From a virus, in the IMG/VR virus record IMGVR_UViG_3300008114_000116, positions 1 to 31,693 of that record: a stretch of 31,693 nucleotides of DNA; one strand, written 5' to 3'. Position 1 is the stretch's first letter; each line of letters starts with the position of its first letter. The notes beneath the pieces were generated by a model. The model saw only the letters and a list, made by a program, of their open reading frames with translations, was not told the DNA's origin and ran no database searches. This document shows, piece by piece, positions 1 through 31,693 of the stretch. Made by a program: the position numbers and the translations under genes.

Positions 1-114
1 TTCAATCCAGTAAGCTATTTCCTCAGCGCTTGGCTCTTTGCCTTTGTTGTTTTGGTTTTGGATTTCCATTACGATTTGGCTTTGGTGATGCTGGTAATAC
101 TGGGTTATCCATCC
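1..114. repeat. Left copy of 114-bp direct terminal repeat
   Basis: Bases 1-114 are identical to 31580-31693. The repeat lies inside a coding sequence that continues in frame from one end to the other. The simplest reading is an assembly overlap of a circular or circularly permuted genome rather than a physical end repeat, although a short true terminal redundancy cannot be excluded from sequence alone. Confidence 0.95.
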
Positions 115-339
115 GTTCACCGTCTTCTCGTTAACGTGATAAAAATCTCCATATTGTCCACGCATTCCAGCCTGTAAAATGTAATCAACTCTTTGCTCAG
201 TCATCCAACCAAACTTTTTAAATAAGTCGTGTAGACAATTAATTAGCTCAGTTGCCTCCTCTTTTTTATACTCTTTAAATTGCTTTAAACCGCAAACAAA
301 TTCCATTTTTTTCAAATGCTTAATTATCGTTTCCTTCAT
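1..339 (-). CDS. Replication-module protein of unknown function (5' part; continues across the contig join)
   Basis: This is the N-terminal part of a gene whose remainder is at the right end. Reading leftwards from the ATG at 339, the frame is open to base 1 (113 codons) and continues in the identical repeat at the other end to the stop at 31289. The whole protein is 209 residues from this ATG, or 198 from the second in-frame ATG at 306. The first ATG overlaps the end of the DUF6291 gene by 20 bases, similar to overlaps elsewhere in this genome. The visible part is largely helical, with a GQYGDFYHVNEKTVNGW segment near residues 65-81 that looks like a DNA-binding or protein-contact helix pair. 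I do not recognise a named family. Its place between DUF6291 and RusA-side genes suggests a replication accessory role. This is inference only. Confidence 0.8.
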   Translation of the reverse strand, partial: MKETIIKHLKKMEFVCGLKQFKEYKKEEATELINCLHDLFKKFGWMTEQRVDYILQAGMRGQYGDFYHVNEKTVNGWITQYYQHHQSQIVMEIQNQNNKGKEPSAEEIAYWIE

Positions 340-1048
340 TGTTTTGATTTTTTAGTTGCTCTTTTTCTCTTTGTAAGTCTTGCCAAATTTCCTCGAATAC
401 GTTGTAATTTTCTTTTTTATCTGGAGTTTTAGAATTGCCTTTTAAATAATTTGACAAATAAAGGTTAAATGAGTTTTCAGCTTTTGAAATTGTCATTGGC
501 TCGCCTTCTTTTATTATGACCCATTTTTTAAAGTAACTTTTAATTGTTTCGGTATCCGTTGAATGTACTACGCTCATTCGCTCAAAGTAAGGACGTTTTA
601 AAGGCTTTTCTTTATTAAAATCAATATAGACATCGTCCAAAGAAAAAAGTGCGCCAGCGCTTTCTTTATTTGTTACATTACCATTTACATTAACATTATC
701 ATTTACATTAACATTACCATTTACATTAACAGCTAAGTTTGCTAGGTTTTGCTTGGCTTTGCTAGAATCATTTGTAGCAAATGTAGCATTGCTAGCTTTT
801 GCTAGACCTCCCTTGCGTCCAGCCTCGGCGCGTTGTTGTTTCTTTTCGTCCCAAACTACCAAATCTCTTTTTAGCTGAGTCTTAATTGGTAAAAATGCAA
901 CCTTTAAAAGACGGTCGTTTACCTCTGGGTTTTCGTCATTAACGTAGGCAAAAATAATTTTAATAAGCTTGCCAGCGTCTTCGTCTGTAAGTTCGTCAAA
1001 TACCTCTCTTTGGTCGGTATATAGCACAAATGATTTTTTGCCTTGCAT
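320..1048 (-). CDS. DUF6291-type phage replication protein
   Basis: The 242-residue product starts MQGKKSFVLYTDQREVFDEL, followed by a helical segment with AGKLIKIIFAYVNDENPEV and then RDLVVWDEKKQQRAEAGRKGG (about residues 61-81). This is the usual layout of DUF6291 proteins in Bacteroidota phages, which lie in replication modules and resemble replisome-organiser or initiator N-domains. Residues 107-127 are a low-complexity N/V/G/D linker encoded by an 18-bp tandem repeat. After it comes a second helical domain (about 130-220) of the kind that could contact a helicase loader. It is the first gene of its operon and begins 11 bases after the U-tract side of an intrinsic terminator, so its expression may depend on read-through or attenuation. 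The exact function is inferred from family context. Confidence 0.8.
   Translation of the reverse strand: MQGKKSFVLYTDQREVFDELTDEDAGKLIKIIFAYVNDENPEVNDRLLKVAFLPIKTQLKRDLVVWDEKKQQRAEAGRKGGLAKASNATFATNDSSKAKQNLANLAVNVNGNVNVNDNVNVNGNVTNKESAGALFSLDDVYIDFNKEKPLKRPYFERMSVVHSTDTETIKSYFKKWVIIKEGEPMTISKAENSFNLYLSNYLKGNSKTPDKKENYNVFEEIWQDLQREKEQLKNQNNEGNDN
681..730. repeat. 18-bp tandem repeat, 2.8 copies, within DUF6291 gene
   Basis: The unit ccatttacattaacatta occurs at 681-698, with one mismatch at 699-716, and partially at 717-730. It encodes the N/V/G/D-rich linker of the DUF6291 protein. A period of six codons keeps frame, so copy-number change would alter linker length without breaking the protein. 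Confidence 0.85.
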
Positions 1049-1085
1049 AAAATAAAAAAGCCCAACTGGTGGTAGTCAGTCGGGC
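1049..1085 (-). terminator. Intrinsic terminator just upstream of the DUF6291 gene
   Basis: On the minus strand GCCCGACTG (1085-1077) pairs with CAGTTGGGC (1068-1060) over 9 bp with one G-U pair and an 8-base loop. TTTTTTATTTT follows (1059-1049), right before the ATG at 1048. It would end transcripts of the early operon (5164 to 1163) and those starting at the promoter near 1143. Its position directly in front of a start codon also fits an attenuator. Confidence 0.8.
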
Positions 1086-1138
1086 GGTTAGGTATCAACC
1101 TATGGAATTATTCTCGCTACCACACAGGAATAATTCGA
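1049..1138 (-). ncRNA. Candidate structured leader or small RNA with complementary hairpin loops
   Basis: Directly downstream of a good promoter the minus strand has three hairpins. H1 pairs GAATTATTC (1136-1128) with GAATAATTC (1113-1105), a perfect 9-bp stem with a 14-base loop. H2 pairs TAGGT (1102-1098) with ACCTA (1093-1089) around a 4-base loop. H3 is the terminator stem 1085-1077 with 1068-1060. The H1 loop contains GTGGTAG (1123-1117) and the H3 loop contains its exact complement CTACCAC (1075-1069), so a 7-bp loop-loop contact is possible. The contact could compete with or stabilise the terminator. It may be an attenuating leader of the DUF6291 operon or a free RNA of about 90 nt. 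I cannot match it to a known RNA family. Confidence 0.55.
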
Positions 1139-1142
1139 TACA

Positions 1143-1175
1143 CAAATATAACTCTTTTTTAGTTATCCAATCAAA
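1143..1175 (-). promoter_or_regulatory. Bacteroidota-type promoter for the leader/replication operon
   Basis: On the minus strand TTTG (1175-1172) is followed after 21 bases by TATATTTG (1150-1143), matching the Bacteroidota housekeeping promoter consensus TTTG...TAnnTTTG. Transcription would begin near 1137-1140, right at the first hairpin of the leader. The -33 box lies inside the end of the 47-residue HTH gene. Confidence 0.7.
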
Positions 1176-1306
1176 CCACGCTTCTTTAGTTGAATTAAAA
1201 TGCAATTATAAGAGCGCTTCATTTCGTAAGCTATTGCCTTTACTGGCAATCGGTCACGCCAGAGGTTTAGCATTACCTCCGCCTCCGTTTCCGTAAATTT
1301 CCGCAT
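1163..1306 (-). CDS. 47-residue helix-turn-helix protein
   Basis: This short frame starts at an ATG at 1306, 53 bases inside the end of the 131-residue gene, and ends at TAA 1163-1165. A later in-frame ATG at 1273 would give 36 residues. The product has FTETEAEVMLNLWRDRLPVK, then IAYEMKRS and ending LKKRGLIG. That is a sigma-region-4-like or GcrA-like helix-turn-helix: acidic first helix, LW, an I-A-xx-M-xR-S recognition region and a closing LKKxGLIG. The codons read as a clean protein with no internal stop, while the neighbouring frame is the end of another gene. It is the last gene of the early operon, just before a promoter and terminator, so a regulatory role is plausible. Function is inferred from fold only. 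Confidence 0.6.
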   Translation of the reverse strand: MRKFTETEAEVMLNLWRDRLPVKAIAYEMKRSYNCILIQLKKRGLIG

Positions 1307-1649
1307 CTTTATCCAATATTTTTTCAACTGCATTTAGGCATTCATTATATACCCCACCCCCCCGGTCTATTCCTTCGTGGATGAGTTCAAATAATTTAAC
1401 GAAGTCGTGAAACTGCTTAATCGTTGCCTCGCCTTCGTCATATCCCTCAAGAAATCGAAACGCTTTAGTCGCATTGCGTTTTAAAGAGTTGATAATATTC
1501 TTATGCTTAACGGTAAGGTCGTGGTCGTAATCCTTTAAAAACGTGCAGTCTTCGTAATTGTCTAGCATAATTTCTTGGAGCGCCAAGTAAATTAAATATT
1601 TCTGGGTTGCCCTAAATTGCAACTCCTTTACAATTTCCTCTTTTGTCAT
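1254..1649 (-). CDS. Hypothetical early protein, 131 residues
   Basis: Mostly alpha-helical and acidic, beginning MTKEEIVKELQFRATQKYLI and ending in a glycine-rich tail (NGGGGNAKPLA). I recognise no domain. It starts one base after the stop of the nuclease-like gene and its last 53 bases overlap the 47-residue HTH gene in another frame. A run of seven C on the plus strand (1357-1363) lies inside it and could be a sequencing-error point, but the frame is open on both sides. It belongs to the early operon. Confidence 0.7.
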   Translation of the reverse strand: MTKEEIVKELQFRATQKYLIYLALQEIMLDNYEDCTFLKDYDHDLTVKHKNIINSLKRNATKAFRFLEGYDEGEATIKQFHDFVKLFELIHEGIDRGGGVYNECLNAVEKILDKDAEIYGNGGGGNAKPLA

Positions 1650-1650
1650 A

Positions 1651-2010
1651 TTAAACTAAGTCTTTGATTTTAACCAAAACGCCTACGCTGGTATTATTGT
1701 CACCGCCTCGAACGTTTGGGATTGCTTTTTTATCTAAAATTAATTGCCTTACAATTGTTTTCAATTCCTCGGTCTTAATAACAATTGCCTTTGTTTCCGT
1801 TACCTTATAAACCCAGTAATCGGCTTGCGTTGTTACAATTCCAGAGGGTTTACCTCGGCTTTCGTACTCGATGTAAATGTTACCAGTTTTCGCGCTTAAT
1901 CGGTCTGTTTTGACTTCAAATTTACGATTGGAAACTATTTCGTCAAACCAAGTTTCACCCTCTAAAACGCCAAATTCTAGGTCGTATTTAAAGTCGCTAT
2001 TGTATTTCAA
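1651..2010 (-). CDS. Predicted PD-(D/E)XK-type nuclease
   Basis: The 119-residue product has the short layout of a minimal restriction-like nuclease: acidic N-terminal helix and strand (DLEFGVLEGETWFDEI, including E18), then KFEVKTDR (about 30-37) with the E-x-K core, then GNIYIEYESRGKPSGIVTTQADYWVY (about 43-68). The SGI-TT-ADYWVY stretch is a recurrent feature of phage-encoded single-domain nucleases that act in recombination. It lies in the same operon as the ERF annealing protein and Gp157-like protein, so a role in DNA recombination or repair is reasonable. It overlaps the upstream HTH gene by 4 bases (ATGA), indicating coupled translation. The exact substrate is unknown. Confidence 0.6.
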   Translation of the reverse strand: MKYNSDFKYDLEFGVLEGETWFDEIVSNRKFEVKTDRLSAKTGNIYIEYESRGKPSGIVTTQADYWVYKVTETKAIVIKTEELKTIVRQLILDKKAIPNVRGGDNNTSVGVLVKIKDLV

Positions 2011-2210
2011 CGGCTAAGGTAATAACGTGCAACTCTTTTATCGTTAATAGTTACCATATCGGTAACAACTGCAAAACCTTCGTCTCTGAGATTTGCAATG
2101 CGAGCGGATAGCCTAAAGCATCCAAACATATTTAAAGCCTCCATTGGCGTAATTGAATAGCCGTTTAATAGCCAGCCTTTTATCAAAGCATTTTGTGAAT
2201 CTGGTTTCAT
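2007..2210 (-). CDS. HTH_39-like DNA-binding protein
   Basis: The 67-residue product reads as a winged helix: KGWLLNGYSITPMEALNMFG (11-30), then RLSARIANLRDEGF (33-46) and a beta-hairpin ending RVARYYLSR. The pattern WL-x-G-x-ITPxEA...rLxaRIxxLRxxG matches the HTH_39 family, common in phage early regions. It overlaps both neighbours by 4 bases (ATGA junctions) and so belongs to the early operon. It probably regulates transcription or helps replication. The target is not visible. Confidence 0.75.
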   Translation of the reverse strand: MKPDSQNALIKGWLLNGYSITPMEALNMFGCFRLSARIANLRDEGFAVVTDMVTINDKRVARYYLSR

Positions 2211-2497
2211 AAGATAATACCAAGGTTTTCGATTAAATATTTAGTTTCAAAATAAGCAGTTAAAAATTCCTCCTCTGTAACTTCCTCCCAATTGTGGTTT
2301 TCAAACCAGTAAAGGACGCGGTTAGGTTTAATTTTGATGTCTGGGTAAAGCTCCAACCTCAATTCTCCTTTACTAACGTGTAGGTGAATATTGTCATTTA
2401 AAAGCTTAACATAATTTAGGTCGCCAACTCTAAAGAATTGAGGCAACTCAATTTCTGAGTTTATTACCTGTTTAGTCGTAATCTTAAAATTTTCCAT
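2207..2497 (-). CDS. Hypothetical early protein, 96 residues
   Basis: I start it at ATG 2497 (MENFKITTKQVINSEIELPQ) because the longer frame would run through the end of the 33-residue membrane gene, and because AACACCTATG here matches the start context of the ERF gene. The product is mixed beta/alpha and rich in aromatic and acidic residues, with ELRLELYPDIKIK and ENHNWEEVTEEEF segments. No known domain is recognised. It ends in an ATGA overlap with the HTH_39-like gene. Confidence 0.65.
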   Translation of the reverse strand: MENFKITTKQVINSEIELPQFFRVGDLNYVKLLNDNIHLHVSKGELRLELYPDIKIKPNRVLYWFENHNWEEVTEEEFLTAYFETKYLIENLGIIL

Positions 2498-2510
2498 AGG
2501 TGTTATTTGA

Positions 2511-2612
2511 TTAAAGTAATTTAAGTCCAAGTAAATAGCCAAGCGCAAAGATTGGCGTAAAGGCTAGGATTGTGTAAAGGATTTTCCCGATAATTTTAGT
2601 CGCTTTTTTCAT
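2511..2612 (-). CDS. 33-residue single-pass membrane microprotein
   Basis: An ATG at 2612 opens a frame starting MKKATKIIGKILYTILAFTP and ending GYLLGLKLL, stopping at 2511-2513. Residues 9-31 form one hydrophobic segment after a basic N-terminus. It sits 13 bases before the 96-residue gene and carries the same AACACC-N-ATG start context. Function is unknown; small early phage membrane proteins often act on host membrane proteins, but nothing here proves that. Confidence 0.5.
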   Translation of the reverse strand: MKKATKIIGKILYTILAFTPIFALGYLLGLKLL

Positions 2613-2665
2613 TGGTGTTTTGTTAAGTTTTCGAAATATCTAAAGAATAAATTATAAAACAAAGG

Positions 2666-3007
2666 TTAAACTAAAATTTTAATTAGATTTTTTTTAGTTG
2701 CCTCTCTAATTAGGATATCGACTCGGTTATAAGGTAAACGCGTTTCCTCTGCGATTTCCTTTTTGTTATAACCCCAGCTGGCTAACTGGATAATACGGTT
2801 AACTACTTGCTTTGGCATATTCTCGACAAGGTTTGTACTTATTGCCATTCGTGGCGCCTTTTCGTGCATTCTAAGCTTAGTGTAAAGAATGTAAGCAACT
2901 TGGTTAGGACTTAATCCAATCGCCTTGGATATCGCGTTTTTGGTGTATCCATTTAGATACAAATCCTCAATTATTTGGGTTAGTTTTTCGTATTTGAAAG
3001 CTGCCAT
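2666..3007 (-). CDS. Double helix-turn-helix DNA-binding protein
   Basis: The 113-residue product contains two similar HTH units: LYLNGYTKNAISKAIGLSPN (about 17-36) and ASWGYNKKEIAEETRLPYNR (about 76-95). Each has the G-Y-x-xx-x-I-x-x-x-x-x-L-xx-x-x-V pattern of sigma-70 region-4-like or resolvase-type helices. A short basic linker joins them. Two DNA-reading heads in one chain suggest binding to a direct-repeat operator or a role as an early transcription regulator. Its first 28 bases overlap the 45-residue gene upstream. Confidence 0.7.
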   Translation of the reverse strand: MAAFKYEKLTQIIEDLYLNGYTKNAISKAIGLSPNQVAYILYTKLRMHEKAPRMAISTNLVENMPKQVVNRIIQLASWGYNKKEIAEETRLPYNRVDILIREATKKNLIKILV

Positions 3008-3117
3008 AAACGTTCGAAAGTTTCGTTAAAAGGTAATTTTTCAGTTTGGTAAGTTGACCGAATTCCTTTAGGCGTAAGGTCTCCAGGTCTTTGTATTTCT
3101 TTTCCTAAGTATTTCAT
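2980..3117 (-). CDS. 45-residue microprotein of unknown function
   Basis: The ATG at 3117 overlaps the stop of the Cys-rich gene (ATGA), and the frame runs to TAA 2980-2982, overlapping the double-HTH gene by 28 bases. The product starts MKYLGKEIQRPGDLTPKGIR and ends ERLWQLSNTKN. It fills what would otherwise be a 106-base gap in a tightly packed operon, which is good evidence for a real gene. It is soluble, basic and has no recognised motif. Confidence 0.6.
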   Translation of the reverse strand: MKYLGKEIQRPGDLTPKGIRSTYQTEKLPFNETFERLWQLSNTKN

Positions 3118-3305
3118 TGCATTATTTCTTTAAGTTGATTCCAAATATTTATTTGATTCTCTCCCCAGTACATTTCACATTTTCCGTCTTTAATTGGAGC
3201 TTCCGTAAAATATGCTTGCCGGTATTCGTTAGGCGTTGCCGTATAACGATAACAAGTTTCTTTCTGGGGACAATTTGTCCCTTGGCACATTGTTATGTCA
3301 GGCAT
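3114..3305 (-). CDS. Four-cysteine microprotein, probable metal binder
   Basis: I start it at ATG 3305, which overlaps the upstream gene by 8 bases; the upstream alternative would overlap far more. The 63 residues carry C-x4-C-x5-C near the N-terminus (C7, C12, C18), then RYTATPNEYRQAYF, and a fourth Cys in DGKCEMYW. It is clearly a paralogue of the 58-residue protein at 22650-22826: shared D-x-T-x-C-x4-C-x5-C, RY, P, QAYFT, DG and C-x-MY. Three or four cysteines at this spacing usually bind zinc. Function is unknown. It is coupled to the 45-residue gene by ATGA. Confidence 0.7.
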   Translation of the reverse strand: MPDITMCQGTNCPQKETCYRYTATPNEYRQAYFTEAPIKDGKCEMYWGENQINIWNQLKEIMQ

Positions 3306-3513
3306 CTTTTTCGAATGTTTCTTGGTAATATTGTTCTGCAAATTCTTGTTTTTTAAAATCAACTACGATATTATCAAAAGCATCAATGTGTGATTTAATT
3401 ATTTGCCTCTTTTCTTTTTTCTTGGCTTCCTGTAAAATCATTTGCCAAGTGAATTTGTCCTTTGGAGTTGCCCAAAGTTTTTCAAATAGGTAATCGACTG
3501 CGGTTTTGCTCAT
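3298..3513 (-). CDS. Conserved hypothetical phage protein, 71 residues
   Basis: Begins MSKTAVDYLFEKLW and ends FAEQYYQETFEKDA, with a helix ILQEAKKKEKRQIIKSHIDA between. The TAVDYL...EQAK-EK-QI...AEQYY-ETF pattern recurs in Bacteroidota phage early regions as a conserved protein of unknown function. It starts at an ATGA overlap with the Gp157-like gene and ends 8 bases into the Cys-rich gene. Confidence 0.75.
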   Translation of the reverse strand: MSKTAVDYLFEKLWATPKDKFTWQMILQEAKKKEKRQIIKSHIDAFDNIVVDFKKQEFAEQYYQETFEKDA

Positions 3514-3995
3514 TTTATCTGGAGGTTAAAATTTTCAATTAGCCTTGCGCCAGTAACATTTTCGCCGCGTTTAATTGCCTCTTTAATGGCTACTTTGTCC
3601 GCGGTTACGACGTTTTTAACGTTCTGGAATGCGTTTGGTAAAGCCTCAACAATATCGACCTCGACCGCTTCACTTTTGCGAATGCTTAACTTAAATAAAG
3701 GAGACTCTATTTTTTCGATTGAACTTACCAGCATTGCGTTTTTAACTGCGTTTTTAAGTCTGTCAATTGCTCGCTCTTTACTTTCCTTCATTGCCTTTAA
3801 ACGCTTTATTTCGTTGTCGATTGCGTCCGCATCGCTCTGGATGTTAGCGATTACCTTGGCATAATTGCCAGCCTTGGTTTGGAGTTGCTCTTGGTTAATT
3901 ACTAGAGCTTGCTCCAACTCTGGCGTTAGTTCCTCAGTTTCCAATAGGGACGCTAACTCTAGCGCGTCCCTTGTTATTTCATATAAATTTGCCAT
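3510..3995 (-). CDS. Siphovirus Gp157-like protein
   Basis: The 161-residue product has a long charged coiled coil (about 45-90: INQEQLQ...DADAIDNEIKRLKAMKESKERAI) followed by a beta-rich part with KIESPLFKLSIRKSEAVEVD and ending NVTGARLIENFNLQIK. This is the layout of the Siphovirus Gp157 family (PF05565), found beside recombination proteins and once linked to phage resistance in Streptococcus thermophilus. The TAATG junction with ERF shows translational coupling, fitting a shared role in annealing or replication. Confidence 0.85.
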   Translation of the reverse strand: MANLYEITRDALELASLLETEELTPELEQALVINQEQLQTKAGNYAKVIANIQSDADAIDNEIKRLKAMKESKERAIDRLKNAVKNAMLVSSIEKIESPLFKLSIRKSEAVEVDIVEALPNAFQNVKNVVTADKVAIKEAIKRGENVTGARLIENFNLQIK

Positions 3996-4537
3996 TAAAT
4001 AAGTCCGTCTAAAGTTTCTTTTTGCTCTTTGTTAAAATTGTACTTGGTCATTGCCTCCAAAGCTTGTTTGCGTTGCGCTTCCGTTCCGTTTAAATACCGT
4101 ACAATGTATGCGAATTGTTCGTCTGTAGGTGCTACCTTAACCGGAGCCTTTGCCGTGTGGTCATTACTTGCGTCTGGGTCCAAGTGACTATCTTCGATTA
4201 AAAGCAGACCCGAAAGCGCATATTTTCGCGCATATGAGCTTGAGCTTCCGAAACTTTGCGCGATGTCCATCCCTTTGCGGTTTGGGTCAATTCCAGCTTG
4301 CGCGGTAACCGTGCGGCCTTCTAAATCTTTTTGAATACTAGCGGTCGCCTCGATAAATACCAAGCCGCCAACTTCTTTAACTTCGTCGTGAATTGTTAGC
4401 GTACATTCATATTTCAAAAGCAAAGGTTTAACCGCCTCCAAAATATCCTCGCAGCTGCGATACTTGTATTTGCCAAATGAGTTAAACTGATTCTTTGGAG
4501 CCTTTAGCTCGCTCTGGATTTTAATTAATTCTTTCAT
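3995..4537 (-). CDS. erf: ERF family single-strand annealing protein
   Basis: The 180-residue product has the two sequence blocks that define the ERF family. The first is FNSFGKYKYRSCEDILEAVK (18-37). The second is SFGSSSSYARKYALSGLLLI (95-114), followed by a D-rich turn. ERF proteins anneal complementary single strands as oligomeric rings and can circularise incoming phage DNA with terminal redundancy, which fits a circularly permuted genome. The C-terminal part (about 130-180) is a separate helical tail that could contact SSB or other replication proteins. Its start context AACACCTATG recurs elsewhere. It overlaps the Gp157-like gene by one base. Confidence 0.9.
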   Translation of the reverse strand: MKELIKIQSELKAPKNQFNSFGKYKYRSCEDILEAVKPLLLKYECTLTIHDEVKEVGGLVFIEATASIQKDLEGRTVTAQAGIDPNRKGMDIAQSFGSSSSYARKYALSGLLLIEDSHLDPDASNDHTAKAPVKVAPTDEQFAYIVRYLNGTEAQRKQALEAMTKYNFNKEQKETLDGLI

Positions 4538-4549
4538 AGGTGTTTAGTT

Positions 4550-4816
4550 TTAAAGGTTACGTTCAATTTCAATTTCAATTTCTGCCAATAAGCTTGGCGT
4601 TGGTTTTACCTCAATTACTTCGTCGGTTATTTCGTCGTTAAACGAAAGGCTTGCCGTGTGGTCAATAGTTACCTCGGTTTCGCCGTATCCCGGACAAACA
4701 TCGGTATCGTCTTCGCCCCAGTTGGTAACCGAGTAATCGCCAGTCCAGTAGTACGTTTTGCCTTCGTACTCAAATTCGATTTCTTGGTCATAATAATTTT
4801 GCTCGTCGTAATTCAT
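4550..4816 (-). CDS. Hypothetical acidic early protein, 88 residues
   Basis: Very acidic and aromatic, beginning MNYDEQNYYDQEIEFEYEGK and ending LLAEIEIEIERNL. Predicted mostly beta up to about 70, then a helix. Small acidic phage early proteins are often DNA mimics or inhibitors, but there is no motif here to support that. It lies between a GC-rich hairpin and the ERF gene in the early operon. Confidence 0.65.
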   Translation of the reverse strand: MNYDEQNYYDQEIEFEYEGKTYYWTGDYSVTNWGEDDTDVCPGYGETEVTIDHTASLSFNDEITDEVIEVKPTPSLLAEIEIEIERNL

Positions 4817-4837
4817 AGGATTTAAAGTTTAGGTAAA

Positions 4838-4860
4838 GGCCCCGAGGGGCCGTTTTATTT
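4838..4860 (+). terminator. GC-rich hairpin between the first two early genes
   Basis: GGCCC (4838-4842) pairs with GGGCC (4847-4851) and GTTTTATTT follows on the plus strand, the form of a plus-strand intrinsic terminator. No plus-strand gene leads into it, however. On the minus strand the same hairpin is followed only by a short T run, so it may be a weak terminator, RNA stabiliser or processing site between the 101- and 88-residue genes. Confidence 0.45.
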
Positions 4861-5164
4861 ATCTAAGAGCTGGATTGTGTTGCTTTTTTAAAATCTCTCT
4901 CATTTCCTCAATTTCCTCAGCATTTGCAAAATCCATTTCCCAAGTTTTTCCAGTTTCTAATTCTTGAGCTTTTCTGTAATTCAATTCGTAAATCAATTCT
5001 CGAATTGTTAGTGTAATATCCTTTTTTCTAGTATCTGATAACTGAGAATCACCAGAATTTAAGTAGCCAACAAAATAATCTAATCTAGATTGCAAAATTT
5101 TAGTTGGGTAATAGTACTGGTAAAGGTTAGCGTTTACTGGTTTTTTTGGTGTTAGAGTTGTCAT
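4859..5164 (-). CDS. Hypothetical early protein, 101 residues
   Basis: First gene of the leftward early operon. The N-terminus is proline- and tyrosine-rich (MTTLTPKKPVNANLYQYYYP), followed by helices with RLDYFVGYLNSGDSQLSDTR and a charged C-terminus. No known domain. A promoter-like sequence lies 30-60 bases upstream. Confidence 0.65.
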   Translation of the reverse strand: MTTLTPKKPVNANLYQYYYPTKILQSRLDYFVGYLNSGDSQLSDTRKKDITLTIRELIYELNYRKAQELETGKTWEMDFANAEEIEEMREILKKQHNPALR

Positions 5165-5193
5165 TGCGTTAGGGTTTAAATGAATAACTGATG

Positions 5194-5224
5194 TAAAATT
5201 ATTACTTATTTCTTAGATTCCAAA
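5194..5224 (-). promoter_or_regulatory. Probable promoter of the early operon
   Basis: On the minus strand TTTG (5224-5221) is followed after 19 bases by TAATTTTA (5201-5194), one mismatch from TAnnTTTG. It lies in the AT-rich 142-base divergent region 5165-5306, about 30 bases before ATG 5164. The same region must hold the promoter of the plus-strand operon, but no clear consensus is visible there; TATAACTTG at 5281-5293 is a poor match. Confidence 0.45.
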
Positions 5225-5306
5225 CAATTCCTAAAAATATTTTCAACAAATTTTAATTTTTTTCTCAAATGCCGTTTTTTCGGCTATAACTTGCAAAAAA
5301 AAAACA

Positions 5307-5555
5307 ATGGACGAAACCCAAGTTTTAAATCCGTTTGGCTACGGAAATGCCAGCCGGGTAATTGACGAAAACAGAAAGCCAGCGGAATGGTATTGGGACT
5401 ATTTAGAGTTTAACGAGGTATTTGCCGAAAACGAGTTTTACGTTTTATTCTCGGACGGCTTATTGGTTAAAAAAGGTCGGTCTAAGTTTCGAACTTCCCA
5501 GTATTTGAAAGGCGAACGCTTCACCTCATTTAAAAAGGTTTATGAAAGGCTTTAA
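5307..5555 (+). CDS. Hypothetical protein, first gene of the plus-strand operon
   Basis: 82 residues, beginning MDETQVLNPFGYGNASRVID, then an aromatic and acidic middle (AEWYWDYLEFNEVFAENEF) and a basic C-terminus with KGRSKFRTSQYLKGERF. No domain recognised. Its last 14 bases overlap the 26-residue membrane gene, and the operon continues into the DUF1599-like gene. An A10 stretch precedes the start. Confidence 0.65.
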   Translation: MDETQVLNPFGYGNASRVIDENRKPAEWYWDYLEFNEVFAENEFYVLFSDGLLVKKGRSKFRTSQYLKGERFTSFKKVYERL

Positions 5556-5622
5556 AGAGTTTTTATTTGTTGTACTTGGCGCGGTTGCCTTTGCCGTGTT
5601 CGTAATCTGGCTTTACTCATAA
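5542..5622 (+). CDS. 26-residue membrane microprotein
   Basis: An ATG at 5542 opens a frame starting MKGFKEFLFVVLGAVAF and ending VFVIWLYS. It has a basic, amphipathic start followed by a single hydrophobic segment. Its stop TAA (5620-5622) shares a base with the next ATG at 5622, and its start overlaps the upstream gene, so the three plus-strand genes are linked end to end. This packing is the main evidence that it is translated. Confidence 0.55.
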   Translation: MKGFKEFLFVVLGAVAFAVFVIWLYS

Positions 5623-5936
5623 TGGAATTTAGCACCCAAGTATCTGAGGTCTTAATTGAGATTAAAGACCTATTAATAAGCAAAAATCAAAAGTACGGCA
5701 ACTCAGCGCTTGAGCCGCTTGGTGTATTTAGCAAGCTAACGCCAAAACAAGCTTTATTTGTAAGGATTGACGATAAGCTAAAACGAATTAAAAACGGCTC
5801 TTTAGAAAAGGACGACGAAGACGTTGTTAATGATTTAATCGGATACCTTGTTTTGTTAAAAGTAATTGAAAATTCAAAACGTAATTACGACGAACTAGAC
5901 GGGTCCCATAAATGGAAAAGCGTTAAAAATTTGTAA
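5622..5936 (+). CDS. Nucleotide-modification-associated (DUF1599/Nmad1-like) protein
   Basis: The 104-residue product is all-helical with NQKYGNSALEPLGVFSKL (about 22-39), VRIDDKLKRIKNG (about 47-59) and EDVVNDLIGYLVLL (about 66-79). The KYGNSAL, RIDDKLxRI and DLIGYLVLL blocks match the nucleotide-modification-associated family related to MazG-like all-alpha NTP pyrophosphatases, where acidic residues of the last helices bind metal. In phages this family accompanies nucleotide metabolism or DNA base modification. No other base-modification enzyme is evident here, so it may hydrolyse a nucleotide on its own. It is the last gene of the only plus-strand operon. Confidence 0.7.
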   Translation: MEFSTQVSEVLIEIKDLLISKNQKYGNSALEPLGVFSKLTPKQALFVRIDDKLKRIKNGSLEKDDEDVVNDLIGYLVLLKVIENSKRNYDELDGSHKWKSVKNL

Positions 5937-5978
5937 AACATAGATTACAATTTGGCGCGTTTTGTAAAAAATGTTTAA

Positions 5979-6004
5979 CGTTATCGGAAATCTTTCGAAT
6001 AACG
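5979..6004. repeat. Inverted repeat between convergent operons
   Basis: CGTTAT (5979-5984) pairs with ATAACG (5999-6004), and after a 2x2 mismatch GAAA pairs with TTTC. It lies in the 94-base gap between the convergent plus-strand operon and the lysis end, where transcripts from both sides must stop. There is no strong T tract, so it is only a candidate bidirectional terminator. A second weak inverted repeat (GGTAAA/TTTACC) lies around 6007-6029. Confidence 0.35.
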
Positions 6005-6030
6005 CGGGTAAATTTTGCAGTTTTTTACCT

Positions 6031-6579
6031 TCAAAATAACTTTTTAGAAACGCCGATTTGGTGAACTCTTTGCAAAGGCTGGTATTGGTAACTAAATAAA
6101 TACTTGTTGTCCAAATAGCTTACGTTGGCGCTTGGTTGTAACAAAGAGTTTACGTTTGCGCCTAAATAAATCCCTTTGCTCTTCTTAATTATGGTCTCGG
6201 TTTTTGTCTCGGTTATCGTATTAGTTACCACCGGTATTTTATAATCGTTTGTAGCGGTCATTTTAAGCACCTCTCCGAGGACTTCTCCGCTCACGTTAGT
6301 ACTTCCATACTCAAAAGGAAAAGACGCGTTAAACTGGCTAATTTTAGGCTTAAAATCGATTAGCACCGTATCCCTTAAAACTTCCGTTTTAATCTTTGTT
6401 TTTGGCACATAAATAGTATCCTTTTGGCTTACAAAAACCGTGTCCGTTTCTGTTTTAATTTCCGTTTTATATACTGTTTCAAATTCTGGCCTTGGGAATA
6501 CCACAAAAGCCAAAATAACGCCTATTAAAAAGCTAATTACGGCAATCCTAATTCTTTCGTCGTCTAGTAAATGTCTCAT
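6031..6579 (-). CDS. Membrane-anchored spanin-like protein (DUF6808-like)
   Basis: The 182-residue product has one N-terminal transmembrane segment (about 12-28: IAVISFLIGVILAFVVFP), then a periplasmic stretch rich in Thr/Lys/Glu/Asp beta repeats (KTEIKTETDTVFVSQKDTIY). The C-terminal 45 residues alternate aromatic and polar residues and end GVSKKLF. A terminal phenylalanine on an amphipathic strand is the outer-membrane targeting signature of beta-barrel proteins. It is the last gene after the endolysin and holin region, so a role bridging inner and outer membrane in lysis is likely but unproven. It starts in an ATGA overlap with the 48-residue gene. Confidence 0.6.
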   Translation of the reverse strand: MRHLLDDERIRIAVISFLIGVILAFVVFPRPEFETVYKTEIKTETDTVFVSQKDTIYVPKTKIKTEVLRDTVLIDFKPKISQFNASFPFEYGSTNVSGEVLGEVLKMTATNDYKIPVVTNTITETKTETIIKKSKGIYLGANVNSLLQPSANVSYLDNKYLFSYQYQPLQRVHQIGVSKKLF

Positions 6580-6722
6580 TTCTTTTTGCCTCTATATTGA
6601 ACGTAACAAATAACAACGCGCTGGTCTTGTCGCGGAAATTCTCGCTCCATTACTGGGTCGGTAATGCATCTAGCGACAAAATCGTTTTGTCTTTCTCCGG
6701 GTTTAGGTTTAGGTAAAGGCAT
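6576..6722 (-). CDS. 48-residue conserved phage microprotein
   Basis: ATG at 6722, stop TGA 6576-6578 overlapping the next ATG (ATGA). The product starts MPLPKPKPGERQNDFVARCI and has EREFPRQDQRVVICY before a basic end. The P-x-P-GE...DF--RC-x-D..M..E-FP-x-QR-x-x-CY pattern recurs in many phages, alone or fused to prohead proteases, usually without known function. One base separates its start from the stop of the 73-residue gene. It fills a 144-base gap in the operon. Confidence 0.7.
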   Translation of the reverse strand: MPLPKPKPGERQNDFVARCITDPVMEREFPRQDQRVVICYVQYRGKKK

Positions 6723-6723
6723 A

Positions 6724-6945
6724 TTATTCGTAAATATCAATGTTTTCGTCTTGCAACAACGCCTGTAACTGTTCCCTTGTTTCTTTTATAGCATCGTAAG
6801 CGCCATCGCTTAAATCTTCAAACTTTAACTTGGCTCGCATCCATTGTTCTAGCTCCCACAATACGCCACGATATTTAGTGCCTTCTCTAGCCGCATTGTA
6901 TTCGTAACTTTCTTCTGGTAGGTTAAACTCTAGTATTGCTTTCAT
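6724..6945 (-). CDS. Conserved hypothetical phage protein, 73 residues
   Basis: Begins MKAILEFNLPEESYEYNAAR, followed by VLWELEQWMRAKLKFEDLSD and an acidic end. The AILEFNLPEE...A..G...W.lxxWLR.KLKx pattern is a widespread small phage protein family, often beside lysis or replication genes, with no assigned function. It overlaps the phosphoesterase gene by 4 bases (ATGA). Confidence 0.75.
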   Translation of the reverse strand: MKAILEFNLPEESYEYNAAREGTKYRGVLWELEQWMRAKLKFEDLSDGAYDAIKETREQLQALLQDENIDIYE

Positions 6946-7823
6946 AACGGAAATTTACAAGAATCGATTAACAACTCATAACTCTGTTTTCCCTCTTCGC
7001 GTTCCCTAGTTACGTTTAGCGTAAGTATTCGACCGCCAACAGGTTTAACAGGCGCTCCGCGTTCAACGTGCCACCCAAAGGCTCCGTCTTGATACTCTTC
7101 TTTATACGAGCCAGTAATTGCAAGGTGAATTTGTTTGTGTTTGTATTCGTAAATCCTCTTTCCGGGATTGTATTCCATTATTTCGCGAACGTCGTTACGG
7201 CTTGCGTTTTCGTGAATATGGCCCATAATAAAGACGTCCATATTTTCGTAAGTTTCTAGCGCTCTGGTCAAGTTAATAGCGCCTTTTGTTACAATACCCC
7301 CCCCTCCTGAGCCGTGGAAATACTTAATATTTTTACTCATATGGGTGTTTTCCCAAATTGAGTATTTAAGTAAAAGCCAACCGCCATAACCGCCAGTTTG
7401 CACGTTTGTTTTATTAGTGTAATTGAGCAAATCGACAAATCTTTGCAAAGGGTCTGTTTCTAGGTTTTTAATAATTGCGGTTTCGTGGTTTCCGTATCCA
7501 ATAACAGTTAACAAATGCGCGTAAGGAGACCACCAATCAACGGCCGTTTCAATCACCGCGTCCAAATAGTTTGCTTTGTTATGCTCTGGTAAAATGTCCT
7601 GTTTATTTCTTCTAGGGTCATATTTCCCCATCATCAAACAAAAGAAATCGCCGTTTACAAAGATTGGAATTTGATTCTCTTTGCAATATTCCAAATGCGC
7701 CTTTAGCATTTTGCGGTCGCATTTAGGATTATCCCAATGCAAGTCGCTAAGTAAGGCTAATCGGTTTTCGTCCTTGCTTAGGGCGATTGTATGCACGTTG
7801 CGTGCAATTTTAGTTAATTCCAT
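6942..7823 (-). CDS. Calcineurin-like metallophosphoesterase
   Basis: The 293-residue product carries all motifs of the family: SDLHWD (D27, H29), NGDFF (D59), GNHE (N112, H113), YFHG (H170) and MGHIHE (H202, H204). These residues bind two metal ions that hydrolyse phosphate esters or phosphodiesters. Phage members act on nucleic-acid ends or nucleotides. It lies between the M15 peptidase and conserved small genes in the lysis-end cluster, an uncommon place for a DNA enzyme. A role in DNA release or host nucleotide turnover is possible. A C7-8 run around 7297-7304 encodes the Gly-rich turn after YFHG. Confidence 0.9.
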   Translation of the reverse strand: MELTKIARNVHTIALSKDENRLALLSDLHWDNPKCDRKMLKAHLEYCKENQIPIFVNGDFFCLMMGKYDPRRNKQDILPEHNKANYLDAVIETAVDWWSPYAHLLTVIGYGNHETAIIKNLETDPLQRFVDLLNYTNKTNVQTGGYGGWLLLKYSIWENTHMSKNIKYFHGSGGGGIVTKGAINLTRALETYENMDVFIMGHIHENASRNDVREIMEYNPGKRIYEYKHKQIHLAITGSYKEEYQDGAFGWHVERGAPVKPVGGRILTLNVTREREEGKQSYELLIDSCKFPL

Positions 7824-8284
7824 TAAATAGGGATGTAGGTTGTTTTGCCTCCAGACCGAACGGCCTTTAGCTTTTGCTTTCTATTGCCAGATTTAACGAA
7901 AGAAACGTGAACCCAGTCAGGATTAAAATCCGTTCCAAATTCCCAGATAAGTTGGTCGAAATCTAGCTTGTTTTTGATAAAGTCAAAGACCATTCGATTG
8001 GTAACTTGTCCGTTTCCGCCATCCATATCGATGTCAATGGCTTGCCCTTTGCAATGCTGAGAAGATGCGCTACCCTTTATAAAATCGTTTAGCTCCTTTG
8101 AGCGGTAACCAGAGCTTATGAAAATAGGCGTATTGAAATGCAATCGGATAGGCTCAAAAACTCTTTCCGCTAAAAGCTTGAAATTTTCTAAATGCTCGGC
8201 GGTTGGCGTGTTGTCAATTCCATTACGCTTGGCCGTGTCGCTTCTAGTAATTTCAGCTAGATTTAAATTAGGACTTATTTTCAT
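7823..8284 (-). CDS. M15-family peptidase, endolysin
   Basis: The 153-residue product is a single-domain Peptidase_M15 (D-Ala-D-Ala carboxypeptidase-like) enzyme. Visible motifs are FISSGYRSKELN (55-66), the zinc site SSQHCKGQAIDID (H77, D84) and DWVHVSF (H126). It has no signal peptide or wall-binding domain, so it needs a holin to reach the periplasm. The start overlaps the end of the holin-like gene by 17 bases. It cuts peptide cross-links of the host cell wall at the end of infection. It shares its start/stop base with the phosphoesterase gene (TAATG type). Confidence 0.9.
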   Translation of the reverse strand: MKISPNLNLAEITRSDTAKRNGIDNTPTAEHLENFKLLAERVFEPIRLHFNTPIFISSGYRSKELNDFIKGSASSQHCKGQAIDIDMDGGNGQVTNRMVFDFIKNKLDFDQLIWEFGTDFNPDWVHVSFVKSGNRKQKLKAVRSGGKTTYIPI

Positions 8285-8492
8285 TGTTTGGCTTTTTAAA
8301 TATCTTTTCGGCTGCGGTTATTCCTAAAGCTGCGGCCGATAATGCAGCAACAGAATAAACAAGCGGCTCATTTTGATTTAAAAACAAAGTAATGCATAAA
8401 GTTATTCCGCTGGCCACTCCAACAAGGCGTTTGCTAGATGCTTCGCCGTTTTCGCTAAAAAATCCTTTTGACCAACTAAAAAATCGTTTCAT
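8268..8492 (-). CDS. Holin-like membrane protein
   Basis: The 74-residue product has a charged amphipathic N-terminus (MKRFFSWSKGFFSENGEASS), two hydrophobic segments (about 22-39 and 44-60) separated by NQNEP, and a basic tail (AEKIFKKPNNENKS). Two membrane segments with a lysine-rich end, directly before the endolysin and overlapping it by 17 bases, fit a class II holin. This rests on topology and context. Confidence 0.7.
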   Translation of the reverse strand: MKRFFSWSKGFFSENGEASSKRLVGVASGITLCITLFLNQNEPLVYSVAALSAAALGITAAEKIFKKPNNENKS

Positions 8493-8614
8493 CGTCCTTG
8501 CCCTCTATAGGTTTTAGGTTTTTGCTGGCTCTTTGAATAAGCCTTTTTGGCTTTGCCATTTCGACGCTTGCCAAATGATGTTGGCTTTAAATTTGAGTTA
8601 CTTCCCTTTTTCAT
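8489..8614 (-). CDS. 41-residue basic microprotein
   Basis: ATG at 8614 within the last bases of the upstream membrane gene (17-bp overlap), stop TGA overlapping the holin ATG (ATGA). The product starts MKKGSNSNLKPTSFGKRRNG and ends QKPKTYRGQGR, with 13 Lys/Arg in 41 residues. The KRRNGKAKKAY...KTYRGQGR pattern looks like a conserved small basic protein of flavobacterial phages. It may bind nucleic acid or membrane phospholipid; nothing more can be said. Confidence 0.65.
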   Translation of the reverse strand: MKKGSNSNLKPTSFGKRRNGKAKKAYSKSQQKPKTYRGQGR

Positions 8615-8801
8615 TTTTGCGCTGCTCAAATAAAGCCTTTTCGTTTTTAATCTTGAATATTAGCCAAACGATTGAAAGACAAGAAATAATCACCGTTAGG
8701 AAAATATTTATGTTCATTAAATCCAGACTTTGAAACACGTTCGCAATAATTGCCGCAAGTGTGCTTGGTAGTCCTATTTCGTCCTTTTGGAAAATATTCA
8801 T
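8598..8801 (-). CDS. Single-pass membrane protein of the lysis cassette
   Basis: I start it at ATG 8801 (MNIFQKDEIGLPST), not at the upstream TTG 8828, because a TATTTTTG promoter box covers that TTG. The 67 residues have a short N-terminal part, one hydrophobic segment (about 32-49: INIFLTVIISCLSIVWLIF) and a highly charged C-terminus (KIKNEKALFEQRKNEKGK). First gene of the lysis region, so it could be a second holin, antiholin or spanin partner. Confidence 0.65.
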   Translation of the reverse strand: MNIFQKDEIGLPSTLAAIIANVFQSLDLMNINIFLTVIISCLSIVWLIFKIKNEKALFEQRKNEKGK

Positions 8802-8825
8802 TTCATTTAATAGCGTTTCGTTTAC

Positions 8826-8833
8826 CAAAAATA
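8826..8833 (-). promoter_or_regulatory. TAnnTTTG box upstream of the lysis region
   Basis: TATTTTTG on the minus strand, 24 bases before ATG 8801 and just after the terminator that ends the tail unit. No good TTTG lies at the usual distance upstream, so this is a half-match only. The context (terminator, then box, then lysis genes) makes a separate lysis promoter plausible. Confidence 0.4.
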
Positions 8834-8848
8834 AGTCATTTTAAAGCA

Positions 8849-8874
8849 ATAAAAAAAGGGCTATTTCTAGCCCT
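8849..8874 (-). terminator. Intrinsic terminator ending the tail transcription unit
   Basis: On the minus strand AGGGCTA (8874-8868), loop GAAA, TAGCCCT (8863-8857), then a run of seven T. A perfect 7-bp stem with a GNRA tetraloop and a strong U tract, 25 bases after the end of the last tail gene (8900). Confidence 0.9.
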
Positions 8875-8899
8875 CTAAATTCTCGGTAATGGTTTACCC

Positions 8900-9178
8900 T
8901 TACTTGTCGCTTAAAGCCTCAAATAAAGGCGCTAAAACAAGCACAGTAAAGCCTTTAGCCTTTACCTTGTCCTTAATCAAATCGGCATCGCTTTTGGTCA
9001 TCTCAATCTCGCCCTCAGAATAGTAAATTTTCTTTGCCAACTCGTAAACGCGAATTGGGTCGTCTTTTTCCTCGGCGGTAAACAGAGCGTTTCCAACTAG
9101 CTTGGATAAAAGCATTGGCTCGCCTTGCAATGGGTTTCCTTCGATGTCTTTAATTTCAATCGCTAAATTGACTTTCAT
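8900..9178 (-). CDS. Hypothetical late protein, 92 residues
   Basis: Begins MKVNLAIEIKDIEGNPLQGE, then helices and a C-terminus FTVLVLAPLFEALSDK. Follows the fibre gene and ends just before a terminator. The layout (beta-strand start, central helix-rich part) resembles small proteins after tail fibres that may act as assembly factors, but no family is recognised. ATGA overlap with the gene before it. Confidence 0.6.
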   Translation of the reverse strand: MKVNLAIEIKDIEGNPLQGEPMLLSKLVGNALFTAEEKDDPIRVYELAKKIYYSEGEIEMTKSDADLIKDKVKAKGFTVLVLAPLFEALSDK

Positions 9179-9456
9179 ATAATGGTGAGGTTTAATTTTT
9201 CGGCAATATAGGAATATGCTTGGTCATTTGAATCGTCCCAGTTTAAATAATCGTCTCCAGCCATTGTAACGTTTCCGTCCGCAAGCGTTTGACCGATAAT
9301 TAAAGGCATTGCCTCAGTACCTTCACCGCTTGAGCAAAGCTGATAATAAAACGTGCAAGACGTTGCCAAGTTGTCGTTAATAATTACGGCGTTTAATAAG
9401 TTAGCCTCTTGGCTTTCGCCGTTTTTCCAGATTTGAATAGGTTCAATTGATTTCAT
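9175..9456 (-). CDS. Hypothetical late protein, 93 residues
   Basis: Begins MKSIEPIQIWKNGESQEANL with beta-rich content, including NLATSCTFYYQLCSSGEGTE and GDDYLNWDDSNDQAYSYIAE. It lies between the fibre gene and the 92-residue gene. It is probably a small structural or fibre-associated protein; no domain is recognised. Confidence 0.6.
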   Translation of the reverse strand: MKSIEPIQIWKNGESQEANLLNAVIINDNLATSCTFYYQLCSSGEGTEAMPLIIGQTLADGNVTMAGDDYLNWDDSNDQAYSYIAEKLNLTII

Positions 9457-9475
9457 TTTTATGATTGTTTAAATT

Positions 9476-12400
9476 TTATACATATCTCGCGTCCAAATCT
9501 ACTAAAACGCCGGCAATTTCTACGCGTACTATTGCGTTAGGTGTTATCGTTCCACCTCTAGCCGTTCCAAGTTTCCAGTTTACGGCGCTGCCACCGCTAG
9601 GCGCCGCTGTTCTAATATCACCGTTAACGTGTAATCTAGCACCTACATCCGTTGTCGTTCCAATCAAGACGTTGCCGCTGGAGTAATTAATTACTAAAGG
9701 AAATCCATTAGTCCCAACAGAGTAAAACCCAAAGTTATCTGAGTTTTCATAAATGCCAGTAAACCATCTTTGAGAGCCAACACTAAAATAACCCATTCCA
9801 GCCGATGCGCTAGTTGCCCCTCTATTTGCGCCATAGGTTCCGTATGTTGTGCCAGATAAATAAACACCGCTAGAGGTTCCATAAGCACCGCTAACCGTAG
9901 CCGTCCCACTAACCTGAAGCCTCGCTCCGTTGTCTGTGGTTGTGCCGACTAACAGGTTGCCGCCTGAGGTTATTCTAGCGCGTTCGGTTCCTAAATTTCC
10001 TGGATAAGTTCCTGACCAAAAAGCAAAAGCATTAGTTCCTGCGGGTTGACCTATTCCCCAATCAGCAACAGACTCTTGGGTAAATTTCATTATCGCACCT
10101 GTTTGAGAGGAAGTTGCGTTGTTAAAAATTTCAAATATAATACCTGTTGTTGGATTATTGGCATATACAGAAAGTTTTGTACCTGGACTAGCCGTCCCAA
10201 TCCCAACGTTGCCGCCTGAGGTTATTGTTACTCTAGCCTCTGCACCTGATGTACCATTATAAAAAACAAACTTTCCATCAGTTTCAATTAATTGTTGAGC
10301 AATTGCAACAGAATCGCTACTTGTATTGTAAAATCTTAATCCTCCTACATTTCCAGATGTTCTCGCTGATTTAAAATCAAGTCCTACAAAGGCAACACCT
10401 TCTCTTAATGTTAGGTCAGCGTCAGTATTTATCCCTTGTGTACCCGCACCAATAGCAGCCGTCCCACTAACTTGCAATCTTGCTCCGTTGTCTGAGGTTG
10501 TGCCGACAAGGAGGTTGCCTCCGCTGGTTAATGTCATCGCTTGGGTGAAGCTTATAGCATTGCCAGCCGTTCCTGATGGGGCGGTTTGCCAAATATGTGT
10601 GCCTTCTTTTTGGTAGTAGTTTGTAGCAAAACTTGATGCTATATATGTTAATGAAGCACCACCTGTATAAGTCCAATTCAGTCCAAAGTTAATTTCGTTT
10701 ACACCATCTGTTCTTCCCATTAACCCACCTACTGCTATTCCTGTACCTAATTGGAATGCTCTATATACCGACCACGCACTCGGTGTAACTCCTAAGCCAA
10801 GGTTACCTGATGAAGTAATAGTTACTAAATCAGTAGAGGCAGTTGTATTTCTTATTTGAAAAGTATTAGAAATATTACCTCTAACAATTATCTCGTATCC
10901 TTGAGTGGTATTACTAAGGTTAAATCCTGGGAATCCTGTTGATGTATTTCCTTCCACAGAAACTCTTGGAGAAGCTGCATTTTGTAAAGAAACATTCCCA
11001 CTAAACCGCCCTGTTCCGTTGACATCTAGTCGGAAACCGTTATCAGCAGTTGCACCAAGTAATAAGTTCCCAGTATCTTGGTTAATAAAGAAAGGTGTAG
11101 TTCCTGCCGTTACATTGTTTATTGAAAAACCTGTTATTGTACCGACATTGTTGTTGTTCTGAATTTGCCAAGTGTTAACTCCACTTCTTTCAATTCTAAT
11201 AAATGGAGTAAGTCCTAGCAATGTTAGCATAGCACTAGGTCCATTCGTACCAATCCCAACATTCCCATCTAAAAAAGTATATCTAAAATTACTAGATACT
11301 CTTTGGACAGTAAATCCATTACTTATCCCTGACATTCCTGCTCTGAATATATTAGAATCAGTAGCAGATGGAGCAATTACATCAAGACTGTAACCTGGAT
11401 TAGCATTACCAATCCCAAGCCTATCATTAGTAGCATCCCAAAATAAATTAGACTCTCCTGTTATTGCAGAAGATGATGACCAATAAGCAACTTGTCCTGC
11501 CGTTCCTGTCCCTGTCACAGGGTTAGTTAAAGCGTTTTGCTTGTTGTTAAACGTTGTCCAATCGGTACTTGATAACAAGCCGTTTTGAGAGCCGCTAGCC
11601 GTTGCAATTGCTAGCGTAATTGTTCCGCTACCAGTTACTGGAGTAGAGCCAATAGTTACGCCGCTAGTTGCTGAGGATAAGCCGACAGAGGTAACCGTTC
11701 CCACGTTAAACGTGCGGTTTGCGCTCAGGTCTTGAGTCGTTCCGTTAATAGTTATCGTTCTACTTGTTGGAACGTAGCCGCTTAAATCTGGCGAGTAAAT
11801 TGGAATATTTAAGGTACTACCTACCAAAGTAGCCGCGCCACTTGAGCCAGTAGTTGTAAGCGTTAAAGCGTTCTGTTTGCCGTTAAATGTAGACCAATCC
11901 GCCGAACTTAATGCACCTCTATTCGATGCACTTGCAGTAGGTACGTTTAGCGTTATTACTGGCGTTGTCGTGCCATTTGCAACCGTACTAGATAAATCCG
12001 TACCGCTTGTCCCTAAAGTCAAAGCCGCCACGCTTGTAACCGTGCCAACGTTGTAAGTCCTATTAGCGCTTAAATCCTGAGTAGTTCCATTAATGGTAAT
12101 TGTACGAGTTTCTGGAACTGGCGTAAATCCTAGCGCATTCTGCTTATTGTTAAATGTCGTCCAATCGCCAGAACTCAAAGCGCCTCGATTTGTAGCGCTT
12201 GCAGTAGGCAAGTTAAACGTATGCGTAGCCGTTGCGCTCGCAATGTTAAAGTCCGTTCCTGTAGTTCCAACCGCAAAGTTTTGCACTTGAGCGGTCAACC
12301 CATTCAAAGCCGTTAAACCAGTCGTAAACGTGGTAATTATTTGGCATAAGGTATTATTTTCCGTATGCATCGTAATTGTACGACCAGAATGGTTAACGTA

Positions 12401-13075
12401 ATATCTAACGGCCAATCTATCAGTTAAAGCAAGAGTTGTTGTAGGTACTGCTAAACTAGAAAAGTAAGGCGTTAAAGTTGTGCCAAATGCAATTAACTCA
12501 GGCGCCGAACTGCTAGACGCTATTAAAGTAAATGTTGTGCCATCGTACTTATAAAGCTCAACGTAAAAGTTTGGAGTACCTCCACTACTTGACGCGCTAA
12601 AATAGGTTTCAAAGTTCCAGTTACCTCCGGGAATTTCTAGCAAATTTGGGTCGCCAGCATCGGTTAAAAAAGAAGCAATATAGCCATCCGCGGAAATAGT
12701 AAACTGCGTTCCAGCTCCCAAAATGGGAACCTTGTTTAATTCCTTATAAGCAACGCCGCCAATTGTTCCTTGGTTTACTGAGCCATTCAAATAGTAACTA
12801 ACTGACGAACCGCCACCGCTAGACTCTGGGAAATCAGCCAAAGAGCCGTCGCCTCGAATGTATTGCGCAACCGTTCCAGCGCCTCCTAAAACTTGATTTT
12901 CAGTAATTGATAAACCAGTAGCTTCCGGAGTAATTGTTACTGGTAAATGATTCTGGCCGCTGCCAGCCGGGTCGGTTGGACTTTGTCCCTCAGAAACTAC
13001 AAAGCCGGGGGAAGCTGGTTTGCTTCCTTCCCTTACAACGCTCGCTCTGTATTTGCTAATATTTACGTCTTCCAT
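9476..13075 (-). CDS. Tail fibre / receptor-binding protein with GNLLVGTT repeats
   Basis: The 1,199-residue product begins a few bases after the baseplate-like gene. Residues about 300-560 hold three copies of a repeat with RTITINGTTQDLSANRT and GALSSADWSTFNGKQNAL. From about 600 to the end come at least seven copies of short beta repeats such as GNVGIGTASPGTKLSV and LLVGTTTDNGARLQVSGT (near residues 605, 673, 762, 858, 958, 1042, 1138), separated by variable beta-rich segments. This is the layout of trimeric fibre shafts. No S74 intramolecular chaperone is seen; the chain ends VEIAGVLVDLDARYV. The repeat copies have diverged at DNA level, so they are old. It probably contacts host surface glycans or proteins. 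Confidence 0.85.
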   Translation of the reverse strand: MEDVNISKYRASVVREGSKPASPGFVVSEGQSPTDPAGSGQNHLPVTITPEATGLSITENQVLGGAGTVAQYIRGDGSLADFPESSGGGSSVSYYLNGSVNQGTIGGVAYKELNKVPILGAGTQFTISADGYIASFLTDAGDPNLLEIPGGNWNFETYFSASSSGGTPNFYVELYKYDGTTFTLIASSSSAPELIAFGTTLTPYFSSLAVPTTTLALTDRLAVRYYVNHSGRTITMHTENNTLCQIITTFTTGLTALNGLTAQVQNFAVGTTGTDFNIASATATHTFNLPTASATNRGALSSGDWTTFNNKQNALGFTPVPETRTITINGTTQDLSANRTYNVGTVTSVAALTLGTSGTDLSSTVANGTTTPVITLNVPTASASNRGALSSADWSTFNGKQNALTLTTTGSSGAATLVGSTLNIPIYSPDLSGYVPTSRTITINGTTQDLSANRTFNVGTVTSVGLSSATSGVTIGSTPVTGSGTITLAIATASGSQNGLLSSTDWTTFNNKQNALTNPVTGTGTAGQVAYWSSSSAITGESNLFWDATNDRLGIGNANPGYSLDVIAPSATDSNIFRAGMSGISNGFTVQRVSSNFRYTFLDGNVGIGTNGPSAMLTLLGLTPFIRIERSGVNTWQIQNNNNVGTITGFSINNVTAGTTPFFINQDTGNLLLGATADNGFRLDVNGTGRFSGNVSLQNAASPRVSVEGNTSTGFPGFNLSNTTQGYEIIVRGNISNTFQIRNTTASTDLVTITSSGNLGLGVTPSAWSVYRAFQLGTGIAVGGLMGRTDGVNEINFGLNWTYTGGASLTYIASSFATNYYQKEGTHIWQTAPSGTAGNAISFTQAMTLTSGGNLLVGTTSDNGARLQVSGTAAIGAGTQGINTDADLTLREGVAFVGLDFKSARTSGNVGGLRFYNTSSDSVAIAQQLIETDGKFVFYNGTSGAEARVTITSGGNVGIGTASPGTKLSVYANNPTTGIIFEIFNNATSSQTGAIMKFTQESVADWGIGQPAGTNAFAFWSGTYPGNLGTERARITSGGNLLVGTTTDNGARLQVSGTATVSGAYGTSSGVYLSGTTYGTYGANRGATSASAGMGYFSVGSQRWFTGIYENSDNFGFYSVGTNGFPLVINYSSGNVLIGTTTDVGARLHVNGDIRTAAPSGGSAVNWKLGTARGGTITPNAIVRVEIAGVLVDLDARYV

Positions 13076-16000
13076 TTATGTCGTTGGTTCAATTCCTAAA
13101 TCGTAAAGTTCAATTTGCGCCGTTCCTGTTCTGCAATTTAGTTGGTAGCTAACTAGCGCCCAATAACGTCCGTTGAATAAAAAGGAGCGCCAAGGTTCGA
13201 TTGGTCTACGTTCCAAAGTTGCCATAATTCTGTAATTGGTTCGCCCTTTCAAGTTAGCCAATTCTTGCACGATAATATCTAACAAAGGTAAGGTTTCTAC
13301 TCCATCTCGGCTCCATAACTCCGAAACAGGATTGCCAGCCGTAAGCAACTGAATTGCCGAAGCTGAGTTGCTAGTTATTGCGTCGCCAATGTATGTATTG
13401 TAATCTGGGTGAACGTTTGCGTAAGGAGAACCGGTAACCGCTTTTACTCCCAATTTAGAAAGCGAAAGGCCGTCCGTTTTTTCAATCTTTAAAGAAATGT
13501 TATCGTAACGTATAACGTATCTGTTCGCCGTGCCTCCATTACAAATCAATTGATAAAGCCTAATTTCAACTTCGCCGTCTACTGGAACTAAAACGTTATT
13601 AATTGCAATGCTATTCCAAACGCTGCCAGCCGTAACCGCGAATTGCATTACAGTAGGCGTTGCCGTCCAATCAAAAGTCGTCGTTGTATCTCTGTATAAA
13701 TACTGATTACCAATTTTAACCATTAAGCCAACGGAATGCGTTCCACCGGCTGGAGTAATAGGGAAAGCTGAACCAACTCTTTCAACCATGTATTCAAAGG
13801 TCAAAGAAATTGTATTGGCCGTTTCTTGCGCTATTGTAATCGCTCCGCCAGTACTATTCGTATTCGCAGAAATCCAGCTAATATTTGGGTCGCTGGCGCC
13901 AGCCGTTGTGGTTGTTGTCCATATCTGGCAATATTCACCGCTAGAATCGGCAACGTATTGAACCAAAGCAGTAGCTCCACTTGGAACGCTAGACGGTTGC
14001 AAGCTAGGAATCGCGTTATGGTAATCCCAAAGCGTTAATTGGTATGTGTTTGGGTAAGGCGAAGCGGAGCTATTAAAATTCCATTCTGTCGATTCAAACT
14101 TGGCATCAAAAACACCGCCTTGCGAATCTTTGTCCAAAATACCAAGGTTTAGAAAAGCGTTAAACTCGGTAAATACTCTTCGCGCCGTTTCCTCTGGTCT
14201 ATTGATATCCGCGTTAATATCGTCGCCGTTTATAATCGTTTCACTAAGTAAAAGAGATTGGTTAGGGTCAAACGTAAAAGCCTTATAACTGATTTGGTTA
14301 TATTCATTTAGGCGGATAACATAAAACTTGTCCCTCCACAAAAATACGCGGCCTAAGAAAGGATTAACCATTCGCTCAATGGTATCTTTTAAATACAATT
14401 GCTCGTTTTCAATCCTTACGCCGTTGGAAAACTTAGCCGTTTCTCCATCGGTATAAATAGCATTTAAAGGGACGTTAAATTGTCTGAATGGCGAAATAGT
14501 ATCGTTCATTCTAGTTTCGTGAATATTCACGCCAACAAAAACGTCTCTTTTATCGACAAAGCTTTGGTTTAAACCTCCAACAACCGCGGAAAGCGCTTGA
14601 GTTCGTGGGTCTGGCCAGCTTGCAAAGTTTGACCTAATGGAATCCAAACCTTTTAATCCGTCAATGGCCGTAAATTGAAAGAGCTTGTTTCCGCTACTGT
14701 ATGGACTTGTTATAAAGTCAGGCGCAATAAAGCCGGTAAAGAAAGATTGGATTCCTTCAAATAAAAGGTAGTTTATTCGATTTGTAGGTCCTCCATCCGC
14801 AACCGCAACAAATGTATTTTCTCCAAATGCTATTCCAACAAAAGTTGCAACAGAAGCCGCTGGTATTGCAGTCCAAGTAATTGCATCCGTACTATATAAA
14901 ATTCTATTAGTTCCGCCATTTGTAACCGCAACAAAATAACCATTACCATAAGCAAGACCTTGACAAGTAGTGCCAAAAGAAACTACGTTCCAAGTTAATC
15001 CATCTACTGAATAAAAATTACCAGTAGTAAATAAACCATTAGCGTAAATTATAGATTTTTGACCAAATGCAGTTGCTTGTTCATCCCAAGTAAATCCGTC
15101 GTATGATGTAAATGTAGTACCGCCAGTTGAAGCGTCAGAAATTGCAACCCAAATTCCAGTACCATAAGCAACGCCAGTAAAATTTGGATTAATACCGCTA
15201 TTTCTTGCAGTCCAAGTTATTCCATCGGGCGAGGTCATAATTCTATTGCTTGCACCACTTGAAGCTACCGCAACGAATAAATCATTACCAAAAGAAACTG
15301 ATACCCAATTATTATTTGCCGCTGGAGTTCTACTTGTCCAGTTTATTCCGTCAGTTGACGAATAAGCAAAAGCAGTAGGCGTTCCACTAACAACCGCAAA
15401 ACCAACGGCCACAAATAAGCCATTTCCGTACGTTATGGCGTTCGCTTGCCATCCAACAGGTATTGTCTCAACCCAAGTAATTCCGTCCAATGAATAGGCT
15501 AAAAATGGCCCAAACGTGGCCACAAAAATCCCATTACCATAAACTATATCTTTATATCCATTTGTAACCGAAACTCCATTCCAATCTGTAATATCGTTAT
15601 TATCTCCAACTTGATTTAAAACAACTTTCCAAGTCCTATTTCCACCAACTAAAAACTCGTTGAAATCTCCAGTCTCTCCAGCGATTGTAAAGTCAATTGA
15701 GGAGCCTATAATTGTCTCTGTTGGGTCGTTTCCTGTGTTGCCCCAGTTGTAAGTAATGTCGTTGATTTCAAGCGGCGTAACGGCACCAGAATAGCCAAGT
15801 TTTTGTATTTGCAAATCCCAAACGTTACCGCCATAATTTGTCGCATAACCGCCTTGGTATTTTAATCCATAAGTGTTAATCGGTACGTTTTGCCCAGTTA
15901 AAACCGTGTAAACCTTGGTATCTTGGCTCGGCATCGTAAAGCTAAACGAAAGTTGAGGAGATAATAAAGTATTACCAGGCAAAGAATACCACTTTGCCGT

Positions 16001-16138
16001 GTGGAATCCAGAATCTGGAGCAACCGCAATCGTTAGAACGTCGCCCTCTGTGTAGAATTCAGCTGGCGCAACTCCATTAACTGTAATTGTGCCAAGTCCT
16101 TCGCGAACGGCTAGTAAAAGCCTATAATCGTTTGCCAT
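13076..16138 (-). CDS. Baseplate / tail-tip protein with an inserted beta-propeller
   Basis: The 1,020-residue product starts with a divergent InlB-like beta domain (about 15-81: GTITVNG...YTEGDVLTIAVAPDSGF...FTMPS). Residues about 183-456 hold six repeats of YGNGxFVAV followed by S-x-DGxxW (at 216-222, 260-267, 302-309, 344-351, 376-383, 415-422), a BNR/sialidase-type beta-propeller. The flanking sequence (GGNRTWKVVLNQ before, LLFEGIQSFFTGFIAPDFI after) then resumes a hub-like protein with REFVGVNIHET-type segments and a C-terminal carbohydrate-binding-like beta sandwich. It lies between tape measure and fibre and overlaps the tape measure stop by one base. The propeller may bind glycans; that is inference. 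Confidence 0.8.
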   Translation of the reverse strand: MANDYRLLLAVREGLGTITVNGVAPAEFYTEGDVLTIAVAPDSGFHTAKWYSLPGNTLLSPQLSFSFTMPSQDTKVYTVLTGQNVPINTYGLKYQGGYATNYGGNVWDLQIQKLGYSGAVTPLEINDITYNWGNTGNDPTETIIGSSIDFTIAGETGDFNEFLVGGNRTWKVVLNQVGDNNDITDWNGVSVTNGYKDIVYGNGIFVATFGPFLAYSLDGITWVETIPVGWQANAITYGNGLFVAVGFAVVSGTPTAFAYSSTDGINWTSRTPAANNNWVSVSFGNDLFVAVASSGASNRIMTSPDGITWTARNSGINPNFTGVAYGTGIWVAISDASTGGTTFTSYDGFTWDEQATAFGQKSIIYANGLFTTGNFYSVDGLTWNVVSFGTTCQGLAYGNGYFVAVTNGGTNRILYSTDAITWTAIPAASVATFVGIAFGENTFVAVADGGPTNRINYLLFEGIQSFFTGFIAPDFITSPYSSGNKLFQFTAIDGLKGLDSIRSNFASWPDPRTQALSAVVGGLNQSFVDKRDVFVGVNIHETRMNDTISPFRQFNVPLNAIYTDGETAKFSNGVRIENEQLYLKDTIERMVNPFLGRVFLWRDKFYVIRLNEYNQISYKAFTFDPNQSLLLSETIINGDDINADINRPEETARRVFTEFNAFLNLGILDKDSQGGVFDAKFESTEWNFNSSASPYPNTYQLTLWDYHNAIPSLQPSSVPSGATALVQYVADSSGEYCQIWTTTTTAGASDPNISWISANTNSTGGAITIAQETANTISLTFEYMVERVGSAFPITPAGGTHSVGLMVKIGNQYLYRDTTTTFDWTATPTVMQFAVTAGSVWNSIAINNVLVPVDGEVEIRLYQLICNGGTANRYVIRYDNISLKIEKTDGLSLSKLGVKAVTGSPYANVHPDYNTYIGDAITSNSASAIQLLTAGNPVSELWSRDGVETLPLLDIIVQELANLKGRTNYRIMATLERRPIEPWRSFLFNGRYWALVSYQLNCRTGTAQIELYDLGIEPTT

Positions 16139-17976
16139 TATCCTTTATTTATCCTGTTACTAGCTTGTCCAAATACATAAACCAAGTCTTGGCCTCTAAC
16201 TACCAATTCGCCGTTCAAATCTCTTTGCGTTGCAAACATTCCGCCTTGTGCGCCACCACCTACAAAGCTAGAGCCACCTCCAACACCGCTGGAGCCTACT
16301 GAGCTACCCCCACCCCCCCCTCCTTTTGAGCCGCTGCCCAAGCTTTTTGCTTTATTTGAAACAAAACCAGCTAAAGCAACCAAAGCAATACCAGCTCCAA
16401 TTGCAACCGCTGGATTAAGAGTTTGTAAAGCCTTTTTAATACCTTCTACTGCTAAACCAGTCGCAATGGCTAATTGTCCAAGTTGATTTAATATACCAGC
16501 TAATCCTCCAAGTAAAGCGGCTCCAGCTGCTTTTATTACGTTTCCGCCACTTGCTAAAGCGTCTCCAATTGCAAAAGCAACGTCCCCTAAAGTATTTTCA
16601 GCGCCTTGCTCTAATATTTTAAATGTCTCTTCAATAAAAACTTGAGTTTCTCCTAAAGCAGTAGTAAACGATTCTAAAGAGCTAAAACCTTCGGCCGCTC
16701 CGTTTGCAATTGCAGCGTAAAACTGTTGGATAGTTACGCCAGTACCTTGAAACTGAGCTTGCAAAGCCTGTAATCCTTGAATTTGGCTTTGTATGTTTTT
16801 TGTGTCAATACCTCCAAAACTTTGTTTAGGAATATCAAAAGAAATTTTAGGAAAAGTAAACTTGATATTTTGAATTTCTTCAAGTGTCTTTTTAATTTCT
16901 TTATTATTTTCAAGTTCCTTGGTTGATTGTTCAACTTTTTCTTTTACAAATAAAGCTCCTTTACTATTTTCTTGAACTAATAAAGATTCTAATTTTAAAT
17001 TTTCTGTTGTTAATCTATTTCTTTCCTTAGAGCTACTTATAGTTAAATTAATTAAATCATTTAACTCACCTTCAACCTTTGTTGCCTCTGAAATAGCAGC
17101 CGAACCAAATCCACCGGCTGCGGCTCCAATTGCTCTTCTTTGTTCGTCTTCAGCTCTAGCTTTTTCAAGGTCAGCTCTTTTTTGTAAAATTTCAATACCT
17201 CTTTGCTCTTCCTCCAATAAAAGAGTTAAAATATTAGCGCTATTTTTATCAATTTGATTTGAAAATGCTTTAGCCTTAGCCAATGCCAAAATATCATTGG
17301 TTAAAGACTTATAAGCTTCGCCAACGTTACCAGTTAAAATTTGTTCGTCTGTTAAATTCTGTAAGTATTTTGGATATTCTTTTTTTAACTTTTCAACTGC
17401 GGCTAATCTTTCGTTCAAAGTTAAGTTTGTATTTTCCGCTTGTATGGTTAAATTCTTAAAACTTGAAATTTCCTTTTGAGCGTTAATTTGACCTTCCAAA
17501 GTAGCCTTGGAAATTCCATCTAAATTTTCTTTATATTCTTCAAGTCTTTCATTTAAGGATTTAGCTGCCTCCTCTGTTTTAAAAAATCCTTTTTGTTGTA
17601 AAACCGTAAAAACAGTCGTTAAAATAGAAATACCTAAAACTAGGGCATTGCCAGAGCTTAAAATTGACCCTAAAGCCGCTCTAACCGCAGAGCCGGTTGA
17701 GCCTGTTTGATTTTTTAATACTTGAAAAGAGCCAGCCAATTGCGTAATGTTGTTACCTACGCCAATAATTCCAAATGGCGCATCTTGAATAATTCTTGCA
17801 AAGTCAACTCCTACAGAATTGTAACTGCTAGTAGCTTGTGCTAGTTTTTGAACTTGAGGAGCCGTTGTTTGTGCTGCTTTACCTAACTTATCAAGTTGTC
17901 CGGTTGCGGTATTAACTCCAGCGGTTAAACCAGCTACATTTGCGCCTATTTCAACCTCTATTCTTGGATTTGCCAT
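16138..17976 (-). CDS. Tail tape measure protein
   Basis: The 612-residue product begins MANPRIEVEIGANVAGLTAG, has VDFARIIQDAPFGIIGVGNN (about 54-73), a hydrophobic stretch with ALVLGISILTTVFTVLQQKG (about 110-130), long coiled coils (135-370), a second hydrophobic region (about 480-560) and a Gly/Ser tail with SNKAKSLGSGSKGGGGGG. The IIQDAPFGI...GNNITQ motif is typical of Bacteroidota phage tape measures. At about 1.5 Angstrom per residue it would set a tail near 90 nm. It follows the frameshifted chaperone, as expected. A C8 run on the plus strand (16313-16320) encodes the glycine tract. Confidence 0.9.
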   Translation of the reverse strand: MANPRIEVEIGANVAGLTAGVNTATGQLDKLGKAAQTTAPQVQKLAQATSSYNSVGVDFARIIQDAPFGIIGVGNNITQLAGSFQVLKNQTGSTGSAVRAALGSILSSGNALVLGISILTTVFTVLQQKGFFKTEEAAKSLNERLEEYKENLDGISKATLEGQINAQKEISSFKNLTIQAENTNLTLNERLAAVEKLKKEYPKYLQNLTDEQILTGNVGEAYKSLTNDILALAKAKAFSNQIDKNSANILTLLLEEEQRGIEILQKRADLEKARAEDEQRRAIGAAAGGFGSAAISEATKVEGELNDLINLTISSSKERNRLTTENLKLESLLVQENSKGALFVKEKVEQSTKELENNKEIKKTLEEIQNIKFTFPKISFDIPKQSFGGIDTKNIQSQIQGLQALQAQFQGTGVTIQQFYAAIANGAAEGFSSLESFTTALGETQVFIEETFKILEQGAENTLGDVAFAIGDALASGGNVIKAAGAALLGGLAGILNQLGQLAIATGLAVEGIKKALQTLNPAVAIGAGIALVALAGFVSNKAKSLGSGSKGGGGGGSSVGSSGVGGGSSFVGGGAQGGMFATQRDLNGELVVRGQDLVYVFGQASNRINKG

Positions 17977-18268
17977 TTTTCTCTAGTTTAGATGCAATTT
18001 CCAACAATTTCTTCGCTTTAGCAAAGTCGCCCTCTGTGGATTGGAAAGGCTTTAAAGTTTTATCCCAAGGTAAAGGCCAAATTTTCTCTGGCGAAATATT
18101 AGCGCCTTTCTTTAAATGCGGTTGCAATCCGATAACCGCGTGAACTCGCATAGATTCGATAAAATCCTTTTGGTCTATTTCGTGGCCCTTAATTAGCGCC
18201 TTTATTTCTTTCCGTGATAAAGCAAAAAGCTGATTGTAAGGGATTTTTGTTCGCCCTACAATCAGCAT
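17951..18268 (-). CDS. Tail assembly chaperone, frameshift-extension part (GT-like)
   Basis: The annotated ATG (18268) lies inside a longer open frame that extends back without a stop to the slippery A9 tract at 18324-18332. A -1 shift there joins the 108-residue chaperone to 19 extra residues (NLTEYQEDEEEVYSARENL) and then this 105-residue part, giving 231 residues. This mirrors lambda gpG and gpGT: a short and a long form made from one message, just before the tape measure, with the T part recruiting the tail tube. The part itself is helical (LSRKEIKALIKGHEIDQK) and its end overlaps the tape measure start by 26 bases. Independent initiation at 18268 is possible but less likely. Confidence 0.8.
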   Translation of the reverse strand: MLIVGRTKIPYNQLFALSRKEIKALIKGHEIDQKDFIESMRVHAVIGLQPHLKKGANISPEKIWPLPWDKTLKPFQSTEGDFAKAKKLLEIASKLEKNGKSKNRG

Positions 18269-18318
18269 TAAATTTTCTCTCGCGGAATAAACTTCCTCTT
18301 CGTCTTCTTGGTACTCAG

Positions 18319-18333
18319 TTAAATTTTTTTTTC
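18319..18333 (-). other. Programmed -1 frameshift site
   Basis: The minus strand reads G, nine A (18332-18324), TTT AA. In frame 0 this is GAA AAA AAA ATT TAA. Slipping one base back on A AAA AAA gives AAT TTA ACT and an open frame of 124 codons into the downstream gene. Location one gene before the tape measure matches the conserved frameshift of long-tailed phages. Confidence 0.8.
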
Positions 18334-18645
18334 TTGGGTTTCACCAATTCCAAGTTCCAGCAACAAATCCGCCAAAACTTCATTAAATAACTTCATTACG
18401 TCTTTACCTTCAATCCAAATCTTCAACTCCTCCAATGTTACTGGATTAGTTCCTTTGCGAACGCAAGCTACTTTGTGGCACTCAATTAATAGGGCGTAAA
18501 TCATTTCGATTTTAGGTATTGATTGGCCGCTAAATGCGTCCGCAATTCCTTGTCCTGTAAAATCCTCAAAGTTGGCCAAAGCGCCCAAATTTGGGTAAAA
18601 GAAAATCTCTCCCTCTTTGTAGGGAGCTGAATGGTATTTAGCCAT
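18319..18645 (-). CDS. Tail assembly chaperone (G-like)
   Basis: The 108-residue product starts MAKYHSAPYKEGEIFFYPNL and has NFEDFTGQGIADAF (26-39) followed by a helical domain ending LGIGETQEKKI. Between the tail tube and tape measure genes, with a -1 slippery site at its stop, it is the short form of the tail chaperone. It would coat the tape measure during tail assembly and leave before maturation. The LLEL-GIGETQEKK end sits directly on the slip site. Confidence 0.85.
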   Translation of the reverse strand: MAKYHSAPYKEGEIFFYPNLGALANFEDFTGQGIADAFSGQSIPKIEMIYALLIECHKVACVRKGTNPVTLEELKIWIEGKDVMKLFNEVLADLLLELGIGETQEKKI

Positions 18646-18654
18646 ATATTTGTT

Positions 18655-19071
18655 TTAGGTTGGTATTACCGTGATTGTTGGAGCGCCAGCAAAGTCGAAA
18701 GTTCCAGAGAAAGATACTTGAGAGTTTCTTTCCGCAGTAATTTCAATTGAGTTAAGTTGCGCGTCAACAGTAATGATTTTGTCGCCTGATTCAGTACCTC
18801 CAAAAACCAATTCAAATACTTTCCCAATGTCTTCCATTAGGTCAAAAGCTGAAAGGTTAGAGGCTCCAGTTGAAGCAAAATCGAGGTCTCCAGAGAAAGA
18901 AAAGGAGCCAGATTTGTCACCGCCTTCAAGTCTAACGCCATAATCACCGGTACAATCGTTTCGAACGGTTACGGATTCATTGGAAATAGAAACTGAGGCG
19001 GAGGTTTTACACACGACCGGAAGCGAGTTCCACTCAAATGTGAAGAAATTTCCTAATTGGTAAGTTGCCAT
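18655..19071 (-). CDS. Major tail tube protein
   Basis: The 138-residue product is nearly all beta with alternating Ser/Thr/Phe strands (VCKTSASVSISNESVTVRND, GSFSFSGDLDFASTG, VSFSGTFDFAGAP), the usual make-up of a tail tube fold. It has its own strong promoter (TATATTTG 16 bases before the ATG), fitting the need for many copies. It lies between the tail terminator gene and the chaperone genes in standard siphovirus order. Confidence 0.85.
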   Translation of the reverse strand: MATYQLGNFFTFEWNSLPVVCKTSASVSISNESVTVRNDCTGDYGVRLEGGDKSGSFSFSGDLDFASTGASNLSAFDLMEDIGKVFELVFGGTESGDKIITVDAQLNSIEITAERNSQVSFSGTFDFAGAPTITVIPT

Positions 19072-19087
19072 AGCTTATTCGTTTTAA

Positions 19088-19095
19088 CAAATATA
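19088..19095 (-). promoter_or_regulatory. Late promoter for the tail tube unit (TATATTTG plus conserved leader)
   Basis: TATATTTG on the minus strand, then TTAAAACGAATAAGCT and the ATG at 19071. The box and leader are nearly identical to those before the protease (24884) and portal (28054) genes. No clear TTTG lies upstream, so a phage-specific factor may help. Confidence 0.65.
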
Positions 19096-19111
19096 CAGAA
19101 ATTTTTATTTA

Positions 19112-19561
19112 TTAAGATACTTGGAAAATATCGAGCGTATAACCAATAATTTTTTGATAACCGATTTGGCTTGTACCTTGCTCGATTTGTGTACGCGAAA
19201 AGGATTTGCGTAAGTTTATTAATTGCAAATCAGCTGGTAAAACTAAATTATCAATCGTCAAAGCTAACTGAATAACGTTGCTAATTGTTTCGCTTGCCCT
19301 TTTGCCTCCAGAGCCTTGCGGAAATTTGGTTATAATGCTAATCGATACGGTTGCCGTTTGTCTAATTGAGCAATCGTTATTAGTTGTTTCAGCTTCGTTT
19401 TGGTCGGTAATTAAAACATACGCTTGTCCACCCATGAAACTAGCTGGCGAAACAGTTGGAGGTAAAAAAGTATCAAAAACAGGAATAGTTACGCCATCAA
19501 CTATTAAAGGCGAAATTTCAGCTAAAATTGCGGTTCGTATGTTTGTAGCTATTTCTCTCAT
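19112..19561 (-). CDS. Tail terminator / tail completion protein
   Basis: The 149-residue product, MREIATNIRTAILAEISPLI then QAYVLITDQNEAETTNNDC, has the alpha-beta layout of the tail terminator or DUF3168-like proteins that cap the tube and join it to the head. Between the HK97 gp10-like gene and the tail tube, in the expected order. It shares an ATGA overlap with the gene before it. Confidence 0.7.
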   Translation of the reverse strand: MREIATNIRTAILAEISPLIVDGVTIPVFDTFLPPTVSPASFMGGQAYVLITDQNEAETTNNDCSIRQTATVSISIITKFPQGSGGKRASETISNVIQLALTIDNLVLPADLQLINLRKSFSRTQIEQGTSQIGYQKIIGYTLDIFQVS

Positions 19562-20022
19562 CCTAAATCCTTGTTTATTTCTTTTTCAATTTCATCCACT
19601 AAGTTAGCCGTATTTCTTAAAAAGGCTGGCATCAAATAAGGTTGGCCAATAATTCGTCCGCGTCCGTTTCGGTAAAAACGCCTTGCAACGTCTCTAATTT
19701 CTTGCGTATATTGAGGATTAGACAAAATTTCTCGCGCACTTAATCCCGTGCCAAATTCCAACCAAGCCTCAATCTCAAAGTCTGGGTCGCCGCTTTGTAC
19801 GCCTACGCGCCAACTTAAACCGTTATCCTCAACAACTTTGTCGATTCTTTGCTTTATTGATAATGGTAAGCCTTCCCAAGTACTTGGAGCAGCTGCAATG
19901 GCTTGTCTTTCAATATCGGTTGCAACGCTTGACAAAATATCCTTTACGGCCTCAATAACAATGTCTTCTTGTTTATCGAGGTCTTTTAAAGCCGCGTCTA
20001 ATCCTTTAACCTTTACTGCCAT
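19558..20022 (-). CDS. HK97 gp10-like head-tail connector protein
   Basis: 154 residues with an N-terminal helix pair (VKGLDAALKDLDKQEDIVIEA), a middle AAAPSTWEGLP segment, WLEFGTGLSAREI (about 88-100) and GRGRIIGQPYLMPAFLR (about 121-137). The EFGTG and QPYLMPAF motifs are hallmarks of HK97 gp10 family proteins at the head-tail joint. It overlaps the neighbouring gene by one base. Confidence 0.85.
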   Translation of the reverse strand: MAVKVKGLDAALKDLDKQEDIVIEAVKDILSSVATDIERQAIAAAPSTWEGLPLSIKQRIDKVVEDNGLSWRVGVQSGDPDFEIEAWLEFGTGLSAREILSNPQYTQEIRDVARRFYRNGRGRIIGQPYLMPAFLRNTANLVDEIEKEINKDLG

Positions 20023-20348
20023 TAGATGCCTACCATTGTTATAACGTACTCTTTGTGCTGGCGTTCGTCAAGAAGTTGAACGCCTGTAATTTTGTAATAC
20101 TTTGACCGATAAAGGATTTGGTAAGCTTCAGTCGGCGTAAAGCTATTGCGGTACTGGATGCCTACGCGGTAAGTGTTTGGCAACACCAAGTCGCTAGACT
20201 CAATAGCGTTGGATGCCCTTGTCTGAGTAACTGAGGCAAATGTAGTAAGCGCAGTCGAAGCCGTTGGAGTTGTTCCGCCAGCTCCATCGCCAAGGTTCTG
20301 AAAGCTAACAAACGCAACTTTCTGGTCGTATTTTCCAAAGTTTATCAT
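20022..20348 (-). CDS. Head closure protein (head-tail joining, SPP1 gp16-like)
   Basis: The 108-residue product starts MINFGKYDQKVAFVSFQNLG and has the beta-barrel pattern of the head-tail adaptor family: a strand-rich body with ASVTQTRASNAIESSDLVLP, YRVGIQYRNSFTPTEAYQIL, and YYKITGVQLLDERQHKEYVI at the end. The final I-x-G-V-x-x-x-DERxxExxI motif is diagnostic. It seals the portal after packaging and docks the tail. Confidence 0.85.
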   Translation of the reverse strand: MINFGKYDQKVAFVSFQNLGDGAGGTTPTASTALTTFASVTQTRASNAIESSDLVLPNTYRVGIQYRNSFTPTEAYQILYRSKYYKITGVQLLDERQHKEYVITMVGI

Positions 20349-20809
20349 TATACGAAATAATCAGCTCGGTACTTGGTTTCAGTTGTAATACTTGCCTTTT
20401 GCGCGTATTGCTCTTGGACGCTAATAATATTCTGTCTAAAGGCGAAATCCGTTGCAATTCTTCTAAGCATTGCAATTTGTAGGTCTTGCGGTAAAGGATT
20501 AGAGTTATTAAATCCAGCGGTATAAGTGTAATTCTCAACCTCTGTTTCGTCCGTTGTTACATCCGCCACCCAAGGGCCAATTGGATAAATTCTCTCAGCT
20601 CTTTTATTATTCGTGATAACCACATTTCTTTGAACGTAAAGCATTCCGGATGCTTTCTCCGATTCTATCCTTGCCGCTGGGATTAATTCGTTTGTTATCA
20701 ACGTATCCCAGTCGTTAAAATCTATTTGCATCCAAGCCTTTGCCTCTGCCAAAGTAATTGGCTCAGTTGCAACTTGCGACGCATAACTAATGTTTAAAGG
20801 CTTGCTCAT
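20348..20809 (-). CDS. Head-tail connector protein (gp6-like adaptor)
   Basis: The 153-residue product has EPITLAEAKAWMQIDFNDWD (16-35) and LITNELIPAARIESEKASGM, then a beta section and C-terminal helix with LPQDLQIAMLRRIATDFAFR. The EPITLAEAKxWxxID...LI...AR...E motif is that of the phage gp6-like connector family, which forms the first ring below the portal. Shares one base with the closure gene. Confidence 0.85.
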   Translation of the reverse strand: MSKPLNISYASQVATEPITLAEAKAWMQIDFNDWDTLITNELIPAARIESEKASGMLYVQRNVVITNNKRAERIYPIGPWVADVTTDETEVENYTYTAGFNNSNPLPQDLQIAMLRRIATDFAFRQNIISVQEQYAQKASITTETKYRADYFV

Positions 20810-20946
20810 TTCGTTTTAAATTCTTTTTTGTCCACCTTAATCCAAACGGCTAGACCTTTATCGACCAAGTAAGTGTTGTAGGTCTTGCCTACGCAAATAA
20901 CTTCGCCTTTCTCAAAAGGTACTAAGTCCACCAATAATTTAATCAT
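20806..20946 (-). CDS. 46-residue small head-region protein
   Basis: ATG at 20946, stop TGA overlapping the connector gene start (ATGA). The product starts MIKLLVDLVPFEKGEVICVG, then KTYNTYLVDKGLAVW and a basic end. It looks like a small SH3-like beta barrel, as found in short genes between capsid and connector genes of many phages. Function is unknown. It fills the gap between the glycosyltransferase and connector genes. Confidence 0.7.
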   Translation of the reverse strand: MIKLLVDLVPFEKGEVICVGKTYNTYLVDKGLAVWIKVDKKEFKTK

Positions 20947-20959
20947 AAAGATACAATTT

Positions 20960-21514
20960 TTATTTTGTCAAATGTTTTTTATCATTCCAAGGCTCAAAGT
21001 CTTGCCAGAGTCGGTATCCGTGGAAAACGTACAAAGACCGAATTAAACCTACCTTTAAACCTAACTCCTTTACTCGCATCGAAAACAGAGAATCAAAGGC
21101 CAAACTATTTTCGACAAACCTAATTTTTTTCCAAGTCTTGTATTGGAAAGCCATAAAAAACCCGGCAATGTATTGGCTAATTTCTTGGATGCCTTCACCT
21201 TGGTAAGCCATTGCAATTTCGTAATGCCTACGCACGTCCAATTCGTAACTAAATTCGTTTTTATGCAGTTGGTGTTTAGACCTAAGCCTATTCGTGTAGC
21301 ATCCAACCAAGCCAAATTTATCGCCATCTAAAGCCAAAGCATTGTTTATTCTCTTTCCCCAATCTGCGGTTAAATAAAGAATGTCGCCGTCTTGCATTAC
21401 AATCCAATCCTCGTCTTGAGCATTTAAAGTACTCAAATACTCGTTATAGGCTTTACCTATATTTTTATTTAAGTCGAACGGATTCGAATAAAATATCTTT
21501 AAAGATTCAGCCAC
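20960..21514 (-). CDS. Glycosyltransferase with DxD motif
   Basis: I start it at GTG 21514, 16 bases inside the preceding gene, a typical overlap here; an ATG at 21571 would give 203 residues with a 73-base overlap. The product has KIFYSNPFDLNKNIGKAYNE near the start, WIVMQDGDILYL with the DGD metal-nucleotide motif (about 42-44), YIAGFFMAFQYKTWKKI, and a C-terminal FDSLFSMRVKELGLKVGLIR...LYVFHGYR. This fits a GT-A (family 2-like) glycosyltransferase. Together with the two upstream genes it forms a surface-modification cassette inside the head module. The acceptor is unknown. Confidence 0.75.
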   Translation of the reverse strand: MAESLKIFYSNPFDLNKNIGKAYNEYLSTLNAQDEDWIVMQDGDILYLTADWGKRINNALALDGDKFGLVGCYTNRLRSKHQLHKNEFSYELDVRRHYEIAMAYQGEGIQEISQYIAGFFMAFQYKTWKKIRFVENSLAFDSLFSMRVKELGLKVGLIRSLYVFHGYRLWQDFEPWNDKKHLTK

Positions 21515-22140
21515 GTCTTTTCCTCGTAAAAGTTCAAATTCTTGTTTGAAGACGGATAGCCAAACAGGCATTCGCTTGGCTTGGAAATTATACCCGGAAA
21601 GCGTTCTGTTAAATACCTATTCATTTCGTAATCCTTTAGCCTTGCCTTTACATTTTCGGTATTAAACCAATAGAAAGAGCCAGAATAATGAAAGTCTTGC
21701 GGAACGTATGGAGGGCAAGGCAAAAGCTTACCACAAACCCCAGAGAATATTTTATTAGAAAGGTCTGGAATCGTTTCCAAGTTGCCTTTATAGCTGTGTT
21801 CAATCCAAAGGTCTAAGCCTCTCCAAATAGGTCGAGAAACGCCTTTGCAATGAGCGTAAAACGTTATCCCATCTTTGACGCGTTTAATTGAATCGATAAA
21901 ATGCACTGACTCACCCAAAACGCGATTATTTTCCACAAGCTCAATTTGGCAGTCGCTTGGTAAAAGCGATTTTAAAGGCTCTAGGAACGCTCTTCCGTCA
22001 ATTGCGACCTTTACCACCTTTTTGCCGTCAAAGAGGCTCCAGTACTTGTTTAATAGCTTTAAATTGAGCCTGTGGTAATGAGTTATTTTACCGCCGTAGT
22101 AAATGAAGTAAATTAGATTCTTTGGAACGTTAACGCCCAT
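21499..22140 (-). CDS. Putative glycosyltransferase-like protein
   Basis: 213 residues. It has LIYFIYYGGKITHYHRLNLK near the start, then GITFYAHCKGVSRPIWRG (about 91-108), a Cys/Pro-rich GVCGKLLPCPPYVPQDFHYS (about 133-152), FYWFNTENV and RFPGIISKPSECLFGY. The AHCKGVSRP and SGSFYWFNTE blocks resemble a family of capsular or phage glycosyltransferase-like proteins, but I cannot place catalytic residues with certainty. Overlaps the methyltransferase gene by 28 bases and the next gene by 16. Confidence 0.55.
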   Translation of the reverse strand: MGVNVPKNLIYFIYYGGKITHYHRLNLKLLNKYWSLFDGKKVVKVAIDGRAFLEPLKSLLPSDCQIELVENNRVLGESVHFIDSIKRVKDGITFYAHCKGVSRPIWRGLDLWIEHSYKGNLETIPDLSNKIFSGVCGKLLPCPPYVPQDFHYSGSFYWFNTENVKARLKDYEMNRYLTERFPGIISKPSECLFGYPSSNKNLNFYEEKTWLNL

Positions 22141-22646
22141 AAAGTTGGAGTTTTTGGTTGCTCGATTAAATTAAATCCAAAGCCTTTAAACATATCAATC
22201 CATTCATTTTCGCTTTTAATATTTATGTGGCCCCAATCTTCGTCAAACTCTGTTTTGTTTGGAGTTGAGGAAAACAAAATAACGCGTGGTTTTACGGCCT
22301 CTAGAGCCTTTGAAATCTCTTGGTCGGTCATATGTTCAGCCACCTCAATCCATAGCATTAAATCGGCTTCTTTTGGCTTTTGGTAAACCTTTAGCAAAGG
22401 GTAATTTTCTTTGCAATAATCTCGATGCGATTTAAATATGTCTTGCCCAATAATGTTAAAACCTTCTTGTCTTAAAACCTCGGCATAAACGCCAGTTCCA
22501 CAACCAAAGTCCAAAACGCTTTCTGGGTTAAATTTCTTGCAATACTCTGCGACTTCTTTAGCCAAGCCAACAAAGTCGGCGTTTTCCATTGTAAGGTTTA
22601 GGCTTTCAATCTCAGCCTTTAAAAACTCGTTTTCTGTAATTTTCAT
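22113..22646 (-). CDS. SAM-dependent methyltransferase
   Basis: The 177-residue product has motif I VLDFGCGTGVYAE (44-56), an acidic residue after the next strand (IIGQDIFKSH), LMLWIEVAEHM (about 92-102) as motif IV and WGHINIKSENEW near the end. This is the class I Rossmann methyltransferase fold, of the Methyltransf_23 type often coupled to glycosyltransferases for O-methylation of sugars. It starts just before the first glycosyltransferase-like gene, so it could cap or modify a glycan. A DNA methyltransferase role is less likely: no target-recognition domain or NPPY motif. Confidence 0.8.
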   Translation of the reverse strand: MKITENEFLKAEIESLNLTMENADFVGLAKEVAEYCKKFNPESVLDFGCGTGVYAEVLRQEGFNIIGQDIFKSHRDYCKENYPLLKVYQKPKEADLMLWIEVAEHMTDQEISKALEAVKPRVILFSSTPNKTEFDEDWGHINIKSENEWIDMFKGFGFNLIEQPKTPTLWALTFQRI

Positions 22647-22649
22647 ATT

Positions 22650-22826
22650 TTAGATTTCACCACACGTTTTACAATTCTTTTTAAAATACATAGGACATTC
22701 CGTTCCATCTTGGTTGCTTGGCTCTTTAGTAAAGTAAGCTTGCATTTCTCCCGGCTTGGTTAAATACCGCTCGCAACTCATTTTAAGCTTGCATCTTTGC
22801 GGCTTGCATAAAGTAAAATCGGCCAT
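22650..22826 (-). CDS. Six-cysteine microprotein, paralogue of the early Cys protein
   Basis: ATG at 22826, stop TAA 22650-22652, just before the methyltransferase gene. The 58 residues read MADFTLCKPQRCKLKMSCER near the start, then GEMQAYFTKEP, TECPMYFKKNCKTCGEI. It aligns with the 63-residue protein at 3114-3305: D-x-T-x-C-x4-C-x5-C, RY, P, QAYFT, and C-x-MY. It has two extra cysteines at the end (CKTC). A zinc-binding fold is likely. It is the first gene of the sugar/methyl cassette, after the capsid terminator. Confidence 0.75.
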   Translation of the reverse strand: MADFTLCKPQRCKLKMSCERYLTKPGEMQAYFTKEPSNQDGTECPMYFKKNCKTCGEI

Positions 22827-22885
22827 CGTTTTTTTCTTTAAATGTAATAATATTTTTAATGTTTTTGATTTTCAAGTGATTGTAT

Positions 22886-22911
22886 AAAAAAAGGCGGGAA
22901 AAATTCCCGCC
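22886..22911 (-). terminator. Intrinsic terminator after the capsid gene
   Basis: On the minus strand GGCGGGAA (22911-22904), a 3-base loop and TTCCCGCC (22900-22893), then seven T. A perfect 8-bp GC-rich stem with a strong U tract, 30 bases after the capsid stop. It separates high-level capsid expression from the methyl/sugar cassette. A T run also follows on the other strand, so it may work both ways. Confidence 0.95.
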
Positions 22912-22941
22912 CTTTTTACCATTTAAAACACCTATGAAAGA

Positions 22942-24213
22942 TTAGGTAGTTTCAAGAAGCGCCTTCGCAGCTGCGAAAGTTCCTTTAATTAGGCAAGGAG
23001 TATCGTTAGCAGAGATGAATTGAACCAATCTTTGCTCGATTCTTACAGTCTTCAAGTTGTCGATGAAGTCATCGCCAGACTCTCCAATTGCTACTTGCAA
23101 ACCGCTTCTCAAACGTACGTTAATAACTGAAAGGTCACCACCAACGAAGTCGGCTGCGGTTCCAGTCAAAGCGTTAGTTGGGATAATCTGAACACCCCAA
23201 GCATTGATTCCACCTTGTGCGTTGAAAGTAACGCCAGCTGGTAGGATATACTGCTTGTCTGCGTCTTTCTCGGAAAGCATCAAGTGATATTGTCCTGTCT
23301 CAACGAATACGCCAGATGCGGTTCCGTTAGCAGCTTTAACTTGTGCAATAATTCCGTGAATAACGTCCCAGTTAGTTGCAGCCTCAACACCGCCAGCCAT
23401 AGAAGCGCCGGTGAAAGTAGTTGACTTAGAAAGCAAACCAGCAAGCTGAGGGGAAGTACCGTTACCAGTAAACAATTGGTTTTCGATTACAGTCTCAACG
23501 CGCTTAACGCCATTGGATTGGATGTAAGAAGCCAAGTAAGCGGCATCTTCCAACATTTCCATTGAAACCTTCATATGAACACCAATCTTCTCAACTTTAG
23601 CTCTCTGCTCTTTGTACTGAACGTCGATTTGAGTTTTCTCAACACCTTCTCCAATCATTACTGGAGTACCTTCTTGGTCGTACTCTTCAACCCATACTGC
23701 ATACTGAGTACCGATAGCTCCAACAGATACGTTAGAAAGGTAAACAAGTAGTCTTTGACGGATAGGAGAAACAACACCGGTAAACTCAGAAATAGTTACC
23801 TGAGAGCTAGAGTTAGCGTTAGCAATAGTTGAAGCCAAAGTAATAGTTCCAACTGCTTTCTCGCTGATTTCGAAAACCAAAGGAGCTTTCAAACGAGCGT
23901 TAGGCTCGGACTTCAATCTTTCGATTTCAGCTTGAACAGGCGCGTAAGCCTTCATAAATGCGCTTTTGAAATCTTCAGCGCTTACCTCTTTCTCAACTGC
24001 ATTTTTCTGCAATGCGATGTCAAGTTTGTCAAGTTGCTTTTGCATTTCAGCAGCTTCGTCCTTGCTCATTACTTTGTCAAATGATTTCAACAAAGATTCT
24101 GCCTTTTCAAAAGCCTCGTTGGCTTTTACTTCGGCGTTGCTAGCTTTAGCCTTAAGAGCTTCGCCAGCTTCTGCGATTACCGCTTTAACGGCATCCAAAG
24201 TTAGATTTTCCAT
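22942..24213 (-). CDS. Major capsid protein, HK97 fold
   Basis: The 423-residue product has an N-terminal charged coiled coil (about 1-100: ASNAEVKANEAFEKAESLLK, DEAAEMQKQLDKLDIALQK) that probably acts as a scaffolding delta-domain and is cut by the upstream protease. The capsid core follows, with ISEFTGVVSPIRQRLLVYLS, WVEEYDQEGTPVMIGEGVEK, KIGVHMKVSMEMLEDAAYLA and IENQLFTGNGTSPQLAGLL. The E-loop/P-domain pattern is typical. Codons look more optimised than neighbours (frequent C- and G-ending forms), fitting high expression. It overlaps the protease gene by 13 bases and is followed by a strong terminator. Confidence 0.9.
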   Translation of the reverse strand: MENLTLDAVKAVIAEAGEALKAKASNAEVKANEAFEKAESLLKSFDKVMSKDEAAEMQKQLDKLDIALQKNAVEKEVSAEDFKSAFMKAYAPVQAEIERLKSEPNARLKAPLVFEISEKAVGTITLASTIANANSSSQVTISEFTGVVSPIRQRLLVYLSNVSVGAIGTQYAVWVEEYDQEGTPVMIGEGVEKTQIDVQYKEQRAKVEKIGVHMKVSMEMLEDAAYLASYIQSNGVKRVETVIENQLFTGNGTSPQLAGLLSKSTTFTGASMAGGVEAATNWDVIHGIIAQVKAANGTASGVFVETGQYHLMLSEKDADKQYILPAGVTFNAQGGINAWGVQIIPTNALTGTAADFVGGDLSVINVRLRSGLQVAIGESGDDFIDNLKTVRIEQRLVQFISANDTPCLIKGTFAAAKALLETT

Positions 24214-24884
24214 TTTTCTAGTTCTTTTTTTAGTTCGTTTATAGTTAGTGTTTCAACCTCCACGGCTTTCGTATTTTCCAAAGTAGCTTCGGCTGGCTTT
24301 AGCATTTCCAAAAGTGATTTAAGTTGATTCTCTAATTTCTCAATTAATTCGTCGGTTGCGTCTGAAGTCTTAACAAACTTCTCAAGTCTTGTAAGGTACT
24401 CGAATGCATCCGCTTCGCTTTTAAGGTCGATAAACGTAGTCTCTGGATTAGCGCCCAAGAATTGAACCGCGCTACCTTCATACATCATAACCTCTTTAAT
24501 CAAATTCGCCTTGGCTTGGTCGTCGTACATTTCCTTAATTGTACGGAATCCAAAAGAATGTTGGTTAATCAATTCCGATTCAATCATTTTCTGAAAGTCC
24601 TGACCAGCCGCGTGGCTACCAATTTTCGCCTCGTATCTCAAACCTTTCTGGTCTTCGTAAAGATTGGTAATTTTAGCGACAACCTTATTTTTATCGTGGT
24701 CCAAAAGGTATTTAATCAATTGCTTTCCAGATGGTCCGCGCTCCATTACAGTCTTGCTAAACGCTCCGGGTTCGATTACGTCTCCATCTAAATCTTTGTT
24801 ACCGAAAACGGCAAAATAGCCAGAAACAATCCCTTGCTTCATATCGCTATCCGCAAATCCCTGATTAAGTCCCTTTAATATCAT
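24201..24884 (-). CDS. HK97 family prohead protease (peptidase S78)
   Basis: The 227-residue product has SGYFAVFGNKDLDGDVIEPG (21-40), YLLDHDKNK with the catalytic His (H63), ELINQHSFGFR with the nucleophile Ser (S110) and YEGSAVQFLGANPET (about 135-149). These are the S78 blocks. The C-terminal third (about 165-227) is a charged coiled coil, likely the internal scaffold or a binding segment for the capsid delta-domain. It has its own late promoter and overlaps the capsid gene by 13 bases, so both come from one short message. Confidence 0.9.
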   Translation of the reverse strand: MILKGLNQGFADSDMKQGIVSGYFAVFGNKDLDGDVIEPGAFSKTVMERGPSGKQLIKYLLDHDKNKVVAKITNLYEDQKGLRYEAKIGSHAAGQDFQKMIESELINQHSFGFRTIKEMYDDQAKANLIKEVMMYEGSAVQFLGANPETTFIDLKSEADAFEYLTRLEKFVKTSDATDELIEKLENQLKSLLEMLKPAEATLENTKAVEVETLTINELKKELEKWKI

Positions 24885-24900
24885 AGCTTATTCGTTTAAG

Positions 24901-24933
24901 CAAATATACAAATAAAAAAAATTAGGAAACAAA
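24901..24933 (-). promoter_or_regulatory. Late promoter for the protease-capsid unit
   Basis: TTTG (24933-24930), 21 bases, TATATTTG (24908-24901), then leader CTTAAACGAATAAGCT and the ATG at 24884. The -33 box overlaps the U tract of the terminator of the previous gene. This is the best complete match of the three late promoters. Confidence 0.75.
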
Positions 24934-24950
24934 AGAGGCCGTTAGGCCTC
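24930..24950 (-). terminator. Intrinsic terminator with the stop codon in its loop
   Basis: On the minus strand GAGGCC (24950-24945), TAAC, GGCCTC (24940-24935), then TTTTG. The TAA of the loop is the stop codon of the 62-residue gene. A translating ribosome would cover the hairpin, so termination may depend on release at this stop. Confidence 0.75.
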
Positions 24951-25130
24951 AGATTGCGTTTCGTCTTCTTGCTCGAAAACAATGTTATTACCTTGGTTAG
25001 GCAATGGCTCTGAATGTTCATTTTCACCGCTTGTTATTTCGTCTGGTATTCCATCTGGAAAAGCATCGCAACCGCCTTGAAACATTCTAAAATGTTTACA
25101 TTCAAAGCAAACTAATTTTTTAGCCTCCAT
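24942..25130 (-). CDS. Small cysteine protein of the head region
   Basis: 62 residues with CFECKHFRMFQGGCDAFPDG near the start and an acidic C-terminus ending EDETQSEA. The C-x2-C...C-x-AFPDGIPDEI...G-x-x-H pattern recurs in small phage proteins next to minor head or portal genes and suggests zinc binding. Function is unknown. It lies two bases after the MuF-like gene and its stop is inside a terminator hairpin. Confidence 0.7.
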   Translation of the reverse strand: MEAKKLVCFECKHFRMFQGGCDAFPDGIPDEITSGENEHSEPLPNQGNNIVFEQEDETQSEA

Positions 25131-25132
25131 TT

Positions 25133-26668
25133 CTATTTTTTAAAATATCTGTCAATGAGTCGCCCAACTTCTAAAGCGTATTGGCTTGGATTTGAGCTTA
25201 ATTTATATTCTGTAAATGCCTCTGCCAAAAATTCGTTATCGTTTGAGCTGGCATATTTACCAAGAAATACATTTGCAATTTTATTTGGGTCGTTTATATC
25301 TTTCAGGTAAAATTGTTTAATTATGTCCATTTCAAACCAGAAATTTGCAAGCTCTGGATGTCTTGCCATCATTAATTTATTTTTAACCGCAATAACGTGG
25401 CCAAATTCGTGAGTTAATGTTGCCAAATCTACTTTATCTCTGTCAACTTTAGATTTACCGGCATACCTAGTAAATCCGTAAATATCCTTACTTACTCTTT
25501 CAATTAATCTTTCGTCTAAATCAGTTTGATGCCCAAAATTAACCTCAACAAGACTTGTTTGGGTTCTCTTTATGTAACCATAACTGCTTCCGCTAGAACG
25601 ATATCTAAGTTTAATTTGATTATCGGTTAAATAATCGGAAAGCTTGTATTCACTTGTTAGCTTATTTAATTGCTCGTTGTATCTGTTTAATTGATTTAGC
25701 GAAAGTTCGGAACTAAATTCGGTTTTTATTACTTTTAACTTAGTTTGTTGAATAATTATTTGTTTAGCTATTTCTCTAGCCTCCTTTAATGTGTTTGCGT
25801 ATCTAAATGGACCAGCGCTTGGCACGTTTATAGGCGTTTGAGCTACTGAAACCGCAATAGGCTGCGTAGCTATTGGCGTAACCGGTCGAGGCGTTACACC
25901 GCCAACAAATGCGTCTGGGAAATTACGTCTGGCGTATCTTTCAGAAACGTAAACCACAACGCACGAACAATTAACCGTCTGAGCCGCTCCGCCATTTATG
26001 TCGCCGGGTTTGTCCATCTGAACAATTCCAACTTTAGGAGAGATAAACTCAAAAAACGAGTTAGCTGGTATTGGTTTGTTTTGCGCTTGGATATGCTGAA
26101 AACGTGGCTCTTTTGCTCCGCCGTGTATCCAGATTTTCCAAAGGTTTGTGCCAGTTTGATTTGCCCAATCCTGTGCGCTTTTCTTTTTGCCTTCGTTAAA
26201 CGCTCTTGTCGATTCCGTTCTTGCAATGGCTCGCGCTCGCTTTGGGTCTGGGATTTGCTCAAGCAAAAGCCGCTCAATCTGAAAAGGATTTAAACCAGCT
26301 TCTAAACCCTCGGCAATTATTTGCTTAATCTTATTATCTGTATTGGTATTAACGTCAAAAATTAGCTGACTAAGGTTTTGCAAAACCCAATCCTTAATCC
26401 ACTCTTTCCAAGTGTTTAAAAAGAAATCGTCTGGGACGAAAGCCTTTTCGCGGTTGTCTTGGCGAATCCGGTTAAATTCCTTTGTAGCTGACTCAACAAA
26501 TACAACCGTATAAAAATCGATGTATGCCTTTTGCATAGGCAAAGGCGACGGGTTAGGCTTAGACTGAAGCTTTAGAGCCTCGGTAAACATCTTTACTCCA
26601 AGGCGTTCGTATCTCTTTAAATCAGCTTGCGCCGACCTTCTAACCTTGGAATAATTAATAAGCCTCAT
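25133..26668 (-). CDS. MuF-like minor head protein fused to a HEFGH metallopeptidase domain
   Basis: The 511-residue product has three parts. Residues 1-140 are a helical portal-binding part. The MuF domain follows (about 143-245): AIARTESTRAFNEGKKKSAQ, then AQTVNCSCVVVYV. A Pro/Thr/Val-rich linker (251-290) leads to a C-terminal domain (291-511) with THEFGHVIAVKN (H420, E421, H424) and NEFLAEAFTEY (E479, E483). HExxH plus a downstream NEFxAExF Glu is a gluzincin-type zinc site, as in anthrax lethal-factor-like peptidases. MuF proteins in other phages carry polymorphic toxin tails that may be injected with the DNA. Here the cargo looks like a protease. Whether it acts on host proteins, capsid or receptor is unknown. 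Confidence 0.85.
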   Translation of the reverse strand: MRLINYSKVRRSAQADLKRYERLGVKMFTEALKLQSKPNPSPLPMQKAYIDFYTVVFVESATKEFNRIRQDNREKAFVPDDFFLNTWKEWIKDWVLQNLSQLIFDVNTNTDNKIKQIIAEGLEAGLNPFQIERLLLEQIPDPKRARAIARTESTRAFNEGKKKSAQDWANQTGTNLWKIWIHGGAKEPRFQHIQAQNKPIPANSFFEFISPKVGIVQMDKPGDINGGAAQTVNCSCVVVYVSERYARRNFPDAFVGGVTPRPVTPIATQPIAVSVAQTPINVPSAGPFRYANTLKEAREIAKQIIIQQTKLKVIKTEFSSELSLNQLNRYNEQLNKLTSEYKLSDYLTDNQIKLRYRSSGSSYGYIKRTQTSLVEVNFGHQTDLDERLIERVSKDIYGFTRYAGKSKVDRDKVDLATLTHEFGHVIAVKNKLMMARHPELANFWFEMDIIKQFYLKDINDPNKIANVFLGKYASSNDNEFLAEAFTEYKLSSNPSQYALEVGRLIDRYFKK

Positions 26669-26671
26669 TTT

Positions 26672-28054
26672 TTACGCTTGGAAATCGCTAAAATCGGTTG
26701 TCGCATTGCCTAAAGCTTCCTCGCTTGGAATTACGTTGCTAGGAATCCAATGAACGTCCATTGCTGGGTCTTCGCTCGCGTGCCAGTTCAATAAGCTGCG
26801 TACTTCGTTGCCAGTAAAGTAAGGCGATTTACCGTATGTGTCTAGAATAACTTGGACGTCTGGTTGTAACTCGGAATAGCTAGAAATGTCGAAATCAATA
26901 ACGTAATTCATTCCGTAAGACCTACCAATCCACTCAGTAAATTTCTCCTCAATCATTTGAAGTTGCGGCATTAAAACGTCGGTAACCAAAGCCTTTTGCG
27001 CGTGTTCTAGATTGGCAAAGGTAGCGTTGGAGCTAAACAAAACCGGGTTAACTCCCCACAAACCGCAAAGCGTTTGCAAGTCCATATTCTGAGAGTTAAT
27101 AATATCCATTGCAACAGGTGACAAACCGATTGCATCGTAACGCAAAGGAATTGAAGAGGCAACGATTTTATTAATGTTTTTACTTCCGTTAATTCGCTCG
27201 TCAATTCTTTCGTCCATCTTAGCGCGTTGCTCAGGACTTGGCCAAAACTCTGGATTAGGAACGTTAGGCGAAATTATACCTTTTGCGCCGCCATTCTGGA
27301 AAGTCTTTTGCTTTGCCTCTGTCGCTTCGTTGTTAGCTTGCAAGGTCTTAATACCAGCCAAAAGCGGAGGCATTCCGCGAAGTTGTGCGCCATTCAAATC
27401 CCAAGTTAAATTTGTGGTTTTTAGATGCAATACTTGGTCGGCTGGAATCTCAATGTTTTGGTCTCCAATAATCAATTTATAGCCGCGTACTGGCTCGAAT
27501 AGGTTGCCAGCAACTATTTCCACATAGTTGGAGGGCATAACGTACATCTCTTGAATTTTGCCCTTATTTAGGCCCTCAGTAGGTTGGAAACCGTAAACAA
27601 ATATTTCGCCGCTAGTATTGTACCAAGTAAGCATATTATCAAGAAACTCCGCCCAAGTTTGCATCGGGTTTGGATTCTTAATAAGCTGGCTAACTGGGTC
27701 TGAATAATTAACGTCTTCTAATTCTTTTTTTCGCATTGCAATAGACTGCAAGCGGTTTAATTCCTTAGTCGTGTATTTGGCTCCTCTGTATCTTTTGCTT
27801 GCCTCTGTTTCCTTATAAACGTAAGTTGGGCATTGCTTACCTTTCTCGGCTATTTTTCGAATGATTGAGTAAACCAGCGCGTTGCCTTTGTAACCTTGGT
27901 CGATAAATGTTTGTTGGTTAGCGTCGTACCAAACAACAAGCGTTGAGGCCGTAAATTGGCCATATAGGATTTGATTGAGGAGGTTTGCATTTGGTTCCTG
28001 TGGCGTGGAAATGACCGCTGGATTAATGTACGACCTTAGAGCCTTTAATAGCAT
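26672..28054 (-). CDS. Portal protein, HK97 family
   Basis: The 460-residue product has YKGNALVYSIIRKIAEKGKQ (about 54-73), LIKNPNPMQTWAEFLDNMLT (about 123-142), a stem/wing section with IEIPADQVLHLKTTN, and a C-terminal region with FQNGGAKGIISPN, LRYDAIGLSPVAMDII and LCGLWGVNPVLFSS. The NPNPMQTW and GLSPVDMxx...GVPP-like blocks mark the phage portal (SPP1/HK97 type), the dodecameric ring through which DNA enters and leaves. It starts from its own late promoter and is followed by the MuF gene after 3 bases. Confidence 0.92.
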   Translation of the reverse strand: MLLKALRSYINPAVISTPQEPNANLLNQILYGQFTASTLVVWYDANQQTFIDQGYKGNALVYSIIRKIAEKGKQCPTYVYKETEASKRYRGAKYTTKELNRLQSIAMRKKELEDVNYSDPVSQLIKNPNPMQTWAEFLDNMLTWYNTSGEIFVYGFQPTEGLNKGKIQEMYVMPSNYVEIVAGNLFEPVRGYKLIIGDQNIEIPADQVLHLKTTNLTWDLNGAQLRGMPPLLAGIKTLQANNEATEAKQKTFQNGGAKGIISPNVPNPEFWPSPEQRAKMDERIDERINGSKNINKIVASSIPLRYDAIGLSPVAMDIINSQNMDLQTLCGLWGVNPVLFSSNATFANLEHAQKALVTDVLMPQLQMIEEKFTEWIGRSYGMNYVIDFDISSYSELQPDVQVILDTYGKSPYFTGNEVRSLLNWHASEDPAMDVHWIPSNVIPSEEALGNATTDFSDFQA

Positions 28055-28070
28055 AGCATATTCGTTTTAA

Positions 28071-28078
28071 CAAATATA
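28071..28078 (-). promoter_or_regulatory. Late promoter for the portal unit
   Basis: TATATTTG on the minus strand, leader TTAAAACGAATATGCT, ATG at 28054. The box-to-ATG distance (16 bases) and leader match the other late promoters. TTTG lies 16 bases upstream, closer than usual. It sits in the 39-base gap after the large terminase. Confidence 0.65.
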
Positions 28079-28093
28079 CATTAAATATTTTTT

Positions 28094-29365
28094 TCAAAAT
28101 AAGCCACTCCCCAAAACCACATTATAACCAATCCAAGACGGCCATACCACTATTGAAAAGGTGAATTTTGTGCCTAACATTAATTCAGTAAAACCCCAGA
28201 CCAAAGCGTCCACGCGGTCGGGCGATTTGCCTTTGTCCGGGTCAAATGTAACCATTTGTTTTTCTAGTATCGGAAAACTCCCAACGTGGTAAATTTTATT
28301 TTGCTCATAAAGGCTATAAATAGGCTCTGCGCGGACGTACTTTCCTTTTGTGGCCGTTACTAGCTTAATTCTAGCGTTGCCGCTCTGCGACCTTAAAACG
28401 CTTTCGACCATATCGCCGCCTTGGTTTTTTTCAGCAACAATACAATCGGCATCCCAATTTTTAAACGCTTGGCTCGCAACCTTTGCCCATTCATTAGGCG
28501 AATACTTACCGGACAAATCCTCCAAGACGTAGCCTTTGCCTTGGCTATCTTTTCCCAATACCATTATCCCGGTTTCATCCGATTCTAGATTTGCGGAAGC
28601 GGCTGGGTCAATCGCAACAACAATACGCTCCAAATCTGGCTTGGCTGCAACTCTAATTTTATCAATCAAAGGTTTAGACCAAAGTAAACCCTCGGCATCG
28701 TCTAGCCATTTGCCCAAAAATAAATGTTCGTATCTATGGAGGTTTTCCGCTTTAACTCTTTGCGCTTGGTCTATAAAGCTTTGCGAAAGGTTGCGCTCGT
28801 TGTCTAAATAGGTCGTATGGATGTAGCTACAATTCTCAGTTTTATGCTTCACAAAGCGATTATAAATCCAATGCGACTTGTAACTTGGATTCATTACCAA
28901 AATAACACGGTTGGGCTTATTTGCCGCTCTAATTGAAAGGTCAATGCGGTCGAATACGTCTTCGTCATTTAGTTCCTCGGATTCGTCAAGAATAAAGGTT
29001 GTAACTCCAGCGATTGATTTGAGGTTAGCCGTTGCCGTGCCTTGGCTAGTCTTAATACCACGAAATAGAATCTTTGAGCCTGTGACCTTATTTATAATTT
29101 CGCTTTGGGTAATCTCAAAATCTCCTTCTTTATTCATTAACTCTATTTTGTCAATGAATTCTGGGATAATCGAAATAAAGGCCGAAGTTAAAGTCCAACG
29201 AGTAAAAAGAATAACGTGGCCCTCTTCGTAAGTTAGATTTAAAAGGAATAGGGAAAGCGTCCAAGACTTACCAGAGCCTCGGCCGCCAGTAATTAGGAAA
29301 TACCTATTTTGTGGCCATTCTAAAAATAAAGGCCTGTATTTGTCTATTAATTGGATTTTATCCAT
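28094..29365 (-). CDS. terL: Terminase large subunit
   Basis: The 423-residue product has Walker A GGRGSGKS (27-34), Walker B TFILDESEE (123-131, catalytic E128) and the coupling region LVMNPSYKSHWIY. The C-terminal RNase-H-like nuclease follows, with AIDPAAS (D253), VAEKNQGG (E312) and SPDRVDALVW (D386). These drive ATP-powered packaging and cut the concatemer. The 19-base overlap with the small subunit is usual. No signature lets me predict headful versus cohesive-end packaging with certainty; a circularly permuted contig fits headful packaging. Confidence 0.95.
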   Translation of the reverse strand: MDKIQLIDKYRPLFLEWPQNRYFLITGGRGSGKSWTLSLFLLNLTYEEGHVILFTRWTLTSAFISIIPEFIDKIELMNKEGDFEITQSEIINKVTGSKILFRGIKTSQGTATANLKSIAGVTTFILDESEELNDEDVFDRIDLSIRAANKPNRVILVMNPSYKSHWIYNRFVKHKTENCSYIHTTYLDNERNLSQSFIDQAQRVKAENLHRYEHLFLGKWLDDAEGLLWSKPLIDKIRVAAKPDLERIVVAIDPAASANLESDETGIMVLGKDSQGKGYVLEDLSGKYSPNEWAKVASQAFKNWDADCIVAEKNQGGDMVESVLRSQSGNARIKLVTATKGKYVRAEPIYSLYEQNKIYHVGSFPILEKQMVTFDPDKGKSPDRVDALVWGFTELMLGTKFTFSIVVWPSWIGYNVVLGSGLF

Positions 29366-29604
29366 TCAATTGGAGGCGTTACTTTTTCGCCTTGTGTTGT
29401 TACGTCAATTGATTGCTTAGGCATTCCAAAACGATAGTTTAACCAAGTTTTAATTGCTTGAATGTCACCGTCTTTGCAACGGCTCCAAAGAGCTTTCCAA
29501 GCCTCCTCTGGAACTGCAATTGCATCCATTTGTTCAATTATCTTTATTTCGTCTGCTTTTGACTTTCGACCAGCTCCCGGTCTTGCGCCTCCATTTTGTC
29601 CCAT
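29347..29604 (-). CDS. terS: Terminase small subunit-like protein
   Basis: The 85-residue product begins MGQNGGARPGAGRKSKADEI, the GARPGAGRK motif seen at the start of many small phage DNA-binding and small-terminase proteins. A helix and WKALWSRCKDGDIQAIKTWL, NYRFGMPKQSIDV follow, a layout shared by Bacteroidota phage small terminases. It overlaps terL by 19 bases. It would recognise the packaging site on phage DNA. It is shorter than most small terminases, so the oligomerisation part must be minimal. Confidence 0.7.
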   Translation of the reverse strand: MGQNGGARPGAGRKSKADEIKIIEQMDAIAVPEEAWKALWSRCKDGDIQAIKTWLNYRFGMPKQSIDVTTQGEKVTPPIEWIKSN

Positions 29605-29637
29605 CTGAAATAATCTGTTTATTCAGTTCAAAGGTAA

Positions 29638-29664
29638 ATAAAAAACCTTAACCAATCGGCTAAG
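29638..29664 (-). terminator. Intrinsic terminator between the replication operon and the terminase genes
   Basis: On the minus strand CCTTAGCC (29664-29657), GATT, GGTTAAGG (29652-29645) with one G-U pair, then five T. It separates the early/replication message from the packaging genes. Beyond it, TTTG (29632-29629) could be the -33 box of a terminase promoter, but the matching -7 box is poor. Confidence 0.8.
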
Positions 29665-29695
29665 GCTTTTATCAGTTAACATAAACCCAATAAAA

Positions 29696-29947
29696 CTATT
29701 TTAATTCAATTACTTTTCCGGTTGGATTACCTGTAAAATCGCAGAGCTTTCCGTTCCATTCAAATTTAACCTCTTTCTCTCTCCCTTGATAAGCCGCTGC
29801 AATCAATCTAATCTGGCGCTGGACTATTTCCATACTCATAAAATATCCTTTGCCTTTATTACTCCAAGGCGACCATTGGCCGTCCCTTAATCTGTATCTA
29901 ATCTCCAGCGAATAATCTGGCTTACTCTTTGGCAGTTGTTTAGCCAT
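29696..29947 (-). CDS. Hypothetical protein, 83 residues
   Basis: I start it at ATG 29947, which overlaps the XRE gene stop, in preference to the GTG three codons earlier. The product begins MAKQLPKSKPDYSLEIRYRL and has DGQWSPWSNKGKGYFMSMEI, RQIRLIAAAYQGREKEVKFE and GNPTGKVIELK. It looks like a small beta-alpha-beta protein of the kind found in Bacteroidota phages next to regulators. No known function. Confidence 0.65.
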   Translation of the reverse strand: MAKQLPKSKPDYSLEIRYRLRDGQWSPWSNKGKGYFMSMEIVQRQIRLIAAAYQGREKEVKFEWNGKLCDFTGNPTGKVIELK

Positions 29948-30143
29948 TCTTTTCACGAATTAAAACCTCTAATCCAATCGCATCGCAAATTTTACGCAAG
30001 TTAAACAAGCTAATCGACTCAAAGCCATTCTCGACTTGATTAATCGGTTGGTGACTTAAACCAATTTGGTTTGCCAAATCTACTTGGTTAATTCCAAGCC
30101 TCTTTCGTGTTCGTCTAATTAGTCGGCCTTCCTCTAAGCTCAT
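29940..30143 (-). CDS. XRE/Cro-family transcription regulator
   Basis: The 67-residue product is a minimal XRE helix-turn-helix: LEEGRLIRRTRKRLGINQVD (3-22), LANQIGLSHQPINQVENGFE (23-42), then SISLFNLRKICDAIGLEVLI. The QVDLANQIGLS...INQVENG core is typical of Cro-like repressors. It lies within the replication operon but also has its own TATATTTG box 16 bases upstream, so it may regulate its own gene or the switch from early to late genes. No cleavable C-domain, so not a CI-type SOS-sensitive repressor. Confidence 0.85.
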   Translation of the reverse strand: MSLEEGRLIRRTRKRLGINQVDLANQIGLSHQPINQVENGFESISLFNLRKICDAIGLEVLIREKNG

Positions 30144-30159
30144 TTTCGTTTCGTTTCCA

Positions 30160-30167
30160 CAAATATA
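30160..30167 (-). promoter_or_regulatory. TATATTTG promoter box before the XRE gene
   Basis: TATATTTG on the minus strand, exactly 16 bases before ATG 30143, the same spacing as the three late promoters. The leader TGGAAACGAAACGAAA differs in sequence but keeps the AACGAA core. No clear TTTG upstream. Confidence 0.6.
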
Positions 30168-30205
30168 ACTTTTAAATTGTTTTCCTTATTAAAACTTAAT
30201 TTTGT

Positions 30206-30412
30206 TTAAATAAATTTTGAATTCAAAACGTTTAAAATTGTAATGCTATTATCCCTTATACCAGATTGTTTTTCTTTTTCTGTTTCTCTATCTGACATAA
30301 CGTAACAATTTAATCTATTAGAAATTTCGTTTGCAATCCATTCTGGATTTTGGTCTTTATACTCAATTACCAAATCTTTTAAGGCTAAAACTATTTTATC
30401 AAAATTGTCCAT
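30206..30412 (-). CDS. Hypothetical protein, 68 residues
   Basis: Helical, beginning MDNFDKIVLALKDLVIEYKD and containing EWIANEISNRLNCYVMSDRE. No domain recognised. A T-rich leader with AAACACC follows the stop of the RusA gene. Confidence 0.6.
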   Translation of the reverse strand: MDNFDKIVLALKDLVIEYKDQNPEWIANEISNRLNCYVMSDRETEKEKQSGIRDNSITILNVLNSKFI

Positions 30413-30430
30413 AATATTTTTTTTCGGTGT

Positions 30431-30772
30431 TTAAAATGGCAAAAGCGGATAGATTCCCATCTGTATAAATTCTTCGCCTTTCTTTACAATGCATTTGCGA
30501 ACGTTCAACTCAAAAACGTTTTTATCGTTAAAGCCGTATTTCTTTTGCGCTATGTCAATCGTAACTTTTATCCCATTATCTATGTCGGACGCTTGTGAAC
30601 TATATCCAAAAAACAATTCTACACGAAGCATAATAGTTGGGTCAACCTTTCCAGCTGGCATTTGTAAAAGCATTGTTTTTTCGTGTTGCCTATAAGCATC
30701 CGATTTTATCTTTCTACCTAAATAGGCTCCGTTTATGCTTAAAGGCTTTTCGTTTAGCTTAAATTGAATCAT
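30431..30772 (-). CDS. rusA: RusA-family Holliday junction resolvase
   Basis: The 113-residue product has LSINGAYLGRKIKSDAYR near the start, SDIDNGIKVTIDIAQKKYGF (62-81) and NDKNVFELNVRK. The D63-x-D65-N66 with D73 and the following D83 are the metal-binding acidic residues of RusA nucleases, which cut four-way junctions made during recombination and replication. It pairs well with the ERF annealing protein of the early operon. It overlaps the membrane gene by 4 bases. Confidence 0.88.
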   Translation of the reverse strand: MIQFKLNEKPLSINGAYLGRKIKSDAYRQHEKTMLLQMPAGKVDPTIMLRVELFFGYSSQASDIDNGIKVTIDIAQKKYGFNDKNVFELNVRKCIVKKGEEFIQMGIYPLLPF

Positions 30773-30951
30773 TTACAAGCTCTATAAACGAAGTCCATTG
30801 CAATAGTGTACAATGCAACCAAAACCATAAAAAGAAAGCCAAAAGGCATCTTAAAATGAGTTAGAGCGAAGATACTTAACGCAGTATTAACCGCGCTAAA
30901 TAAATCCGCTTTTTTAATGCTAAAACGGTAATCCTTTTCCATCTTTTTCAT
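30769..30951 (-). CDS. Two-segment membrane protein, 60 residues
   Basis: I start it at ATG 30951 (MKKMEKDYRFSIKKADLF), with a second ATG three codons on, rather than the ATG at 30978. The product has a basic N-terminus and two hydrophobic segments (about 18-32 and 36-53: PFGFLFMVLVALYTIAMDFV). It overlaps the previous gene by 32 bases and RusA by 4. Role unknown. Confidence 0.6.
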   Translation of the reverse strand: MKKMEKDYRFSIKKADLFSAVNTALSIFALTHFKMPFGFLFMVLVALYTIAMDFVYRACK

Positions 30952-31276
30952 ATTGTGAATCAAATTCCCAACCAGCATTTGTAACTCTCGCTCTTTCTGG
31001 TCCTTGATTTAAAATTTTCTTTTCTGTATTTGCTGGTTTAAACTCGTTTTTCTCTTTAACTGCATTCGGTTTCCATTCGTCTACTTCCAAATAATGAGTC
31101 GGCTTGCCTTCAACCTTTTGTTGCTTTTCCTTCATTACTTGGCTTACCCATTCCAAATCGTTATCGTTTAAATATTTCAATAACTTCTCTAGGTCGCTTC
31201 GACTTTGGCTAATCTTAATCATTTGGCCAAACTTAGTTTGTACAATCTTTGCGTTTCCGCCGTAAATCTTTTCCAT
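30920..31276 (-). CDS. Hypothetical protein with an SSB-like C-terminal tip
   Basis: The 118-residue product begins MEKIYGGNAKIVQTKFGQMI, then KISQSRSDLEKLLKYLNDND and THYLEVDEWKPN, with a charged low-complexity tail ending DSQYEKDGKGLPF. The end resembles the SSB tip D-x-(I/L)-P-F that recruits repair proteins, but the acidic residues are fewer than usual. The first 70 residues could be a compact beta-rich domain similar to small phage ssDNA-binding proteins. It lies between the 209-residue gene and RusA, so ssDNA binding is a reasonable guess. Confidence 0.6.
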   Translation of the reverse strand: MEKIYGGNAKIVQTKFGQMIKISQSRSDLEKLLKYLNDNDLEWVSQVMKEKQQKVEGKPTHYLEVDEWKPNAVKEKNEFKPANTEKKILNQGPERARVTNAGWEFDSQYEKDGKGLPF

Positions 31277-31288
31277 TTCTCTCTTTAT

Positions 31289-31693
31289 TTAAATTAATTT
31301 ATCTAAGTTTCTATTTTCTCGAATTGACTCTAAAATAAACAATTTCCAAATCTTATTCTTTGATTTGGCACCTACAGTTGACTCCTCAACCCAATGTTTA
31401 GTTAAACGCAATTCTTTCCTTACGTCTTGCTCAATTTCCTCAACGTTAAAAGTCCAAGGCTTTAAAATACCTTTTTCTTGAAACTTGTTAAACCAGTTAA
31501 TTCCCCACTCCGCTAGGTCGAGGCAATAGCCGGTATCTTTTGCGTGCTGGTAATTCTCGCGGAATATGTTTTTACCTACTTCAATCCAGTAAGCTATTTC
31601 CTCAGCGCTTGGCTCTTTGCCTTTGTTGTTTTGGTTTTGGATTTCCATTACGATTTGGCTTTGGTGATGCTGGTAATACTGGGTTATCCATCC
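31289..31693 (-). CDS. Replication-module protein of unknown function (3' part; begins at the left end of the contig)
   Basis: C-terminal part of the gene described at 1-339. The apparent start at 31648 (MEIQNQNNKGKEPSAEEIAY) is an internal Met; the frame is open to the contig edge and continues in the left-end copy to ATG 339. The segment has helices EIAYWIEVGKNIFRENYQH, WGINWFNKFQEKGILKPW and a basic end. It ends 12 bases before the SSB-tip gene start. Total length 209 or 198 residues. Confidence 0.8.
   Translation of the reverse strand, partial: GWITQYYQHHQSQIVMEIQNQNNKGKEPSAEEIAYWIEVGKNIFRENYQHAKDTGYCLDLAEWGINWFNKFQEKGILKPWTFNVEEIEQDVRKELRLTKHWVEESTVGAKSKNKIWKLFILESIRENRNLDKLI
31580..31693. 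repeat. Right copy of 114-bp direct terminal repeat
   Basis: Identical to bases 1-114. Joining the copies restores one open frame and gives a circle of 31,579 bases. Confidence 0.95.

Follow-up and report, generated by a model that had tools for sequence, protein, structure and literature searches.

Plasmids of the pT181 type reportedly limit their replication by a countertranscript-driven transcriptional attenuator, a scheme said to go back to Novick in 1989. Among bacteriophages, the CI RNA of P4 and the c4 RNA of P1 and P7 pair with their own leader transcript, cause its premature termination and set immunity specificity; these are processed RNAs of prophages or satellites, with separate target copies. 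In pT181 attenuation, pairing of the antisense RNA begins by a kissing-hairpin contact, as described in PMC4878617. PMC10724649 reports that loop nucleotides decide compatibility in plasmid RNAI incompatibility, and that in the RepZ/RepA systems of IncI-alpha, IncB and IncL/M plasmids, where a few loop changes define incompatibility groups, a loop-loop contact controls translation near the start codon, with RNAI being a separate transcript.

We herein analyse a phage leader of approximately 88 nt within a viral sequence of 31,693 nt (IMG/VR record IMGVR_UViG_3300008114_000116; this whole stretch is referred to as the window). As in pT181, it precedes, at the sequence level, a replication initiator gene and ends in an intrinsic terminator directly ahead of that gene, an arrangement that recurs in 79 leaders found by a pattern scan, and its loops can be likened to the kissing hairpin loops that give pT181 its specificity and through which replication is limited by copy number. 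Unlike pT181, it belongs to a phage and not to a plasmid, carries both complementary loops in one RNA and is swapped as alleles; moreover, neither a separate antisense transcript nor an antiterminator stem was found. In the search for opposite-strand boxes of the type TAnnTTTG, only 11 of 132 leaders gave a match, and these were scattered, while none of eight folded leaders contained a conserved partner able to sequester the 5' arm of the terminator hairpin; only its loop has one. The leader also shares with the IncI-alpha, IncB and IncL/M systems a long-range loop-loop contact in a rep leader, and discrete loop alleles exist here. Its partner loop, however, lies in the terminator hairpin, which in the window places it approximately 20 nt ahead of the ATG and not at the start codon or the ribosome site, and no conserved antisense promoter is seen. 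In contrast to P4 CI and the c4 RNAs, both partners lie on a single leader here, and the window genes scanned include neither an integrase nor a repressor. By analogy, the locus may be a loop-loop-controlled replication leader with the antisense built into it, following the logic of pT181 and RNAI.

The original prediction had been unable to link this RNA to a known class, and this still holds: neither the window nor 12 loci of diverse leader types matched any Rfam 15 family at the gathering threshold. The best permissive score, for the trpB motif (RF04312), which has hairpins of similar length and a terminator, was rejected as chance level (26 bits against a gathering threshold of 59, E 0.054). 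A literature search, from which most subscription journals were excluded, returned no description of DUF6291 or of such a leader.

Anatomy of the leader in the window

The promoter box, the hairpins of 9 and 5 bp, the terminator hairpin and the complementary loops that had been predicted originally are all present on the minus strand. The putative promoter comprises a Bacteroidota-type -7 element, TATATTTG (1143..1150, minus strand), and a -33-like TTTG/TTG element, TTTGATTGGATAA (1163..1175, minus strand), whose position fits the Bacteroidota promoter pattern; TTGGATAA recurs among homologues. A TAnnTTnG-like box was present in 105 of 126 distinct regions upstream of rep genes, a set that includes leaderless ones. 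Judged from the -7 box and the U tract, the RNA would span 85-90 nt (1049..1137, minus strand), and a covariance model matched the window at 1136-1049 with 92 bits.

Hairpin 1 (1105..1136, minus strand) has a perfect 9-bp stem, with the arms GAATTATTC...GAATAATTC, and a loop of 14 nt; GTGGTAG, originally taken for the loop, is its 7-nt core (GUGGUAG, 1117..1123, minus strand). This core is indeed the perfect complement of CUACCAC (1069..1075, minus strand) in the 8-nt loop of hairpin 3, ACTACCAC, and the two covary in homologues. Hairpin 2 (5 bp, 1089..1102, minus strand) is confined to the main leader family, in which it is variable yet pairable. Hairpin 3, the predicted terminator hairpin (1060..1085, minus strand), is formed by GCCCGACTG...CAGTTGGGC with 9 bp including one G-U; TTTTTTATTTT and the start codon of the DUF6291 gene come next. 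The U tract, UUUUUUAUUUU (1049..1059, minus strand), adjoins this start codon: T6 at 1059-1054 is followed by ATTTT to 1049 and by the ATG at 1048-1046. It had been said to end one base before the ATG, but the strict U6 run stops 5 nt upstream. A U-rich tract is retained across all leader families.

The leader folds with -34.5 kcal/mol, compared to -21.0 (sd 3.0) for its shuffles (z = -4.5; 0 of 200 shuffles as good), and a 7-nt match between shuffled loops of the same composition has a P of approximately 0.005; the evolutionary evidence for loop pairing, drawn from sequence comparison, is far stronger than this value. Neither GTGGTAG nor CTACCAC has a further copy on either strand of the window, so that, within the phage, the leader is unlikely to have any partner but itself.

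A 7-9 nt loop-loop contact in the leader of a replication initiator would also suit a translation-control pseudoknot as in IncI/IncB plasmids, in which access to the rep start codon depends on the contact, by the logic of the RepZ/RepA pseudoknots cited in PMC10724649. We regard this as quite improbable, given that the start codon lies outside the predicted leader hairpins, that the partner loop sits in the terminator and is followed by the U-rich tract in every family, and that both a leader peptide ORF and a conserved antisense promoter were sought and not found. An ATG inside hairpin 1, considered as the start of a leader peptide, occurs in one subfamily only and was discarded.

The gene that follows (320..1048, minus strand) is the first of the replication operon and encodes a DUF6291 protein of 242 aa (Pfam PF19808, E 2.8e-25), whose relatives are annotated as 'replication protein'. 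On the other side lies a 56-aa ORF (1163-1333, minus strand) that looks like a helix-turn-helix protein (...KAIAYEMKRSYNCILIQLKKRGLIG) and matches nothing in Pfam or PHROG; the -33 region of the leader promoter overlaps its stop codon, and the end of the ORF, GTTGGATAA, was found again in homologues. Elsewhere in the window, two small plus-strand genes (5307-5555 and 5622-5936), possibly early regulators, interrupt an otherwise minus-strand genome, and two very large genes (9476-16138, minus strand; 1199 and 1020 aa) may encode tail or adhesin proteins, since the second contains a divergent InlB B-repeat domain.

Loop pairing among related and unrelated leaders

Homologues were collected by a protein search with the DUF6291 product, which returned 80 IMG/VR loci. 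Close relatives retain the three hairpins and the U tract, and their two loops change in step: loop 1 reads GTGGTAG, GTGAGAG, GTCGGAG, GTCGCAG or GTAGGAG, and loop 3 is always its perfect complement. A later scan added GTAGCAG, GTGGAAG and GTAGAAG, again with perfectly complementary third loops, giving eight loop types with the pattern GU-NNN-AG/CU-NNN-AC. When 99 distinct homologous leaders were parsed without requiring complementarity, the loops paired perfectly in 98, and in all 99 once L175 was corrected, where the parser had taken the wrong hairpin and the true loops pair perfectly. Between loops of different types, complementarity was found in none of 8408 comparisons.

Because tool-made alignments misalign loop 1 where loop lengths differ, pairs were counted in gap-free concatenated helix elements, also chosen without requiring complementarity. 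All cells of this alignment pair, with two-sided changes in 11 of 15 pairs, and the covariation score of the whole structure reached 0.81, compared to 0.18 for shuffled and at most 0.11 for slid alignments. The seven positions of the kissing helix comprise three with two-sided changes, four that are invariant and none with a one-sided change. Both hairpin stems covary with compensatory changes, which concern five of the five tested pairs of hairpin 1, on both sides, and the three tested pairs of hairpin 3. Read on the minus-strand RNA, the stem wobbles are G-U in 24 cases versus A-C in 7, pointing to the minus strand as the source of the RNA. A loop-loop contact is strongly supported by these comparisons, and the leader displays the two hairpin loops with conserved, covarying Watson-Crick complementarity that characterise the kissing-loop structural class. 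The original expectation that homologues would keep the stems and the loop complementarity was borne out, both stems as well as both loops showing compensatory changes, and it extends to families of unrelated sequence. An ordinary promoter-plus-terminator boundary between operons, with loops that match by chance, would agree with the end of the same-strand upstream operon shortly before the leader promoter; it is refuted by the covariation, complementarity being found in 99 of 99 parsed leaders as well as in the unrelated families. One strand of every kissing helix contains GUNR (GUGG, GUGA, GUCG, GUAG, GUUG or GUCA; joint shuffled P approximately 1.5e-4), which resembles the U-turn (UNR) of antisense-RNA recognition loops.

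In DUF6291 phages that are more remote, the leaders show no clear sequence resemblance but follow the same plan. Their loop pairs are GCTCTCAC/GTGAGAGC in L049, CGTCCTAC/GTAGGACG in L052, CTTCCTAC/GTAGGAAG in L060, GGCTTCAC/GTGAAGCC in L046, GTCGCTG/CAGCGAC in L051, CGTAGGA/TCCTACG in L065, CGCAACA/TGTTGCG in L073 and GTAGAAG/CTTCTAC in L057; among cultivated Cellulophaga phages, phi13:2, phi19:3 and phi46:3 carry CTCTCACAA/TTGTGAGAG, and phi18:3 carries CTTCTGAC/GTCAGAAG. Under loop shuffling, the P of such a match is approximately 0.0003-0.007 per leader family. In some unrelated leaders the polarity is reversed, with the purine-rich strand in the terminator loop and not in loop 1. As far as sequences tell, a short folded RNA with matching loops is present in many Flavobacteriia phages, before the first replication gene. 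It is absent from related rep genes of phages 11b, elemo, lillamy and Harreka, where an ORF runs up to the start codon; being missing from many related rep genes, the leader is not essential to this replication type. A direct nucleotide comparison of the window leader with named phages gave chance matches only, and a covariance-model search of 299 Flavobacteriaceae genomes, run without a positive control, gave no match, which only suggests that the main leader family is not common in prophages.

Position before replication genes and exchange of alleles

An IMG/VR pattern scan based on RNA features alone, with no protein query, yielded 80 kissing leaders; its opposite-strand matches were the same element read backwards and were rejected. 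In 79 of the 80, the next gene begins 7-17 nt past the U run and encodes either a DUF6291, Lin1244_N or DUF7833-type protein or a PDDEXK-like protein with one of these rep genes behind it; the remaining leader (L095) lies upstream of a BT4734-like/PriCT primase. The PDDEXK-like nuclease gene (similar to YhcG_C/HSDR_N_2) was seen between leader and rep gene at approximately 5908 in L126 and, on the reverse strand, at approximately 12491 in L197; in phi46:3 (L338, 1651-2100), an HNH endonuclease gene lies there. The link to a DUF6291 operon claimed originally holds in the window, but other phages have the leader before unrelated rep genes, and it is not tied to DUF6291. Since it precedes the first replication gene whichever gene that is, the leader belongs to the start of the replication operon and not to one protein.

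Such strict placement, even before unrelated first rep genes, favours a cis leader over a free-standing small RNA, i.e., the first of the two options in the original prediction; both may be true, because termination would release the leader as a free RNA of about 90 nt, and control of termination is our reading of the sequence. The alternative, a free small RNA of approximately 88 nt that is made from a strong promoter and acts in trans on host or phage targets, with the rep gene transcribed from further upstream and close by only incidentally, would explain the compact structure with its own promoter box and terminator. We consider it improbable: the RNA always adjoins the first replication gene, even where gene or allele has been exchanged, its loops are too variable for a fixed host target, and the window has no second complementary site.

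Comparison of 91 close phage pairs revealed a bimodal distribution of leader identity, with means of 98.5% or 73.2%. In the 65 pairs that share a loop type, the leaders are 98.5% identical and the flanks 92.8 and 96.5%; in the 26 pairs with different loop types, the leaders are 73.2% identical and the flanks 91.7 and 93.8%. In L010/L014, the upstream gene (98.3%) and the rep gene (99.8%) are nearly identical, the leader is 73% identical, and the dip is limited to the stretch from the promoter to the first codons. Near-identical phages with swapped leaders also include L302/L306 and L242/L243; both loop halves change, and no wobble intermediate was seen. The cultivated phages phi13:2 and phi18:3 are 92-100% identical over approximately 750 bp upstream and diverge at the downstream edge of the promoter; here the replication module differs as well as the leader. 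When 132 leaders were clustered at 90%, 12 clusters resulted, of which only one mixes loop types; three kinds of rep gene are represented in each of the large allele clusters, and one leader allele occurs upstream of unrelated rep genes. Parsimony on three rep-gene trees required 18, 16 and 6 changes of loop type, which is independent of rep-gene kind, and contigs of metagenome 3300042691 together contain GTAGCAG, GTAGGAG, GTGGAAG, GTGGTAG and GTGAGAG.

At the level of these alignments, the leader is a set of discrete, exchanged alleles, which the original prediction had not recognised; the pattern is compatible with exchange as cassettes or with template switching from one inverted loop copy to the other. 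To our knowledge, discrete exchange of RNA alleles between near-identical phages is undescribed for any phage leader RNA. Such exchange points to recognition between leader molecules; it could instead reflect evasion of a host factor or of a rival antisense.

Two other explanations bear on these data. A purely cis attenuator or RNA stabiliser, in which kissing lends stability to the terminator or the 5' leader and holds the replication protein at a fixed level, would account for the covariation, which needs cis contact alone, and for the fixed position before rep genes. It would treat the alleles as neutral drift spread by recombination, from which a continuum of divergence and wobble intermediates are expected, whereas close pairs fall at 98.5% or 73% and the kissing helix lacks one-sided changes; we consider it unlikely, though to be taken seriously. 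The two loops also form an inverted repeat in the DNA near a replication gene and could serve as paired sites for a regulator or replication initiator of variable specificity. This we hold to be highly improbable, in view of the location of both halves in loops of covarying hairpins, the excess of G-U wobbles on one strand, the independence of loop type from rep-gene kind and the finding that, over 550 bp upstream and 900 bp downstream, L302/L306 and L242/L243 show no regulator exchanged along with the leader.

Possible attenuation of the replication operon

The terminator adjoins the start codon, no antiterminator, leader ORF or antisense promoter was found to be conserved, and the loop partner emerges ahead of the 3' arm of the terminator; together these suggest that loop pairing competes with the terminator. 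We therefore propose, as a reading with about as much for it as against it, that the leader attenuates transcription of the replication operon, with an allele-specific loop-loop contact that competes with the terminator and a terminated RNA that may act in trans as antisense. RNA polymerase would start approximately 6 nt past TATATTTG and hairpin 1 would be made first, its loop (L1) being preformed as the terminator region emerges. The terminator loop (L3) would exit the polymerase ahead of the 3' arm of the terminator, and L3:L1 pairing of 7-9 bp would compete with the terminator or slow it, allowing the polymerase to read into the replication gene. When L1 or L3 is occupied by the complementary loop of a terminated same-allele leader RNA from other genome copies, the terminator would form and the operon would remain off. 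In this way the leader would serve as its own antisense RNA, providing copy-number feedback and allele-specific exclusion of co-infecting relatives, and such exclusion would select for rare alleles.

Folding bears on the cis part of this scheme. With the 3' arm of the terminator omitted, the window, L052, L065 and phi19:3 all have L1:L3 as their minimum-energy pairing. Of five main-family alleles folded, four retain hairpin 1 in their pre-terminator minimum-energy fold, so that a true kissing complex would be needed there, and its effect on termination could go either way. The trans part, in which the terminated leader of one copy acts on nascent leaders of the same allele as a self-antisense replication-control RNA, we put forward tentatively, as possible rather than probable; L1-L3 kissing within the finished RNA would leave those loops not free for trans pairing, which argues against it.

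The leader represents a widespread RNA class, absent from Rfam, at a control point of DNA replication in Flavobacteriia phages, and near-identical phages exchange discrete RNA alleles, which is the signature of a specificity system. The Cellulophaga baltica phages phi13:2, phi19:3 and phi46:3 on the one hand and phi18:3 on the other represent two alleles, which makes the idea testable in the laboratory. If the self-antisense reading is true, phages with this leader would combine RNA-based copy sensing with superinfection exclusion, with no separate antisense gene or repressor protein, and would maintain balanced, exchangeable specificity alleles across their populations. A trans-acting leader would provide a protein-free superinfection or copy-number system from approximately 90 nt.
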